The notes under the pieces were generated by a model. It made no database searches, was not told the DNA's origin, and worked only from the letters and a program-made list of their open reading frames with translations. From Shewanella sp. ANA-3 (GTDB lineage: Bacteria > Pseudomonadota > Gammaproteobacteria > Enterobacterales > Shewanellaceae), in the NCBI RefSeq assembly GCF_000203935.1, contig NC_008577.1:4526001-4590000 (forward strand): 64,000 nucleotides of DNA, in the 5' to 3' direction. The position numbers and the translations under genes are program-made. This document shows, piece after piece, positions 1-64,000 of this stretch. Within the stretch, counting starts at the first letter, position 1; each line of letters starts with the position of its first letter.

Positions 1-360
1 ATAGATGGCGTCGAAGTGGTGATTAATATGAAGCCTGAGCTCATTGGCAATATTCACCAACAAATTCTCCACGGTGGCGTCACCGCCACAGTGCTCGATG
101 TGGTCGGAGGGCTCACCGCCTTTGCAGGACTGGTTGCGAGTCGTGATGATTGGACTGTGGAGGAGTTACAACAACGGTTGCAGACCTTAGGCACTATCGA
201 TATGCGCGTCGATTATCTGCGCCCCGGGCGTGGACAGATTTTCACAGGCACGGGCAGCGTGATCCGTGCCGGCAATCGCGTCTCAGTGTGTCGCATGGAG
301 CTTCACAACGAGCAAGGAACCCATATCGCCTTCGGCACTGGCACTTATATGGTTGGCTAG
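1..360 (+). CDS. yigI: YigI-like hotdog-fold acyl-CoA thioesterase, 5' end missing
   Basis: The reading frame is open from the first base, so the gene starts before the window; about 119 residues are visible. The visible part holds the PaaI-type hotdog core: a 'LHGGVTATVLDVVGG' segment (the usual catalytic-helix region) followed by a 'RVDYLRPGRG' strand. The family hydrolyses acyl-CoA thioesters in the cytoplasm; YigI of E. coli acts on medium- and long-chain acyl-CoAs and lies next to rarD, as here. YigI is about 155 residues, so some 35 N-terminal residues are probably missing. Substrate is inferred from family and synteny only. Confidence 0.8.
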   Translation: MDGVEVVINMKPELIGNIHQQILHGGVTATVLDVVGGLTAFAGLVASRDDWTVEELQQRLQTLGTIDMRVDYLRPGRGQIFTGTGSVIRAGNRVSVCRMELHNEQGTHIAFGTGTYMVG

Positions 361-422
361 TCCGTTGTCACACATCGTTTTTTAGAAATTGTTTACCGTA
401 TTCAACATCGATAACCTAAAGG

Positions 423-461
423 GAAACACCTTGATTACTCAGGTGTTTCTCTCTAATTTTT
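423..461 (+). terminator. Rho-independent terminator after yigI
   Basis: A perfect 9-bp stem (gaaacacct / aggtgtttc) with a 9-nt loop is followed by a T-rich stretch. It sits between the yigI stop and rarD and would end the yigI transcript. Confidence 0.65.
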
Positions 462-575
462 GCTGAGCACTGGTTATTAGAGACATCCTGTAACGAAAAA
501 GGCGACCGCACACACCTTGAGTCAATTCCCATAGCCTCCTACAATCGCCGTCCTGTTGTCCTTCGAAGATGTCTC

Positions 576-1463
576 ATGCCTGATACTGAATACCGCAAAG
601 GGATCCTACTCGCCGTCAGTGCTTACTGTATGTGGGGATTTGCGCCCTTATATTTCAAACTACTCCACCATGTTTCGGCGACCGAAATTTTACTGCATCG
701 GGTGATCTGGTCATTTGTGTTTATGGTGATCATCATGCTGTTTATCGGTGGCTTTGGAAAGCTGCGCCAACTGTTTAAACAGCCAAAGCAGTTACTCGTG
801 CTCACCATCACCTCCCTGCTGATTGCCGCCAACTGGTTGATTTTTATCTGGGCCGTGAATAACGATCATATGCTCGATGCCAGCTTGGGTTACTTTATTA
901 ACCCCCTACTGAATGTGCTGCTCGGCATGCTGTTTTTAGGTGAAAGATTACGTAAGTTGCAATGGTTTGCCGTCGCGCTGGCGAGTGCTGGCGTGCTTAT
1001 TCAGTTGATTTCATTCGGTTCAATCCCCATTGTTTCCCTCGCCTTGGCGGGCACCTTCGGGGTGTATGCGCTGCTGCGTAAAAAGGTCAACGTGGATGCA
1101 AAATCGGGTCTGCTAGTCGAAACCGCTATCCTGCTACCGGTCGCATTGGTTTATCTGGTCGCAACCTTAGATAGCGCCACGGCGAATATGCTCACCAACG
1201 ATTGGCATCTTAACTTGTTGTTGATGGCGGCGGGGATTGTTACCACGATTCCACTATTGTGTTTTGCCGGTGCAGCGGTACGTATTCCATTGTCTATGCT
1301 CGGCTTTTTCCAATATATCGGCCCGAGTATTATGTTTATCCTCGCGGTAACCTTATTCAATGAACCCTTCGATGCCGAGAAGAGCATCACCTTTGGTTTT
1401 ATCTGGAGCGCCCTGTTGGTGTTCACCTTCGATATGGCCTATAAACGCAAAACGGCGCGATAA
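576..1463 (+). CDS. rarD: RarD, EamA-family inner-membrane transporter
   Basis: A 295-residue protein of about ten hydrophobic segments, with the EamA/DMT signature in the first helix (near 'YCMWGFAPLYFKLL', residues 17-30). RarD was named for a chloramphenicol-resistance phenotype; its physiological substrate is not settled, and drug/metabolite export is the family inference. Length matches E. coli RarD (296). The ATG at 576 is the first good start in frame. It has its own transcript, since a terminator precedes it, and it faces the next gene, which lies on the opposite strand. Confidence 0.9.
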   Translation: MPDTEYRKGILLAVSAYCMWGFAPLYFKLLHHVSATEILLHRVIWSFVFMVIIMLFIGGFGKLRQLFKQPKQLLVLTITSLLIAANWLIFIWAVNNDHMLDASLGYFINPLLNVLLGMLFLGERLRKLQWFAVALASAGVLIQLISFGSIPIVSLALAGTFGVYALLRKKVNVDAKSGLLVETAILLPVALVYLVATLDSATANMLTNDWHLNLLLMAAGIVTTIPLLCFAGAAVRIPLSMLGFFQYIGPSIMFILAVTLFNEPFDAEKSITFGFIWSALLVFTFDMAYKRKTAR

Positions 1464-1486
1464 CATCACGCCGCAGCCGACAGTTG

Positions 1487-1531
1487 CAAAAATAGTGGTT
1501 AAGTGAGCGTGTACTTAGCCTGCTATTTTTG
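1487..1531. terminator. Possible shared terminator between rarD and the convergent membrane protein gene
   Basis: Inverted arms caaaaatag (1487-1495) and ctatttttg (1523-1531) enclose a second imperfect inverted repeat. The A/T-rich outer arms would give U-tracts in both directions. The right arm overlaps the 3' end of the convergent gene. Confidence 0.45.
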
Positions 1532-2041
1532 TAGCTGGGTGATCAACCTTTCGCCCTCGGGCACAGACAAAAGCAGATTGTAGCCTCGCGTCGTTGGCAC
1601 TAGCACTAGCTCGGATTTATCCGTCACAGCCACAAATGCCTTACCCTTCCCTTTTAGATTAAACCAGCCGAGTTGAAACCCTGGCATACCGATACCATTG
1701 GTCTTAAAGCTGGGCGCTAAATCCGCCTCCAGCTTCAAGTCGATAATGCGCGCCTGCTCGACCAGCAGCTCGGAGCGTGCTAACTGCACTTTATAGAAGG
1801 GAATATCAAGTTTTAGCTCGGTGTCGGTTAGCGCGATTTCAGCATTATGGGATTGATAAAACACCCAAGAAAATCCGCCAATCATCACTAACAAAATACC
1901 TAAGCTCGCCGATTTAGCCACTTTCGGCATAGGTTTAACCCACAACATCCACAGCACACCAGCCAAACCTAGCAGCAAGATAATAAAGCTTAAAATGGAG
2001 GTTTGAGTCAGAGGCGCGAGGGAGAAAAACTGAGTCACCAT
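1523..2041 (-). CDS. Small membrane protein with a PH-like cytoplasmic domain (unknown function)
   Basis: 172 residues. Two transmembrane helices (about residues 15-35 and 45-63) are followed by about 110 soluble residues rich in beta strands. The architecture resembles bacterial PH-domain membrane proteins: two N-terminal helices, then a barrel-like region with an 'ALTDTELKLDIPFYKVQL' strand pair. No catalytic motif is visible. It is a single-gene unit between convergent rarD and the argA terminator. The PH-like assignment is inference from layout; function is unknown. Confidence 0.6.
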   Translation of the reverse strand: MVTQFFSLAPLTQTSILSFIILLLGLAGVLWMLWVKPMPKVAKSASLGILLVMIGGFSWVFYQSHNAEIALTDTELKLDIPFYKVQLARSELLVEQARIIDLKLEADLAPSFKTNGIGMPGFQLGWFNLKGKGKAFVAVTDKSELVLVPTTRGYNLLLSVPEGERLITQLQK

Positions 2042-2098
2042 GGTGGGCAGTCCTTAAGGTAGAAAAGCTTAATCTGCCAACAAAGACATATTATGTCA

Positions 2099-2126
2099 AC
2101 AAAAATGCCAGCGCTAGGCTGGCATC
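2099..2126 (-). terminator. argA terminator
   Basis: On the minus strand an 8-bp stem (atgccagc / gctggcat) with a 5-nt loop is followed by a run of five T, about 20 bp after the argA stop. Confidence 0.75.
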
Positions 2127-2144
2127 TTATCAAGCGTGTAACGC

Positions 2145-3464
2145 TTACAGATCGAGGGCGAGAATTTTAGAGCGGCGCTGATAGTTATACAGCTGCTTTT
2201 TCTTCTGCGGTAAGGCTTCCACATCTTCAATCACAAAGCCATGCTCTAAGAACCAGTGAATGCTGCGGGTAGTCAAGGCAAACAAACGGGAATAACCGCG
2301 GCTACGCGCCTGACCTATGATGTTTTTCAGCAGCAAACTGCCCCTATCCGCATCGCGATAATCTGGGTGCACTACCAAACAGGCAAACTCCCCGGCGTTA
2401 TCCTCCTCGAAAGGATACAGGGCCGCACAGCCAATGACTAAGCCATCACGCTCAATCAACATAAATTGCTCGATCTCAATCTCAAGCTGCTCACGACTGC
2501 GGCGCACCAAAATGCCTTGCTCTTCCAAGGGACGAATTAAGTTTAGTACGCCACCAATATCGCTAATCGACGCGCGGCGCAGACGCTCAGCGCTTTCTGT
2601 CACGATTTGCGTACCTATGCCCTCACGGGAGAACAACTCCTGCAGCAAGGCGCCGTCATCGAGGTAACTGACCAAATGGCAACGTGGCACACCATTGCGG
2701 CACGCATCAATGCTCGCCTTGAGGAAAGCCATAGTGCCCACACAGGCAGAACCTTGCTCAGCGAGCTTAGTCAGAATGTTTTGCGCGTCATTTGGCATTA
2801 ATTCAGCAATCACATCGCCATTGCGATCGAGGATGCCGTTTTGCGAACTAAAGCCAATCATCTTGTCGGCCTTCAGCTTGATCGCGACTTGAGTGGCAAT
2901 CTCTTCAGCGGTGAGGTTAAAGCTTTCGCCAGTGACCGATGCGGCAATCGGCCCCATCAACACGATACAGTGATTATCGAGCTGACGCTTAAGCCCTTGA
3001 GTATCGATACGGCGCACTTTGCCGCTTAAACAAAAATCCACGCCATTATCGACCCCCAGAGGCTGGGCGATCACAAAGTTACCGCTGACTAAGTTGATTT
3101 GCGCGCCTTGCATCGGCGTATTACTGAGGCTCATCGATAAACGCGCGGTGATATCAAACTGCAATGCGCCCGCGACCTGCTTGATCACTTTAAGCGAGTC
3201 TTCATCGGTGATACGTACACCTTCGTGGTAGGCGGGTTCAATCCCATTGGCTGCCAACGCCGCATCGATTTGCGGCCTCGCGCCATACACCAACACCACT
3301 TTAATGCCTAAACTGTGCAACAGGGCCACGTCATTCAAAATGCCGCGAAATTGATTTTGTGCTAAAGCCTCGCCACCCAACATCACCACAAAGGTTTTCC
3401 CTCTATGGGCATTGACGTAAGGGGCAGAATGACGAAATCCATCAACCAGTTCAGTGGTACGCAC
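2145..3464 (-). CDS. argA: Amino-acid N-acetyltransferase (N-acetylglutamate synthase)
   Basis: First committed step of arginine synthesis: acetyl-CoA plus glutamate gives N-acetylglutamate. An amino-acid-kinase-like domain (about residues 8-270, '[10 protein letters not shown]', 'VYGARPQID') is followed by a GNAT acetyltransferase domain (about 290-435, 'CLVVHPDYR', '[13 protein letters not shown]'). The frame is open to ATG codons at 3512 and 3482, but homology with E. coli ArgA (443 residues) begins at '[12 protein letters not shown]'. GTG at 3464 (439 residues) is therefore chosen; a GAGG lies about 12 bases upstream. Arginine control is likely at two levels: feedback on the kinase-like domain (family knowledge) and ArgR boxes over the promoter. 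Confidence 0.93.
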
Positions 3465-3543
3465 GCGTTGTTTACACCTCATATTTGAGCTGGCAATGCC
3501 AACATGACACACCAGGATTGAATGACTAAAACACGCGTATAGT

Positions 3544-3582
3544 ATTGCATTTTAATTCACCAATAAAGAATTTATTCTCATT
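3544..3582 (-). promoter_or_regulatory. Tandem ARG boxes (ArgR operator) upstream of argA
   Basis: Box 1 core at 3546-3559 reads tgcattttaattca on the plus strand. Box 2 core at 3567-3580 reads agaatttattctca. Both resemble the ArgR consensus tgaatnnnnattca. Their centres are 21 bp apart, the spacing of an ARG-box pair bound by one ArgR hexamer. A -10-like tactat (minus strand, 3540-3545) lies beside box 1, so binding would block the promoter. Confidence 0.7.
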
Positions 3583-3734
3583 AAAATGCAGTTTTAATAC
3601 AATAAAGTGCTTATATTTTCAAAAAATTGCATTTTTGATAAATGATCACATTTTTTTAACTCAATGTGGTTTAGCAGCACTGACCAAGTATGGGACAGAT
3701 TTATCTCAACTTGATGACGAGAAGCCAAAAAAAG

Positions 3735-3766
3735 ACCAAAAAAAAGCCCCTTAGATAAGGGGCTTT
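3735..3766 (-). terminator. rpmB-rpmG terminator
   Basis: The stem agcccctt / aaggggct with a 4-nt loop (3745-3764) is followed on the minus strand by a run of eight or nine T, about 25 bp after the rpmG stop. Confidence 0.85.
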
Positions 3767-3787
3767 TCTCGAAACACTAAACAAGGA

Positions 3788-3961
3788 TTACTTGATTTTT
3801 GCTTCTTTGTAGATAACGTGCTGACGAATAACTGGATCAAATTTTTTGATTTCCATTTTTTCTGGCATGTTACGCTTGTTTTTTTCAGTTGTGTAGAAGT
3901 GACCAGTTTTAGCTGTAGAAACTAATTTGATCTTCTCACGATTACCTTTAGCTTTAGCCAT
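3788..3961 (-). CDS. rpmG: 50S ribosomal protein L33
   Basis: A 57-residue basic protein beginning [17 protein letters not shown], with the L33 core '[18 protein letters not shown]' and a C-terminal '[10 protein letters not shown]'. It is a component of the large ribosomal subunit. This is the version without zinc-binding cysteines (no CxxC pairs are present). It follows rpmB after 6 bp and shares its promoter and terminator, the conserved rpmB-rpmG operon. Confidence 0.96.
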
Positions 3962-3967
3962 GATCTA

Positions 3968-4204
3968 TTACACCTTCTCGCCACGGGCACGAAGTTCAGC
4001 AACAACAACTTCAATACCTTTCTTATCGATCAGACGGATACCTTTAGTAGATACACGTAACTGTACGAAACGTTTTTCTTCTTCTAACCAGAAACGGTGG
4101 TTTTGCAGGTTAGGTAAAAAACGACGACGGGTCGCGTTTTTTGCGTGCGAACGGTTGTTACCAACCATCGGCTTCTTGCCAGTAACTTGGCATACTCTTG
4201 ACAT
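3968..4204 (-). CDS. rpmB: 50S ribosomal protein L28
   Basis: 78 residues, beginning [20 protein letters not shown], the L28 signature, then '[14 protein letters not shown]' and a C-terminal '[15 protein letters not shown]'. The frame extends 15 bp further to an ATG at 4219, but family alignment and a GGAG about ten bases before it support 4204. First gene of rpmB-rpmG; radC ends just upstream. Confidence 0.97.
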
Positions 4205-4289
4205 GTCAGTCTTCTCCAAAAAACAATTTTAACGCTCGAGCATTAATGTACCTCGTATGGCCGTCGCCCGAGGCACAAAGAGGGCGCAT

Positions 4290-4318
4290 TTTATACACGA
4301 TCATAGAGGTAAGATCAA
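4290..4318 (-). promoter_or_regulatory. rpmBG sigma-70 promoter with a GC-rich discriminator
   Basis: On the minus strand -35 ttgatc (4318-4313) and -10 tataaa (4295-4290) are separated by exactly 17 bp. The -10 is followed by atgcgccctc, a G/C-rich discriminator like those of stringently controlled ribosomal promoters. The long leader to the rpmB start is about 80 nt. Confidence 0.65.
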
Positions 4319-4326
4319 GCGTTAGA

Positions 4327-5004
4327 TTAATTAATCCAGCCTCGTTCCGCGAAGGAAACTATCTCTCGATCACCAACAACCATATGGTCCAGTAAGGATA
4401 CGTCTATGGTTGCTAACGCATTTTTTAATCGCTCAGTTATTCGTCTGTCAGCCTGACTGGGCTCGGCAATACCAGACGGATGATTGTGACACACTATGAC
4501 GGCAGCAGCCTTTTTCTCCAGCACTAGGCTCACCACTTCACGTGGATACACCGAAGCTGAATCTATTGTTCCGCGGAATAATTCGACGAATTGAATCACT
4601 CTATGCTGGCTATCCAGCAGCAAAATTGCGAACACTTCATAGGAGCGGTCAGCTAATTGTCTCATTAAATAATCCCGAGTTAAATCGGGATTTGTCAAAA
4701 CCTGACCTCTCTGCAGGTTTTCTTGTGCCACACGCCTCGCTAATTCAGCCGCGGCTTGAAGCTGGGCGTATTTTACAGGTCCCACGCCCGGAAGTCGACA
4801 CACCTGATGCTTTGGTGCGCAAAGTAAGCTTCTTAATCCACCAAATTCATGGATCAGTGAGCGCGCAAGGTCGACCGCATTCAAACCGCTCAGCCCATTT
4901 CGCAGTAAAACGGCCAGTAATTCTGCATCAGAGAGATGGGCGGCGCCTTTTACTAATAATTTATCCCGCGGACCTTCGCCCTCGGGCCAATCCTTAATCG
5001 CCAT
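4327..5004 (-). CDS. radC: RadC / YicR family JAB-domain protein
   Basis: 225 residues. A helix-hairpin-helix (about 70-85, 'CRLPGVGPVKYAQLQ') is followed by a JAB/MPN+ metalloprotease-like domain with its zinc motif 'VCHNHPSG...D' (H173, H175, D186). Despite the name, a role in repair has not held up for the family; its biochemical function is unresolved. Position upstream of rpmBG matches the usual gammaproteobacterial order. It is divergent from coaBC. Confidence 0.92.
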   Translation of the reverse strand: MAIKDWPEGEGPRDKLLVKGAAHLSDAELLAVLLRNGLSGLNAVDLARSLIHEFGGLRSLLCAPKHQVCRLPGVGPVKYAQLQAAAELARRVAQENLQRGQVLTNPDLTRDYLMRQLADRSYEVFAILLLDSQHRVIQFVELFRGTIDSASVYPREVVSLVLEKKAAAVIVCHNHPSGIAEPSQADRRITERLKNALATIDVSLLDHMVVGDREIVSFAERGWIN

Positions 5005-5125
5005 ACGACCTCCTTGTCAGCGCGAATTTTCACTTTAGACAAGTATGGACGAGTTTTTTTGAACTGGGACAGTCACGCCAATTAGTCGCTTTGTGGTATG
5101 GTTGGCGACATTATTTCAATCTCGG

Positions 5126-6355
5126 ATGATGTCTGTGAGCCTGATAACGAAAAACGTCCTACTGGGTATTGGTGGCGGCATAGCGGCCTACAAAAGTGCG
5201 GATTTAGTGCGCCGCTTAAAAGAACGCGGCTTTGATGTGCGAGTGGTGATGAGCCAGAGTGCCATGGAATTTATTACCCCTCTCACTCTGCAAGCCTTAT
5301 CAGGCCATCCCGTGGCATCAAGCTTACTCGATCCGGCGGCCGAAGCGGCAATGGGTCATATCGAACTCGCGCGCTGGGCGGATTTAGTTATTATCGCCCC
5401 CGCCACCGCGAATTTGCTGGCCCGTATCAATGCGGGCATGGCGGATGAGCTTATCACCACCACTTGTCTTGCGACCGAAGCACCGATAGCCCTGTGTCCC
5501 GCGATGAATCAGCAGATGTATCGCAATGTCGCAACCCAAGCCAATTTAGCGAGTTTACAAGGCCGAGGTTATACCCTGTGGGGCCCCGCCAGCGGCAGCC
5601 AAGCCTGTGGCGAAGTAGGCCCTGGTCGTATGCTCGAACCGTTAGAAATCGCAGAATTAGCCAGTCGCTTTTTTGCAACAAAAGATGTCTATGCTGAACA
5701 GGAAACTCAGCCGCTAGCGGGCCAGTCGGTGCTCATTACCGCAGGACCAACCCGCGAAGCCATCGATCCGGTGCGTTATATCTCTAATCACAGCTCAGGC
5801 AAGATGGGATTCGCCTTAGCGAAAGCCGCCGCCGACATGGGCGCCGCTGTGACCTTGGTCTCAGGTCCAGTAAATTTAGCCACCCCAGAGGGGGTGACGC
5901 GAATCGATGTCGAATCGGCACAAAATATGCTCGACGCGGTGATGGATAATGTTGATAAAAAAGATATTTTCATTGGCTGCGCGGCGGTTGCCGACTATCG
6001 CGTCAGTGATATTGCGGACTGTAAGATCAAAAAGTCCAGTGAGGAAATGCAACTTGCGCTGGTGAGGAATCCTGATATCTTAGCGACGGTCGCAAGCTTG
6101 GCAAACCGTCCTTTTGTGGTGGGATTTGCCGCCGAAACCCATGATGTAGAAGCCTACGCCCGCGATAAACTCAAACGCAAAAATTTGAATATGATCGCCG
6201 CAAACGATGTATCCGTTGCTGGTCTTGGCTTTAATGCCGATGCCAATGCCCTGCGTGTATTCTGGCCGCAGGGTAGTCAAGATTTGCCTGCTACCGATAA
6301 GCTCACGTTGGCTCGGCAATTACTTTCGTTGATAGTGAAAGAAAAAACAAAATAA
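5126..6355 (+). CDS. coaBC: Bifunctional phosphopantothenoylcysteine decarboxylase / phosphopantothenate-cysteine ligase
   Basis: Two consecutive steps of coenzyme A synthesis. N-terminal CoaC flavoprotein domain (about 1-180): '[18 protein letters not shown]', active-site His near 78 ('[19 protein letters not shown]'), 'PAMNQQMY' and Cys near 161 in '[13 protein letters not shown]'. C-terminal CoaB domain (about 195-405): '[20 protein letters not shown]' and the 'KIKK' lysines. The frame opens at 5093, but homology supports the ATG pair at 5126/5129 (409/408 residues; E. coli 406). Its stop directly abuts the dut start, so the two are probably co-translated. Confidence 0.95.
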
Positions 6356-6814
6356 ATGAAAACACCGATTGAATTAAAGATCCTCGATTCCCGTATTGGC
6401 TCTGAATTTCCCCTGCCCGCCTATGCCACGCCTGGCAGCGCGGGAATGGATCTTCGCGCCATGATAGATACCACAATGACGATAGCCCCAGGTGAGACTC
6501 AGTTAATCCCGACGGGCATCGCCATCCACGTGGCAGACCCAGGCCTTGCCGCCGTGATCCTGCCCCGTTCAGGCCTTGGCCATAAGCACGGTATCGTACT
6601 CGGCAATCTGGTTGGGCTTATCGATTCAGATTATCAAGGTCCCTTGATGGTCTCTTGCTGGAACCGCAGCGATACCCCATTTACTTTAGAAATTGGTGAT
6701 CGTCTCGCACAACTCGTGTTTGTTCCTGTAGTACAAGCACAATTCAAACTCGTTGATGAGTTCGACAGCTCAGATCGTGGTGAAGGTGGATTTGGCCATT
6801 CTGGCACTAAATAA
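6356..6814 (+). CDS. dut: Deoxyuridine 5'-triphosphate nucleotidohydrolase (dUTPase)
   Basis: Hydrolyses dUTP to dUMP, keeping uracil out of DNA and supplying dTMP synthesis. 152 residues, with all five trimeric-dUTPase motifs visible: 'GSAGMDLRA' near 28, '[10 protein letters not shown]' near 71, 'GLIDSDYQG' with the catalytic Asp near 90, 'RLAQLVF' near 117, and the C-terminal glycine-rich '[10 protein letters not shown]'. It starts on the base after the coaBC stop, and slmA follows 30 bp on, giving the conserved coaBC-dut-slmA cluster. Confidence 0.97.
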
Positions 6815-6844
6815 CCGGCATCGATATTGAGCAAGGATACTGCA

Positions 6845-7438
6845 ATGGCTGTAAGCCCAAAAATTAATCGTCGTGAACACATACTGCAATGCCTAGCGCA
6901 AATGCTAGAAACCAGCCCAGGACAACGTATTACCACCGCTAAACTCGCCTCTGAGGTCGGTGTATCGGAAGCGGCACTCTATCGCCACTTTCCGAGTAAG
7001 GCGCGGATGTTTGAAGGGTTAATTGAGTTTATTGAAGAGTCATTACTCTCCCGCATCAACATCATCATGAACGATGAAAAAGACACCATGAGACGTTGCC
7101 AATTAGTGCTACAACTGCTGTTGATTTTCGCCGAGCGCAACCCTGGGATCTCTCGGGTGCTCAATGGCGATGCGCTCTTAGGTGAAAACGAGCGTCTACG
7201 CAGTCGTATCAGCACCCTATTTGCCAAAATTGAAACCCAACTCAAGCAAATTCTGCGGGAAAAAACCCTACGTGAAGGGAAAGGCTTTAATTTAGATGAG
7301 GCTATTTTAGCTAATTTGCTGTTAGCCTTCGCCGAAGGGCGAATCGCCCAATTTGTACGCAGCGAGTTTAAACTCAAACCAACGCAGCACTTCGATGAAC
7401 AGTGGCGCTTTATTCAGCATCAGCTGTTACAAAGCTAA
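6845..7438 (+). CDS. slmA: SlmA nucleoid-occlusion factor (TetR family)
   Basis: Binds specific chromosomal sites and blocks FtsZ ring assembly over the nucleoid. The N-terminal TetR helix-turn-helix (about residues 28-50) contains '[20 protein letters not shown]', nearly identical to E. coli. The C-terminal ligand/FtsZ-binding region includes '[17 protein letters not shown]'. A TTG at 6827 is in frame, but the ATG at 6845 has an AAGGA about eight bases before it and gives 197 residues (E. coli 198). Confidence 0.95.
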
Positions 7439-7452
7439 TGATTTTTCAATAC

Positions 7453-7481
7453 AAAGGACGGTAATCACCGTCCTTTCTTTT
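7453..7481 (+). terminator. Terminator after slmA
   Basis: A 9-bp stem aaaggacgg / ccgtccttt with a 6-nt loop is followed by cttttat. Confidence 0.8.
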
Positions 7482-7573
7482 ATCCCCCACGCCTTGTATC
7501 GGTATTTCTTTTGTTTTAATCTCGAGTAAACATTTTCAAAACAAAAACCACAATAATATTACAAGGATGTCAG

Positions 7574-9559
7574 ATGAAATCTTTGCCATTTGCTGCATTG
7601 GCCGTAATTTGCTTGCCTATTATGCCTTTCAGCACATTCGCGGCCGAAACCTCGGCGACAAATGCCCTATCACAATCCCAATTATTCAGTCGCGGTAACG
7701 AGTACTCTAACGTCAAGATCTCGCCTACCGGCAAATACTTAAGTGCAATTACCAGTGTTGAGGGTAAAAATGTACTTATAGTATTGGATGCTCAAACCAA
7801 AAAACTGCTGAATGCGATTCGCTTCCCAAGTAACGCACAGGTAGGCACCTATGAATGGGCCAATAGCGAGCGCATTGTACTGGCAAAAGAATACCTTAAG
7901 GGTTGGACCGATGTACCCCAATACTACGGCGAATTAATGGCGGTCAACGCCGATGGTTCTCGCCCTAAATATCTATTTGGATATAACAGCGGCGAGCAAC
8001 AAACAGGTTCAAATATCAAGAAAAACACAGCCATAAGTGCCACAGCATTCATTCTGGATCCTCTACCGGATGATGAACGCTATATGCTGGTCAATGCGCT
8101 CCCGTGGACTGGAGCCCCAGACTTGAGTGAAACTCCTCAGGATGTCTACCGCGTTGACCTTTTTAGCGGGGTTCGTAAACGCATAACTGGCTCCCCCATT
8201 GGCCGAGCACGCTTTATGACTGACCATGATGGTGAAGTCCGCTTTGTGGCAGGGGAAGATGGCAAAAACATCACTAAAGTCTTTTACCGCAAAGATGGCG
8301 AATGGATAAACACCGACAAACTTAACCTTGGCTTAAGTGATTTTACGCCTATCTCTTTCGCTGATAATAAAAATACCATCTATGCAGCGGGTCGAGTGGG
8401 CACTGAAACCTTAGGCGTCTATCGCATCAATCTCGAAACGGGTGAGAAGGCCGAGATCATTCAAGATGAGGTCGTTGATCCCAGCAACTTCTGGATCAAC
8501 GGCACCAATAAGCAGCTGTATGCCGTAGAGTTTGAAAATGGCTATCCCAGTTATGCCTTTGTCGATAACAACGACAATCACGCCAAACTGCTTAAGGATT
8601 TAATTGCTGCTCTACCTGGCCATCAAGTACGAATTGTCAGCGAAACCCGTAATGGCGAGCAACTGGTGGTGATTGCATTTAACGATCGCAATCCTGGTGA
8701 TTACTATGTGTTTGATACGAAAAAGCTCAAGCTAGAGTATCTAGCCGCCGCCCGCAAATGGCTCGACCCCGAAAAAATGGCGGAGGTTAAACCTATTAGT
8801 TTCACCAACCGCGATGGCCAAATAATCCATGGCTATTTAACCTTACCCTTCGGCAAAGAAGCCAAGAATTTACCCTTGGTCGTCAATCCCCATGGTGGTC
8901 CCCATGGCATTCGTGACTGGTGGGGCTTTGACCCACAAAACCAACTACTCGCTCAAAATGGTATGGCGGTATTGCAGGTTAACTTCCGCGGCTCAGGTGG
9001 TTATGGCGAGCGTTTCGAGCAAGCAGGCTATCAAAAGTGGGGTTCGGATATTCAGCACGATATTATCGATGCAACTCAATATGTGATTGATCAAGGCTTT
9101 GCCGATAAGGAACGGGTGTGTATCGCAGGCGGTAGCTTTGGCGGCTATAGCGCACTACAAAGCGCCGTATTAGCGCCCGATATGTTTAAATGCGCGGTTG
9201 GGTTTGCCGGTGTGTATGATCTGGAGTTGATGTTTGATGAAGGAGACGTCGCCAGAACACGTTCAGGCACAAGCTATCTTAAGGACGTACTCGGCCAAGA
9301 CAAAGCCACCCTAAAAGCCATGTCTCCCTCTGAGAACGTTGCTAAATTAAAAGCGAACCTCTTACTGGTGCACGGTGGTGACGATGAGCGAGCGCCGATT
9401 GAACAGCTCGAATCACTCGAAAAAGCCCTCAAAGCCCATAATTATCCCTACCAAAAACTGGTGATGGATAACGAAGGCCATGGTTTTTATAACGATGAGC
9501 ATAGAGCCAAGTATTACGATCAGATGCTGAGCTTCTTAAAAACCAACTTAAAACTTTAG
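7574..9559 (+). CDS. Secreted S9-family (prolyl oligopeptidase / dipeptidyl-peptidase-like) serine peptidase
   Basis: 661 residues with a Sec signal peptide (about 1-23, cleavage after TFA). A long N-terminal beta-propeller-like region precedes a C-terminal alpha/beta-hydrolase domain (about 400-660). The catalytic triad is readable: Ser521 in 'GGSFGGYS', Asp603/604 in 'HGGDDERAP', His636 in 'EGHGFYN'; the oxyanion 'NPHGGPHG' precedes. It probably cleaves short peptides in the periplasm or outside the cell. The exact specificity (DPP versus acylaminoacyl peptidase) cannot be read. Monocistronic, with terminators on both sides. Confidence 0.88.
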   Translation: MKSLPFAALAVICLPIMPFSTFAAETSATNALSQSQLFSRGNEYSNVKISPTGKYLSAITSVEGKNVLIVLDAQTKKLLNAIRFPSNAQVGTYEWANSERIVLAKEYLKGWTDVPQYYGELMAVNADGSRPKYLFGYNSGEQQTGSNIKKNTAISATAFILDPLPDDERYMLVNALPWTGAPDLSETPQDVYRVDLFSGVRKRITGSPIGRARFMTDHDGEVRFVAGEDGKNITKVFYRKDGEWINTDKLNLGLSDFTPISFADNKNTIYAAGRVGTETLGVYRINLETGEKAEIIQDEVVDPSNFWINGTNKQLYAVEFENGYPSYAFVDNNDNHAKLLKDLIAALPGHQVRIVSETRNGEQLVVIAFNDRNPGDYYVFDTKKLKLEYLAAARKWLDPEKMAEVKPISFTNRDGQIIHGYLTLPFGKEAKNLPLVVNPHGGPHGIRDWWGFDPQNQLLAQNGMAVLQVNFRGSGGYGERFEQAGYQKWGSDIQHDIIDATQYVIDQGFADKERVCIAGGSFGGYSALQSAVLAPDMFKCAVGFAGVYDLELMFDEGDVARTRSGTSYLKDVLGQDKATLKAMSPSENVAKLKANLLLVHGGDDERAPIEQLESLEKALKAHNYPYQKLVMDNEGHGFYNDEHRAKYYDQMLSFLKTNLKL

Positions 9560-9616
9560 CACTCACTAAAATAATTACTATCTTCATCAAGATAATGATG
9601 TTTTAGCGCCCCGAGG

Positions 9617-9648
9617 AGCCGATAATCGATAAGGACTATCGGCTTTTT
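9617..9648 (+). terminator. Terminator after the S9 peptidase gene
   Basis: Stem agccgata (9617-9624) / tatcggct (9637-9644), then TTTT. Confidence 0.75.
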
Positions 9649-9826
9649 CATCTTCAGCGTGAGCCTTTTTTGGTATGAATTATCTGCAATTCGCGCTATT
9701 CTCCCCCACCTTGTTCTTACCCAGATAAGAACGAGTCGATTTGTACCTGAGTTCACCCATTGTACAAACTCAGTTTAGGGTGCTAGGTTTTCAGTGATAG
9801 CCGCTACTGCAGTAGTGGAGGATAAG

Positions 9827-10477
9827 ATGGCATTAAGTGAAGCAGCAGTAAAAGTACAAGCCGCCCTACAAGAACGCGGACTTGAAACCCCCATGCTACC
9901 CAATGTGTTTACGCCTGAAGAGCGTAAGGACAAGATTGAATTCCATATGAAGGAAATCCTGACGCTAATGTCACTGGATCTTTCCGACGACAGTCTTGCC
10001 GATACTCCACGCCGCATCGCCAAAATGTATGTCGACGAAATTTTCTCAGGCTTAGACTATGAGAACTTCCCGAAGATCACTGTCATTGATAACAAAATGG
10101 GCTTCGATGAGATGGTGCGCGTGCAGGATATCAGCCTGACCAGTACCTGTGAGCATCACTTAGTCACTATCGATGGCACAGCGACGATCGCTTATATTCC
10201 TCGTAAGAAAATTATCGGTTTATCAAAGATTAACCGCATAGTGCGTTTCTTCTCCCAGCGTCCACAGGTGCAAGAGCGCTTAACCCAACAAGTGTTAGTT
10301 GCCTTGCAAACCTTGCTCGAAACCAAAGACGTAGCCGTGAAAATGGATGCGGTGCATTACTGCGTCAAATCCCGCGGCGTGATGGACTCCACCAGCTCCA
10401 CCACGACCACCGCCTTAGGGGGCATTTTTAAATCTAACCCCGCCACCCGTGCCGAGTTTTTAAATCAATCCAAATAA
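9827..10477 (+). CDS. folE: GTP cyclohydrolase I
   Basis: Converts GTP to 7,8-dihydroneopterin triphosphate, the first step of tetrahydrofolate (and pterin) synthesis. Zinc and catalytic residues are visible in 'STCEHHLV' (Cys108, His110, His111) and in 'HYCVKSRG' towards the C-terminus. The frame opens at 9794, but the ATG at 9827 has a GTGGAGG upstream and gives 216 residues, close to E. coli FolE (222). Convergent with pyrE across a shared terminator. Confidence 0.96.
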
Positions 10478-10501
10478 GGTTTGGATTTAATCAGGGCATA
10501 A

Positions 10502-10540
10502 AAAAACGCTGCCATTCTTGATGAATCGCAGCGTTTTTGT
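10502..10540. terminator. Bidirectional terminator between folE and pyrE
   Basis: An 11-bp inverted repeat aaaaacgctgc / gcagcgttttt (10502-10512, 10528-10538) carries an A-tract on one side and a T-tract on the other, so it can serve both converging genes. Confidence 0.85.
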
Positions 10541-10570
10541 TTTAGCGGTTTATAACCCGCTTAAGCCTTA

Positions 10571-11218
10571 TTAGGCCTCGATGCCATACTGCTCACGGTA
10601 CTGGCTTACTGCCGCCAGTTGCGCTTCCATACCCGGTTTTTCTGACAGGTAGCTGATCAGATCCGCAAGCTTGATGATCGCCACAATACCGCAGCCAAAA
10701 TCACGCTCAACCTCTTGGATGGCCGACAGTTCGCCCTTGCCCTTCTCTTGTCTATCCAGCGCGATTAATACGCCAGCCAACTGCGCCTGATGAGCCTCGA
10801 TGATTTCCATCGACTCACGAATTGCCGTACCCGCGGTGATCACATCGTCCACCAGCATTACACGACCTTTAAGCTCGCTACCGACTAAGCTGCCACCTTC
10901 ACCGTGATCTTTTTTCTCTTTACGGTTAAAGCAATAGGGAATATCGATATCGTGGTGTTCGCACAAAGCCACCGCAGTCGTGGTCGCAATCGGAATACCT
11001 TTGTAAGCCGGGCCAAACAACAGATCGTATTCTATGCCTGAATCCACTAACGCCGCCGCGTAAAAACGTCCTAAACGCGCAAGGTCCCGTCCAGTATTGA
11101 ATAAACCCGCATTAAAGAAATAAGGACTGATACGGCCCGATTTAAGGGTAAACTCACCGAATCGCAGTACCTGACGCTCTAGGGCAAATTCAATAAACTC
11201 ACGTTGATAGGCTTTCAC
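10571..11218 (-). CDS. pyrE: Orotate phosphoribosyltransferase
   Basis: Transfers the ribose-phosphate of PRPP to orotate, giving OMP in de novo pyrimidine synthesis. 215 residues with the PRPP-binding motif '[13 protein letters not shown]' (about 120-132) and the orotate/PRPP loop '[11 protein letters not shown]' (about 103-113). Length matches E. coli PyrE (213). It lies downstream of rph, as in enterics, with a hairpin and T-run in between that suits UTP-sensitive attenuation. Confidence 0.97.
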
Positions 11219-11273
11219 AATCTCTCCTTACGACTTTAACGTTCTATTTTTATTGGGTTATAGCAATATTGAT

Positions 11274-11300
11274 TTAATAAAAAGCCCCATAATGGGGCTT
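11274..11300 (-). promoter_or_regulatory. Putative pyrE attenuator (intrinsic terminator between rph and pyrE)
   Basis: On the minus strand the stem agcccc / ggggct with a 5-nt loop is followed by TTTTT-A-TT. It lies about 16 bp after the rph stop and about 56 bp before pyrE. In E. coli, rph translation running close behind RNA polymerase suppresses exactly such a terminator when UTP is low. The conserved order and spacing support the same control here; the mechanism is inferred. Confidence 0.65.
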
Positions 11301-11314
11301 CTTATCAACAACAA

Positions 11315-12028
11315 TTAATTTAATGCGGCTTTCTGCACATCGACGATTTCACGAATACTGTTCTTCGCCAACCCGAGTAGTTCAATCAATTCTTCATGGC
11401 TAAACGGCTCACCTTCGGCCGTACCTTGAATTTCAATGATCTTACCGGTTTCCGTCATGACTACGTTCATATCGGTTTCAGCCGCGCTGTCTTCCACATA
11501 TTCGAGATCGCTGATCGCTTCACCGTTATAGATACCAACGCTGACCGCAGCAATCAAAAACTTCAGTGGGTTAGACTTGATAATGCCCTTACCACGCGCC
11601 CAGTTCAGCGCATCCACTAAAGCCACACAGGCACCTGTGATAGACGCAGTGCGAGTACCGCCATCGGCTTGGATCACATCACAATCGATAACGATCGTGT
11701 TTTCGCCAAGGGCTTTCATATCGACGCAAGCACGCAGTGCACGGCCAATCAGACGCTGGATCTCTTGCGTACGGCCTGATTGCTTGCCGCGAGCCGCTTC
11801 ACGGTCCATACGGCTGTGGGTTGAACGTGGCAACATACCGTATTCTGCCGTCACCCAGCCTTGTCCCTGACCTTTTAGGAAACGTGGCACACCCTCAGTA
11901 AAACTGGCGGTACAAAGTACTTTGGTTTCGCCAAACTCCACTAACACAGAACCTTCGGCGTGGGCCGTAAACTGGCGAGTGATAGTGATGGGACGTGTTT
12001 GTGCTGGCGTTCTGTTACTTGGACGCAT
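11315..12028 (-). CDS. rph: Ribonuclease PH
   Basis: Phosphorolytic 3'-5' exoribonuclease that trims tRNA 3' ends. 237 residues: '[14 protein letters not shown]' start, 'KVLCTASF', '[17 protein letters not shown]', '[15 protein letters not shown]' and '[20 protein letters not shown]', all family hallmarks, including the phosphate-binding Arg and catalytic Asp region. It appears full length and intact, unlike the frameshifted copy of E. coli K-12. Divergent from yicC and followed by pyrE. Confidence 0.96.
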
Positions 12029-12072
12029 GCGAGATTCCTGTATTCTGAGTCATTGACCGATTTTGGCTGCAT

Positions 12073-12203
12073 ATTATAGGGATTTGTGCCTGAGGATGCC
12101 ATGCCTAGGGCCATTCTCTGACAAACTCCCCATCTTTAAATGCTAGCTTAACCCCTAGCAGTATATTGTATGCCTTTAATCCTAAAGCCATTGACTCTAT
12201 AAT
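12073..12203. promoter_or_regulatory. Divergent promoters for rph-pyrE and yicC
   Basis: Plus strand: -10 tataat at 12198-12203, with tttaat (12175-12180) 17 bp before it, fits the yicC promoter. Minus strand: -10 tataat at 12078-12073 fits rph; no strong -35 is seen for it. Confidence 0.5.
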
Positions 12204-12242
12204 CGCCTATCAATATGACGATTCAACCATTAGGACAATCCC

Positions 12243-13106
12243 ATGATCCAAAGCATGACAGCCTACGCTCGCATCGAGCACAAAGCACAATGGGGCACCG
12301 CCTCTTGGGAAATTCGCTCAGTCAACCAGCGTTACCTCGAAACTTACCTACGTCTGCCAGAACAGTTCCGCAGCTTCGAACCCGTACTGCGCGACCGTCT
12401 GCGTAAACGTTTAAGCCGCGGTAAAGTCGAGGTCAATTTACGCTATGAGTTAGCCGACAACAGCAATAACGAACTCAAATTAAACCAAGGGTTAGCCAAG
12501 CAGTTGCTCGACGCCGCCAGCTGGTTAAAACAAGAAGCCGGCCAAGGCGAAGTGAGCCTGACTGACATTTTGCGCTGGCCAGGCGTGCTCTCAAGCTCAG
12601 AGCAAGATATGGATGCCATTGGCGCCGAGCTATTAACGGCTTTCGATTTAGCAATAGACCAGTTTATCGAAGCCCGTGGCCGTGAAGGTGCAGCGATTAA
12701 AGAAATGTTGTTAAGCCGTTTAGAAGGCGTCGAAGAACAAATCGCTATCGTGCGCGAACACATGCCTAAAGTGATGGAATATCAACGCGATAAACTCACC
12801 AATCGCCTCGCTGAAATCAAAGGCGAACTCGACCCCGCCCGCATCGAGCAGGAGATGATCCTGTTAGCACAAAAACAAGATGTGGCCGAAGAGATGGATA
12901 GACTCGAAGCCCATGTCACCGAAGCGCGCCGCATCCTCAAAAAAGGCGGCAGCGAAGGCCGTCGCTTAGATTTTATGATGCAGGAATTTAACCGCGAATC
13001 TAACACCCTCGCCTCAAAATCCATCAGCACAGAAATCACCGCCGCCGCCGTCGAGCTCAAAGTACTCATCGAACAAATGCGCGAGCAGATCCAGAATGTG
13101 GAATGA
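12243..13106 (+). CDS. yicC: YicC family endoribonuclease; 3' end rebuilt by the island
   Basis: 287 residues. An N-terminal YicC domain ('MIQSMTAYAR', 'SVNQRYLETYLRLPE') is followed by a C-terminal DUF1732 domain ('RRLDFMMQEFNRESNTLASKS', ending 'IQNVE'). E. coli YicC is an endoribonuclease implicated in small-RNA decay. The gene remains complete. However, its last codons from about 13085 seem to come from the inserted island: a remnant encoding the same QIQNVE ending with different third positions lies at 36781-36801, at the other island end. Divergent from rph, as in E. coli. Confidence 0.93.
   Translation: MIQSMTAYARIEHKAQWGTASWEIRSVNQRYLETYLRLPEQFRSFEPVLRDRLRKRLSRGKVEVNLRYELADNSNNELKLNQGLAKQLLDAASWLKQEAGQGEVSLTDILRWPGVLSSSEQDMDAIGAELLTAFDLAIDQFIEARGREGAAIKEMLLSRLEGVEEQIAIVREHMPKVMEYQRDKLTNRLAEIKGELDPARIEQEMILLAQKQDVAEEMDRLEAHVTEARRILKKGGSEGRRLDFMMQEFNRESNTLASKSISTEITAAAVELKVLIEQMREQIQNVE
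13085..13106 (+). other. attL, overlapping the end of yicC
   Basis: The core gcagatcca is followed by codons for Q-N-V-E-stop. Compared with attR (36780-36801), every difference up to the stop codon is a third-position synonymous change (cag/caa, aat/aac, gtg/gtc, tga/tag), as expected of an att site that preserves its target gene. Confidence 0.82.
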
Positions 13107-13144
13107 TGTTTTAGCCTGATTGCCATTGTTTAAAATAACCAATT

Positions 13145-13175
13145 AAACCCAGCACTTGCTGGGTTTAATGTTTTT
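13145..13175 (+). terminator. Terminator after the rebuilt yicC end
   Basis: A 9-bp stem aaacccagc / gctgggttt with a 4-nt loop, then aatgttttt. It lies on the island side of attL, so the island seems to bring its own terminator for yicC. Confidence 0.75.
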
Positions 13176-13210
13176 ACAGGTTCGAGTTTGTTTGCTATTG
13201 TAAGCTATGA

Positions 13211-13275
13211 AGTGGTTACTAAAATGGTTACTAAATCATTCAAGTAACCACTTTATATAGGTTTAGTAACCACTT
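13211..13275. repeat. Integrase arm-type repeats at the left end
   Basis: Four copies of the motif tggttact / agtaacca lie in 65 bp: two direct (13213-13220, 13225-13232) and two inverted (within 13243-13252 and 13265-13274). The two inverted copies and the first direct copy share the 10-mer agtggttact/agtaaccact. They precede the integrase ATG, so they may both bind integrase during recombination and autoregulate it. Confidence 0.7.
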
Positions 13276-13287
13276 GAGTCCAACAGC

Positions 13288-14502
13288 ATGAATGATAAGC
13301 AGATCAAAGCATTTATCCGCAGCAAGACAGCTACTCGTAAATTAGTAGACGATGGGCTTTATATTCGGGTGCAGACAGAAGGCAAAGCGAGCTGGGAGTT
13401 AAGGTATACCTCAAACGGCAAGCGTCGATTCATGACCCTAGAAGGTGGTCAGTATCCACACATGTCTCTAGCAGATGCTAGAGCTGCTGCTGCCATATTA
13501 AAGCAATCAATTAGTAAGGGAGGTGATCCTCTAGCTGAAAGAGCGAAAATTGGCCAAGAGAAAATTCAAACCGTAGATGACCTCTTCAATGATTGGTTTG
13601 TCGATGCAAAAAAACGACTTAAGCACAGTGAAATCCCACTAAGAATCTATACAAAAGAAGTCCAACCTTATATTGGCCGCTTGCAAATTAAGGATGTAAC
13701 ACCCCTTGATATTAGAAACATCATCCAAAAGGTCGCCCATAGTAATCGCCCCACTACAGCTAATGACACGCTGCTTCATTGCAAAAAGCTATTTACTCAT
13801 GCTTGCAAGCTTGGCTTAAAAGATGGTAACCCCGCGAGCCACTTTAAACCAGCAGATGCTGGTGGCGTGGAGAAAAGCAGAGAAAGAGCATTGTCAGTTG
13901 AAGAACTGAAACAGTTTTTTAGTGTCGCAAAAGACAACATAAGCAGTTTTGGTCGGGACAACTACCTAGCCTCAGCTTTGTTAGTTTGCTTAGGGGTGAG
14001 AAAAGGCGAACTCTTGAAATTAACTTGGCAAGAAATAGATCTGAATTTGAAGTTATGGAAACTACCACAACCAAGGACAAAAAGCTCCAAAGCAATATCA
14101 ATCCCACTTCCTGATTCTGTCGTTGAATGGTTTGAAGAGTTACAGATCAGAGCTTGTGGTTCGGACTATGTATTTCCAAATCGCAAAGCAAGCAAAAAGC
14201 CACATGTCTCAGGTGATACCCTGAATCGGGCTGTAGCCTCACTCTTTGGACATGACTCAAGCAAAACCAGACAACCCATTAATCGTATGGGAGAAATACC
14301 TTACTTCACTATTCATGATTTCCGACGTACTTGCAGAAGTCTACTCGCTAAGCAAGGAGTCCCATCTCATATTGCCGAGCGTTGCCTTAACCACAAAATC
14401 AAGGGCGTTGAAGGCATTTATGACCGTTACGATTACTTTGATGAACGTCTAGATGCTCTCAACTCAGTAGCAAATCTCATAGCCCCGATAGTTAACTGTT
14501 AG
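13288..14502 (+). CDS. int: Tyrosine-type site-specific integrase (P4-type, yicC-specific)
   Basis: 404 residues. An N-terminal DUF4102-like arm-binding domain (about 1-90, 'GLYIRVQTEGKASWELRY', 'GGQYPHMSLADARA') is followed by a core-binding domain (about 95-190) and a catalytic domain. Catalytic residues: Arg near 236 in 'GVRKGELL', 'HDFRRT' near 343-348 and the nucleophile Tyr near 378 in 'GIYDRY'. It would cut and rejoin DNA at the yicC 3' end. Integrase beside attL is the standard layout. More A/T-rich than the core genes to its left. Confidence 0.93.
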   Translation: MNDKQIKAFIRSKTATRKLVDDGLYIRVQTEGKASWELRYTSNGKRRFMTLEGGQYPHMSLADARAAAAILKQSISKGGDPLAERAKIGQEKIQTVDDLFNDWFVDAKKRLKHSEIPLRIYTKEVQPYIGRLQIKDVTPLDIRNIIQKVAHSNRPTTANDTLLHCKKLFTHACKLGLKDGNPASHFKPADAGGVEKSRERALSVEELKQFFSVAKDNISSFGRDNYLASALLVCLGVRKGELLKLTWQEIDLNLKLWKLPQPRTKSSKAISIPLPDSVVEWFEELQIRACGSDYVFPNRKASKKPHVSGDTLNRAVASLFGHDSSKTRQPINRMGEIPYFTIHDFRRTCRSLLAKQGVPSHIAERCLNHKIKGVEGIYDRYDYFDERLDALNSVANLIAPIVNC

Positions 14503-14572
14503 AAATAATAAACGCATATTTAGTCTAGTACTTCCTATAAGAGCAAAATCAACAATTCAGGTTTCAATAAAT

Positions 14573-15397
14573 ATGAATCTTCCTAAAAGCGAGATATTGT
14601 CACAAATTGATGACATAAAAAGAATGCTACTACCAGAAATGCTCCCTTATAAATTGCATGCGTTAGGTATACCAATGCCTGTTGGCGAAAATAATGCACT
14701 TTACCGATTACATGTTGCTAATTATAAAGGGCTTGAATTATTGAAGGTTTTAGAAGGTCGAATACCAAAATGCCTTAGAAATGGAAGCCCAGAATCTGTT
14801 GTTATAAATGATGTTTCTTATCAGACTGAGATTTCTATCCTGAAAGACCATTTGAATACCATAGGAAGACAACTAAAGGAATTGCAGTTATCCCTCAATC
14901 CCAATGAAGGGAAGGATTTCAAATGGAATCTATTCTATAACATCATAGAAACGGCAATATTGACTGGGTATTTTGCTGGTGCTCATGACATGAAAACCCC
15001 CACTGAACGGCACGCAAATTCAGGATTTATTCAAAAAGTGTTAATCCCTCAAGCCGGTGGTAAGAAAACTGCAACCAGAACCATTCCAGTTCAAAATTTG
15101 ATTACCGCTATGGCAGACTTTGTAATGATGGGTGATATTGACGGAAAGGTCACCAAGTCCGCACTTGTTGATAGTATTTTCAATACAATCAAAGATTTTT
15201 CAAAAAAAGGTAATAATCTAGACCTTCCTGCACTAATAGTATTTCCAGAGCGCTTCCCTTCATCCAAATTTATCAATAAGTACCTTAAAGGTTATGATTT
15301 TTCCAAATCAAAGGGCATGAGTAAAGTTAGTACAGAAAGATTAAAAGAGTTAATCCAAACTAAGTTTACCACATCAACAATAAAAAAATATATTTGA
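14573..15397 (+). CDS. Uncharacterised island protein (274 aa)
   Basis: Not recognised. No signal peptide, transmembrane helix or clear catalytic motif. The N-terminal half is helical and charged, with possible coiled coil around 'TEISILKDHLNTIGRQLKELQ' (roughly 90-115). A lysine-rich stretch and two 'FPERFPSSKF'-like aromatic segments lie near the C-terminus. It follows int by 70 bp on the same strand, in the module usually concerned with mobility. Its low G+C matches int and zor. Could be a regulator or accessory factor; this is speculation. Confidence 0.6.
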   Translation: MNLPKSEILSQIDDIKRMLLPEMLPYKLHALGIPMPVGENNALYRLHVANYKGLELLKVLEGRIPKCLRNGSPESVVINDVSYQTEISILKDHLNTIGRQLKELQLSLNPNEGKDFKWNLFYNIIETAILTGYFAGAHDMKTPTERHANSGFIQKVLIPQAGGKKTATRTIPVQNLITAMADFVMMGDIDGKVTKSALVDSIFNTIKDFSKKGNNLDLPALIVFPERFPSSKFINKYLKGYDFSKSKGMSKVSTERLKELIQTKFTTSTIKKYI

Positions 15398-15509
15398 TGA
15401 ATATCAATATCTTACAAAAAGAAATACCCCCCTCAACTATGTAGAAGCACTTTTTAAGAATACATCATTAGCCATAATCACTCCCGAACAACATTGAACG
15501 GGAGTGAGC

Positions 15510-15731
15510 ATGAACTCATTAAATAAACCATCTACAGACCGTATCGTTCGTGAAGCGGAACGTAAATCAATCACCTCAATTTCACGTACCACTGCATGGT
15601 CACTTGAGCGCAGAGGTCTTTTCCCCAAACGCAGGCAGCTCTATCCACAGAGTACTTCAGTCGGCTGGCTGTTATCTGAACTAACAGAATGGGTTGCTTC
15701 TCGCCAGACAGTCGAAGATGGGAAGTACTAA
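15510..15731 (+). CDS. AlpA-like MerR/HTH small regulator (copy 1)
   Basis: 73 residues with the AlpA layout: 'DRIVREAERKSITSISRTTAWSLERRGLFP' (helix-turn-helix) then 'SVGWLLSELTEWVASR', the standard C-terminal AlpA motif. Proteins of this class act as excisionases or activators of integrase genes in P4-like and related islands. A GTG at 15504 is in frame; the ATG at 15510 is preferred because GGGAG lies just upstream. Its stop overlaps the next start (TAATG), implying coupled translation. Confidence 0.8.
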   Translation: MNSLNKPSTDRIVREAERKSITSISRTTAWSLERRGLFPKRRQLYPQSTSVGWLLSELTEWVASRQTVEDGKY

Positions 15732-15937
15732 TGCAAACATCCAATACCGATCACTTAGCTCATTTTATTGATGAATATCGTGTCGTTAGAAAGCCAGAAA
15801 TCCAGCGGTTGCTTGGCATTAGCCGCTCAACCTTGGGGCGAAGAATTAAAGCAGGGACATTTCCCAAACCAGCCTCAATTGAGAATGGACGATCATGCTG
15901 GCTATTCAAAGATGTGCGTGAGTGGCTATTAAAGTGA
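15731..15937 (+). CDS. AlpA-like small regulator (copy 2)
   Basis: 68 residues: 'VVRKPEIQRLLGISRSTLGRRIKAGTFPKP' is a helix-turn-helix and 'CWLFKDVREWLLK' the typical AlpA ending. The ATG lies in the TAATG overlap with copy 1. A terminator follows at once, so the pair forms a small operon. Two adjacent AlpA-like genes suggest one recombination directionality factor and one transcriptional regulator; which is which cannot be told. Confidence 0.78.
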   Translation: MQTSNTDHLAHFIDEYRVVRKPEIQRLLGISRSTLGRRIKAGTFPKPASIENGRSCWLFKDVREWLLK

Positions 15938-15960
15938 ATGAGCACGCTACTTTCTGGTGT

Positions 15961-15986
15961 AAAGCAGGCTTCGCCTGCTTTTTTTA
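15961..15986 (+). terminator. Terminator after the AlpA-like pair
   Basis: A perfect 9-bp stem aaagcaggc / gcctgcttt with a TTC loop and a T-run. Confidence 0.9.
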
Positions 15987-15990
15987 ACGA

Positions 15991-16159
15991 GTGTAGTGAC
16001 GCAGTTTGACGCACTACACCTATAAATCAAAACCGACTGAAAAGCCTTAAACCCCCTGAGAGCTCAATCGAACACTATCGATCAAGCCCGATAAATCGGC
16101 GGATATTAAATAATATATGGCCGTCTGTTTTCAGTATGTCAAAAATAGAAGGTTAAACG
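15991..16159. other. Repeat-bearing region before the replication-type gene: possible origin
   Basis: Inverted arms gtgtagtg (15991-15998) and cactacac (16012-16019) enclose two direct copies of tgacgca exactly 10 bp apart (15997, 16007). An A/T-rich stretch (16105-16125) follows, then the YagK/YfjJ gene. Hairpin plus iteron-like repeats plus A/T-rich DNA next to a Rep-like gene suggests an origin or nick site. Inference only. Confidence 0.4.
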
Positions 16160-16978
16160 ATGTTCTGTATCAACAAGCATAATTCAATATTAATGATGTA
16201 TAAGGATCATGCTTACCATGTCTACAAACCTCTAGCACAGGGACTAAAGCCACAACTTGTGGAGAAAATCATTTCCAGCTGTGAAGTCATGTTAAGTCAC
16301 TACAGTAAAGTCATGGTGATTAGAATCGATTTACACCCACAGCAGTATTCTGCTGATAACAATCTAATTAATCAGTTCCTTAAGCAACAGGCCAATGCGC
16401 TATCTCAGCAATACAAATGTAAGGTGCAATACCTATGTGCTAGAGAGCGACATCACTCTGAAATACAACACTATCATGTCGCCCTTATGCTCAGTGGACA
16501 TAAAATTAACTATCCACACAAACTGTTAAGTCAGCTTAAATCACAATGGGAGCGAACTGGTGGAACAGCGTCATTAGTCGATAATCCTTTCAACATAATG
16601 TGTCGTGGGAATAAGCCCTCACTCAAGCATGCTATTTACCGTCTCAGTTACTTTGCCAAAACAGTGACAAAGGAGATCGGTATCAAAGCACGTTCGTTTC
16701 TGAGCAATAAAATCCAACCAGCAGTATCATTTGACGATAGTAAAGATACGCTCTTGGTTGACCCTTTTATTACGGCTCAAATCAATCAGCGCAGAGTAAA
16801 AGCCCAGCATGCTGAGAGCACGATAAGAGAGGCCGTTAAATCCATCAAGCCTGCCTTTGCTTGGTTTACCGAAAGAAGCCATGCCCAGCAACTGAAAGAA
16901 TCTATTCTGACTCGGACATCCAGTTTACAACACCTTGTAGATCCACTTTGTAGTGGATCACACCTAAGAACCCCTTGA
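16160..16978 (+). CDS. YagK/YfjJ (inovirus Gp2-like) domain protein, probable HUH-type replication initiator
   Basis: 272 residues. The central region carries 'CARERHHSEIQHYHVALMLSG', whose H104-Y-H106 fits the HUH metal-binding motif. Further on, 'KHAIYRLSYFAK' (about 156-167) offers tyrosines in the position of a relaxase/Rep nucleophile. The family (Inovirus Gp2, also YagK/YfjJ of prophage-like elements) is common on P4-like islands. It would nick one strand to start rolling-circle replication; this is inferred from motif resemblance. The C-terminal 70 residues are basic and unrelated. Confidence 0.7.
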   Translation: MFCINKHNSILMMYKDHAYHVYKPLAQGLKPQLVEKIISSCEVMLSHYSKVMVIRIDLHPQQYSADNNLINQFLKQQANALSQQYKCKVQYLCARERHHSEIQHYHVALMLSGHKINYPHKLLSQLKSQWERTGGTASLVDNPFNIMCRGNKPSLKHAIYRLSYFAKTVTKEIGIKARSFLSNKIQPAVSFDDSKDTLLVDPFITAQINQRRVKAQHAESTIREAVKSIKPAFAWFTERSHAQQLKESILTRTSSLQHLVDPLCSGSHLRTP

Positions 16979-17167
16979 ACCGATAAAAACTCAAGATCCA
17001 TTAATGGCAATTGATCCACCTGCAAAGGGGGTTGAAACACACTCAAACACAGAAAAACGAAGGGCTTGAGGCGTTTATCTGCGATGTTGATGGCGCTAAC
17101 TAAAAACGTTCCTCAAAATGCAAAACAAAGCCCATGAACCGAAGCAGATCCAACCATTACAGATCCA
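16940..17167. repeat. Cluster of GATCCA repeats
   Basis: An inverted pair gatccact / agtggatc (16940-16959) ends the replication-type gene. Direct copies of gatcca follow at 16995, 17013, 17147 and 17162. The non-coding 16979-17195 interval holds no gene. May be protein-binding iterons or an origin element; may also be chance. Confidence 0.4.
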
Positions 17168-17195
17168 CGCTTGTTGATCAAAAGAAGGAATAACC

Positions 17196-17846
17196 ATGAG
17201 CCGATTTGATTTAGAAACACTACCACGTTGCGGAGCAAAGACTCGCAGTGGTAAACCTTGCCAGCGTTATGGCAATAAAGCCAATGGCCGCTGTAAGCTC
17301 CATGGCGGCCGATCTACCGGAGCCAAAACAAAAGAGGGAAAATTAGTCGTAAGAGCGAATGCACTTGTTAATGCTTTTATGTGGCATTTCTATAAACGCC
17401 TTGACCTAAAAATAAAACAGATAGATATAGAAAACGCTCTCAATGCTTATTGGCGGTTGATAGAGCTTAGTGAAATGCAAACTCGCAACTTAGATGAAGT
17501 TATCGAAATTGTTCGTCAATATCGATTTGAGCTAGAAACCGTTAAATACTATATTGCTGAATATGATGGACCAGAGGCACTGCTTTTGATCCAGTCCGCA
17601 CTGGATCATTACTATAAAGACACCGCTGCTGAACACCTCAAATTCCATATCTACTCGGCAGTCTTCCCAACTCCTTATTTCAATAGATTAAGCGGCTCTC
17701 ATGCGGAGTTAGCACATGAAATGAGGATATTTTCTAAAACTGAACGGAAAAAGGGTTTTGGTTACACAGCCCGAATGCCAATGGACCCAGTCCAAAAAGT
17801 GCTCAACAAATACTTAAAGAAGCTCAAAACATCCAATAAAAGCTAA
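17196..17846 (+). CDS. HGG-motif zinc-type protein of mobile elements
   Basis: 216 residues. The N-terminus has 'RCGAKTRSGKPCQRYGNKA' and 'GRCKLHGGRSTGAKT', giving a likely metal site (Cys12, Cys22, Cys33, His36); the HGGxTG motif is common in small phage- and island-encoded proteins. The remainder is helical with no recognised domain. A good GAAGGA precedes the ATG. Function is unknown; DNA binding is plausible from the basic zinc-like head. Confidence 0.65.
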   Translation: MSRFDLETLPRCGAKTRSGKPCQRYGNKANGRCKLHGGRSTGAKTKEGKLVVRANALVNAFMWHFYKRLDLKIKQIDIENALNAYWRLIELSEMQTRNLDEVIEIVRQYRFELETVKYYIAEYDGPEALLLIQSALDHYYKDTAAEHLKFHIYSAVFPTPYFNRLSGSHAELAHEMRIFSKTERKKGFGYTARMPMDPVQKVLNKYLKKLKTSNKS

Positions 17847-17902
17847 TTAATCCTCATACCTTAACGTGACATCCGCGATTGAAGTCACTGCATGTAATGG
17901 GC

Positions 17903-18562
17903 TTAGTTTAGGTTCATGGAATTTCGCCACGCTTTAATACGCTTCTTGGTTTCATCAGTGAACCCAACTCGCGTTTTGTTAATCACAATATTTGCTGAAC
18001 CATGTGGAGTCTGTAATCCCCACAATTGAGAAGAACGGCACATCACCAATAGAATTTCTTCTCTCAAAGCTTGCGGGATTAATGTCCGCCTAAGGTATTC
18101 TTGTGCCGCCCAAACACTTGGCAAGCTGGTGGCAAAACTTTGTACTTGGTCCATATTGGTAGAGGCATAAGGGACTAAATTAAACACACAGATATGCTTT
18201 GATGCCAGTTCACAATTCCCATCAAACAAACTATTGGCAACTGGCTTAAACCATTTATCCCAACCCGGTATCTGATAAGGATAAGACTGTAAACCATCAA
18301 GTTGAGCAAACAACTTATCCTTCAATTCCTGCGACGCAACAACCTCAGCGGTTTTTGCATCACGACTAGGGTTAGCATAACAAAGCACAATTTTTGCGGT
18401 TTTTAATGCCCCAAAGAATGGTCCCGGCGGCAAACCAAATTCAAACTCGCTATCAATGGGTTTCTGTAAATGATGATATAACTCGCCAAGCACATCTAAA
18501 TCGTCTGGGTGCTTAGCTAGTCCCATTGCTAGACAGATGTTCCAAAACTCAAAAAAATCCAT
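17903..18562 (-). CDS. Uncharacterised protein, possibly of uracil-DNA glycosylase fold
   Basis: 219 residues, no membrane segments. The segment 'FGLPPGPFFGALKTAKIVLCYANPSRD' (about 42-68, read as two adjoining motifs) resembles motif 1 of the UDG superfamily: a glycine/proline-rich loop before a beta strand ending in NP. Later 'FNLVPYAST' and 'ILLVMCRSSQLWGL' fall where further strands and motifs would be. It lies alone on the minus strand between mobility genes and zorA. The fold is my inference; a role in defence or repair is speculative. Confidence 0.5.
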   Translation of the reverse strand: MDFFEFWNICLAMGLAKHPDDLDVLGELYHHLQKPIDSEFEFGLPPGPFFGALKTAKIVLCYANPSRDAKTAEVVASQELKDKLFAQLDGLQSYPYQIPGWDKWFKPVANSLFDGNCELASKHICVFNLVPYASTNMDQVQSFATSLPSVWAAQEYLRRTLIPQALREEILLVMCRSSQLWGLQTPHGSANIVINKTRVGFTDETKKRIKAWRNSMNLN

Positions 18563-18822
18563 TTATTGCCAGTTTTTGAAATGATTAGTAGATAAGATAT
18601 CACGTTCCCAGTCATTCAGCTCTCTCATATTTAATTTGTAGGATAGTGATTTAATCAACATAAAATATAAGCAATTCTTTATTGAGAGTAGGCGTATATG
18701 AAATACTTTGGTCGAAATGCCCTCCCTTTGTTGTCACCGAAAAAGATGAATATATGACAATAGAGTGAGAATCCATATACCAGGACTCAATACTAAATCT
18801 AACGACATACAAGGACCTTACA

Positions 18823-20913
18823 ATGGCAACAGAAAGACAAATTGAACTTTCTTGGCTTTTACCAGATTTTTCTCATCTAAGTTTTCATCCTCAAACTGGA
18901 ACGGCTTTAAGCAGTTTATTTGTCGCAATAACCTTGACCGTAACATTACTTTTCATAGCTTACCTGCTCTACAAAAGCATTGATGTTGTATTAAAAATCA
19001 ATTGGTTGCAGAAAGCGTTAGAGCCTTTAGAGAGAAAGGATGTTGCTCAAAAGAAGGAGGTGCTCTATCAGTTAGCAAAGTCAAAGAGTAAAGGGAAAAG
19101 TAAAGGAATTGGCTTTTTATGGATGGAATTTGATGAAACTCTTGTCGAAGTTCGAAAGGGCGATCAAATTGAAATTCGCAATACTTTAGATGCAGGACAT
19201 TTTTTCAATACTTACACTCTAGCTAATAGCGTAACAGAAAATCGTCTAATCGCAGCAGTGCCCGGTTTTCTTACAGCACTAGGGGTCATAGGCACGTTTA
19301 TGGGCCTACAACTAGGCTTGGCAGATCTTAAACTCGGTGCAGGTGTTGATGTAACCACAATGCAAGATGGCGTTGCTGGTGTTGTAAATGGGGCTAAAAT
19401 CGCATTTTTGACATCAGTTTGGGGGGTTGCATTAAGTGTATTTTTTAACTTCTTTGAGAAATTATGTGAACAATTCATCCGCTCAAAAATTCGAGAATTA
19501 GAGGATAAAGTCGATTTCCTCTTTCCTAGAGTCCGCCCAGAAGAACAACTTCAAATAATCTCTGAAAATAGCTCTGAATCACGTAATGTCCTTCAAGGAC
19601 TGGCCGAAAAAATTGGTGAAAAGATGCAGGAAGCCATGGTTACGGCTACCCAAGGAATCCAATCAAGTCTCGAAAGTAGTTTGAGCAAGATAATGGCCCC
19701 TGCGATTAATAAGCTGGTTGATGAGACATCTCAAGGTAATCAAAAAGCACTAGAAGGACTTCTAGAAAGTTTTATGGACCGCTTTGGTCAAGCTGGTAAC
19801 CTACAGAGAAGTGCGCTTGATGATGTCTCAAACAAAGTCAATCAATCTGTAGAAGCAATGCAGCTAACAATGAGCAACTTTGTAGAACAATTACAAAAAT
19901 CACAAGCGGAATCGGGTGATAGAGAGAAGGCTCTCATTGCCGATATTTCACATCAAGTTAGTAAGTTGTCTTCCCAATCAGAAGACATCCATCAGAAACT
20001 AACATCCTATGTTGAAAATCAAATAGGCAAGATATCTTCTCAAATGCAAATCAGAGAAGAGGCTTCGGCAAAACGTGACTCAGAATTAGTCAACGTGATT
20101 GGACAACAGGTCAATGAGCTAGTTAATAACTCCAGAAGGCAGGGTGAACTGCTTACCAGTTTTGTCGAAACTCAACTTAACAACCTAACTAAGTCATTTG
20201 ACGAACGAGATAAGCGGTCAACTGAACTCGAAACTACGCGTAACAATAAAATTGAGAAGCAAACCGAAGCGATTGTAAAAATATCTAATGAATTAATAAG
20301 CACTGTAGAGAAATCCGTTTCAGAGCAACTTGCTGCAGTAAAACATCTCGTATCGCAAGGAGAAACCCTTCAAAACAGTGTTAATGCCTCCGTTGAAGCC
20401 GCTGCTCAAGCAACTCAAGCAATGAAAGAATCATCAATTGAACTTAGAGTATCAGCTGATCATATGAGAGTTCTGAGTTCCCACGTAAATGACGCTGGCA
20501 ATAAGCTATCTGGAGCCATCAAGTCAGCTGTAGACAGCACAGCTGACTTGGCGAATCAAAATCAAATTTCAGCACAACGGATAGAGAATGCCCGTGAATC
20601 ACTTATGAAAGATGTTTCACGTTTTAGTGAACTTTCAGACCAAATTAAAGCATTGATTACAAGTGCAAGCAGTACATTCACTGAATTAAAATCAACACAA
20701 AGAGACTTTATCGGCAACTTAAAAGAGGAAGTTGAGAGCCTAAGTCGAAAAATGACAGATATGCTAGAGGAGTATTCTCAACAAGCAAATGGACAAACAG
20801 CAGAACACTTAAAAATCTGGTCCCAATCAGTGACAGATTATTCAACACAAATGAACAGTGCAGTTAAGGCATTGTCTAGTGTCGTGGACGAAATGCAAGT
20901 GAAACTGGGGTAG
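18823..20913 (+). CDS. zorA: ZorA, MotA/ExbB-like stator of type I Zorya
   Basis: 696 residues. Transmembrane helices lie at about 28-50, 144-166 ('AVPGFLTALGVIGTFMGLQLG') and 191-212; the last two form the MotA/TolQ/ExbB domain. From about 240 to the end it is a long, helical, coiled-coil-rich tail. Zorya is an anti-phage system in which ZorA5-ZorB2 forms a proton-driven membrane motor whose ZorA tail reaches into the cytoplasm; tail length and motor domain fit. First gene of zorABCD (gaps 3 bp and about 20 bp, then a 1-bp overlap). Confidence 0.92.
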   Translation: MATERQIELSWLLPDFSHLSFHPQTGTALSSLFVAITLTVTLLFIAYLLYKSIDVVLKINWLQKALEPLERKDVAQKKEVLYQLAKSKSKGKSKGIGFLWMEFDETLVEVRKGDQIEIRNTLDAGHFFNTYTLANSVTENRLIAAVPGFLTALGVIGTFMGLQLGLADLKLGAGVDVTTMQDGVAGVVNGAKIAFLTSVWGVALSVFFNFFEKLCEQFIRSKIRELEDKVDFLFPRVRPEEQLQIISENSSESRNVLQGLAEKIGEKMQEAMVTATQGIQSSLESSLSKIMAPAINKLVDETSQGNQKALEGLLESFMDRFGQAGNLQRSALDDVSNKVNQSVEAMQLTMSNFVEQLQKSQAESGDREKALIADISHQVSKLSSQSEDIHQKLTSYVENQIGKISSQMQIREEASAKRDSELVNVIGQQVNELVNNSRRQGELLTSFVETQLNNLTKSFDERDKRSTELETTRNNKIEKQTEAIVKISNELISTVEKSVSEQLAAVKHLVSQGETLQNSVNASVEAAAQATQAMKESSIELRVSADHMRVLSSHVNDAGNKLSGAIKSAVDSTADLANQNQISAQRIENARESLMKDVSRFSELSDQIKALITSASSTFTELKSTQRDFIGNLKEEVESLSRKMTDMLEEYSQQANGQTAEHLKIWSQSVTDYSTQMNSAVKALSSVVDEMQVKLG

Positions 20914-20916
20914 CCC

Positions 20917-21648
20917 ATGGATAGATTATTTACGCGAGGAAGCACAAAAGTTGATGAAGAAAACCCATATTGGATGTCCTTCTCTGACTTGATGTCTGGG
21001 CTATTAGTGATTTTTATATTAGCAGCCGTAGCCTTAATTATTGAATTAACTCAGAAGTCTGAACAGATTGATGCCAGTATCGAAGAGTTGAAAAAGGCAG
21101 AGGAAGCAAGAAGAAATATCTTAATTGATATCAAAGAGGAATTAGCCAAACAGAATATTCATGTTGAAATCGTTGAAAACGATACAGTACTTCGTATACC
21201 GGAAAGTACATTGTCTTTTGAATCCGGCAAAGATACCTTGCCTGAAAATACGACTGTAAAAAATGAAGTTCGATTGATTGGCATCGCACTACATAAAGCA
21301 ATAACAACAAATGAAAGATGGAAATATCTCGATACGGTATTCGTTGAAGGACATACCGATAGCAATGGCATATGGTACCGAGGCAAAGGGAATTGGGGTC
21401 TTTCAACGGATAGAGCTGTGTCAATTTGGAAGTTGTGGCAAACAGAGATTAATGTAGCTCCCAAATTAAGTGTTCTAACAAACTATAATGGTCAGCTTTT
21501 ATTTTCTGTAAGTGGATATGCAGATACTCGACGAGTTGATTTACAAGAGACAACAGAAGAACAAAGAGCAAGAAACAGGCGAATAGATATAAGATTCACC
21601 GTCAAAAAACCTAAGATTGAAGATTACGAAAAAGCGAAGAATGTTTAA
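20917..21648 (+). CDS. zorB: ZorB, MotB/OmpA-like stator of type I Zorya
   Basis: 243 residues. One N-terminal transmembrane helix (about 20-44) carries Asp24 in 'SFSDLMSG', the position of the proton-carrying Asp of MotB/ZorB. A periplasmic OmpA-like peptidoglycan-binding domain follows (about 85-235): 'FVEGHTDSNG', 'LSTDRAVSIW', 'VSGYADTRR', 'RARNRRIDIRF'. It anchors the ZorA-ZorB motor to the cell wall. It starts 3 bp after the zorA stop. Confidence 0.93.
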   Translation: MDRLFTRGSTKVDEENPYWMSFSDLMSGLLVIFILAAVALIIELTQKSEQIDASIEELKKAEEARRNILIDIKEELAKQNIHVEIVENDTVLRIPESTLSFESGKDTLPENTTVKNEVRLIGIALHKAITTNERWKYLDTVFVEGHTDSNGIWYRGKGNWGLSTDRAVSIWKLWQTEINVAPKLSVLTNYNGQLLFSVSGYADTRRVDLQETTEEQRARNRRIDIRFTVKKPKIEDYEKAKNV

Positions 21649-21668
21649 GCATGTGCGTGGAGCTTACT

Positions 21669-23096
21669 ATGAAATTTTTCCTAAGCGATGAAGCTTATAA
21701 AAAAAATATAAAAATTATGGATAGCCTGACGCTTGAGCAAAAATCTATAGCTAGAAAAGCAGGTACAGGTAATCCTCTCTTTGAAGCTGCGTGGAAAAAG
21801 CTACATACACTTCTGCAACAAAATCGTTTTAAAGACTTCAATATTGAAGATAGATTCGATATTAGAGCTCTCTCCGTTGCACTAACTGGAGATATGAAAC
21901 TACGCCATGGAATAGATATAAGTAGTGCTCTGCTCATCAAAGTTTCAAAGATAATTCCTCATGGCAGCAACCTATTCATAGAATCTCTCCTCCAGTTTTT
22001 CCTTAGCGACTTTAACTTAATAAAAGACCCAAATGCTGTTGGAGCTTGGCTATCTCAGGAGCGTCAGAGAAAAGGGTTAAATAAAGGTCTAGAAGTTAAG
22101 ATTTTTTGTAGTGATGGCCCCACCTTTTTCGCACAGCAAGCGATTAAGAGAAACATAAACTTTGAAGCGCAGGTACATAGTTGGGGGCTGGACGCATACG
22201 CATCAGGTGATTTTATAAAGCAGGCAAAATCAATTTATTTTGTTGAACAATTACAAAAAATCCCTGTGAATGAACCTCATAAATTATTGGAAGAGGTCAG
22301 CAAGCAAGTCATTGCTGAAGGTCGTTACGATGCAGATGATCTTGTAGGACATGTCGCGCTAAGAATTTTGATAGATAGAGCCCCTAGCAAAAATGTACAT
22401 GACAGTTGGAGGGATGCTGTTATTGCCATAGCAGGAGATCCCAGAGTACCAAGATCACATGCACGCTATATAAAGTGGTGGAGCCAGCTTACCTCTCAGC
22501 AGATAAAAAAAGTCCAAGGATGGTTATCCAAACTGGATCTTAAGCTCTTTTTAGAAGCTCTCGAGGACTATTCGATAAGTTCTCGAGATGATGCCATGAT
22601 GCGTATGTTTCCATCTCGCAAACACTTTTTAGAAGGACTGCATGAATCTGGTGCTATTGTTCATACAAAATTATATTTATCAAAAAAAGCATTATTCTAC
22701 GTAAAACGACACTATAAAGCTGAACATATACCAGAATATTCTATTGTTGAAGATGGTGATATTTCCGTTATCTATGCAGAGCTTTCAAACGGTCACATGG
22801 TCGAGGGAAGCCATAACTGTCAAATTTGGTTCTATAAAAAGCTACATGAGTCTGCTCCTGTCTTACAATTTGATAAGCAGAAAAAGACCTACCGCTCATT
22901 GACTCTTGGTCTTAACGAGCAAATGTATCGATATGGCTGTGAAGCATCCGACCACTTCTCTCACTCGCCAGCTAATTTCAGCTGGCAACGACGCGCCTTA
23001 GAAGCCTTAAACAAAATGGGATTAAAGATCAGAGCGTCTGATGTATTAAGTGGAACTGACTATAACCAATATAAAAGGCTCTACGGAGTAAGTTAA
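21669..23096 (+). CDS. zorC: ZorC (EH-signature type) of type I Zorya
   Basis: 475 residues, soluble, no motif I can name with certainty. It is assigned by position between zorB and zorD and by its usual size; family members carry an EH_Signature domain and are cytosolic DNA-binding effector partners. 'HSPANFSWQRRALEALNKMGLKIR' near the C-terminus is the best-defined block. An ATG at 21651 is also in frame, but the one at 21669 has GTGGAG six bases upstream. Its stop overlaps the zorD start (TAATG). Confidence 0.85.
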   Translation: MKFFLSDEAYKKNIKIMDSLTLEQKSIARKAGTGNPLFEAAWKKLHTLLQQNRFKDFNIEDRFDIRALSVALTGDMKLRHGIDISSALLIKVSKIIPHGSNLFIESLLQFFLSDFNLIKDPNAVGAWLSQERQRKGLNKGLEVKIFCSDGPTFFAQQAIKRNINFEAQVHSWGLDAYASGDFIKQAKSIYFVEQLQKIPVNEPHKLLEEVSKQVIAEGRYDADDLVGHVALRILIDRAPSKNVHDSWRDAVIAIAGDPRVPRSHARYIKWWSQLTSQQIKKVQGWLSKLDLKLFLEALEDYSISSRDDAMMRMFPSRKHFLEGLHESGAIVHTKLYLSKKALFYVKRHYKAEHIPEYSIVEDGDISVIYAELSNGHMVEGSHNCQIWFYKKLHESAPVLQFDKQKKTYRSLTLGLNEQMYRYGCEASDHFSHSPANFSWQRRALEALNKMGLKIRASDVLSGTDYNQYKRLYGVS

Positions 23097-26000
23097 TGAA
23101 AAACTGGATTTCATCCTTATTTAGCAGCCGCAATACTAAGTTCAAATTTTCTTATGACATCACTAAAAACAGCATTGATTTCTATTGCCCAGAAAAGCAG
23201 TTTCAAGACATAAAGAAAGGCGATGCTGATGATTTTCTAACAGCACAATACATTGCTTTGCAAATGTTGGCTGAAGAGGGAAGCGCTGAAAGTATTCCAA
23301 ACGGCTTCATAGTTAAACATCAAGTCATTGCAGCACTAGATGAAGATGTCCATCAGCTATTGAACTTACCCGAAATATGGAACGGACAAGCGAATGTCGA
23401 TATCAGAGGTACGACATTCGAAGGTTCCTTCGACGTAACAATACACGTTGATGCACCATCAGGACGAATGACCTCAGCTTACCAAGTAGATGGGAGTATT
23501 ATTTCTTTCGGTAACGCTCAATTCACCTTAAAAAAAGTGATGTTTGATGTGTTCTCCGCATTAAAATTTCATAAAGAGTCATCGAAAAATGAGTCAGAGA
23601 ACCTTCTGTTGTTGCACACGTTTCAGCAAGCTCAGCGCGCTGGGGCGAAGTTATCGTTAAACCACTTCAACAAGTTAGATATTCACGTCCCCGATAAAAT
23701 CACAGTTGAAGCAGAACTTGATAGTGTTGGTAATTTAATCCTTACGCCCCAAATGGGGCAAAAAGCAGATCACGACTCGCTACAACGTGTTTTAGGCCAA
23801 ATTCAGTCAGAGAGAGGGCGAACTCTCAAAGTGGGCAATGAAATAATTCTCTTCAATGAAAAAACGGCTAAAGCCGCAAAAGAGATTATCAGTAATAGAA
23901 CAATTCCAAAATCTCAGGTTAAGAACTTTTTAGAGGCTCCCGGTGCATACCTTGACGCATCTTTAATCGACTTAGATGTTGGTTTTTCCTTACGAGTGAA
24001 AGGTGCTACTCGTTTCAAACACGCATATTTTGGGGAAACAGACGAGTCAGGGATTGATTGGTTTGGACAGAGTCAAGCTTCCTCTCAGATCTTGCCTATA
24101 AGCTCAGTCATCAAGGAGATAAAAACTGACGATGACCGATTACAACTTACTAAAATTCTTAATGATGCTAAAGCAACTGGGGCCACTGAGGTTAAATTTG
24201 AAGGGAAAAACTACGACATTGGAAGCGACAGCGAAGTATATGAAGTACTAAAAAAAATAGAACAAAAACTTATACAGCAAGAAAATACGGAAACCGATGA
24301 GGGAAGAGACAATACTGAGGCTCCCGGACCTCAAGAGAGCGATGACAGCCCTATAGTCATCGACATTGCCCTTAATGATGAGGAGTTAGATAGCCCGTCT
24401 AAGTTAGTTGAAGAAGAGCTTAATAACGTACTTTATAGCCAAGGAATTAGCTGGGATAACTATAGAAGAGAACCATTTCCTCATCAAATAATCGGAGTTA
24501 AGTGGATACTCGGCTTAGAGGAAATCGCACGAAGCAAAGAACTGGTTAATGGCGCCCTACTAGCCGACGATATGGGGTTAGGCAAAACCTTTATGTCTCT
24601 AGCAGCCATTGAACAATATTACTGTATATGTGAAGAGAACGGTGATGTATGCCGTCCTACGCTGATCGTTGCACCACTCAGTTTGCTAGAAAACTGGAAG
24701 GATGAAGTCGCAGAAACATTTCACAAGTCCCCTTTCAAAGACATTGTCATCTTACAATCGGACGGAGAGCTCAATAGCTTTCGAGATGGCGGGATAGAGA
24801 CCAAAGCGTCGAATATTGATGATGAGTCATTTAAGCCTAGATACTCTCTTAAATTCGGTGAGCAGCATGGGGCTGCTCGTTTAGATTTGCCCTGCCGTCT
24901 AGTCATAACTACCTATCAAACACTTAGGGACTATCAATTCTCGCTGTCTCAAATAGATTGGGGGATCGTCGTGTTTGATGAGGCTCAAAACATCAAAAAC
25001 CCTAACGCATTGCAAACTCGAGCAGCTAAAGGTTTAAAAGCTCGGTTCAAGTTATTAGCAACAGGTACACCTGTTGAAAATAGTCTAGCTGACTTTTGGT
25101 GTCTAATGGATACAGCCTGTCCCGGCTTTCTCGACTCCTATCAATCTTTCAGACACACCTATATATCTCCAATCCTTCAAGCGGCTGGCGATGAAATAGA
25201 GTCGGTCAGAGCAAGTTTGGGCAGGAAGTTACGTGAAAAAGTAGGCGCCTTAATGCTTCGTCGCGTTAAAGAAGACAACTTAGAAAGGCTTCCCAAAAAG
25301 AATATGTTTGTAGGGCTGGAACCTACCGAATGGCAGTACGAGCCTAAACTGCATTCGATTATGGATTCCTATCAGCAAAAGGTTTATGAAGGTTCTATTG
25401 AATCCCAACTAGAAAATGAAGAAAGTCATGTTCTTACAACACTAATGCGTATGAGAGATACTTCTCTCCACCCACGTTTGGCTGATGGTGGACGCTTAGA
25501 TGCACCAAGTTCAAAAAATGATTTAAAACAGATATTTGCAGAATCAGCCAAACTTAAAAAAATGATCGAGGTGTTAACAGATATTCAATCAAGACGTGAA
25601 AAGTGTATTATTTTTGCGATAAATAAAAGACTACAGCGTTTTCTGAGTATCGCCTTGGGCAATTACTTTGGACTAGGTCCTTTGCATGTAATTAACGGTG
25701 ACACCAAGGCCGTAGTAAAAAATAAGAATACAGCGAACCGTAAATCAATGATTGCTGAGTTTGAAGCGAAAGAAGGATTCAACCTCATCATTTTCTCACC
25801 GGTAGCAGCTGGCGTTGGCTTAACAGTAGTTGGAGCCAATAACGTAGTTCACTTTGAGCGCCACTGGAATCCAGCAAAAGAAGCTCAAGCAACCGATCGT
25901 GTTTATAGAATCGGTCAGACGAAAGATGTGAATGTCTATGTGCCTATTCTCCATCACCCAACTATCGAATCCTTTGATGTGAATTTACACCGATTACTAT

Positions 26001-26542
26001 CCCAAAAATCCATGTTGAAAGATGCCGTTGTAACTCAGGGCGAAGTTATGCCCAACCCTGCTGGTGCAGACAAACATCAACTTACAGCCGATAGTATTAT
26101 CAATTCAGAAGATATACCGCGTTTGAGCTGGAAACAGTTTGAAGCTTTTTGTGTGGAACTTCTTTCCAAGGAATTCAACGCTGACAGTGCTTGGCTTACG
26201 AAAGAAGGACCAGATTTTGGTGCAGATGGCTTGCTGATTAGTGGCCAAGAAGCCATTTTATTACAAGCAAAACATAAGCAGGGTTCTTACAAAGGGCATA
26301 ATGCCGTTCAAGAGATCTCTAACGCTAAAGCGATGTATGGTAAACATCTCGGACGGCCTATAGGTAAACAAATATTCATAACCAATGCTACGCAGTTAGC
26401 TAAGTCAACGAGAGAAATTGCCCAAGAGTTATCAGTGATAATTATTGATGGCAATGATCTATCAGACCTTTGCCAATGTCACCGAATAAGCTTTGCTCAA
26501 GTTCTTAACCGCCTATCCAAACAACGATATGTAGTTCGTTAG
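23096..26542 (+). CDS. zorD: ZorD, Snf2-type helicase with a C-terminal Mrr-like nuclease domain
   Basis: 1148 residues. The first about 450 residues are a family-specific region with an acidic linker (about 395-435). The Snf2/SWI2 motor follows: Walker A 'DDMGLGKT' near 490-497, 'VFDEAQNIKNP' near 626, 'LLATGTPVENS', and motif VI 'QATDRVYRIGQ' near 940. From about 1010, 'WKQFEAFCVELL', 'DFGADGLL' and 'AILLQAKHKQG' match an Mrr-type PD-(D/E)XK fold (Asp, then QAK). In Zorya, ZorD degrades invading DNA once ZorAB senses infection. Convergent with the hsd operon. Confidence 0.9.
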   Translation: MKNWISSLFSSRNTKFKFSYDITKNSIDFYCPEKQFQDIKKGDADDFLTAQYIALQMLAEEGSAESIPNGFIVKHQVIAALDEDVHQLLNLPEIWNGQANVDIRGTTFEGSFDVTIHVDAPSGRMTSAYQVDGSIISFGNAQFTLKKVMFDVFSALKFHKESSKNESENLLLLHTFQQAQRAGAKLSLNHFNKLDIHVPDKITVEAELDSVGNLILTPQMGQKADHDSLQRVLGQIQSERGRTLKVGNEIILFNEKTAKAAKEIISNRTIPKSQVKNFLEAPGAYLDASLIDLDVGFSLRVKGATRFKHAYFGETDESGIDWFGQSQASSQILPISSVIKEIKTDDDRLQLTKILNDAKATGATEVKFEGKNYDIGSDSEVYEVLKKIEQKLIQQENTETDEGRDNTEAPGPQESDDSPIVIDIALNDEELDSPSKLVEEELNNVLYSQGISWDNYRREPFPHQIIGVKWILGLEEIARSKELVNGALLADDMGLGKTFMSLAAIEQYYCICEENGDVCRPTLIVAPLSLLENWKDEVAETFHKSPFKDIVILQSDGELNSFRDGGIETKASNIDDESFKPRYSLKFGEQHGAARLDLPCRLVITTYQTLRDYQFSLSQIDWGIVVFDEAQNIKNPNALQTRAAKGLKARFKLLATGTPVENSLADFWCLMDTACPGFLDSYQSFRHTYISPILQAAGDEIESVRASLGRKLREKVGALMLRRVKEDNLERLPKKNMFVGLEPTEWQYEPKLHSIMDSYQQKVYEGSIESQLENEESHVLTTLMRMRDTSLHPRLADGGRLDAPSSKNDLKQIFAESAKLKKMIEVLTDIQSRREKCIIFAINKRLQRFLSIALGNYFGLGPLHVINGDTKAVVKNKNTANRKSMIAEFEAKEGFNLIIFSPVAAGVGLTVVGANNVVHFERHWNPAKEAQATDRVYRIGQTKDVNVYVPILHHPTIESFDVNLHRLLSQKSMLKDAVVTQGEVMPNPAGADKHQLTADSIINSEDIPRLSWKQFEAFCVELLSKEFNADSAWLTKEGPDFGADGLLISGQEAILLQAKHKQGSYKGHNAVQEISNAKAMYGKHLGRPIGKQIFITNATQLAKSTREIAQELSVIIIDGNDLSDLCQCHRISFAQVLNRLSKQRYVVR

Positions 26543-26549
26543 ACCGTCT

Positions 26550-26586
26550 AATTGCTGGTGGAGTAAATTCTACACCACCAGCAATT
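26550..26586. terminator. Inverted repeat shared by convergent zorD and the hsd operon
   Basis: A perfect 12-bp inverted repeat aattgctggtgg / ccaccagcaatt with a 13-nt loop. The last bases fall in the 3' end of the minus-strand peptidase gene. No T-run follows, so it may end transcripts only weakly or protect them. Confidence 0.5.
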
Positions 26587-27292
26587 GAGCGTTATCTCGC
26601 AACCACTCTTTACACTCACGGTAATCGGGCATCACCCGCTCAACCTCTTTCCAGAATTGTGGCGAGTGGTCATGATGCAGCAGATGGCAAAGCTCATGTA
26701 CGACAACATAATCAACGATACGGTTAGGTGCTAACACAATCAACCAGTTAAATTCTAAGTCGCCGTAAGGGGTACAACTGCCCCACCGACTTTTAAAGTC
26801 TTTGATACGCACAATCGCCGTGTCTACGCCCACTACCGATTGATAACGGTCTACCTTCTCGCGGATTTTCTTATCAGCGTTGCGCTTATACCAGTGGACT
26901 AACGCTCGGCGCACAAAATGCGCTTGCTTGGCATATTCAGGCACAGTAACGGTAATTTTCCCATCAACCAATTTGGTCGGGCTCACTTTGCCGCTAACGA
27001 CTTTCAAGCGATAGTTACGACCTAAATAAGGGAATGCTTCGCCAGAGACATACTCCTTGCCACGCAATGGCCGCGCCTCCGCATGAATCGCCAACTTTTC
27101 GAGAATCCATTGATGTTTAGCGGCCACCAGCTGGTGGACTTTCTCCGATGACAGCGCTTTGGGCACAACCACAGCAACCACGCCCTCCTCCACTTTAATG
27201 GTGGCGGATTTACGGCGCGAGGTACGTTCAACCCGCACCTCGTAGCCCGCTTGTTTGATTACTTCAATCTCTTGCATCGCGGTGACTGTCAC
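26570..27292 (-). CDS. YgjP-like (DUF45) zinc metallopeptidase at the end of the hsd operon
   Basis: 240 residues. The metzincin/WLM-type site 'VVHELCHLLHHDHSPQFW' (about 194-211) gives HExxH and a third His, and 'KSRWGSCTPYGDLEFNW' is the family's other conserved block. Relatives are often linked with type I restriction genes; their substrate is unknown. The GTG start overlaps the hsdR stop by 4 bp (GTGA); an ATG at 27277 is the alternative. Translational coupling suggests it acts with HsdR, perhaps as a quality-control protease (inference). Confidence 0.85.
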   Translation of the reverse strand: MTVTAMQEIEVIKQAGYEVRVERTSRRKSATIKVEEGVVAVVVPKALSSEKVHQLVAAKHQWILEKLAIHAEARPLRGKEYVSGEAFPYLGRNYRLKVVSGKVSPTKLVDGKITVTVPEYAKQAHFVRRALVHWYKRNADKKIREKVDRYQSVVGVDTAIVRIKDFKSRWGSCTPYGDLEFNWLIVLAPNRIVDYVVVHELCHLLHHDHSPQFWKEVERVMPDYRECKEWLRDNAQLLVV

Positions 27293-30200
27293 TTGTTGCC
27301 AAACTTGTGCTTAGCCAGTTCAACAAAGCGGTCTTGCAGAGTTGCTACCAACGCTTTATCTCCAAAAGGCTGATCTAATATCACTCGCTTAATCTTTTTC
27401 TTCATCCGTTTGATTTCGTCTTCTTTATTGAAGAAATCGACGATCCGCGTCGCTTCATCCAATACTTGTACTAACGCCTGTGTCGTTGACTTAATTTGCT
27501 CATGCAATGCTTCATCAATCATATCGCCGTCATGGATACGAGTGACTTCAGCCAACAGAATATTGTAAAAGGCGAACTCGGTTTCACTCAGGCCAACATT
27601 TTGCGCCGCTTGCTTATGTGCAGTGCTCAAGTCATTGGTCATTTCCAGCAACAGCTCTAGCTGGCGCTCCCAGTTACCCGCCGTCTTCTCAATAATATCG
27701 CGTAAGCGCAAGCTCAACGAACGGTAATACTCGGGGTCATCCTCTAAATTGATATTGATGTGATGCTTAAGCGCACTCTCAATTTCTGAGGCCTTTGACT
27801 CAGGCGATTTAATCTTTTGCACATGCTCTTTAAAGTTAGCGGCCAGTAAATCTACCGGTGGAATTTTCGGGTCTACGCCGGTACTCAAAATGTGCTCGTC
27901 CACCAGCTGGCGCACCTTCTCGCCCACATCCAGCAAATCCATACCATCGTCACGATAACGATTGCGCGCCGCATGATGCACCTTGCCAAAGAAGGTCATA
28001 TCCGGGATATAAGGCTTAGCTGAAGCATCAGGCAGAATCACGTTCAATTGCTTAGCAAAACGCTTGTAAGCCACTTCAAACTGCGCCCGGAAAGCATCGT
28101 CTTTCAGGACGACAACATAATCATCAACGTCATCACTGGTCACGCCTTTGAAAAACGCCTTAAGCCGCGTATGCGCAGCTTGCAGTTTAGGCAACTCATC
28201 TTTAAGGCTTTGGTAGGTGCCTTCGACATCATCGCTACTAAACAGCTCTAATGCATCGGTGAGATAACTGGTTAAACCGTAGTAGTCCACCACATAACCG
28301 CACTCTTTGCCTTTGTAGTTTCGGTTTACCCGCGCAATGGCCTGCATCAAAGTATGGTCTTGTAGCTTACGGTCGATATACATCACCTGCGCAATCGGCG
28401 CATCAAAGCCGGTGAGCAGCATGTCTTTCACGATCAAAAAGGCGGTATTATCAAACTTGCGCTGTTTCTCATCTGTGCCCGGTGAATCTATACCAAACGG
28501 CTTCTTAAAGTTAGCGATAACCTTCTTCTGGTGAACCTTATCGGTGTATTGGGCAATGTACTGCGGGTCATTATGATCACCGGAGATAATCACCTCTGAT
28601 GGCGGCGCCTTTAACTCGTCTAAGGTCTTTTTGAAGAGGGTTGCCGCGTGGCGACTGCCAACGACGATCATCGCCTTAAATCCATCAGGCCGAATGCGCT
28701 CACGGTAATGTTTTAACAGGTCGATACAGACCCAACGAATGCGCGCTGGCGCTTCTCGTACCGCCTTTTCAACGCCGTATTTACGTTTAATCTCTTGCTG
28801 TTCTTCTTTGGTGTAATCGCCAAAATACTCTTCAAACAAGGCATCAAGCGATTCGCCCGCCACAGCGGTTTTTACCTCACGACCTTCATACAACAGCCTT
28901 ACCGTTGCGCCGTCCTCAACGGCCTCATTGATTTTATATTTATCAATGTAGCCACCAAAGGCGGTATCCATCTTTTGGGTTTTCAACAATGGTGTGCCGG
29001 TAAAACCGATTTTGGGCGCGTTCGGCAAAGCGGCGTTAATGGTCGTCGCTAAGCCACCAAACTGAGTACGGTGCGCCTCGTCCGCCAGCACAATAATCTT
29101 GTCGGAGGTATTGATGTTAACAAAGCTCTTGTCGCCCTGTTGCTGCGCCTCTTTCTCTGCGTCTTGGAACTTCTGCACCATGGCAGTCACCAAGTCTGAG
29201 CTATCTTTTTTCAGCAGGTCACGCAGCGCGGCAACCGAATCCGCGTTATACACGGTTTCGCCTTGGGCCCCTTGAAAGGTGGCAGACAACTGCTCATCTA
29301 ACTGAGTTCTGTCAGTCACAAAGACCAGCTTGTATTGCTTAAGCTCGAGGTCATGGCGCATTTTTACCGCCAGCATCACCATCGTCAGCGACTTACCACT
29401 GCCTTGGGTATGCCATACTACGCCAGACTTATCCTTGCGGGTTTTGCCGGTCTTTAATTGATGAATCACTTTATTCACCGCGCGGAACTGCTGATAACGC
29501 GCCACTTTCTTAATTAAGCGGCCATCATCAGGTTCAAACAGAATGAAGTTACGCACGATATCTAGAAAGTTCTCACGGCTGAACATCCCCGCCAGTAGCC
29601 GTTGCTGCGCGGTTACCTTTGCTACTTGGTAATCTGCTGGTGGCTCAGCCACTTGTGGCAGCTCACTACCCGCAGCGTCAACGCTGGCGACAGGCTGCTC
29701 TACCGTTAACTTTTTAGCTAATGGCACCACGTTATCGCTATCGACTTGGGCAATCTGCGCATCAGTCAGCGGATAAGCATCTTTCCAATCGGCGTAATAC
29801 TGTGCAGGCGAGCTAATGGTGCCCACGCGGGCGATATCGCGGCTAGTAGATACCATCAGTTGGTTATACCAAAACAGCTTTTCTGCGCCTTCAAAATCTT
29901 CAGGATGGCGCTGATTAGCGTAGCGCCGCAGTTGGTCAATGCCACACACAACCGGCGTAGAGATAAACGGCGATTTACACTCAATCACCGCCAGCGGCAG
30001 GCCATTCACAAAACAGACAATGTCAGGAATGATGGTTTGCTTAGTGCCTTCCACCTTAAACTGATTGGTGCAGATAAATTCGTTATTGCTAACATCATCA
30101 AAATCAATCAGCTTAACCGTTTGGCCTTTCTTGCCCTTGCCAAGGTCTTGTTCGACCGAGAGATAGCCCACCATGGTTTGATAAAAACCGTGGTTATACT

Positions 30201-30450
30201 CCATCAAACCAGCGCATTGCGGGTGCGTCACCATGCGCACCACTTTGCGTAGGTTCTCCTCACTAATCCATGGATTAATCCGCTCAATCGCCTGCGTTAA
30301 GCGCTTCACCAATACCACATCACGCAAGTAATCACGTTCTTGATTACTGTGCTCCGGCGCCAGCGCTTTACCGGGAATATAATGCCAACCTAGCTGGTGC
30401 AGCTGAGCGATGGCGGGTTGCTCTACTTTGTCGAATTCGTTATTGCTCAT
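27289..30450 (-). CDS. hsdR: Type I restriction enzyme, R subunit (HsdR)
   Basis: 1053 residues. The N-terminal nuclease domain has PD-(D/E)XK residues Asp143 and Glu157-x-Lys159 in 'IPDIVCF...VIECKS'. Translocase motor: Walker A 'HTQGSGKS' near 345, 'ADEAH' near 455, 'GFTGTPLL', and late motifs 'DMLLTGFDAP' and 'QAIARVNRNYKGK'. It pulls DNA through the HsdM2S complex and cuts at a distance when sites are unmethylated. It overlaps both neighbours by 4 bp. Confidence 0.95.
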   Translation of the reverse strand: MSNNEFDKVEQPAIAQLHQLGWHYIPGKALAPEHSNQERDYLRDVVLVKRLTQAIERINPWISEENLRKVVRMVTHPQCAGLMEYNHGFYQTMVGYLSVEQDLGKGKKGQTVKLIDFDDVSNNEFICTNQFKVEGTKQTIIPDIVCFVNGLPLAVIECKSPFISTPVVCGIDQLRRYANQRHPEDFEGAEKLFWYNQLMVSTSRDIARVGTISSPAQYYADWKDAYPLTDAQIAQVDSDNVVPLAKKLTVEQPVASVDAAGSELPQVAEPPADYQVAKVTAQQRLLAGMFSRENFLDIVRNFILFEPDDGRLIKKVARYQQFRAVNKVIHQLKTGKTRKDKSGVVWHTQGSGKSLTMVMLAVKMRHDLELKQYKLVFVTDRTQLDEQLSATFQGAQGETVYNADSVAALRDLLKKDSSDLVTAMVQKFQDAEKEAQQQGDKSFVNINTSDKIIVLADEAHRTQFGGLATTINAALPNAPKIGFTGTPLLKTQKMDTAFGGYIDKYKINEAVEDGATVRLLYEGREVKTAVAGESLDALFEEYFGDYTKEEQQEIKRKYGVEKAVREAPARIRWVCIDLLKHYRERIRPDGFKAMIVVGSRHAATLFKKTLDELKAPPSEVIISGDHNDPQYIAQYTDKVHQKKVIANFKKPFGIDSPGTDEKQRKFDNTAFLIVKDMLLTGFDAPIAQVMYIDRKLQDHTLMQAIARVNRNYKGKECGYVVDYYGLTSYLTDALELFSSDDVEGTYQSLKDELPKLQAAHTRLKAFFKGVTSDDVDDYVVVLKDDAFRAQFEVAYKRFAKQLNVILPDASAKPYIPDMTFFGKVHHAARNRYRDDGMDLLDVGEKVRQLVDEHILSTGVDPKIPPVDLLAANFKEHVQKIKSPESKASEIESALKHHININLEDDPEYYRSLSLRLRDIIEKTAGNWERQLELLLEMTNDLSTAHKQAAQNVGLSETEFAFYNILLAEVTRIHDGDMIDEALHEQIKSTTQALVQVLDEATRIVDFFNKEDEIKRMKKKIKRVILDQPFGDKALVATLQDRFVELAKHKFGNK

Positions 30451-31121
30451 GAGGCAACGCCCTGCCCACCAGCAACACGTTCATACTCAGCTTTCGCAGC
30501 GGCAACAGTATCGGTGATATGTTGCTTAACCCGTTCGATAATTTGCTCAACGCCAGCCTCAGACATCAGCTCAGCTAACGAGCATTCGTAACCTGATAAG
30601 AAACAAGGCTCATCATTTTTATCTTTGGCGGGCGTTGGGTTACTGCTGAAGTCAGGGTAGTGAACCCCAGACCAAATATTGCTATACCAACTCTCTTCAA
30701 ACGTTTGATAGGGCGCGCATACCACCACACGCAGTACGCTTTGCGCCTTATCAACCGCTAGCGGCAAATTAAGGGCATCTGGTTCGCTTTTATGCCCATT
30801 ACCATGGCTATCCACCCCAGTATCCGACACTACAATAAACTCAACCAAATAATCGCCAATACGCACCTTGTTATTGGCTAGTTGAAACTGGCTGTAGAGA
30901 TAATGCGAGTTCATCCCCGGCAACAGATCCCATTGCCAATACTCGGTGATATTGCGATGGGTGGCAGGGGTAAGCGCAAAATCAGCATTGCCCCAGTAGC
31001 AAAAGGTCAGTTCAAGCTTGCTCGCCATCTCGGCAATGGTCGGTACTACGCGCTGATAATACGCTGCAATCAAACGGTGGGCGGTACGAACCTGTAATAG
31101 CAGATCATTCACTTGTTCCAT
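30447..31121 (-). CDS. Uncharacterised protein within the hsd operon (224 aa)
   Basis: Not recognised. The frame opens at 31181, but the ATG at 31121 ('MEQVNDLLLQVRTAH') begins within the last 13 bp of the upstream gene, as expected for coupled translation; its end overlaps hsdR by 4 bp. The visible core is aromatic and beta-rich ('LTFCYWGNADFAL', 'HYLYSQFQ', 'LVEFIVVSDTGVDS'). The C-terminal helix is charged. It is inserted, with its partner, between hsdS and hsdR, and so is expressed with them. A modifier or partner nuclease subunit is possible. Confidence 0.7.
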   Translation of the reverse strand: MEQVNDLLLQVRTAHRLIAAYYQRVVPTIAEMASKLELTFCYWGNADFALTPATHRNITEYWQWDLLPGMNSHYLYSQFQLANNKVRIGDYLVEFIVVSDTGVDSHGNGHKSEPDALNLPLAVDKAQSVLRVVVCAPYQTFEESWYSNIWSGVHYPDFSSNPTPAKDKNDEPCFLSGYECSLAELMSEAGVEQIIERVKQHITDTVAAAKAEYERVAGGQGVAS

Positions 31122-31960
31122 GTATTGATATCCTTGAGTGATAGAGGGTGCGCGGCAGTAAACGCCAATAGATCGTGCCACAGGCGTTGAGGCTTTGCCG
31201 TGCCCGCGCGAGCAGGTTGCGCACCGACTTTAGCCAGTGGCTTATCTTGCAATAGCGGCGGCTGCAAGCTCAGGCGCGGTAGCGGGTGGTCGAGTAATGT
31301 CTTCCAGCTGTAGGCCTGTATTTTGAGTTGATATAAACGCGCCGCGTGCAGAATGTCGGCAATAATGCGCTTGTCTTGTTGATTACGCTCGCAGGCGAGC
31401 GCGCCCTTGTCGAGTTCCAATATGTCATTAACAACGGGCTGCCATGCCAAAGCGTTAATACCTGCCAGCTGGCTCTCAAACTCAGTATTGAGCTTTTTAA
31501 TCCAATCATTAACCACCGCACGACTTGGAATACGGCCAATGGCGAGAAAGTACAGCGGTAACTGGCTACGCTCTTCCGCTTGCAGGTAAGACGCAATCTC
31601 TCGCTGCCATTGGTCAATATATTGGTCACCACCTTGCGGCGGTTTGATTTCAAGGATCACCGTTGCACTGGCAAAATTGAGTACCGCATCAGGCTCGACG
31701 CGATTGCGATCATCGCTATTTTCCAGTGAAAAGCTCGGCCAGAAATCAATCTGCTCAAAGTCATCAAACGCTGGCTCAGTCACTCCAAGCCAGCGTTGCA
31801 TTAAGGTCGCTTGTACAGGCGCGGACAGATAGGCAAAGCGACCAAATACCGCCGCCGTCATCAGGTCTTCGCGGCCCTTAAATACCTCGCGCCAGCTTAG
31901 CGACTGCCCTTTGTCGCCGTCTATACGTCCCGCCTTTCCATGGAGAATTGCCTGTAACAT
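31109..31960 (-). CDS. PD-(D/E)XK-like protein within the hsd operon (283 aa)
   Basis: 283 residues. 'RVEPDAVLNF' with Asp91 and 'VILEIKPPQ' with Glu104-x-Lys106 form a convincing PD-(D/E)XK nuclease core. Upstream, 'REDLMTAAVFGRFAYL' (about 30-45) could supply the helical Glu. A C-terminal extension of about 120 residues is unassigned. It follows hsdS after 12 bp and overlaps the next gene by 13 bp. Its presence inside a type I operon that already has an HsdR nuclease is unusual. Confidence 0.7.
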   Translation of the reverse strand: MLQAILHGKAGRIDGDKGQSLSWREVFKGREDLMTAAVFGRFAYLSAPVQATLMQRWLGVTEPAFDDFEQIDFWPSFSLENSDDRNRVEPDAVLNFASATVILEIKPPQGGDQYIDQWQREIASYLQAEERSQLPLYFLAIGRIPSRAVVNDWIKKLNTEFESQLAGINALAWQPVVNDILELDKGALACERNQQDKRIIADILHAARLYQLKIQAYSWKTLLDHPLPRLSLQPPLLQDKPLAKVGAQPARAGTAKPQRLWHDLLAFTAAHPLSLKDINTWNK

Positions 31961-31972
31961 TGCTCGTCCTTG

Positions 31973-33250
31973 CTAGTCGATGGCTACCCGCACCTTGCCC
32001 GTTAGTAGATCCTGCATGAGGGCTTTTTTAGTATTCCCTAAACTCGTCAATTTTCGCTGAACAACGATAATCCTGTTATCAATTCCATTGAAAATTTTGG
32101 CAATTCTTTGCTGCTCTGCAATGTCAGGAAGAGCTACTTTAAATTTACCGAGATCTCCGAGAGTCACAGTCAACTGAGCGTTTCCTATCGCATACAAATC
32201 AGCTTGTTTTTTACCCAACGGACTATTCAAAAACGATACTAAAAATTCGGAGTCGATTTTTTCATGATTAGGTTGAATAAAAGCAATGTGACGCTGAAAA
32301 CTAAACCTATTATCTCCTGAGACAATAGCCGCATGGCCATACGAACCAACCGCAGTGTACAAAATATCCCCATTCTCCGGCTTTCTTCCTTTTGAAGCCA
32401 GTTCGTACATTTCCTCAGTAAGGAACGAAGCCTTTTCCCAATCAATGTTCCCATCTCTTACACAAGATACGTAAAGAAAAGGAATAGTTCCATCTGGCGA
32501 GGTCTTCACTGTCTGATGAGTACCGTCAGTGATTCGCTTCGACAAATTCTTTAGTGTTACGCAATTCCAAGCTTTCGGAATCCGGCCGACAGGGGAATCC
32601 TTAAACTCGGTGTGCGGCTTGCCATCGATGCCGACACCTTGGGTTAACAGCTCCTGCATCATGCCGGTTTTCAGGTCTTTGAGCTTGTCGATTTGCGCCT
32701 GTGTTTTCTCTATCACCTCATCCACCGAGGTCAGGATCTTGGCGATTTTTTGTTGTTCGGGGAGAGGGGGTAAAACAACATCTAAGGTGACCAACCGCTT
32801 TTGCTGAATCCCCTGAGCAGTAGTTCCTGTCGCATTCTCTCTAAGAGTATCCTGAAAGCTGTCGCTCCTAAGTTGTTGAAACAAAAAATCCGATGATGCT
32901 TTAGACTTATCATTCTTAAGCAGTATAACCCTCTGACTTAAGATATATCGGTCGTCATTCGGTACTAGTGCAATATTTCCTAATGGAGCTTCCATCGTAA
33001 AAAGAATGTCGCCTACTTCAGTCGTCCCCTTCGTCATCCATTTGTCATAAAGCTCATCCGACGCTAAATAACATTCTTTATTAAAATCAACTCGTCCCAT
33101 CTGAACATTATTCGCGGATAATGCTCGGATGTTACCGCCACCCCACTCCATCCCAAGCTTTTTGGGAGTACGACCTCTAAAATCAATAACTTGCTTTATA
33201 ACACTGCCTAGAGGCAACACATTCCAATTATCTGGAACCGTATTACTCAT
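31973..33250 (-). CDS. hsdS: Type I restriction enzyme, specificity subunit (HsdS)
   Basis: 425 residues with two target-recognition domains, each followed by a conserved helical spacer: '[18 protein letters not shown]' near 160 and '[18 protein letters not shown]' near 370. The repeated layout gives a bipartite recognition sequence, which cannot be predicted here. The second half-domain begins '[13 protein letters not shown]'. It overlaps hsdM by 8 bp. The TRD-coding stretches are more A/T-rich than the spacers, as usual for swapped TRDs. Confidence 0.94.
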
Positions 33251-34967
33251 AACCCAGCTCCTTGAGATAGCCTTGCATCACACTCTCGGCAGTAGCAACC
33301 TCATCATCGAGTTGTTTCAGTGATACGTGGTACTTATCCCACCAGCGCTCTAATTGGCTGATGATGGCGGATGTGGCATCCGTGGCAAACTCGCGGATCC
33401 GCTCTTTGGCGCTGATATCGGTGCGGAACTGATAGTAGCCTTCGGACTTCAGCGTAAACACGCTACTGACATCGAAGCCTTGCAGGATCTCTTCTTGAAT
33501 GTATTCGCTCTCGACCTCGCGCACGGGCACGCCGCCATGGAGGATGGCGCGGACATCAAAGATCTCTGCTGGTGGCGCGGTATCGGCGTAACGGCGAATA
33601 TTGAGATTGTAGTCGTTGTCGCTAATCTCGCTCAGCTCAACCACTTGGGCGTAACGCTTAATGTTTTGGTAGTTGTTAAAGGTGGTGACGATTTTCTCAA
33701 TATCCTGCGGGCGCAGTTTGTTTTGGTTTTTGCCTTCTTCGTACTCCAGCTCGCCATTGATAAACAGCACCTTGCCTTTGCGCTCAGCCGCTTTGCGTTT
33801 ATTGATGATTAGTAGGCAAGCAGGAATGCCGGTGCCATAGAACAAGCCAGATGGCAGACCAATCACCGCTTCGAGTAAGTCATCTTCTAGAATGCCCTGA
33901 CGGATCGCCTTTTCACTGGAGCCACGGAACAGCACGCCGTGCGGCATCACCACGCCAACCATACCTTCCGCATTGGTGCTGGCAATCATGTGCTGCACAA
34001 AGGCTAAGTCACCGGCATCTTTTGGCGGAGTGCCATAGGGGAAACGGCCAAAGCCGTCGTTATCGCATTCATCCTTGCCCCATTTCGCAAGTGAGAATGG
34101 CGGGTTGGCAATCACGCGGTCAAAGGTCATCAGCTCGCCGCCTTCGGTATGCTTAGGCTCGCGCAGGGTATCGCCCTTACGAATATCGGCACTGAGCACG
34201 CCATGCAGGAACATGTTCATCTTACAGATGGCCCATGTGTTTAGGTTCATCTCTTGGCCGAACAGCGACAGATTGCCGGGGTTCTCGCCATGGGCTGCTA
34301 GGTAGTTACGGGTTTGCACCAACATACCGCCGGAGCCGGAGGTTGGGTCGTAGATACGCATGCCCGCTTTAGGCTTGAGTAAAGCCACCAGCAGCGATAC
34401 CACTTCACTTGGGGTGTAGAACTCACCGCCCTTTTTACCCGCGCTGTCGGCAAACATTTTGATGAGGTATTCATAGGCGGTGCCGAGCAAGTCTGGCCGC
34501 TCAAAATCTTCATTACGCAGGCGGTATTTGCTGAAATGCGACAGCAAGTCGCGCAGCTTTTTATCAGACAGCTTGTTTTTAATGTTGAAGTCGATAGTGA
34601 CCAACACGCCTTCGAGGCTGCTATTGTATTCTTCAATCGCTTCGGTGGCTTTGTTGAGCGTTGCACCGATATCGTGTTTAAGGTCTTTCAACGCTGACCA
34701 GCGGGCGCTTTTAGGCACGAAGAAGGTTTTATCGTATTCGTCTTCATCTTGCGCCAGCGCCTCGGCTTGCTCTTTGGTTTTGCCTTTACCGAGGTAATAC
34801 TGCACCACGCCTTCTTGCGCCTCTTCAAAGGCGTCAGACAGACGTTTTAAGAACATCATGCCGAAGATGTAGTCTTTGTACTCTGAGGCGTCCATATTGC
34901 CGCGCAGAATGTCAGCGGCTTCCCACAGGAAAGATTCAAGCTGTTGGAGAGTAAGTTTTTGGGTCAT
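33243..34967 (-). CDS. hsdM: Type I restriction enzyme, methyltransferase subunit (HsdM)
   Basis: 574 residues. An N-terminal HsdM helical domain ('[24 protein letters not shown]', about 7-30, '[11 protein letters not shown]') precedes an N6-adenine methyltransferase: SAM-binding '[11 protein letters not shown]' near 230 and the catalytic 'VIANPPFS' near 300. The frame opens at 34979, but the ATG at 34967 matches family starts. First gene of the six-gene operon hsdM-hsdS-PDDEXK-unknown-hsdR-metallopeptidase, all linked by overlaps or gaps under 15 bp. Confidence 0.95.
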
Positions 34968-35117
34968 TGAACAATGCAACCTTAAAATGATTCTGGGCGT
35001 ATCTTAACACCTGCGAACCAAATTGGATGTGTGAAATGTATCGATTTCAGTCTGTTACTTTTATGTCATTATGACTTCAGCTGTTCATCACGTTAAAACC
35101 TACTTAAGGATAAACCT

Positions 35118-35792
35118 ATGTTGCAATGGAAAAGGACTAAAGCCGTTAAAGGTCAAAAACCGCTCTACACATTTGAAGAAATTAGTGATTCAACACTGCG
35201 GGTAACTCGTGATAATGATGGGGAAATTTTTGTTAGAGACTTCTCTATTGGGGACCGCTTCATTACATACGCCAAACTCAAAGTTGAAATGGAGTCTTTG
35301 AACCCTAACGGTGGTAGCGAGGAAAGCGGTTACTACTTAATTGTGAGAGAAGTTACCTCAAGTGGCACAGGAAAGAAAACCGACGTCAGCGCACAAAACC
35401 AAATCGACAAACTATATTTTGGGCAAGTAGATAACGAGGAATTCAAATCTCCACAAGAAGTAGATGATGGCGAAGTGTATACAGAAGGTTCAGTTAAGCG
35501 AGTACTTGTAAATAAATACGAAAGAGACGCTAAGGCAAGAAAAGCTTGTATTGCGCACCATGGGTGTCAGTGTAAAGTTTGCGGGTTCAACTTTTCAGAA
35601 ACATATGGCTTGCACGGTGAAGGTTTTATTGAGGTACATCATATAACACCGCTCAGTACAATAAGTAAAAGCTATCAAGTCGATCCAATTAACGACCTAA
35701 TTCCTGTTTGCTCGAATTGTCACTCTATGCTCCATCGCGGAAAAGAGCCATTAAGTATCGATGAGCTAACAAAGTTAGCAGATAAAAATTAG
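35118..35792 (+). CDS. HNH endonuclease domain protein (McrA-like)
   Basis: 224 residues. A distinct N-terminal domain (about 1-110, no family recognised) is followed by an HNH zinc-finger nuclease: 'CQCKVCGFNF' near 150, 'FIEVHHITPLS' near 171 (catalytic His pair) and 'LIPVCSNCHSMLHRG' near 195. The two CxxC pairs bind structural zinc, as in McrA-type modification-dependent nucleases. Divergent from hsdM across 150 bp. Possibly acts on modified DNA, with the N-terminus as reader (inference). Confidence 0.8.
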   Translation: MLQWKRTKAVKGQKPLYTFEEISDSTLRVTRDNDGEIFVRDFSIGDRFITYAKLKVEMESLNPNGGSEESGYYLIVREVTSSGTGKKTDVSAQNQIDKLYFGQVDNEEFKSPQEVDDGEVYTEGSVKRVLVNKYERDAKARKACIAHHGCQCKVCGFNFSETYGLHGEGFIEVHHITPLSTISKSYQVDPINDLIPVCSNCHSMLHRGKEPLSIDELTKLADKN

Positions 35793-35827
35793 AAAGATCC
35801 CTTGTGGCAATGAATAGTGGAGAAAGT

Positions 35828-36625
35828 ATGAGCTTTAGCAAGGATGTACAAAAGCAGTTAGGGCACTACGTCTATGCGTTAGTCGACCCTAGAGATGAGA
35901 CAATTTTTTATGTTGGTAAGGCGTCAGCTAACAATCGCGCGTTTAACCATCTTAAATCATCCAAAGATGAAACTGGCGGTAAAGGCAGTAAAAATCATCT
36001 CATTGCAGAAATAAGGAGTTTCGAATTAGAGCCTAGGGTAGATATCATCCGCCATGGTCTTATAGACGAGCAAACGGCATTTGAAGTCGAAGCTGCGGTG
36101 ATTGATGCCTTAGGACTAGAAAATCTCACTAACGAAGTGCTTGGACATAATATCATAAGAGGTAGGCAGACTAGTGATACGCTTATTAGGAGGTATGGTG
36201 CTGAGGCAATTTCTGTTACAGAACTCGAAACCAACGTGATTGTGTTCTACTTGAATGGAACCTATCACCCATCACTGAGTGAGCAGGCCCTTTATGACGC
36301 AACCCGTCAATACTGGGGAGTAAGTCTAGAACGTGCAAATAGTAAATATGAAGATGGCAGCTTAGTTTATCCTATCGCTTTAGCAGTAGTTGATAGTATT
36401 GTTGTTGGTGTATTTGATATTGTCCAATGGTTCCCTGCTGGGACAACTTACTCTAGTCGTTCGTCCAAAGTACGAAATACTGACGAGCCCGAAAAAAAGA
36501 CCAAGGCAGAATTTATTGGAATGCCCAATCACAACAGTCCACTACTCCAAAAGAAATTGTTAGATGTGGATAACACACCATTGGTAGCTAAACAAAATGG
36601 CTTCCAATATTTCGATGTGTACTAA
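35828..36625 (+). CDS. GIY-YIG nuclease domain protein (LEM-3-like)
   Basis: 265 residues. The N-terminus has the GIY-YIG signature as 'YVYALVDP...IFYVGKA' (about 14-32) with an Arg shortly after ('NNRAFNHL', near 37) and a later Glu ('VEAAVIDALG'). The C-terminal half (about 130-265) is not recognised. The ATG at 35828 is chosen over 35804 because GGAGAAAGT lies directly before it. It follows the HNH gene after 35 bp, so the pair is likely one transcript; last gene before attR. Confidence 0.78.
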   Translation: MSFSKDVQKQLGHYVYALVDPRDETIFYVGKASANNRAFNHLKSSKDETGGKGSKNHLIAEIRSFELEPRVDIIRHGLIDEQTAFEVEAAVIDALGLENLTNEVLGHNIIRGRQTSDTLIRRYGAEAISVTELETNVIVFYLNGTYHPSLSEQALYDATRQYWGVSLERANSKYEDGSLVYPIALAVVDSIVVGVFDIVQWFPAGTTYSSRSSKVRNTDEPEKKTKAEFIGMPNHNSPLLQKKLLDVDNTPLVAKQNGFQYFDVY

Positions 36626-36688
36626 TACAAAACTGTTACACCCAGTGTCCATAGCAATATGTCTATGGGCACTAACTGAATGCCAAAC

Positions 36689-36710
36689 GGTTACTAAAAT
36701 GGTTACTAAA
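36689..36710. repeat. Integrase arm-type repeats at the right end
   Basis: A 22-bp segment identical to 13214-13235 at the left end, made of two ggttactaaa units 12 bp apart. It lies about 70 bp inside attR, a suitable place for the second arm of integrase sites. Confidence 0.75.
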
Positions 36711-36779
36711 CAAATAAAAAACATTAAAATAATTTATCAATAAATTGATTTTAATAACATTTACCCATATAACCAATAA

Positions 36780-36801
36780 GCAGATCCAAAACGTCGAATA
36801 G
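36780..36801 (+). other. attR with the relic of the original yicC 3' end
   Basis: gcagatcca plus codons for Q-N-V-E and a TAG stop, in the same frame as yicC. This is presumably the host's original yicC end, cut off by the island; a terminator follows directly. Confidence 0.82.
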
Positions 36802-36820
36802 TGTTATTTGTGTTATCTAA

Positions 36821-36857
36821 AACCAAAAGCCCTTTTTTAGGGCTTTTGGTTTTTTGA
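36821..36857. terminator. Terminator between attR and yjjG (original yicC / yjjG terminator)
   Basis: A 12-bp stem aaccaaaagccc / gggcttttggtt with a 7-nt loop and TTTT on the plus side. It lies between the yicC relic and the convergent yjjG, so before the insertion it would have served both. Confidence 0.85.
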
Positions 36858-36860
36858 AAG

Positions 36861-37577
36861 CTAGCCGAGTAATGAGATTAGCTTCTGCTGTAGCTCATGG
36901 TGGGAGGCGACTTGAAAGTGCGGGCGAATACCTGCGGGGGCAGCGTGTCCATGGACGTTATACCAACAGGTGTGGAATCCCGCATTGATGCCGCCTTGAA
37001 TGTCTGAATGTGGGTTATCACCCACCATTAACACTTGTTCGCGCGCAGGCTGGCCCATCAACTCAAGGGCGTATTCAAAGATACCGACATCGGGTTTTGC
37101 GATGCCCACTTTTTCTGAAATCACTAAAATATCAAAATGATGCTGTAAACCAGTACGCTCTAAACGCACTGTCTGCAACTCGGTAAAGCCATTGGTGATG
37201 ATCCCCATTTTGGCTTTTCCCTGCAGCGCGGCCAGTAATTCACGGGCACCGGGCAAGGGCGCACAAATCTCTGCCATAGCCGTTAAAAATGCACTGTTTA
37301 GGGTTTGAGGGGTCACAGCAAGCTTTGCCGCCCAAGGCTCGAAGCGTATGGTTTGCAGTTCGGCGGCGCTGATCTTGCCATCCTGATACTCAACCCACAG
37401 CGGCTTATTTACACTTTGATATTCATCGAAATCGGCCCGAGTAAAATCGATGCCAAAGCCTGAAAACATCCGCTTCAACCCTTCGAAAGCATCAAAATAA
37501 AATAGGGTTTCATCGGCATCGAAAAGCACCCAAGAGTAAGGTGCGGCCGAAGAATTAATCTGGCTTGAGAACGACAT
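36861..37577 (-). CDS. yjjG: YjjG-type HAD phosphatase (pyrimidine 5'-nucleotidase)
   Basis: 238 residues. HAD motifs: '[10 protein letters not shown]' (Asp20, Asp22), 'GIITNGF' (motif 2), the Lys in '[16 protein letters not shown]' and '[14 protein letters not shown]'. YjjG of E. coli dephosphorylates dUMP, dTMP and non-canonical pyrimidine nucleotides (house-cleaning). The frame opens at 37598; ATG 37577 has AGGAG five bases upstream. It was probably the direct convergent neighbour of yicC before the island came in. Confidence 0.92.
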
Positions 37578-37753
37578 AACACTCCTAATAACAAACAAAA
37601 ATCAAATGCTAAGCATGAAAAAACTATGCGACAACCCTAAAAATAATCAACACAACAGCCAGTCACAACTTGGGATGTTTTTCACATAGCCGAGAATGAC
37701 AAAACAACCCGTTCGCTACAATATGATGAGGTTGAACGGCAATTAACACCATA

Positions 37754-38215
37754 TCACAATGAGCAATTCGCGTGCTTTACCTGCGGCGTAGGTTGTTTCA
37801 CCCGATTAAGGAACACGACACCCGCTAACATCAAACATACTCCAACGAGCGACGCCCAATGCATACCGCTGGCGCTAGATATTATATCCAGCACAACGCC
37901 TGTCAGCATCTGCCCACATATTACGAGCAATGTACAACGCATCACCCCTAACGATGGCAATGCCCAACTATTTAGCACGACAAATAAAGCGCCAATGACT
38001 CCACCAAGGTACAAATACACTGGCGGCTGACCTTGTAGCTGATTTGCGCCACTCTCTAGGCAGATTATCCATGCACTCAAGACTACAAAGCCCACAATAT
38101 GATTACAGCAAGATGCGATTAACGCATGGCTATGTTTTGCCAAGGCACCATTAAAGGTTCGGCTTAAGGCAATTAAACCGCCATTAAGCAGTGCGATAAG
38201 TACCATCAATTCCAT
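37754..38215 (-). CDS. YdcZ/DUF606-type inner-membrane transporter, subunit 2
   Basis: 153 residues with about five hydrophobic helices and the DUF606 patterns 'ALLNGGLIALSRTFNGALAKH' at the start and 'LYLGGVIGALFVVLN' in the middle. Members of this DMT-related family often come as adjacent pairs that may form a heterodimer; the substrate is unknown. It lies 22 bp after the paralogous gene at 38238, so one operon. Confidence 0.8.
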   Translation of the reverse strand: MELMVLIALLNGGLIALSRTFNGALAKHSHALIASCCNHIVGFVVLSAWIICLESGANQLQGQPPVYLYLGGVIGALFVVLNSWALPSLGVMRCTLLVICGQMLTGVVLDIISSASGMHWASLVGVCLMLAGVVFLNRVKQPTPQVKHANCSL

Positions 38216-38237
38216 TCAATTTCCCCTGCTACGCCAG

Positions 38238-38732
38238 CTAATGTGAATAAATCACTAACATGGCTCCCAACAAAATCATTACCATAGCAATGACTTCTGT
38301 GAATCGAATGCGCCGCTTAACGACACCGAAATAACCACAACAGTCGAATATACAGCTCAAGATTAACTGCCCCACAAGCATCAAGGCTAAGGTACCAGCT
38401 AAGGCTAATTCACTGTTGACTGTGACAGCGGCCAACACAACCGTCGCAGCACCAGGAACACCACCTAAATACGCCCACCAAGGTAACCATGATCGACTCG
38501 CATCGGCATTCAAAGTCGACTTGGCTTCCTTACCCACCAGCCTTTTTCTCAGTAAAAACAGCATCAACAATACTGTTATTGCCCCAATACCATGAGCCAT
38601 CCAAGATGCCAAAAGCGGTGAGCTATACATAGCAAGCTGGCTATTGAGCTTAATCATTAATGCCAGTAAAACGCCGGAGCAGAGCGCCACAAAGGACATA
38701 AATAAGGTCAGTTTGTTTGACGTTTGCATCAA
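38238..38732 (-). CDS. YdcZ/DUF606-type inner-membrane transporter, subunit 1
   Basis: 164 residues, about five helices. It has the same patterns as its downstream partner ('GVLLALMIKLNSQLAMYSSP', 'AYLGGVPGAATVVLAA'), so the two are paralogues. First gene of the pair; divergent from a LysR regulator 250 bp away, which may control it. Likely exports or imports a small molecule; nothing in sequence says which. Confidence 0.82.
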   Translation of the reverse strand: MMQTSNKLTLFMSFVALCSGVLLALMIKLNSQLAMYSSPLLASWMAHGIGAITVLLMLFLLRKRLVGKEAKSTLNADASRSWLPWWAYLGGVPGAATVVLAAVTVNSELALAGTLALMLVGQLILSCIFDCCGYFGVVKRRIRFTEVIAMVMILLGAMLVIYSH

Positions 38733-38857
38733 AACAGTCCATCCATTTTTGTTGCAAAATAGTCTACAGTGATAGTTTAGGCCTTATAATCCACCATAAT
38801 AGAAACTTATTGTTGAGCTTTAGCTGACAATCAATGTTGATAATTTCCGCTTTAAGC

Positions 38858-38878
38858 GAGAAGTGAGAAGTGAGAAGC
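38858..38878 (+). repeat. Three 7-bp tandem repeats between ydcZ-like gene and lysR
   Basis: gagaagt, gagaagt, gagaagc in direct tandem. It lies in the 250-bp divergent promoter region, which otherwise shows A/T-rich promoter-like DNA but no clear LysR operator. Confidence 0.6.
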
Positions 38879-38981
38879 AAGTGAGGCTCTAAATCCCCTC
38901 ATACTCAACTTAACGTGATATAAACAAGACCTACAGCCAAGTCTCGGCTGTTACATCATCGTTTGATAAAGGAAGCCCTGC

Positions 38982-39878
38982 ATGGAACATTTCTCCGCCC
39001 TGCCCATTTTCGTCACTGTGGTGGAATGCGGTAGCTTTTCCGCTGCGGGACAAAAACTCGGGCTGAGTAAATCAGCCATCAGCAAACGAATCACACAGTT
39101 GGAGCAACACTTAGGGATTCAACTGTTACAACGCACCACTCGCAGTTTGAGCCTAACGGATGCTGGCGCGCGCTATTTCGAATATATTCGCCCCGCTGTG
39201 CAGCTCACCCAAGAAGGATTAGATGCCATCTCCGAATTGCAGCAAACACCTAAAGGCAATCTGCGAATTTCCGTGCCTATGGTGTTTGGCCGCTTGTATA
39301 TTGCACCTTTAATCGCTGAGTTTTTAAAACGTTACCCCGATATTCAGCTGCAAATGCAAATGGATGATAAGACCACGGATTTAATCGCAGGCGGCTTCGA
39401 TTTAGCCATTCGCATCGGCGAACTGCCCGACTCCAGCCTTATCGCCCGCAAAATTGCCCCTTGTTTGAGCGTGATTTGCGCATCCCCCGCATATCTAGCG
39501 CAGCACGGTTCACCCATGACTCCTAGCGGGTTAACTCAGCACAACTGTTTGTTTTACAGTTACTTTCAAGATGGTGTGGAATGGAGTTTCCACAGTCCCT
39601 ATGGCGTGCAACGTGTTCAACCCAAAGGCAATTATCAGGTGAATAATAGCGATGCTATCCACCAAGCCTGTCTTGATGGCCTTGGTATCGCCAATCTGCC
39701 ACGCTTTATCGTAGAGTCCGACCTACAGGCTGGGCGTTTACAAACGATACTGACTGACTTTCCACTCCCCGAACATGGTATTTATGCTGTGTATCCACAG
39801 CGAAAATACCTCCCAACCAAAGTGACGGTATTGATTGGTTTTTTGATGGAGAAATTGGCGAGTGGCAAGTTTGTATAA
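38982..39878 (+). CDS. LysR-family transcriptional regulator
   Basis: 298 residues. An N-terminal winged helix-turn-helix (about 3-62, 'FSAAGQKLGLSKSAISKRI', 'LEQHLGIQLLQRTTRS') is followed by a substrate-binding domain in two lobes (about 90-295). It belongs to the large CrgA/DsdC-like LysR group. Divergent from the YdcZ-type pair, the classical arrangement for a LysR protein and its target; the effector is unknown. Start ATG 38982 has AAGGAAG upstream. Confidence 0.9.
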   Translation: MEHFSALPIFVTVVECGSFSAAGQKLGLSKSAISKRITQLEQHLGIQLLQRTTRSLSLTDAGARYFEYIRPAVQLTQEGLDAISELQQTPKGNLRISVPMVFGRLYIAPLIAEFLKRYPDIQLQMQMDDKTTDLIAGGFDLAIRIGELPDSSLIARKIAPCLSVICASPAYLAQHGSPMTPSGLTQHNCLFYSYFQDGVEWSFHSPYGVQRVQPKGNYQVNNSDAIHQACLDGLGIANLPRFIVESDLQAGRLQTILTDFPLPEHGIYAVYPQRKYLPTKVTVLIGFLMEKLASGKFV

Positions 39879-39980
39879 ATTTCAAAGTGATAGACAATTT
39901 TGAGTAGTTGGTCTAACTGATTGAAAATCAGCCACTCTCAATGCTACATTAAAGGGCGATTTAATAACCAAGGATGGAGA

Positions 39981-40457
39981 ATGAACCAAGAATCACTTTT
40001 TGAAGATTTACCTGAAGTAGACTCAGGTAAATATGAAGCAAGCATGTTATCCAATCAGAAATTTTGTGATCAAGTAGAACAATCCCTTGTGGCGCTAGGC
40101 TTCCGTGAAGTACAAGGTGTTCCATCTCAAAACGAGTTCCTTAAAAGTGCGCCTTATACAGATATGTATGGTGGGATTCGAAAGGCTGCATTCTTAGTAC
40201 AGCATCAAACACTTGGAGCAGTCCGAATTGAAGCTCACAAGCAAGAGCAAAGCGGTTCTGTCGATCAAAAATTTCCTTTTTTCCTAGAGTCTCTTCGCCT
40301 CGCGCCAGAACACAATTTAGTCATTTTACTAGGTGGGAAAGGCTATAAACAAAAAGCTTTTGACTGGATAAAAACTGCTGCAAGAAATACTCAAGACAAA
40401 CAAATCAAGGTCTTTAGTGACCTTGATGAATTTATTAGTTTTTTCGTTTCAAAATAA
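39981..40457 (+). CDS. Small PD-(D/E)XK nuclease-superfamily-like protein
   Basis: 158 residues. 'FLKSAPYTDMYGG' (Asp) and 'AVRIEAHKQEQSG' (Glu-x-x-Lys) resemble the active site of a PD-(D/E)XK fold, and 'NLVILLGGKGY' a following strand. The ATG at 39981 (GATGGAGA upstream) is preferred over an in-frame start at 39921. Convergent with the nuclease-helicase gene across a shared terminator. May be part of the same defence-like locus, or an independent nuclease. Confidence 0.6.
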   Translation: MNQESLFEDLPEVDSGKYEASMLSNQKFCDQVEQSLVALGFREVQGVPSQNEFLKSAPYTDMYGGIRKAAFLVQHQTLGAVRIEAHKQEQSGSVDQKFPFFLESLRLAPEHNLVILLGGKGYKQKAFDWIKTAARNTQDKQIKVFSDLDEFISFFVSK

Positions 40458-40460
40458 CCA

Positions 40461-40490
40461 AAAGGGTCGAACAATTCCGACCCTTTCTTT
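40461..40490. terminator. Terminator between convergent genes
   Basis: Stem aaagggtcg / cgacccttt (40461-40469, 40478-40486) then CTTTT; the A-rich left flank allows use from the other strand as well. Confidence 0.8.
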
Positions 40491-40492
40491 TA

Positions 40493-42448
40493 CTAAACTT
40501 CACCAATCCCACAATCTATCAAATACTTATAAGTATGATCATAAAAATTGGGATCTCGAGTCTCATCTGATTTATCGCCTTTAGGAACGAATATCACCAT
40601 GCCCTGACGAGCCCGAGTCAACAATACGCGATAAGCATTTTCAAGGTATTTTTGCCGAACTAATTGGCTTCGTTTTTGCCATTTGGTTCCTACAAACTGC
40701 CAATGCTCAAATGCGTGAGCATTGAAACGGTAATCTGCATCCCAAGCCACAACACACCAGTCTAGCTCTAGCCCTTGTACATCAAATTCAGTAGCAACAT
40801 CCTCTAAAAATTCGGCAGAACGAATATCTTCAGCACCACTTAAAAACCACTTAGCGGGGTCTATCTCGTTCTTAACGAAAATACCCTCAGCTTTAAGCCT
40901 AATGCCGTTAGAAGAAGCAAGCAGCCCCATAGACTCATTGGCTCGTTTGTGAAGATTAACCCAAGCTTTGGCTTTAGCTATATCCCGAGTGACTTTGATA
41001 GGGTAGACATGCTCTAGATCTTTATAAATGCTAACAGCAAGCCCGCATTGCCCAGCAACCAAGTAATGAATAAAACTGGACAACTTTTCAGCACGGAAAG
41101 ATCGCATTGATGTGGCAAGATGTAAGTTAGGTAAGACATTCGCCCTTGAAACCGCATTCAGATCTACGCCTAGCGAAACATACTCACCTGACAATAAAGC
41201 TGTGGAAAAATAGACATCCCAATCTAAGAACTTGGCCTTAAGCGCATCCAACCAACCTGCTAGTCCTGCCTCACCTTTATTAATCTCCTGTCCACCACCT
41301 ACTAGCGCAATAATAAACGCCCAGTCTTGACGACGGTCCATTACTTCGATGAGAAATTCAGGCTCTGATTTATCAAAGTCGACAATACCTCGCTTACGGC
41401 GCATAAAATCGCTTGCCTGCTCTTTATCCCACGCCCGTTGAGCCTCATCAAATATGGCCACTTTTTCAGGCGGCACGCCACCATGCAGGTATTCATCCCT
41501 AAAGCGATGGATATTTTGAATAAATGATTCAGTCTCCTTTCTGGTTGCACTGATAGAATCACCAGTTCTGGACGATCTATCCCTAGCTAAGGCTTCCTGT
41601 AATACCGCCACCAAGGGGCCATTACCACTGAGGAAAACAGAATACTCATTCTCTTCCCTGTTTGCGTGAATACTCGCAATATTAAGCCCCACAAGGGTTT
41701 TACCCGCCCCCGGAACGCCGGTAACGAAACAAATTATTTTTCGCTTATTGATCCGAGCATTGTGAATCAACTGAAGTAATTGCAGGCTCGTTTGCCCAAG
41801 ATTTTGAGTATCCGCTTCACTACGAGCAATATCTTCAACATTGTGCGACGCATACAGAGCTTGTGCCGCTTCGATAATGGTTGGCGTCGGTAAATAACCA
41901 GAATCAGCCCACAAATTGGGATCAAAAGTAGGTTGATTCAACTGTTCAGCAATTAGGCGCATTCTTGAAAATAATTCATCGGGAGAAATGCACAAGGTCG
42001 AAGCAACATTATCGCCTGCGAATATTGGATCTTTCGATTGGCTGGTCGCTTTGGTGGCGACCAGCAGAGGGACTAGATATTTATCATGGCTACCTAGATG
42101 AAAGTTCTTTAAATCTAAGGCATATCCATGAGCCTGCCTCATATCGGCAGCGGTAAATACTGTTGCGCCAACTTTAAACTCTACTACAAAAACAATCCCT
42201 TTAAATATCATCACGACATCAGCACGTCGTCCCATTCGTGGGATCATAAACTCAATGAAAATATGCCCTTCTTGCTCAACACTCTCGGTCAAGGAGCGTT
42301 TGAGAACTTCAATTTCAGTCAACCAAGCGCGAGTTTGTGAATACAATAAATGCTGAGTATGGAAACGTGATATCTGTCCGGTAATCGCATAGGGCTCTGC
42401 TGATAGAAAATCTTTAAAACTCGCCGAATAAAATGCTCGTTGAGTCAT
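40493..42448 (-). CDS. DUF2075 (Schlafen-like) helicase with an N-terminal nuclease-like domain
   Basis: 651 residues. The N-terminal domain has 'GRRADVVMIF' and 'FVVEFKVG', placing Asp77 and Glu90-x-Lys92 as a PD-(D/E)XK centre. From about 235, an AAA/SF1 helicase-like domain (DUF2075): Walker A 'VTGVPGAGKT', Walker B 'VAIFDEAQRAW' and late 'AYRVLLTRARQGMVIFVP'. Probable role is DNA or RNA unwinding and cleavage. Its ATG overlaps the stop of the upstream controller gene by 4 bp, so the two are co-translated. The arrangement (C protein then effector) mirrors restriction-modification control. Confidence 0.85.
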   Translation of the reverse strand: MTQRAFYSASFKDFLSAEPYAITGQISRFHTQHLLYSQTRAWLTEIEVLKRSLTESVEQEGHIFIEFMIPRMGRRADVVMIFKGIVFVVEFKVGATVFTAADMRQAHGYALDLKNFHLGSHDKYLVPLLVATKATSQSKDPIFAGDNVASTLCISPDELFSRMRLIAEQLNQPTFDPNLWADSGYLPTPTIIEAAQALYASHNVEDIARSEADTQNLGQTSLQLLQLIHNARINKRKIICFVTGVPGAGKTLVGLNIASIHANREENEYSVFLSGNGPLVAVLQEALARDRSSRTGDSISATRKETESFIQNIHRFRDEYLHGGVPPEKVAIFDEAQRAWDKEQASDFMRRKRGIVDFDKSEPEFLIEVMDRRQDWAFIIALVGGGQEINKGEAGLAGWLDALKAKFLDWDVYFSTALLSGEYVSLGVDLNAVSRANVLPNLHLATSMRSFRAEKLSSFIHYLVAGQCGLAVSIYKDLEHVYPIKVTRDIAKAKAWVNLHKRANESMGLLASSNGIRLKAEGIFVKNEIDPAKWFLSGAEDIRSAEFLEDVATEFDVQGLELDWCVVAWDADYRFNAHAFEHWQFVGTKWQKRSQLVRQKYLENAYRVLLTRARQGMVIFVPKGDKSDETRDPNFYDHTYKYLIDCGIGEV

Positions 42449-42675
42449 AATGATCCCTCAACGGTAAAATCTAGAAGTTGTTTCGCGGGAATATCTAAGG
42501 CTTTAGCGAGCTTGAATATATTAATCAAACTCACATTACGCTGACCACGTTCAATGCCGCTGACATATGTTCTGTCCATGTCAGCTTTTAATGCGAGCTG
42601 CTCCTGCGAAAACGATCTCTCAAGTCGCAAACTTTTTAGATGAGTACCAAATGAGGTAAGCAAATGATCTTCCAT
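42445..42675 (-). CDS. Restriction-modification-type controller (C) protein, XRE family
   Basis: 76 residues. The helix-turn-helix 'FSQEQLALKADMDRTYVSGIERGQRN' (about 22-47, read as two adjoining motifs) is close to C.Esp1396I/C.AhdI-type controllers, which share 'DRTYxSGIER'. Size is typical (about 75-85). C proteins activate their own operon and later repress it, delaying the toxic nuclease until the host is protected. A canonical C-box lies 40-68 bp before the start. No methyltransferase gene is adjacent, so the protected target is unknown. Confidence 0.88.
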   Translation of the reverse strand: MEDHLLTSFGTHLKSLRLERSFSQEQLALKADMDRTYVSGIERGQRNVSLINIFKLAKALDIPAKQLLDFTVEGSL

Positions 42676-42714
42676 GAATAATCCTGCTAAGAGTTTTCAT
42701 GATGATCTTTACTT

Positions 42715-42743
42715 GTAGACAATACGTCTACGGACTATAAGTC
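42715..42743 (-). promoter_or_regulatory. C-box operator of the controller gene
   Basis: On the minus strand gacttatagtc (42743-42733) is followed by gtagac-gtatt-gtctac (42731-42715). The first half is the consensus half-box GACTNNNAGTC of C proteins; the second is a perfect 6-bp inverted repeat. Two adjacent dyads, OL then OR, is the layout recognised by two C-protein dimers. Confidence 0.8.
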
Positions 42744-42835
42744 ACATTCAATATCTAGCACATAATGATTTTGGCATAAGATCACACAGGGTAATCACTC
42801 ACAAAATGCAAAATGATTATTGGCGCTGAATCCAT

Positions 42836-43951
42836 CTACTTCCCACTCGGCAATAAGTACCTCGTACTTCGGCCGCCGGCGTCGGCTTTTACTAAAAAGC
42901 CTTGCTCGACCATTTGCGCAAGGTGACGGGTGGCTGTGGCTCGGCTCACCTTAGCGACCTTTTGATACTGGCTACTATTCATTCCTAATTCAAAATCGCC
43001 ATCTAACATCCGATTGAGCACTTTGGCTTGCTCTTGACTCAATAAGGATTGATCGAGATTTTGCCAATACTGCGTTTTCCGAAGAGTCTTGTTCACCTCT
43101 CCCATCGCATTGAGTAAGCAATCATTAAGGGTTTCAAAAAACCATACTAACCAAGGAGTAATATCGACATTACCCCTTTGGGTGGACTCTAAAATGTCAT
43201 AGTAGGCTTGGCGACGGGCCAGAATACTGACCGACATAGCGTAAAAGCGAATTGAGCGTTTTTCCGCTTGCGCCAAAGCTAAATCGGTCAATAAACGCGT
43301 GATGCGCCCATTTCCATCATCAAGGGGGTGTAGAGTCACAAACCAAAGGTGAGTTATCGCCGCGCGGATAAGCGGATCTAAACCCAGATCTTGCCTTGAT
43401 GCATTAAACCATTCAATAAACTGCGAGAGTTCAGCGTCCAACGTCGCTCGAGAGGGTGCCTCAAAATGTACCGTTGGTTTATCAATCCGGCCTGAGACAA
43501 CTTGCATAGGCGTATCGCCACGTAGCACTCCACCAATAACGGGGTTAAAGAGCGTATAACCCTGGGGAAATAACTGTTTATGCCAACCTAATATCCGCTC
43601 AAGGGTTAACTCTGTATCTAAATTTTTTAAGGCATCGAGCATAATGTCAGCCAAACCATCGGTTTGCGCAGTGGTCGGATACGGTTTGTCTTCGGACACA
43701 CCGAGTTTTTTAGCCAAGGATGAGCGCACCGAAGCCGCATTGAGCTTTTCACCTTCAATGGCACTGGAGTGGATAATGTTAGCGAGTAAGGTGTTGAGTG
43801 CCGCCGCTGAGGTTAACTGGCTGTCGTCGTGACTTAGCATTTGCTTGCCGAGCAGTTGGCCCTGATTGAAATATACCTGACGTATCAGGGCATCAACTCT
43901 GCTGATATTCCAATGAAATTTAGGCCAATCGACTTGCTGCCAAATCCACAT
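42836..43951 (-). CDS. Fic-domain AMPylase-like protein with N-terminal inhibitory motif
   Basis: 371 residues. An N-terminal DUF4172-like region ('WIWQQVDWPKFHWN') is followed by an inhibitory helix motif 'SSAIEGE' (about 57-63, S-x-x-x-E-G), the Fic core 'HPLDDGNGRITRLL' (about 208-221, HPFx(D/E)GNGR with Leu for Phe), then a winged helix ('VSRATATRHLAQMVEQGFL', about 335-353). It is expected to transfer AMP to a protein target when the inhibitory Glu is displaced. The DNA-binding tail and promoter repeats suggest autoregulation. Confidence 0.9.
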   Translation of the reverse strand: MWIWQQVDWPKFHWNISRVDALIRQVYFNQGQLLGKQMLSHDDSQLTSAAALNTLLANIIHSSAIEGEKLNAASVRSSLAKKLGVSEDKPYPTTAQTDGLADIMLDALKNLDTELTLERILGWHKQLFPQGYTLFNPVIGGVLRGDTPMQVVSGRIDKPTVHFEAPSRATLDAELSQFIEWFNASRQDLGLDPLIRAAITHLWFVTLHPLDDGNGRITRLLTDLALAQAEKRSIRFYAMSVSILARRQAYYDILESTQRGNVDITPWLVWFFETLNDCLLNAMGEVNKTLRKTQYWQNLDQSLLSQEQAKVLNRMLDGDFELGMNSSQYQKVAKVSRATATRHLAQMVEQGFLVKADAGGRSTRYLLPSGK

Positions 43952-43961
43952 ATCTTACCCC

Positions 43962-44029
43962 ATGAGTCAAATAACAAGCCTATTCTACTCACACAATGAG
44001 TCAATTAACAAACCTATTTGCCTCACAAG
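43962..44029 (-). repeat. Two tandem 34-bp imperfect repeats in the fic promoter
   Basis: Units 43962-43995 and 43996-44029 match at 27 of 34 positions; each begins atgagtcaa and contains taacaa and cctatt. They end 11 bp before the Fic start codon. On the minus strand they cover TTGTTA and TAGAAT, plausible -35/-10 elements 18 bp apart. Confidence 0.65.
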
Positions 44030-44214
44030 ACGAGGCAAATAATATCAACAATCGCCTCACCTTGCCAAAATGCTTCTAGCATAAAGGGATTAAGGGATTT
44101 ATGCTGTTGATTGCCTCTACAAAGCAATACCGACGCAACGCCAGCTTTGCGCTGCCAAAACCGACTCACTGCGATATACTGCCAACGTTGATAAAACACT
44201 AATGCTAAACCCAA
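44023..44214 (-). CDS. Short doubtful ORF (63 aa), perhaps a remnant or repeat
   Basis: Encodes 'MGLALVFYQRWQYIAV...' with several Trp, Cys and Arg residues and no domain. It might be a short lineage-specific dispersed sequence rather than a gene. No ribosome binding site can be assigned with confidence. Reported because it is the only open frame in a 310-bp gap. Confidence 0.25.
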   Translation of the reverse strand: MGLALVFYQRWQYIAVSRFWQRKAGVASVLLCRGNQQHKSLNPFMLEAFWQGEAIVDIICLVL

Positions 44215-44261
44215 TTAACACACCATCACGACCACGCTGACAAGAATGCTGAGCCCAATCC

Positions 44262-45080
44262 ATGCCTGTTAACCCAACTATTGCCACCCTTCCCGATTCT
44301 CAAGGGCATAACCATAGTGAAGATGTGCAGAGCAATCAGCCACAGTGCGATTCGACTAAACCAAATGAAATTAGGCCAAATGCAATTAAGCCAAGCGCAA
44401 TCGAGCCAAATGCAATTAAGCAAGAATCGGTGGTTGCCGAGCAAAAACAGAAGGTTATTTTTATCGGCTTGCCCCGAACAGGGACGACGAGCGTGAGTGT
44501 GGCGCTATTGGAGCAAGGCTTAAAAGTGGCGCATATGGCGTTTACCAAAGAAGCCTTTATGCAAGCTGATGCGATTTCAGATGCACCTTGTTTTAGTGAT
44601 TTCAAGCAGTTAGATAAACTTTTCCCAGAAGCCAAGTTTGTCTATATTGACCGCGAGTTAGACTCTTGGGTGCCGTCGATGCAGATGTTACTCAGCCGAA
44701 TGCTGCCACATTTGGACGCCAAAACCGGCCGATTCCACCCAATCATGAAGCGCAGTTTTCGCCATAGCTTTGGTGTTGGTTTGATTGAAAACCCGCAAGA
44801 TGAACAACATCTTATCGATTGCTATCAGCGCCATAAAACAGAGGTATTGGACTACTTTACGGGTAGACACGACTTCCTCAGTATCGATGTCAGCCGCCAA
44901 GGCGCCCTCGGCCAGTTATTAGCATTTATGGGATTAGCCAGCGCCGCAAACCAACAGAACTTTCCTAAACTCAATGTCGGCCGCAATGTCGCCAGTTGGG
45001 ATGAATATAAACACCCGAATAAGATAAGCGCTAATGCCTCGGGGCCTGAAAAACGTAAGTTCTTCGATTATAAGCTTTAA
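44262..45080 (+). CDS. Sulfotransferase-family-like protein with an N-terminal repeat region
   Basis: 272 residues. The first 60 residues are a low-complexity linker including a pentapeptide repeated four times (P-N-E-I-R, P-N-A-I-K, P-S-A-I-E, P-N-A-I-K; residues 34-53). The core follows with the PAPS-binding loop 'FIGLPRTGTTSVS' (about 67-79) and 'FVYIDRELDSWVPSMQ'. Such proteins transfer sulfate from PAPS, but a P-loop kinase-like role is possible; the substrate is unknown. Minus-strand frames over the repeats are shadows. Divergent from fic. Confidence 0.75.
   Translation: MPVNPTIATLPDSQGHNHSEDVQSNQPQCDSTKPNEIRPNAIKPSAIEPNAIKQESVVAEQKQKVIFIGLPRTGTTSVSVALLEQGLKVAHMAFTKEAFMQADAISDAPCFSDFKQLDKLFPEAKFVYIDRELDSWVPSMQMLLSRMLPHLDAKTGRFHPIMKRSFRHSFGVGLIENPQDEQHLIDCYQRHKTEVLDYFTGRHDFLSIDVSRQGALGQLLAFMGLASAANQQNFPKLNVGRNVASWDEYKHPNKISANASGPEKRKFFDYKL
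44361..44420 (+). repeat. 15-bp x 4 coding minisatellite
   Basis: Four adjoining 15-bp units start at 44361, 44376, 44391 and 44406, e.g. ccaaatgcaattaag; the second and fourth are identical. The period is divisible by three, so changes in copy number keep the frame. Confidence 0.85.
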
Positions 45081-45100
45081 CACCCTAACGGATAGTAAAG

Positions 45101-46525
45101 CTAATCAGGGGTATTTCGGCGCTTTACCACAGTTAACCAGTCGAGACTCACGCCAGAAATCGCATTAAACCCGCGGATACGGAAGATAAGTTGTAGTAAC
45201 TGCGGCCGAGGCCTGACTTTGGGTTCGACCGAACGCGGAATAAACCACAGTGTCACAAATGCGCGCAATATGGTCGAAACGAGAAACACCACAAAAATCG
45301 GGCTACTGAGCCAAGTATTCCAACCTGACCAGACTAAAAAGTCCGCCGCATGGGAGGCTATCGTGCCACCGACCATGGCTCCCACAAACACCAATCCCGC
45401 GCTGAGTGACGCCTGCAGCGCCGCATAGGTGGCAAAATCACTGCGAAAGGGACGAATATCATAAAGGTAATTGGCGGTGCTTAGGGTAAAGCCGCTCCAT
45501 GCGAGGCCCGAAAATGCCTGAATGAGTAGAATATACAGATAGTTATCCGAGAACAACCACAGCAGCGGCAAGCTTGGGATCATGCAGCTGGTGATAATCA
45601 TCACCAAACGATTACCAAATTGATCGCTAAATCGCCCCCAAAACCTTAGCGTCACAAACTGAGTGGCTATCGATGCCACGCTCGCGAGTACAAATTCGAT
45701 ATAGCTAAACTTCAAGTCTTCCAACATATACACGGCGAAAAACGGCGCCGATATGGCCACCATCGCCTGCATACTGGCCACAAATAGGCTGTATTGGCGG
45801 AAAGTTGTATCCTTCCATGCGCCGCGAAAATTGCGGATGGTTTGGATAAATACGCCCCGCTGCTTGGCTTCGCGCGGATCCGGGTCGTGCATTTGCAATA
45901 ACAACCAAGCCGAGACAAAACGCCCCATGGCCGCTATCGAAAACAGTAAAGTAAAGCCTAACCAGGCCATTTGCAGCGAATCGGTAAAGGTAAGAATCCC
46001 ACCGCCAATAAAGAATACGCTTAAGGATGCGCCCATGGTTAAGCGGGTGCGCGCCGCAAAAAAGGCGCCACGGCGACGCTCGGGCACGATAGACCCCATC
46101 CAGGCGCGCCAATGGGGTTGAATAAGATTGATAAACCCATGGTATCCCACGGCGAGCCCGATAAATATCCACACAGCATGATCGGGGCGAAAGGCCGCTA
46201 ACGCGCCCATGCCCAATACCACCAACGCCTGCAAAGCCGCGCAGTAAACGATAAAACTACGACGGGAAAAGTGACTCGCTAACCATACAGAAACCAGCTG
46301 TGACATCGCCCCGAAGAGCTGCGGCAAACCGGTAACAAAGCCCATTTGTGCAAGACTGGCACCGAGAAAAATTGCGTAAGCATTGAAAAAGTTATCGCTC
46401 GTCGCCGTCATCATCGACGATGCCACGGCTTCCTGCTGCGAGCGGCGCAGAGTGCATCTTAACCAGAGATTTCTAGCACTACGGCGCGAACACGTTAATG
46501 CAGTGGGAGCTTCGAGGGTGCCCAT
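45101..46525 (-). CDS. MFS transporter
   Basis: 474 residues from ATG 46525, with about 12 helices. Major-facilitator loop signatures are present in the half-repeats ('WLASHFSRRSF' between helices 2 and 3, 'RFWGRFSDQFGNRLV' in the second half). The open frame continues upstream to 46588, but that start lies against a terminator hairpin, so 46525 or a later start is more likely. The substrate is unknown. It is transcribed on its own and is convergent with the sulfotransferase-like gene. Confidence 0.82.
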   Translation of the reverse strand: MGTLEAPTALTCSRRSARNLWLRCTLRRSQQEAVASSMMTATSDNFFNAYAIFLGASLAQMGFVTGLPQLFGAMSQLVSVWLASHFSRRSFIVYCAALQALVVLGMGALAAFRPDHAVWIFIGLAVGYHGFINLIQPHWRAWMGSIVPERRRGAFFAARTRLTMGASLSVFFIGGGILTFTDSLQMAWLGFTLLFSIAAMGRFVSAWLLLQMHDPDPREAKQRGVFIQTIRNFRGAWKDTTFRQYSLFVASMQAMVAISAPFFAVYMLEDLKFSYIEFVLASVASIATQFVTLRFWGRFSDQFGNRLVMIITSCMIPSLPLLWLFSDNYLYILLIQAFSGLAWSGFTLSTANYLYDIRPFRSDFATYAALQASLSAGLVFVGAMVGGTIASHAADFLVWSGWNTWLSSPIFVVFLVSTILRAFVTLWFIPRSVEPKVRPRPQLLQLIFRIRGFNAISGVSLDWLTVVKRRNTPD

Positions 46526-46583
46526 TCCAAGCCAAATCCATATGAGACTGAGGGGTTTTGATGTTGCAATTATGTCGTATATA

Positions 46584-46617
46584 AGCAAAAAACAAAACGC
46601 CCCAAATGGGGCGTTTG
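46584..46617 (-). terminator. Terminator after the kinase-like gene
   Basis: A 10-bp stem aaacgcccca / tggggcgttt (46595-46604, 46607-46616) with a T-rich tract on the minus strand (46594-46584), about 27 bp after the stop at 46643. Confidence 0.85.
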
Positions 46618-46642
46618 ATTAGGGCGTGTTGACGTTTCAGGG

Positions 46643-47707
46643 TTAGAAGTAAGCCTGTAACTCGGCTTCTTGATCTAACAGGCTTTGATACAAGGTAAAT
46701 TGATTCGCGGCCCTATCCAAATTATGGCCCTCACGGTGCACATGGAAATACACGTCACCATTGAGATAATCCGTTAAAAAACGCACGCCAATCATCAAGC
46801 AAATCACTCGCGCCCCGAGCCAGAGGCTACGTTTTTCGACCTCAGTTAACACTTCACCCAGCTCACTTAAATAACCACGGCAAATGGCGGCAAAGATGGA
46901 TTGACGCACTTTAACATTCTCAAGGGCGGTCGAATCTTCGGCTTCAGGCGAGCAGAAGGTACGCACCATATCGCCGAAGTCATACATTAAATGCCCTTTC
47001 ATGCAGGTATCGAGATCGATAATTGCCATGCTCGACATGTCGCGCTTATCAAACAGCATGTTGTTGATTTTAGTGTCGTTGTGGCAAATACGCAGCGGGA
47101 GCTGTGGCGAAATCTCGGCGAGCTCATCTAATAAACTCTGCTGTGATAGGGCGTAATCGACCCAGTTACGGCATAAATCCAACCGCTTAGCCTTATCCTG
47201 TTGCACCGCTTGGCGCAGCATTTCCATCCGTCCCGGCAAATGATGGAACTGCGGGATAACATCCTCAAGCTGAGTGGCGTCAAAATCACTCAAAGCACAG
47301 GCAAAATGACCAAAGGCCTTAGCCGCCATTTCGGCTTCGGCTTCAGACTTGACCACTTCGATACTTAGACTGTGAGGCAAATAACTGATGGCGCGCCAAA
47401 ATCCCTGATCACCTAAGTCGATCGCCAGCTCGCCGTCTTGAGTGAGACAAGGGCTCACAACCTGCAAGCCATATTGCTGTTGTAATGCCTTAGCACACAA
47501 ATGATGGCTAATTTTATCGGCATTACTCACCAATGCCTGCGGCGTCTTAAACACTTGGGTATTAATACGTTGCAGTACTAACTCACCCGTAGGCCAACGC
47601 ACTAACAAGGTATCGTTAATATGACCATTCCCTAACGCTGAGATTTTTGCTTCGTCGGCTTCAATTCCAAAATGAGGCAACACTGACTGCCTGATGAGTT
47701 TAATCAC
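46643..47707 (-). CDS. APH-family sugar kinase-like protein (N-acetylhexosamine kinase type)
   Basis: 354 residues of the aminoglycoside phosphotransferase/choline kinase fold. Catalytic loop 'CHNDTKINNMLFD' (about 207-219), then metal-binding 'AIIDLDTCMKGHLMYDFGDM' (about 228-247). Close relatives include N-acetylhexosamine 1-kinase (NahK). It overlaps the upstream nucleotidyltransferase by 8 bp. Together they could make a sugar-1-phosphate and then a nucleotide sugar, a salvage pathway; this is inference from the pairing. Confidence 0.8.
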   Translation of the reverse strand: MIKLIRQSVLPHFGIEADEAKISALGNGHINDTLLVRWPTGELVLQRINTQVFKTPQALVSNADKISHHLCAKALQQQYGLQVVSPCLTQDGELAIDLGDQGFWRAISYLPHSLSIEVVKSEAEAEMAAKAFGHFACALSDFDATQLEDVIPQFHHLPGRMEMLRQAVQQDKAKRLDLCRNWVDYALSQQSLLDELAEISPQLPLRICHNDTKINNMLFDKRDMSSMAIIDLDTCMKGHLMYDFGDMVRTFCSPEAEDSTALENVKVRQSIFAAICRGYLSELGEVLTEVEKRSLWLGARVICLMIGVRFLTDYLNGDVYFHVHREGHNLDRAANQFTLYQSLLDQEAELQAYF

Positions 47708-48572
47708 TCAATAACTCCATTAATTTTTGCTTTACCCAGACAGTATCCTGCGGATAGGTCACACCGAGCCAAGGTTCGCTGGCCACATCAACAAACACGG
47801 GCACACCTTGCTCAATTCCCGCCTGAACCACGGCGGGCAAATAGCATTCAGATTTAGGCAATTGGCCTTGTTGTTCGATAAATACCGTTAATTCACGTTT
47901 AATAACATCAAATATGCTTAGCGAGAAGCCCCAACAGGTCATTGAGACCAGCGACTGTGAAGGAAGCGGTGCTAATCCCTCGGGGCCTTCGCCGATAAAA
48001 CCATGATCTTGAGCTTGAATATTCAACCATTCGGCGACTGAACGCAGTTGCCCCAGCTCCACTTGGCATAAGCCACGATTCACGCCACCGTGCTCGGACA
48101 AGGTCAGCTCAATCGGATAAGCCACCATCATCCAATCGTTAGGTCTTGCGGTTAATCCCTTCGCTAAAGAAGCAAAAGCGCTGTCGCCGTAAAAATCATC
48201 GGCATTGATCACCGCCATAGGCCCATTGACACTATCACGGGCGCACCACAGGGCATGTGCCGTTCCCCAGGGCTTTAAACGATAGCTCACATCCGTAAGC
48301 TGCGCTTCGTCGGGTAAATCAGTGAGCGACTGATAACAAAAGTGATACTCAAAGTCCGCCGGTAAAAACCGTGTCAACAGCTCGCAGAGTTCCGCTTCCA
48401 ATTCGGGGCGGATCACCATCACGGCACGCTTAAATCCGCTGCGAATCGCCGACTGTATCGATAACACCAACATGGGTTCGCCCGCAGGGCCGAGGGAGGC
48501 CAATTGCTTATCGCCGCCAAAACGACTACCTAGCCCTGCCGCCATAATGACTAAGGTCAAATCTGTATTCAT
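47700..48572 (-). CDS. Sugar-phosphate nucleotidyltransferase-like protein
   Basis: 290 residues with an N-terminal NTP-transferase signature 'VIMAAGLGSRFGGDKQL' (about 8-24, GxGSRFxxxK) and 'PMAVINADDFYGD' (the metal-binding Asp region, near 117). It would couple NTP to a sugar 1-phosphate with release of pyrophosphate. First gene of the two-gene operon with the kinase-like gene. Which sugar and nucleotide are used is not visible. Confidence 0.83.
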   Translation of the reverse strand: MNTDLTLVIMAAGLGSRFGGDKQLASLGPAGEPMLVLSIQSAIRSGFKRAVMVIRPELEAELCELLTRFLPADFEYHFCYQSLTDLPDEAQLTDVSYRLKPWGTAHALWCARDSVNGPMAVINADDFYGDSAFASLAKGLTARPNDWMMVAYPIELTLSEHGGVNRGLCQVELGQLRSVAEWLNIQAQDHGFIGEGPEGLAPLPSQSLVSMTCWGFSLSIFDVIKRELTVFIEQQGQLPKSECYLPAVVQAGIEQGVPVFVDVASEPWLGVTYPQDTVWVKQKLMELLSD

Positions 48573-48717
48573 GTGGGATTAATGTTCAGTTCGTATTAAA
48601 GATATTTTCCCGAACCTCGCCGCAATCGGCTTTGCGAGCACATTTAAAACAAGATTGGAGAAAAAGAGGAGCAAAAGTGTAATCTACCCCTCTAGTCCTG
48701 ACTAGAATTTTATCGAT

Positions 48718-50214
48718 TTAACGGGCTAAATAATTACCAAAATTGCGATTAGGCTCTAAAACCGCTTGGCTGCCCTTGAGGCTGAACTTGTAACCACACA
48801 AACCAATGCTGCCACGACGGGCCAGATCAGTGATGATACTGGCGGTATCCAGCGGCGTGAAACGCGCCTCCGTTGCCGAATCGTCCAGCAAGTCTACGCT
48901 GATAGTGCGATACTCAGTGCCATTATTAAACACCAACGCACTACAACTCTTATCGCCTTTGGCCGTGGCAATAGACCACAGGTTTTGCGGCTTACCACGT
49001 TCACCTAACCAGCGAATAATTAACACATCTTGCTCTAACGCCACCGAAAAACCATCGGGCATATCTAAGGTCACACGATCGCTTGCAGCAATAGGCGCCG
49101 AGGGCACGACAGGAACAGCCTCCTCAGCCTGTGACTCATCACTATTGGGCCATAATCCCCACACTAACAGCACTAACAATACCGCCCCCACACCGCCGCC
49201 GACTGGCAACCAATAACGGCGCTCAAGCTTGGGTAAAGAAGGTAACTTAATAAAACGTCTATAGGGGGCAAAAAACTCAGCCACACCTCTAAACAGCTCT
49301 GTCATCGAGCCCGACTCTTTCGCATCGGCGCGGCGACGGCGCACTTCTTCAGCATGCTCTGTATCGTTAAAGGCTGCGGTATCTTCATCGGGATCGAAAC
49401 GCCATACTGGCTCATCACTGTGCTCGGCAGGGTCGAGCGGTGCCCGTTTAAACTCCGCGCCCTGTAAATCGACTTGGGCTAAATCCACATCGGCGATGTC
49501 GATACGGGTTTGCTCGACTCGGCTCTGATTGGCTGGACGAAAATCGGCGTGGCCCTCGAGTAACGCATCTTGCACGACAAAATCAGCAGGATTTTGCGTC
49601 ATTTTTGTTAACGCATCGAAACGCAGTTCATCTTGGCGCAAGGCATCCAACTCGGCATCCACAACGGGGGAAGCACTCGTTGGTTCAGTATGGGAATAGG
49701 TTTCGGCCTCTGTCGATACCGGAATATCCGGCGCAGCATGGGAGACACTGGCATTCTGTGCCGCTGCGGCCTTTGGTGTTAATACGGGCTCGACTCGGCG
49801 ACGGGGAACGGCCTGCGAGGTTGGGATATCTAGAGCTGGACCATAATAGCCCAAACGATACTCAACTAAGGTGGGAGAAGTTAAACGCGTGCCCCAAAAG
49901 GTCGCACCAGCGCCCAAGACCAGCCCAAGAATGGCGACTACGGGCGGCGCAGCCACTATATACAGCGCCAGTAAAATCAGTAGCGGCAGAATAAAGACTG
50001 CAACCAAGGCCTTAGGCTTAGCCGCATCATTTAAACGGCGCAGCGCAGTAAGGGCGAGCAAAGGTAAGCCCACCAACGCTAAAAGATACATTAAAAAGTT
50101 CGCCCCAAACGCGGCGACAGCCAGTGAAATGCCCAAATACACACCAACACTGATGGCCACAAAGCGGGGACGGGAATCACGCCCATGAAGGCAGAAAAGA
50201 GATTTTAACAGCAC
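48718..50214 (-). CDS. Large DUF805-like membrane protein with acidic linker (unknown)
   Basis: 498 residues. The N-terminal membrane domain (about 1-115, four helices, 'RDSRPRFVAISVGVYLGISL', 'ALTALRRLNDAAKP') resembles DUF805. Then comes a long hydrophilic, acidic linker (about 120-325), one transmembrane helix near 335-357 ('VGAVLLVLLVWGLWP') and a C-terminal, probably periplasmic domain. Function is unknown. It stands alone, with 145 and 374 bp of non-coding DNA on either side. Confidence 0.7.
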   Translation of the reverse strand: MLLKSLFCLHGRDSRPRFVAISVGVYLGISLAVAAFGANFLMYLLALVGLPLLALTALRRLNDAAKPKALVAVFILPLLILLALYIVAAPPVVAILGLVLGAGATFWGTRLTSPTLVEYRLGYYGPALDIPTSQAVPRRRVEPVLTPKAAAAQNASVSHAAPDIPVSTEAETYSHTEPTSASPVVDAELDALRQDELRFDALTKMTQNPADFVVQDALLEGHADFRPANQSRVEQTRIDIADVDLAQVDLQGAEFKRAPLDPAEHSDEPVWRFDPDEDTAAFNDTEHAEEVRRRRADAKESGSMTELFRGVAEFFAPYRRFIKLPSLPKLERRYWLPVGGGVGAVLLVLLVWGLWPNSDESQAEEAVPVVPSAPIAASDRVTLDMPDGFSVALEQDVLIIRWLGERGKPQNLWSIATAKGDKSCSALVFNNGTEYRTISVDLLDDSATEARFTPLDTASIITDLARRGSIGLCGYKFSLKGSQAVLEPNRNFGNYLAR

Positions 50215-50588
50215 GACCCTTCCTTTATAGTGAAATAATCCTAGCGCACACGACTCTCAATGTCGCATAGGCACGAGCGTAACGAATTTAGCCGCAATTG
50301 TCAGTGCAATAAGACGCTAGATAAGCAAAAATGCTGATTATATCCATCTAAAGCTAAATCAGGCTTAATTCTCAGGCTCTGCAAGGCTTAGGGACGCAGA
50401 GATTTTCAGTATCTGATCTTTGAGAGATCATTAAACCGTAAAAATGCACCAACGGCAGCGTTAACTGTCGCAAAACATAAATAGACAACAATTGCTGGCT
50501 AACAAGCCCTAGCGTTTTTAAGGTCAAAATCTGTATAATGCTCGGCTTTCTGGGCCCTTCTTGCGTTAACCAACTGGATATTTTGCTC
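50215..50588. other. Intergenic region before gmk (374 bp)
   Basis: It holds the gmk promoter at its right end and a weak inverted repeat (tgatct / agatca near 50415). The minus-strand frame over this region and gmk looks like a shadow. No other feature seen. Confidence 0.6.
50534..50539 (+). promoter_or_regulatory. -10 element of the gmk-rpoZ-spoT promoter
   Basis: A perfect tataat followed by gctcggc, a G/C-rich discriminator. No strong -35 is present at 16-18 bp. It is 50 bp before the gmk ATG. Confidence 0.55.
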
Positions 50589-51212
50589 ATGACCGCACGC
50601 GGAAATTTATTTATTGTTTCAGCCCCGAGTGGTGCTGGTAAATCCTCGCTGATTTCGGCGCTGCTGAAAGACAAACCCGTCGACATGCAGGTTTCAGTGT
50701 CGCACACTACCCGTGCGCCTCGCCCTGGCGAAGTGAATGGTCAGCACTACCATTTTGTTAATGTTGAAGAATTTAAAGCACTGATCGCGCAAAATGCCTT
50801 TTTCGAGTGGGCCGAAGTGTTCGGTAACTACTATGGCACTTCACGCCACGTCATTGAGCACACTTTGACTCAAGGTATCGATGTTTTCCTCGATATCGAC
50901 TGGCAAGGCGCCCAGCAAGTCAAAGCCGTGATGCCAGAGGCCATTGGTGTATTTATTCTACCGCCCTCACGGGATGAGCTAGAACGTCGCCTCACTGGCC
51001 GTGGCCAAGACAGTCAGGAAGTTATCGCCAGCCGTATGGCACAGGCGGTTTCTGAAATGTCGCACTATAAAGAATATGATTTTATTATCGTCAATGACGA
51101 TTTTGACACAGCACTGGCCGATCTGCGGGCGATCATTCGCAGCCAACGCTTAACGGGTGCTAGTCAGATCCACGCGCAAAATGATATGCTTAACGATCTG
51201 TTGGCAGGCTAA
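50589..51212 (+). CDS. gmk: Guanylate kinase
   Basis: Phosphorylates GMP to GDP. 207 residues with the P-loop '[11 protein letters not shown]' (about 11-21), the GMP-binding '[20 protein letters not shown]' and '[10 protein letters not shown]'. The frame opens at 50538, inside the promoter; ATG 50589 ('[10 protein letters not shown]') matches E. coli Gmk (207). First of gmk-rpoZ-spoT-ridA, an order conserved in gammaproteobacteria (E. coli gmk-rpoZ-spoT). Confidence 0.97.
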
Positions 51213-51270
51213 CTGCCTTAGTGTACAATTTTGCGTCATTTTTTCCCTAGATAAACTGGAGTTTCAACAC

Positions 51271-51549
51271 ATGGCTCGCGTAACTGTAGAAGACGCCGTA
51301 GAACAAATCGGCAACCGTTTTGATATGATCCTGGTTGCGGCGCGTCGTGCTCGCCAAATCGCCGTGCAGGGTAAAGACCCTATGGTTGAAGAGATGAACG
51401 ACAAGCCAACGGTTATCGCCCTGCGTGAAATCGAACTAGGTTTAGTGAATGCTCACACTTTAGATGCTGACGAGCGTCAATCAGTGCGTGAGCGTGAAGC
51501 AGCTGAAATCGCAGCTGTTGCAGCCATCGCTGAAGGCCGTTCACTATAA
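51271..51549 (+). CDS. rpoZ: RNA polymerase omega subunit
   Basis: 92 residues, '[20 protein letters not shown]' then '[14 protein letters not shown]' and '[13 protein letters not shown]'. Omega stabilises the beta' subunit and forms part of ppGpp site 1 in E. coli. The frame is open from 51157 within gmk, but the ATG at 51271, with CTGGAG upstream, fits the family. It sits between gmk and spoT, as expected. Confidence 0.97.
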
Positions 51550-51592
51550 GTCTAATTGAGTCACACCTGTTTGGGTAAAGGAGAGCTGCCAC

Positions 51593-53695
51593 TTGTATCT
51601 GTTTGAAGGTCTAAAGGAGTCTGCTTCCGGTTACTTAGAACCTGAACAGGTAGAATTGCTCAAGCAGGCGTACCAAGTTGCGCGTGATGCCCATGAAGGG
51701 CAAATGCGCACCAGCGGCGAACCTTATATTACCCATCCGGTTGCGGTTGCCCGCATCCTCGCCGAGATGCGTCTCGATCACGAGACGCTGATGGCTGCTT
51801 TGCTGCACGACACCATCGAAGATACCCATGTCACCAAAGAGGACTTGGCCGAACAATTTGGCGAAGCCGTGGCAGAGTTGGTTGAAGGGGTGTCTAAGCT
51901 CGACAAGCTGAAATTTCGCGATAAAAAAGAAGCCCAAGCGGAAAACTTTCGCAAAATGATGATGGCAATGACGCAGGATATCCGCGTTATTCTCATCAAG
52001 CTTGCCGACCGTACCCACAACATGCGTACCTTAGGTGCACTGCGCCCCGATAAACGCCGCCGCATTGCCCGCGAAACCTTAGAGATTTACGCGCCGATTG
52101 CCAACCGACTCGGTATTCACAATATCAAGACGGAGTTAGAGGATTTAGGCTTCCAAGCCTATTATCCGATGCGCTATCGGGTGTTAAAGGAAGTGGTCAA
52201 AGCTGCCCGTGGTAACCGTAAAGAACTCATTCAAGGTATTGAAGCTGCGGTATTAACTCGCCTAAACGATGCGGGCATTAAAGGCAAAGTGAAAGGTCGC
52301 GAGAAAAACCTCTACTCCATCTATAACAAGATGCAGAGCAAGGAACTCCAGTTCCAAGAGGTGATGGATATCTACGCCTTTCGCGTCATCGTCGACTCCA
52401 TCGATACTTGCTACCGCGTCCTCGGTGCTATGCACGGCCTGTATAAACCGCGTCCGGGTCGCTTTAAAGATTATATCGCCATCCCAAAAGCCAACGGTTA
52501 TCAGTCGCTACATACCTCGTTATTCGGCCCACACGGCGTGCCCGTCGAGATCCAAATTCGTACCGAAGATATGGATCAAATGGCCGACAAAGGGGTTGCG
52601 GCCCACTGGGCTTACAAAGGCGGTGCCGATGGTCAAGGCACTACCACGCAAGTGCGTGCCCGCAAGTGGATGCAAAGCTTGCTGGAACTGCAACAGAGCG
52701 CCAGCACCTCCTTCGAATTCGTGGAAAACGTTAAAACCGAACTCTTCCCCGAAGAGATTTACGTCTTTACCCCCGAAGGTCGCATTTTAGAATTACCGGT
52801 TAACGCCACCGCCGTCGACTTTGCCTATGAAGTCCACACCGATGTGGGCAATACCTGTGTCGGCGCCCGCGTTAACCGCCAAGCTTATCCGTTAAGCCAG
52901 CCATTAATCTCCGGCCAAACCGTTGAGATCATTACCGCCAAAGGCGCGCGTCCGAATGCCGCTTGGCTTAACTTTGTGGTGACGGGTAAAGCCCGCGCCA
53001 AAATCCGCCAAGTGCTTAAGAGCCTAAAAGCAGACGATGCTATCGCCCTTGGCCGCCGTTTGCTAAACCATGCGCTGGGTAAAACCAAGCTCGATAGTAT
53101 TCCTGCCGAGCAAATTGATAAAGTCGTGCGCGATACCAAGCACGCCAATTTAAATTCCTTACTCGCCGACATCGGTCTTGGCAATGCCATGAGCATAGTC
53201 ATCGCCCAACGTTTGATTGGCGATAATTTAGAGAATCAAGAGAGCCGCGATTCTCACCTGATGCCAATCCGTGGCGCCGAAGGTATGTTAGTGACCTTCG
53301 CCAACTGTTGCCGCCCGATCCCAGGTGATGCGGTGATAGCCCACGTGAGCCAAGGCAAAGGCTTAGTCGTCCACATGGAAAACTGCGCTAACATTCGCGG
53401 TTACCAAGGCGAGCCAGATAAATATATTCCCGTACAGTGGGACAATGTCGAAGGCGTCGAATATCAAGCCAATCTGCGGGTGGAAATTGTTAACCACCAA
53501 GGCGCGCTGGCGAAGATCACCTCGATTATCGCCGCCGAAGGTTCGAACATTCACAACCTTAGCACCGAAGAGCGCGATGGCCGCGTTTACTTGATTAACC
53601 TGCGGATTTCGGTGAAGGACAGGATCCATTTAGCTAACGTGATGCGCCGTATCCGGGTACTGCCCGAGGTGTTACGTACATCCCGTAATCGTTGA
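51593..53695 (+). CDS. spoT: Bifunctional (p)ppGpp synthetase/hydrolase SpoT
   Basis: 700 residues (E. coli 702). The hydrolase HD domain has His72-Asp73 in 'LLHDTIEDT'; the synthetase domain includes '[20 protein letters not shown]' (about 285-304); TGS near 385-450; conserved cysteines in '[11 protein letters not shown]'; C-terminal ACT (about 625-700). Sets (p)ppGpp levels under carbon, iron and fatty-acid stress. The start is TTG at 51593 with AAGGAG upstream, the same weak start codon as in E. coli spoT, and no in-frame ATG lies near. Confidence 0.97.
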
Positions 53696-53717
53696 TCATT
53701 ACTTTAGAGAGAGCGTC

Positions 53718-54101
53718 ATGGCAGAAAAAATCATTATCGCGACCGAAAACGCCCCAGCGGCAATTGGCACTTATTCTCAAGCGGTTAAAGTCGGCAGCAC
53801 AGTATATTTATCCGGCCAAATCCCACTAGTGCCAAGCACAATGCAGATCGTGAGCGATGATTTTGAGGCGCAAGTTGTGCAAGTGTTTGAAAACTTAACG
53901 GCCGTTTGTACCGCAGCTGGCGGCACGATCAACGATATCGTTAAGCTCAATATCTTCCTAACGGACTTAAGCCACTTCGCAAAAGTGAATGAAATCATGA
54001 GCCGTTACTTCAGCCAACCTTACCCTGCTCGCGCCGCTATCGGTGTGAAGCAGCTGCCTAAGGATGCGCAAGTCGAAATGGATGGCGTGATGGAGCTGTA
54101 A
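53718..54101 (+). CDS. ridA: RidA enamine/imine deaminase
   Basis: 127 residues of the YjgF/YER057c/UK114 family. The conserved '[13 protein letters not shown]' puts the active-site Arg at 105; the Tyr, Ser and Glu of the binding pocket lie in '[10 protein letters not shown]', 'LSGQIP' and 'VEMD'. It hydrolyses reactive 2-aminoacrylate and other enamines, protecting PLP enzymes. It starts 22 bp after spoT, a common gammaproteobacterial pairing. Confidence 0.96.
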
Positions 54102-54119
54102 GCTTCCACCAATTTTACG

Positions 54120-54140
54120 AGGCGCTTAGGCGCCTTTTTT
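54120..54140 (+). terminator. Terminator after ridA
   Basis: Stem aggcgc / gcgcct with a TTAG loop followed by TTTTT. It ends the gmk-rpoZ-spoT-ridA transcript. Confidence 0.85.
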
Positions 54141-54333
54141 ATTGCCTAATGCACCCGCGGCTCCTGCTCTGACCTGTGATTAAGTTCATTTTCATTTCAT
54201 ACTCAAACGATAGGCTAGTCCGCCAATTTTAAGATTTTACAATCTTGCAAACTATTTGCGTGGCCTCACAAAACTCGCCATACTGGGCACCTATGTTGGG
54301 GTTAAAATAACAATAAAGAACAGGGAATTGCCT

Positions 54334-55998
54334 ATGGATAATGCGATTAAGACGCCAGTTGAAATGTTGGCGCACTGGGCGAATACACGTGGGGATGAGA
54401 TCTATTTGCGCCAGCCCATCAAGGGTCAATACCTTGATTTCACGTGGAATGAAGTGCAAGAAAAAGTGCAGCAACTCGCGGGTGCACTGCGCCATTTAGG
54501 CTTAGAGCCGGGCGATAAGATTGCCGTGCTCTCTAAAAACTGCGCCGAATGGTTTATTACCGACCTCGCCTTGATGCACGGCGGCTATATCAGCGTTCCC
54601 ATCTACCCCACCGCCAATACAGATACTATCCGCTATGTGTTGCAACATAGTGGTGCCAAAGCGATTTTCCTCGGCAAGCTCGACCACTGGGCCGATCAAG
54701 AAGCCGGCGTCGGCGGTGAATTACTCCGCCTTGCCATGCCCTATGAGACCATGCCGGCTCAATATCAGTGGGAGCAACTGCTGAAGATGGGCAACCCTCT
54801 GATTGAAGCGCCATTACCTGAGCTCGATCAGACCATGACGCTGATTTACACCTCGGGCTCAACGGGCCAACCTAAGGGCGCGATTCAGACGTTTGCCAGC
54901 TATGGCTGGACTTGCCAAGCGGTGGTGCGCGATCTGCGTACCAATGGCAACGACAGATTATTGTCCTACTTACCGTTAGCGCATATTACCGAGCGTGTGG
55001 CGATCGAAGGCTCATCTTTTTATTCTGGCAGCACAGTCGCCTTCGTCGAAAGCTTAGACTCCTTCGTTGCCGATGTGCAGCGGGCTAAACCTACGGTGTT
55101 TTTCTCGGTTCCGCGACTGTGGAGCCTGTTCCAGAAGAACATTATCGACAAGATTGGTGTTGGCAAACTCAATCTATTGCTAAAAATCCCACTAATTAGC
55201 AGCCTAGTAAAACACAAGATCCACAAAGGATTAGGACTCAACCATTGCCGCTTACTCGGCTCTGGCTCGGCGCCTATTCCGCCCTCTCTTATTCACTGGT
55301 ACCACAGCATTGGCTTGGATATCTGCGAAGCCTGGGGTATGACGGAAAACTGTGCTTACTCCATCATCAACTATCCCTTCGATGTGCGCAAAATCGGCAC
55401 TGTGGGTAAACCCGTGCAGGATTGCCAAATCCGCCAGGGTGAGGACGGCGAACTGCTACTGAAGAGTCCCGGCCTGATGACGGCCTATTATCTGCAACCC
55501 GAAGCAACAGCAGCGGCCTTCGATCCCGATGGTTTTTTCCATACTGGCGACCTCTGCGCTATCGATGCCGATGGTTGTGTGACTATCACTGGCCGCGTGA
55601 AGGACAACTTTAAAACCGCTAAGGGTAAATACGTCGCTCCAGTGCCAATTGAACGTAAGCTCGCGCAGGATCCCCATGTGGAGCTGATTTGCGTTATTGG
55701 TTCTGGTCTGCCGCATCCCGTCGCATTAGTGCAACTTTCCGAGGGCGCGACCTTACAAGCCCGCGAGGAAGTTCGCACATCTTTAAAAGCGACCCTCGAT
55801 AGCGTGAACCCACATTTAGAGTCCCATGAGCATGTGGATGCGATTGTGGTCGTGAACGAGCCTTGGACCATCGAAAACGATGTGCTAACTCCGACACTGA
55901 AGATCAAACGTCATGTGCTCGAGAAGGCATTTAGCGAGCGTGTCGACGGTATTCGCGGTGCGCAAGTACGCTGGGAAGATGAGTTATCTGCAAAATAA
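54334..55998 (+). CDS. Long-chain acyl-CoA synthetase-like AMP-forming ligase
   Basis: 554 residues of the ANL superfamily. P-loop 'TLIYTSGSTGQPKG' (about 169-182), the 'WGMTENCAYS' motif (about 337) and 'FHTGDLCAIDADGCVTITGRVKDNFK', the hinge. A conserved late Lys would be in 'VLTPTLKIKRHVLEK'. Activates a carboxylic acid as acyl-AMP, then as acyl-CoA. Closest to the eukaryote-like long-chain ligases rather than classical FadD. The frame opens at 54256; ATG 54334 is preferred on homology. Confidence 0.88.
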   Translation: MDNAIKTPVEMLAHWANTRGDEIYLRQPIKGQYLDFTWNEVQEKVQQLAGALRHLGLEPGDKIAVLSKNCAEWFITDLALMHGGYISVPIYPTANTDTIRYVLQHSGAKAIFLGKLDHWADQEAGVGGELLRLAMPYETMPAQYQWEQLLKMGNPLIEAPLPELDQTMTLIYTSGSTGQPKGAIQTFASYGWTCQAVVRDLRTNGNDRLLSYLPLAHITERVAIEGSSFYSGSTVAFVESLDSFVADVQRAKPTVFFSVPRLWSLFQKNIIDKIGVGKLNLLLKIPLISSLVKHKIHKGLGLNHCRLLGSGSAPIPPSLIHWYHSIGLDICEAWGMTENCAYSIINYPFDVRKIGTVGKPVQDCQIRQGEDGELLLKSPGLMTAYYLQPEATAAAFDPDGFFHTGDLCAIDADGCVTITGRVKDNFKTAKGKYVAPVPIERKLAQDPHVELICVIGSGLPHPVALVQLSEGATLQAREEVRTSLKATLDSVNPHLESHEHVDAIVVVNEPWTIENDVLTPTLKIKRHVLEKAFSERVDGIRGAQVRWEDELSAK

Positions 55999-56032
55999 CC
56001 CATCGAATCCTGACGTAATGACACTCACCTCT

Positions 56033-56061
56033 AAAGCACACCTTTTCGGTGTGCTTTTTTA
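56033..56061 (+). terminator. Terminator after the acyl-CoA synthetase gene
   Basis: Stem agcacacc / ggtgtgct (56035-56042, 56048-56055) with a 5-nt loop and a T-run. Confidence 0.85.
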
Positions 56062-56168
56062 TGACATATTCTGTCAAAGCGTTTGAAAAACACGTATCAT
56101 GTGCGCCTGTCAGCGTAAGGTGATACACCTTAAATCAATTCACTTAATTAGGTTTAACAGAGTCTAAA

Positions 56169-57119
56169 ATGCTCATTGCACTTTCAATTATCGGCGGCTT
56201 TATCATTTTAACCTTAGGCGCAGAAGCCTTAGTCCGTGGCGCGAGCTCCATCGCCCTACGTCTTGGCATTACGCCACTCATCATCGGCTTAACCATTGTG
56301 GCCTTTGGTACCAGCGCGCCCGAACTTGCGGTGAGTGTCAAGTCAGCACTGGCAGGCAATAGCGGCATTGCGCTGGGTAACGTGATTGGCTCTAACATCG
56401 CCAACATTGGTTTGATTTTGGCGATTACCGCTCTTATTCGCCCGATTCAAGTACAGTCTCAGATGGTAAGACGGGATATCCCCTTGATGATCCTCGCCTC
56501 TATGCTGTTTTGGGGATTGTTATTTGATGGCGAACTCAGCCTGATTGACGGCGTGATTTTATTATCACTGCTTGTTGGCTACCTCGTATTCAGCTATTTC
56601 AGCTCGAAAAATACCACAGATGCCGATGGCGAAATCATCGAAGAAGGCCCTAAAAACCCATTACTCTCAGTGGCCTTTATTGTCGTGGGTATCGGCATGT
56701 TAGTCGGTGGCGGGATTTTATTTGTGAACGGTGCGGTCGATTTAGCTAAAGTTTTTGGCGTGAGTGAAGTCATTATCGGCTTAACCATTGTCGCTATCGG
56801 CACCAGCATGCCTGAGCTAGTGACCTCAGTTTTAGCGGCGCTCAAAGGTGAGAGCGATATTGCTATCGGTAACGTGGTTGGCTCTAACCTATTCAACATT
56901 CTGGGTATTTTAGGTGTGACTGCGATTGTGCACCCAGTATCAGCCTTAGGTTTCCAATCCTTCGACTTTATCGTGATGCTCGCCCTAGCCGTAGTGATTT
57001 TACCCTTCGCGTGGTCGGGACTACGCATCGGTCGCCGTGAAGGTGCCACACTGCTTGTCGCTTACTTAGGCTACATGATTTACCTCGTCAACCAAGCCAG
57101 CACCCAAGCCGTCGTTTAA
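56169..57119 (+). CDS. K+-dependent Na+/Ca2+ exchanger-like protein (CaCA family, YrbG type)
   Basis: 316 residues, about ten helices, with the two inverted alpha repeats of the family: 'GTSAPELAVS...GNVIGSNIANIG' near 46 and 'GTSMPELVTS...GNVVGSNLFNI' near 211. They line the ion path in the inner membrane. Transports Ca2+ against Na+ (K+ dependence not determinable). Single gene with terminators on both sides. Confidence 0.93.
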   Translation: MLIALSIIGGFIILTLGAEALVRGASSIALRLGITPLIIGLTIVAFGTSAPELAVSVKSALAGNSGIALGNVIGSNIANIGLILAITALIRPIQVQSQMVRRDIPLMILASMLFWGLLFDGELSLIDGVILLSLLVGYLVFSYFSSKNTTDADGEIIEEGPKNPLLSVAFIVVGIGMLVGGGILFVNGAVDLAKVFGVSEVIIGLTIVAIGTSMPELVTSVLAALKGESDIAIGNVVGSNLFNILGILGVTAIVHPVSALGFQSFDFIVMLALAVVILPFAWSGLRIGRREGATLLVAYLGYMIYLVNQASTQAVV

Positions 57120-57139
57120 CGCGCTGCGCCTTGCCTTAC

Positions 57140-57170
57140 AAAACACCGGAGCTTCTCCGGTGTTTTACTT
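57140..57170 (+). terminator. Terminator after the exchanger gene
   Basis: A 12-bp stem aaaacaccggag / ctccggtgtttt with a CTT loop, then ACTTTT. Confidence 0.85.
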
Positions 57171-57295
57171 TTAGGCCTAAGACATGACATTTGTCATGCC
57201 CAATTGATGACCTTTGTGCCTGCACTCAGCCCAAGGTATTTCTGATAATGAAGCCGTCCCCAAGCAATGGGTTATCACTTCAATAAGGAAATACC

Positions 57296-58000
57296 ATGAA
57301 AACATTCTTACTGTTATCAAGCCTTGCCCTCGCCTGCGCGCCCGTATTCGCGGCTTCCAACTCGAGTATCAATATCGCAGAAGTCGACAAAGCGGCAAGC
57401 ACCTTGAATATCGAAAAATTACAACAGCTCAGCACGACAACACAGGATTACGAAGCAGCCTATGCCAACTATCGTTTAGCCATCAGCGCCAATGTTATGG
57501 GGCAAAAAACCTTGGCGGAACAGGCCTTAACTTCGGCGCAAACCAGCTTAGAAGCCATCAACAATACCCAAGCCGATGCCGAGTCCCTCGCACTATTATC
57601 GTCCGTTTACGGCATGCAAATCGCCTTGGATAACAGCAAAGGTGCCGAGCTTGTGAGCAAATCCGCCAATGCCATCGCTCAAGCCGAACAGCTGGCACCG
57701 CTTAATCCGCGGGTCGCATTAGTAAAAGCGATTGCCGCCTATAATACGCCCGCCATGTTTGGTGGCAGCATGCAAGTTGCCAAGTCACTCGCCAGCAGCG
57801 CCATTGAACGGTTTAATCAACCTTGCGAGGACATATGCTGGGGTGAGGCCGAAGCTTACACTTGGCGCGGACTCGCAAAACAGGAATTAGGCGACGCCCA
57901 AGGGGCGATTGAAGATTGGCAACAGGCGCTGCAAGTGGAAAAAGATTATGGTTGGGCTAAGTTTTTACTTCAGCAAAATCAGCAAATAAGTGCAAAATAA
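57296..58000 (+). CDS. Secreted TPR-like helical protein
   Basis: 234 residues with a Sec signal peptide (about 1-20, cleavage at VFA-A) and helical repeats resembling TPR ('YAWTRG...'-type pattern in 'AEAYTWRGLAKQELGDAQGA', then 'WQQALQVEKDYGWAKFLL'). Two Cys in 'CEDIC' could form a disulphide. Probably periplasmic; function is unknown. It precedes the histidine kinase gene by about 84 bp on the same strand, so it may be a partner or just a neighbour. Confidence 0.75.
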   Translation: MKTFLLLSSLALACAPVFAASNSSINIAEVDKAASTLNIEKLQQLSTTTQDYEAAYANYRLAISANVMGQKTLAEQALTSAQTSLEAINNTQADAESLALLSSVYGMQIALDNSKGAELVSKSANAIAQAEQLAPLNPRVALVKAIAAYNTPAMFGGSMQVAKSLASSAIERFNQPCEDICWGEAEAYTWRGLAKQELGDAQGAIEDWQQALQVEKDYGWAKFLLQQNQQISAK

Positions 58001-58083
58001 TCCCAGAACAGGCAAAAGGATTGGCTGACGTTTGCGGCCAATTCTGCCATCAGTAGCCAACTATTGGCCTTAGGCGAAGCGTT

Positions 58084-59163
58084 ATGACTCAACACTCAGT
58101 GCAAATAGAACAAAAAATCGCATGGGTTTACCTGATAAACCTGGCGTTTTACCTGATCCCGTTGTTTGTCACGCCCTATCCGAGCTGGCAAATTGGACTC
58201 ATTTTAGCCGTACTTATTCCCTTTATTTACAGCTACTTTTGGGCCTATCGCTGCCATACTCGTGTGGCTTATCGACCCATCAGCGTCATGCTATTACTGG
58301 CGATTGCCATAACACCCATCAATCCTGGCTCTATTTCTCTCTTTACCTTTGCCAGCTTCTTTATTGGCTTCTTCTATCCACTCAGAGTCAGCCTGCTAAG
58401 TTGGTTTGGAATTTTGGCTTTATTGTTCTTACTCAACCACTTTAGTCAGTTCAACAATCTGTATTTTCCGCTGTATGGCTCGGCGTTAGTTTTCGGCGTT
58501 GGCATGTTGGGGATTGCCGAGCAAAAACGTTATCAACATAGATTAAAGGAGCGACAAAGCGCGCAGGAGATTAGCACCTTAGCGACCATGGTTGAACGGG
58601 AGCGTATCGCCAGAGACTTGCACGATATCATGGGACACAGTCTGTCATCGATTGCCCTAAAAGCTGAACTGGCGGAAAAACTGCTCGCCAAACAAGAATA
58701 TCAATTAGCGACCACTCAGCTGCAGGAGCTAGGACAAATCGCTCGGGAGAGCTTGAGCCAAATAAGGCATACAGTTTCAGATTATAAACATAAAGGGCTG
58801 GCCAGCTGCGTCACTCAATTATGTCACTCCCTGAGGGACAAGGGCATCGCGGTGGAGCTGCTAGGCGAGTTACCCAAATTGTCCGCCAGAGCAGAGAGTC
58901 AACTCGGTTTAGTGTTAACTGAGCTGGTGAATAATATTCTGCGCCACAGCAGCGCCAGCCAATGCCGCATTCAGTTTCGCGAGCAGGCCGATAGCCTTAT
59001 CGTCGACGTGCAAGATAACGCCCCAACAAGCCCGATTATCGAGGGTAACGGCCTCACAGGGATCCGCGAGCGCCTCACTAGCCTTGGGGGACATTTAAGC
59101 TATGATCTTGAACAGGGATACGCCTTTAGCGTCAGTTTACCTTTGCAGGGAGCAACAGATTAA
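58084..59163 (+). CDS. DesK-like membrane sensor histidine kinase
   Basis: 359 residues. An N-terminal region of about five helices (15-150) has little room for a periplasmic domain. A HisKA_3 phosphoacceptor follows: His180 in 'ERERIARDLHDIMGH', then a HATPase domain ('LVLTELVNNILRHS' near 275, 'DNAP', 'GNGLTGIRERL'). DesK-type kinases sense membrane state; the signal here is unknown. Its stop overlaps the regulator start by one base (TAATG). Confidence 0.92.
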   Translation: MTQHSVQIEQKIAWVYLINLAFYLIPLFVTPYPSWQIGLILAVLIPFIYSYFWAYRCHTRVAYRPISVMLLLAIAITPINPGSISLFTFASFFIGFFYPLRVSLLSWFGILALLFLLNHFSQFNNLYFPLYGSALVFGVGMLGIAEQKRYQHRLKERQSAQEISTLATMVERERIARDLHDIMGHSLSSIALKAELAEKLLAKQEYQLATTQLQELGQIARESLSQIRHTVSDYKHKGLASCVTQLCHSLRDKGIAVELLGELPKLSARAESQLGLVLTELVNNILRHSSASQCRIQFREQADSLIVDVQDNAPTSPIIEGNGLTGIRERLTSLGGHLSYDLEQGYAFSVSLPLQGATD

Positions 59164-59759
59164 TGCACATTCTTCTCGCGGAAGATCAGGCCATGGTGCG
59201 CGGCGCGCTCGCAGCACTGTTAACCCTAGCGGGCGGTTTTACCATTACCCAAGCCAGCAATGGCGATGAAGCCTTAAACCTGCTGAAACAACAACATTTC
59301 GATCTACTGCTAACAGATATCGAAATGCCAGGAAGAACAGGTTTGGAGTTGGCAACTTGGCTTAAAGAACAGCATAGCCATACCAAAGTTGTCGTTATTA
59401 CCACCTTTGGCCGCGCAGGTTATATAAAACGCGCCATTGAAGCAGGCGTGGGTGGCTTTTTACTGAAAGATGCGCCCTCGGAAACCTTAGTCCATGCCAT
59501 TCAACAAGTGATTGCGGGTAAGCGGATTATCGATCCTGAACTGGCAATCATGGCGATTGGCGATGTCGACCCCCTCAATGATAAAGAGCGCCGCGCCCTA
59601 CGTTTTGCCAGTGAAGGCAAATCCACCGCCGAGATAGCCGAGATGCTGTTTATTGCCGAAGGCACGGTACGCAACTATTTATCCGAAGCCATTGCCAAAC
59701 TCAATGCGAGCAACCGAATCGATGCCGCCCGCATCGCCAAGCAAAAAGGTTGGTTATAG
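59163..59759 (+). CDS. DesR-like (NarL/LuxR family) response regulator
   Basis: 198 residues. The receiver domain has Asp52 in 'LLLTDIEMPG' and the Lys in 'FLLKDAPSE' near 102; a C-terminal LuxR helix-turn-helix ('FASEGKSTAEIAEMLFIAEGTVRNYLSEA', read as two adjoining motifs, about 143-171) follows. It is the partner of the kinase just upstream. Targets are unknown; the upstream secreted protein gene is a candidate. Confidence 0.94.
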   Translation: MHILLAEDQAMVRGALAALLTLAGGFTITQASNGDEALNLLKQQHFDLLLTDIEMPGRTGLELATWLKEQHSHTKVVVITTFGRAGYIKRAIEAGVGGFLLKDAPSETLVHAIQQVIAGKRIIDPELAIMAIGDVDPLNDKERRALRFASEGKSTAEIAEMLFIAEGTVRNYLSEAIAKLNASNRIDAARIAKQKGWL

Positions 59760-59764
59760 CTCTG

Positions 59765-60880
59765 CTAGTTGTCATAAATGCAGTAAATGCGGTCGAATTT
59801 TCCTAAGGCTAAATCATCCCGGTGGATAATAAAATTCAACTGCATCGAGTGCTCACTATAGACGGCTTTGAACAGCACCAGATAATCTTCGGCATTGCCG
59901 CCTAATTCAGCCGCAGCGTGGAGTTCGGGGGCTTTATAGCGGCTATCACCATGGCCATTAATGCTGGCGATACCATTGTAATACGGCAGCGGCTGCTCGG
60001 GGACCAGCAATGCCCGAAAGTTGGATGACTGCCAGTCGGTATTAGCCCATTGCGATTGAGTGAGAATCTGACCAGGGATAAACCCGTGCTCATTCAATTG
60101 TATCAGCTCATAGCCCTTGAGCTGATCTTGCCACTCAGGTACCAATTCATCATCCACAACCGCTAGGGCCTCTAGCACCATAGCTTGTTGCGGTTCAGGT
60201 AGCGCTTGTAAACGGGCCTTGGCTAACTTTAATAAATGCGGGTTGTCACTATTAATCATGTCTGTGGCTATCATCTTAATGCTGGCTATTCCCTGAAGTT
60301 GATAAGCCGCTTCATACTCATAGTTTGCACATACAGCATCGTCGAACTTAGGTTCGGCAATCGCTTTGCCAGACTTCAGTAGCAGATCTTCAGCGACATA
60401 ATAGACATGGCCGCGAAGCATTTCCGAGAATCGCCAGCGCTCCAAAAAGAACAACAATCGCCCTTCTCGGGGCAAATAAGATTGAAACGCCTTCAGGTCG
60501 CTACAGTTGAGCTGTGCAATAAATTGCATCGGCACACGGAAGGCCTGCGCCGCCTCGTCCCAGTCCCAATCCTGCGACCAGCAATAATGCTCCTCGATAT
60601 ACTCGCGAGTGTGGTCGAATTCCTCAGCGTAAGCATCCAGCATCTCCAATCGCCCAACCAGAGTCACCGGATAATCCATGCCGACAGGTAAATCTGGCAA
60701 TCCACCTAGTCGGCTGTTACCTAACTGGGCATAGTCTTCGTCTGCACAGGGATAGAGGTCGACACTACTGCGAATAAACGCCGAAAGAACGTTGGCAAGC
60801 TTGGGGTCTTTAAACTGTGCCAGCTTTTGCTCGAGTAGCTGCTGACGAATGGGGGAATTTTCTGCTAACAACATATCCAT
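59765..60880 (-). CDS. DUF1963 (YwqG-like) protein
   Basis: 371 residues, soluble. 'SRLGGLPDLPVGMDYP' and 'VLFKAVYSEHSMQLNF' match the DUF1963/YwqG pattern; function of the family is unknown. The frame opens at 60925, but the ATG at 60880 has GAGGT upstream and a typical start. Convergent with the response regulator gene, 5 bp apart, with no terminator visible between them. Confidence 0.75.
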   Translation of the reverse strand: MDMLLAENSPIRQQLLEQKLAQFKDPKLANVLSAFIRSSVDLYPCADEDYAQLGNSRLGGLPDLPVGMDYPVTLVGRLEMLDAYAEEFDHTREYIEEHYCWSQDWDWDEAAQAFRVPMQFIAQLNCSDLKAFQSYLPREGRLLFFLERWRFSEMLRGHVYYVAEDLLLKSGKAIAEPKFDDAVCANYEYEAAYQLQGIASIKMIATDMINSDNPHLLKLAKARLQALPEPQQAMVLEALAVVDDELVPEWQDQLKGYELIQLNEHGFIPGQILTQSQWANTDWQSSNFRALLVPEQPLPYYNGIASINGHGDSRYKAPELHAAAELGGNAEDYLVLFKAVYSEHSMQLNFIIHRDDLALGKFDRIYCIYDN

Positions 60881-61096
60881 ATTTACCTCACTGCTCCAAT
60901 ATTGGCTTTTTATCATTTTTATCAAATATTTGCTATCGCTTAACCGTTCAAACTGCCAACGCTGTCACGCTAACACTAACGCCTGAGTCAGCCGCTTGCG
61001 GCTCTGGCGGACAGCGATCCAGTGAATTGAAAACCCTTAGGCGAATTACTGCTACACTCAAATTCTGCGCAAAAAGATCAACAAAAGGATTTGTTT

Positions 61097-62623
61097 ATGG
61101 CGATAGCCTGCGTGCATACCCGAGCCAGTTGCGGTGTTGAGGCTCCAGAAGTCATAGTGGAAGTGCATCTCAGTAATGGTCTACCCGCCTTTAATCTGGT
61201 GGGCTTACCCGAAGCCTCGGTCAAAGAAGCGCGCGAGCGTGTACGCAGCGCCTTGATTAATGCGGGATTTGAATTCCCCATGCGGCGGATAACGGTTAAT
61301 CTCGCGCCGGCGGACTTACCTAAACAAGGGGGTCGTTACGATTTGCCCATCGCCATAGGCATTCTGGCGGCTTCGGAGCAAATCCCCGCCAGCAGCCTTA
61401 AAAATACCGAATTTGTCGGCGAGCTCGCACTCTCGGGGCAGATACGCCATTGCCAAGGATTACTGCCCGCCATCATTGCGGCTAAACGCCATAATAATCA
61501 GTTAATTCTTCCCTTAGAGAATCGCCACGATGCCGAGCTTGTGGGCTATCACGGGGTCTATTTTGCTTCCCATTTGCAAAGCCTAGCCGCATTTCTCCAC
61601 GGACAAGCGCCATTGCCTATGCTCGAACAACAGCTCGAATGGATTAGCGATGAGGCGCCAACCACCCAGCCTTGCCTGAGCGATGTCATAGGCCAGTATC
61701 AAGCTAAACAAGCCCTCGAAATCGCCGCGGCCGGAAACCATAACCTGTTGATGCTAGGTCCGCCGGGCACGGGTAAAACCATGTTAGCCAGCCGAATTAT
61801 GGCGCTACTGCCCATACTCAATTACGAAGAGGCATTAGAGGTAGCCGCCATCCATTCGGTGGCGGGCATTAATATCAAACCGCAGGATTTTCTAAAGCGG
61901 CCATTTCGCGCGCCGCACCATACCAGTTCGTCCATCTCCTTGGTCGGCGGAGGCAGCATTCCCAAACCGGGGGAAATCTCCCTCGCCCATCGCGGCGTGT
62001 TGTTTTTGGATGAAGTCGCCGAGTTCCCCCGTAAGGTGCTCGATTGCCTGCGTGAACCCATGGAAACGGGTGAAGTAGTGATCTCCCGCGCTGCCGCTAA
62101 GTTAACCTTTTTGAGCCGCTTTCAGTTGATCGCCGCCATGAATCCCAGCCCAAGCGGCGATATTGAAGGGGCGAACCGCGCCACACCCGATCAGGTTCAG
62201 CGTTATCTCGCTAGACTCTCGGGGCCCTTTTTAGATAGGTTCGACCTCACCATCGAAGTCCCAAAACTCCCCGCGGGCACACTCACACAACCAACAACGA
62301 CCAGCGAAACCAGTGATGAAATCGCTAAGCGAGTCAAACGCGCCCGCGATAGCCAACTGGCGCGAGCAGGCGTGCTCAACAGTGAACTCTCGGGAAAACA
62401 GCTAAAACAATTCGGCGGCCTTAGCGACGCCGACTTAGGCTTTTTAGAACAGAGTGTCGTCAAGCTCGGGTTATCCGTTCGCAGCTTCCATCGCATTCAA
62501 CGTGTTGCCCGCACCATTGCCGATCTGGAGCAAGCACCCAATATCGAACGGCGCCACCTCGCCCAAGCCTTAGGTTATCGCGCCATGGACAAACTATTAG
62601 CCCGCTTATCCCAGCAGTATTGA
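61097..62623 (+). CDS. comM: ComM/YifB AAA+ branch-migration helicase
   Basis: 508 residues. The N-terminal ChlI/Lon-like domain starts 'MAIACVHTRASCGVEAPEV' and includes 'GLPEASVKEARERVRSAL'. The central Mg-chelatase-type AAA+ has Walker A 'LGPPGTGKT' (about 220-228) and 'GVLFLDEVAEFPR'; the C-terminal lid has 'SVRSFHRIQRVARTIAD'. ComM promotes branch migration during natural transformation and is found also in non-competent relatives. ATG 61097 has AAAAGGA upstream and is preferred over the TTG at 61091. Confidence 0.94.
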   Translation: MAIACVHTRASCGVEAPEVIVEVHLSNGLPAFNLVGLPEASVKEARERVRSALINAGFEFPMRRITVNLAPADLPKQGGRYDLPIAIGILAASEQIPASSLKNTEFVGELALSGQIRHCQGLLPAIIAAKRHNNQLILPLENRHDAELVGYHGVYFASHLQSLAAFLHGQAPLPMLEQQLEWISDEAPTTQPCLSDVIGQYQAKQALEIAAAGNHNLLMLGPPGTGKTMLASRIMALLPILNYEEALEVAAIHSVAGINIKPQDFLKRPFRAPHHTSSSISLVGGGSIPKPGEISLAHRGVLFLDEVAEFPRKVLDCLREPMETGEVVISRAAAKLTFLSRFQLIAAMNPSPSGDIEGANRATPDQVQRYLARLSGPFLDRFDLTIEVPKLPAGTLTQPTTTSETSDEIAKRVKRARDSQLARAGVLNSELSGKQLKQFGGLSDADLGFLEQSVVKLGLSVRSFHRIQRVARTIADLEQAPNIERRHLAQALGYRAMDKLLARLSQQY

Positions 62624-62723
62624 GGCTCAAAATGTTAACAAATGCCCCGACCAGCTGCCGTAAGATTGAGCCAAACGCCGACACCGAGTAACATAGGCCT
62701 CCAATTTTTATCAGGAGGCACTA

Positions 62724-63617
62724 ATGGGGACGCTGTTTTCACAATTAAAAGGCTGCATTGCCTTCTTAGGCTATGTCGTGAATACCTTGTTTTGGGTGAT
62801 ACCTATAGTGCTCGGCAGCCTGATAAAGCTTATCCCTCTGCCGCCACTGAGAACGGCCATCAGCTACTTTCTCGACTTTTGCGCGAGTGCCTGGATCAGC
62901 GTCAATGGCGTGATTGAACGAGTGCTGCACCCAGTCGACGTCGAACTCACGGGTGACACCCAATTCTCGACCAAAGAATGGTATATGGTGATTGCTAACC
63001 ATCAGTCCTGGGTAGATATTTTAATCCTGCAACGGGTGTTTAACCGCCGCATTCCCTTCCTGAAGTTCTTCCTCAAACAGGAACTGCTTTATGTGCCAGT
63101 ATTAGGACTGGCATGGTGGGCATTAGACTTTCCCTTTATGCGCCGCTATAGCACGGCACAGCTGAAGAAAAATCCAAAGCTTAAGGGAAAAGATATTGAA
63201 ATTACACGTAAAGCCTGCGCGAAATTTAAGACAAAACCCGTCAGTGTGATGAACTTTGTCGAGGGCACGCGCTTTACTAAGGCTAAACATAAAAAGCAAA
63301 ACTCACAGTTCCAACATCTGTTAAAACCCAAAGCGGGTGGCATGGCCTTCGCGCTATCGGCGATGGGAGAACAGATCCACAAGTTAGTGGATGTTGCGAT
63401 TTACTACCCAGGCCCAGTCCCTAGCTTTTGGGACTACCTGACAGGCAAGCTGCCAAAGGTTAAAGTACACATCAAAGTGAGTGATATCGCGCCGGACATG
63501 CGTGGCGACTACATGAATGACCGTGATTTCAAAATTGGCTTCCAAGAACAATTGAACGACATTTGGCTCGCTAAAGACCAAGTGCTCAGCCAACTGGCGG
63601 ACCAAGAAGTAAGGTAA
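62724..63617 (+). CDS. Acyltransferase (PlsC/YihG-like), first of two tandem copies
   Basis: 297 residues. Hydrophobic N-terminus (about 1-70, membrane-associated), then 'NHQSWVD' (HxxxxD catalytic motif, near 92) and 'NFVEGTRFTK' (the acceptor-binding EGTR, near 175). Probably an inner-membrane 1-acylglycerol-3-phosphate acyltransferase-like enzyme. YihG in E. coli has such activity on phospholipid acyl composition. It is 7 bp before a paralogue. Confidence 0.88.
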   Translation: MGTLFSQLKGCIAFLGYVVNTLFWVIPIVLGSLIKLIPLPPLRTAISYFLDFCASAWISVNGVIERVLHPVDVELTGDTQFSTKEWYMVIANHQSWVDILILQRVFNRRIPFLKFFLKQELLYVPVLGLAWWALDFPFMRRYSTAQLKKNPKLKGKDIEITRKACAKFKTKPVSVMNFVEGTRFTKAKHKKQNSQFQHLLKPKAGGMAFALSAMGEQIHKLVDVAIYYPGPVPSFWDYLTGKLPKVKVHIKVSDIAPDMRGDYMNDRDFKIGFQEQLNDIWLAKDQVLSQLADQEVR

Positions 63618-63624
63618 AACCTCT

Positions 63625-64000
63625 ATGTTGAATTTCCTTCCCGGCCCAGTACTGTTTATTCTCAGTCTGAGCCTGCTGATCATTAACACCGCCCTTTGGG
63701 GAACCTTGGTTTGCCTCGGTGGTTTAGTGAAAATGCTGATGCCAGTGCCAAGTGCACGCAACGCCGTAACAGCACTGATGAACCGTTTTATGTGGGCATG
63801 GGCGAGCTGCAATGGTGGCATTTTATATTTGATTGCCAAAATCGAGTGGGATGTCCAAGGCCTCGAAGGATTGGATAAAAACGGCTGGTACTTGTTAATC
63901 AGTAACCACCTCAGTGGCTTTGATATTGCCGCGCAGACCTATTTGCTGCGTAACCATATTCCTATGCTGAAGTTCTTCCTCAAGAAAGAGCTGATCTATG
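63625..64000 (+). CDS. Acyltransferase (PlsC/YihG-like), second tandem copy, 3' end beyond the window
   Basis: About 125 residues visible from ATG 63625. Membrane N-terminus 'MLNFLPGPVLFILSLSLL', then 'SNHLSGFD' (HxxxxD) and 'HIPMLKFFLKKELIY', paralogous to 'RIPFLKFFLKQELLY' in the preceding protein. It likely shares its transcript and role. The rest, including the EGTR motif, is outside the window. Confidence 0.88.
   Translation, partial: MLNFLPGPVLFILSLSLLIINTALWGTLVCLGGLVKMLMPVPSARNAVTALMNRFMWAWASCNGGILYLIAKIEWDVQGLEGLDKNGWYLLISNHLSGFDIAAQTYLLRNHIPMLKFFLKKELIY

Follow-up and report, generated by a model that had tools for sequence, protein, structure and literature searches.

A Shewanella type I restriction operon carries a probable anti-phage gene pair of the PDC-M15 candidate family in its hsdS-hsdR slot

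Two overlapping genes lie between hsdS and hsdR

We analyzed a 64,000-nucleotide stretch of Shewanella sp. ANA-3 DNA (the window), in which the open reading frames give the gene order hsdM-hsdS-A-B-hsdR, with every gene on the minus strand. The HsdM, HsdS, and HsdR frames have type I family matches in Pfam or NCBIfam. The hsdM frame (34979–33243) matched N6_Mtase (1.3e-107) and HsdM_N (4.8e-32), and hsdS (33250–31973), the upstream border of what we call the cargo slot, matched Methylase_S (2.3e-31). The downstream border, hsdR (30450–27289), matched NCBIfam hsdR at 1.6e-162; the best PDB sequence match of its product was the HsdR subunit of EcoR124I (2e-35, residues 286–612). Directly after hsdR comes a YgjP-like metallopeptidase gene (27292–26570, minus strand; Pfam YgjP-like, 6.9e-64), and a divergent HNH gene lies only 138 bp from the hsdM frame.

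Gene A (31960–31109, minus strand) encodes 283 amino acids from an ATG, and gene B (31121–30447, minus strand) encodes 224 amino acids, also from an ATG; AAGGA precedes both start codons, and an alternative GTG reading of B is longer, at 244 amino acids. An earlier sequence-only reading had placed two extra genes here, with a 12-bp gap and overlaps of 13 and 4 bp, and our coordinates agree: 12 bp (31972–31961) separate hsdS from A, A and B overlap by 13 bp, and B and hsdR overlap by 4 bp. Because of these overlaps, A and B are very likely co-transcribed with the type I operon. The pair shares a GC content of 48–53% with hsdR and hsdM, so a recent insertion is not visible here.

The pair is already catalogued as candidate PDC-M15

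A and B are adjacent genes that match the PDC-M15A and PDC-M15B models of PADLOC-DB 2.0.0, a two-gene phage defense candidate. PDC-M15A matched A at 1.6e-88 over residues 1–283, and PDC-M15B matched B at 4.2e-92 over residues 1–215; no other PADLOC system matched either protein at E values up to 1. We rejected the idea of a new, unlisted pair, as PADLOC already has both proteins and the pair is catalogued there. PDC-M15 was not found by name in the literature searched; most PDC systems await experimental validation, according to a published account (PMC12988326). No Pfam or NCBIfam family was assigned to A, and a Pfam search with B returned PNGaseA alone (E 0.13). Across Pfam, NCBIfam, and PHROGs, no match of either protein or its relatives approached a curated cut-off, the best being 0.0067 for a single relative of B, and a PDB sequence-profile search with A and B gave chance-level matches only.

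We collected 25 loci carrying the pair: eight between hsdS and hsdR, five with some other linkage to type I genes, and 12 with no hsd gene detected by blastp within stretches of 5.7–21 kb. Two weak family matches had been dropped as false before counting, one in G174 (E 6e-4), read as TnsA-like, and a second match in G260 (E 7e-4) with a stop inside. As the genome draws used one of six PDC-M15A models, or our own alignment, the counts are lower bounds. A B-profile match directly followed A in 20 of the 25 loci, and nine of these 20 are in the profile's own alignment; because named PADLOC profiles match both proteins and B follows A so regularly, the pairing is more than chance. By its own terms, the sequence-only reading would be refuted by a pair occurring mainly away from hsd genes. 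That is nearly so family-wide (12 of 25 loci; the genome draws gave 8 of 13) and not so in the scan for close relatives (3 of 10).

These contexts bear on a PrrC-like guard, in which HsdMSR would silence the pair and the pair would fire once a phage anti-restriction protein inactivated HsdMSR. Its position within the operon and its linkage to a type I operon, as for PrrC, make such an anti-escape role, which the sequence-only reading had also raised, possible by analogy. However, the loci without hsd genes do not show the invariable linkage of the PrrC type, and the pair also adjoins type I operons of other layout (R-M-S in Aeromonas, M-S-R in G435), and we rate the guard as quite unlikely.

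Searches with A as query found no match in phages (tblastn) or in viral contigs, so the evidence for a conflict with phages is purely contextual. A blastn search with the pair found none in E. coli genomes at a sensitivity of about 65–70% DNA identity or more; the E. coli pair at L068 (a PD-(D/E)XK protein and a 215-amino-acid protein) fell outside the A and B profile matches.

A is a candidate PD-(D/E)XK nuclease and the B model a borderline match to chaperone folds

The PD-(D/E)XK signature consists of a catalytic D and an E-x-K, plus an acidic residue upstream. In A, it is present as D91, E104, and K106 with the upstream E31. We aligned A from 21 of the 25 loci, with two near-copy pairs among them; the other four were omitted because A runs into a contig end, is truncated, has a shortened end next to a decayed B, or carries a stop. 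Every one of the 21 homologues keeps the three residues named in the sequence-only reading, D91, E104, and K106, along with E31, D32, T35, F39, W74, E89, P90, Q117, and W173. The N-terminal A4 and K9 are invariant too (21 of 21), within a consensus of M-L-x-A-I-L-H-G-K, a peptide that the single-chain model places without confidence.

The nuclease core of the A model has a pLDDT of about 90. On a scale where Z scores of 7–8 are common without kinship, the model matched BspD6I (VIA Z 8.9; 4.7 Å, 145 aligned residues), FokI (VIA Z 8.6; 3.4 Å, 126 aligned), and AF1548 (VIA Z 8.6; 2.9 Å, 113 aligned), with a best Foldseek E of only 1.7e-3. Nearly all of the first twelve structural matches are known nucleases. 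The defense nucleases SduA, LmuA, Can2, and McrC are among the matches, together with unrelated proteins such as acetyl-CoA carboxylase (Z 6.0) and a viral RNA polymerase subunit (5.9). Motif and model thus predict A to be a candidate PD-(D/E)XK nuclease, and on these grounds the earlier suggestion of a second nuclease can be kept, as a prediction.

The B model is alpha/beta (pLDDT 78.5, pTM 0.78). It resembles the type III secretion chaperones SchA, SycT, and ExsC at a borderline VIA Z of 7.8 (for SchA, 3.3 Å over 104 aligned residues) and YbjN/DR1245 at a similarly borderline VIA Z of 7.4; its best Foldseek E was 0.27, and the best in a viral structure library was 0.032. Its 50 structural matches comprise 18 type III chaperones or their complexes, four YbjN/AmyR/DR1245 proteins, 22 actin-capping-protein chains, and six others.

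The slot between hsdS and hsdR differs in content among sister operons

Sister operons, with HsdR 64–76% identical, have the slot empty or filled with Septu, AbiE, or PDC-S26. It is empty in G168, holds Septu PtuA/PtuB in G259 (1.7e-145 and 4.8e-80), a 469-amino-acid protein with PDC-S26 in G182, and AbiE in V. casei; none of these four operons had an A or B profile match, and the YgjP-like gene is kept regardless of slot content. By layout and by profile search, the pair is absent from L054, L055, L056, and L063. Slot contents in E. coli were inspected at 4 of 380 places. Embedding of genes at this junction is known from earlier descriptions.

Two plasmids show an exchange in the slot: Fic plus A-B in V. 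rumoiensis and Fic plus AbiEi-AbiEii in V. casei, with 94–96% DNA identity on both sides and a left junction four bases before the A start codon. Such near-identical operons with swapped cargo support the hsdS-hsdR junction as a docking site for exchangeable defense modules.

A role within the type I enzyme, as accessory subunit or modifier and second nuclease of the complex, would fit the embedding and the 4-bp overlap of B with hsdR. However, sister operons do without the pair and hsd-free pairs exist, so we consider this role very improbable; a type I subunit was rejected given a slot that is empty or refilled in sister operons. The same observations, including the empty slot of G168 and the 12 loci where blastp detected no hsd gene, do not support a general protection from methylation loss, which was part of the earlier functional proposal.

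Parts of B seem to be exchanged without a matching change in the core of A

Both genes are under purifying selection, with dN/dS values in three near-copy pairs of 0.17–0.18 for A and 0.08–0.19 for B. Loci of like genomic context group together on the tree of A: context changes 5 times, whereas shuffling gave a mean of 9.2 changes and a value as low in 0 of 200 shuffles, so embedding is partly inherited. The tree of 21 A proteins (4 of 18 inner branches starred) does not show interleaving of embedded and unlinked members; one unlinked member, L032, does group with five embedded members, in a fork that is open (94/99). Diverged alleles replace stretches of B without a matching change in the core of A, and recombination seems to replace parts of B. 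Divergence of the C-terminal half of A did not correlate with divergence of B among 21 locus pairs (rho 0.11, p 0.64).

A toxin-antitoxin or addiction system, in which a toxic nuclease A and an antitoxin B mainly serve to stabilize the restriction island or, on loss of B, to bring about abortive infection, is a serious possibility that we nevertheless lean against. Consistent with it, A and B overlap in conserved order, the slot elsewhere holds AbiE and, in E. coli, DarTG2, and V. litoralis has a stop-broken A beside an intact B. By contrast, G278 has A complete through the nuclease core beside a B in pieces, which is awkward for lethality of A by itself, and swapped stretches of B with an unmatched A core are unexpected in a tight cognate pair. 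This explanation overlaps with the one we favor, and the two are not exclusive.

A self-contained module is the probable explanation

We consider the PDC-M15 candidate pair A-B to be probably a self-contained anti-phage module of two genes that occupies the hsdS-hsdR cargo slot, on the basis of the conserved pair, the intact motif, the loci without nearby hsd genes, and the sharp-edged swap with a toxin-antitoxin system at the same site. In such a module, A may be a metal-dependent, DNA-cutting effector, and B would bind A, perhaps by its conserved first helix, and control it. Infection would be sensed by a variable surface on B; A would then be freed or aimed, and DNA cutting would stop either the phage or the cell it infects. 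The pair and the type I enzyme would share an operon without forming a single enzyme. We infer the role of B, as inhibitor or recognition subunit, along with the trigger and target of the pair.

A more specific version, which we advance tentatively and regard as unlikely, is that B acts as a clamp, similar to type III secretion chaperones, on the highly conserved N-terminal peptide of A, that a phage client frees A by competing for the clamp, and that parts of B (in one lineage, the C-terminal half of A) are swapped between strains as alleles. Strains would then differ in what they sense because these alleles are exchanged, much as hsdS recognition domains are. An infection-sensing clamp role for this chaperone fold was not found in the literature searched. 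The clamp-and-client logic resembles CmdTAC, in which new capsid protein pulls the chaperone CmdC off the complex (PMC11618068). As DR1245, of similar fold, binds an SSB-like protein (PMC3575483), phage SSB would be a first candidate client of B.

Intact catalytic residues, a natural AbiE swap, and a fold lead for B make this candidate PDC-M15 pair testable, and allele exchange in and around B hints at which part may face the phage.

Comparison with known systems

Both proteins match the PDC-M15 models over nearly their full length and do not differ from them at the family level; the Shewanella pair is a member in a type I slot, whereas there are other members without hsd genes in their surroundings. 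The B model is like DR1245/YbjN and the type III chaperones (Z 7.4–7.8, with no sequence similarity found), but B is longer than these and paired with a nuclease gene.

Rpn proteins are PD-(D/E)XK proteins. They are described as toxin-antitoxin systems against phages in which the small C-terminal proteins vary strongly (PMC10327210). The Rpn antitoxin is encoded inside the toxin gene, whereas B is a separate gene.

The type I enzyme linked to PrrC keeps it silent, and PrrC becomes active once Stp of phage T4 neutralizes that enzyme (PMC2610378). PrrC/EcoprrI resembles A-B in the linkage of an effector gene with a type I operon. PrrC, however, is an anticodon nuclease that has ABC ATPase motifs, and its linkage to type Ic systems is described as invariable, which that of A-B is not.

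TgvAB, a restriction module, consists like A-B of two genes embedded in a type I operon, that of V. cholerae VPI-2, and it defends without HsdR restriction activity (PMC11411939). TgvAB alone gave 10- to 100-fold less protection against several phages than the whole cluster (PMC11411939), so such a pair may depend in part on the operon around it. TgvAB is related to the GmrSD family, whereas A and B have no such Pfam match, an absence that is no proof.

In the EPEC RRDM island, an E. coli type I operon holds DarTG2 between its hsdS and hsdR genes and is followed by an M48-family gene (PMC12255303). It thus shares with the A-B operon the same slot and a metallopeptidase gene after hsdR. Unlike A-B, its cargo is an ADP-ribosylation toxin-antitoxin pair, and it has the regulator rptR upstream, where the A-B operon has the divergent HNH gene.

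The type I operon in the window

The type I operon lies on the minus strand, where hsdM (34979-33243) and hsdS (33250-31973) are followed by gene A (31960-31109; PADLOC PDC-M15A, 1.6e-88), gene B (31121-30447; PDC-M15B, 4.2e-92) and hsdR (30450-27289), with type I family matches for the three hsd genes and a YgjP-like gene (26570-27292, minus strand) directly after hsdR. The reading frames reproduced exactly the junctions given in the sequence-only reading: a 12-bp gap between hsdS and A, a 13-bp overlap of A with B and a 4-bp overlap of B with hsdR. AAGGA precedes the ATG of both A and B, and the Shewanella sp. ANA-3 genome (5.25 Mb, two contigs) contains a single A match. A complete type I Zorya system (ZorA-ZorB-ZorC-ZorD, 18823-26542, plus strand; PADLOC 2.3e-254, 4e-107, 2.1e-205 and 0) meets the restriction operon tail to tail, which makes this region a defence island. 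Divergent from hsdM, within 35118-36625 (plus strand), are genes for an HNH nuclease, with a weak type IV-like PADLOC match (1.1e-7), and for a GIY-YIG protein that matches PD-T4-3 (5e-34).

Neither A nor B matched a further PADLOC system at E up to 1, or a significant family in Pfam, NCBIfam or PHROGs. The PDC-M15A model also matched in the archaeon Methanosarcina acetivorans, a control genome, so the family may be broad.

Cargo between hsdS and hsdR

Searching with HsdR instead of A, we found five operons of the same subfamily in the first genome draw (295 genomes; HsdR 67-100%). The slot between hsdS and hsdR held A-B in the window, A-B accompanied by a 411-aa gene and by an insertion element in G118, Septu PtuA/PtuB in G259 (1.7e-145 and 4.8e-80) and a 469-aa protein with PDC-S26 in G182, and it was empty in G168. 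In four distant type I operons of E. coli (4 of 380 places), it held a YecA/YgfB-family gene, that gene with a cold-shock-domain gene, or nothing (two cases). Proteins of 409-469 aa recur in the slot (L018 13989-15224, L029 8090-9397, L030 8246-9475, L055 7755-9164); with 25-33% mutual identity and no match in Pfam or PADLOC, they are a family of unlisted candidate cargo.

The same HsdR search among plasmids yielded two operons (60-80% identity), with a Fic gene plus A-B in Vibrio rumoiensis and Fic plus AbiEi-AbiEii in V. casei. Their DNA is 94.3% identical in hsdM, 95.5% in the part running from within hsdS to the end of Fic, and 95.4% between a point just short of hsdR and the end of the YgjP gene; the cargo and one stretch within hsdS fail to align. 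On the left the junction falls 4 bases ahead of the A start codon, on the right about 45 bp upstream of hsdR. One cassette, A-B or the toxin-antitoxin module, has thus been cleanly exchanged for the other at this site, whichever came first.

In all 12 close operons (the window, L011, L018, L027, L029-L031, L033, L054-L056 and L063), the one with the empty slot included, the gene after hsdR encodes a YgjP/SprT-like metallopeptidase; an M48-family gene takes this position in three of four E. coli regions. By analogy with ClpXP in restriction alleviation, the YgjP/SprT-like enzyme might act on HsdR. Upstream of the Vibrio salinus operon (L027, 104-7028) are a 1293-aa protein, which we take from its sequence to be reverse transcriptase-like, and a second, HsdM-like protein of 823 aa (46% to HsdM).

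Occurrence of the pair

We compiled 25 distinct A-carrying loci from the window, 13 genomes, ten contig-scan loci and two plasmids (L035 being the G260 contig). The genomes came from overlapping draws of 295, 398 and 369, the first two queried with one PDC-M15A model and the third with an alignment built here; two weak matches were dropped as false. A-B lies between hsdS and hsdR in 8 of 25 loci (the window, G118, L011, L027, L029, L030, L031 and L033) and is otherwise linked to type I genes in five: behind R-M-S in Aeromonas L034 and L035/G260, behind M-S-R in G435, as M-S-A-B at a contig end in G847, and in G790 as a shortened A beside a piece of hsdM. The other 12 (G028, G086, G149, G232, G278, G314, G454, G981, L028, L032, L036 and L012) had no hsd gene by blastp with nine Hsd queries over 5.7-21 kb; they include the near-copies L036 and L012, the latter counted after one short frame with a partial HsdR match was set aside. 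Slot, otherwise linked and hsd-free loci numbered 1, 4 and 8 in the genome draws (n = 13) and 5, 2 and 3 in the close-relative scan (n = 10). The pairs with no hsd gene in the stretch searched cannot be accounted for by a guard that, like PrrC, depends on the type I enzyme.

A B profile match directly follows A in 20 of 25 loci, nine of which are in the profile's own alignment; three others have an unmatched 191-248-aa frame in that position, and G278 has B in pieces. In L028 the pair adjoins what we read as ParA/ParB-like genes. In L061 (1962-3547, minus strand) a piece of hsdM precedes two small genes, presumably HepT- and MntA-like, and a shortened A, possibly marking another toxin-antitoxin pair in or near the slot.

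Predicted structures

We aligned 21 A homologues, including two near-copy pairs and omitting four cut, shortened or broken copies. Invariant in all 21 were A4, K9, E31, D32, T35, F39, W74, E89, P90, D91, E104, K106, Q117 and W173, among them the Asp91, Glu104 and Lys106 on which a nuclease-like protein had been proposed. The AlphaFold2 model of A (10-row alignment) had a mean pLDDT of 73 and a core near 90, with low confidence in parts including residues 1-14 and 225-259. Foldseek returned nothing under E 1e-3. A second structural comparison gave BspD6I nickase (Z 8.9), AF1548 and FokI (8.6), McrC (7.1) and the defence proteins SduA of Shedu (7.0), Can2 (6.9) and LmuA of Lamassu (6.5); unrelated proteins, for example acetyl-CoA carboxylase (6.0), appear lower in the ranking. 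A predicted PD-(D/E)XK DNA nuclease is the sound reading of A.

The B model (pLDDT 78.5, pTM 0.78) consists of a beta domain with long helices at the start and end of the chain. Its top Foldseek row, DR_1245 (E 0.27), was level with an unrelated protein, and YbjN and AmyR were among the rows after it. The second comparison gave SchA, SycT and ExsC (Z 7.8) and YbjN and DR1245 (7.4); its 50 rows comprised 18 type III secretion chaperones or complexes, four YbjN/AmyR/DR1245, 22 actin-capping-protein chains and six others. Because Z values under 8 may reflect merely a common arrangement, this likeness to type III secretion chaperones and YbjN is a lead to the fold of B rather than a membership. 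DR1245 is described as binding the SSB-like DdrB (PMC3575483).

Variation, selection and proposed mechanism

Median identities among seven embedded loci (21 pairs) were 83% for HsdM, 80% for HsdR, 64% for YgjP, 51% for A, 38% for B and 34% for HsdS. Shewanella L029 and L030 share 97-98% in HsdM, HsdR and YgjP, 59% in A (89% over residues 1-130, 28% in the C-terminal half) and 37% in B. In two near-copy pairs, B was far ahead of A in synonymous divergence: 0.66 for B versus 0.17 for A in L012/L036, and 0.60 for B, 0.13 for A, 0.19 for HsdR and 0.24 for HsdM in Aeromonas L034/L035. The L034/L035 DNA is mostly >90% identical across A and the opening portion of B, about 65% in mid-B and 86% near its end; along B in L012/L036, identity is uneven (68-93%) with no single step, and L011/L031 showed no comparable jump. 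From the excess B divergence and the local drops in identity, we read repeated replacement of alleles in B, with one case in the C-terminal half of A, in three of four close pairs, one of them less clear. The dN/dS in three near-copy pairs was 0.17-0.18 for A and 0.08-0.19 for B, so both genes are maintained; one of the six A copies, that of L031, has a stop. The best-conserved 15-residue blocks in the embedded loci were A 1-15 (85%), A 31-45 (82%) and B 16-30 (81%), from which we infer the A N-terminus and the first helix of B as a candidate interface.

We propose that A-B is an autonomous nuclease module carried by the type I operon without belonging to the type I enzyme, in which A would be the effector nuclease and B its controller and probable sensor. 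B may either aim A or, as in a toxin-antitoxin arrangement, inhibit it, and the odds of the two overlap. Two observations lean slightly to a recognition role: the allele replacement in B, and G278, where B has decayed although the core of A is complete. Others lean to a toxin-antitoxin arrangement: AbiE and DarTG2 occupy the slot elsewhere, and in V. litoralis a stop interrupts A but B is intact.

Comparison with known systems

PDC systems are putative, derived from 'guilt by embedding', and most await validation (PMC12988326); the preprint behind them is cited elsewhere as Payne et al. 2024. Certain PDC-M candidates have now been identified with systems described in the literature, Septu and Dodola among them, and PDC-M15 is absent from those listed in the text available (PMC11811056). 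Among 5.39 million papers searched, none names PDC-M15; given the PADLOC listing, the pair is known by name, a listed family of embedded defence candidates with no tested function found in the literature searched. Three points did not appear in that literature, with searches not aimed exactly there: the tentative fold lead for B and two modest ones, the allele replacement and the one-site exchange of A-B with AbiE. The slot has been described as a site for defence genes, and perhaps a recombination hotspot, with DarTG2 in EPEC (PMC12255303). In V. cholerae, TgvAB defends without HsdR restriction activity, and tgvAB alone protects 10- to 100-fold more weakly than the whole cluster against several phages (PMC11411939). 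Like DarTG2 and TgvAB, A-B occupies the defence-gene slot of a type I operon.
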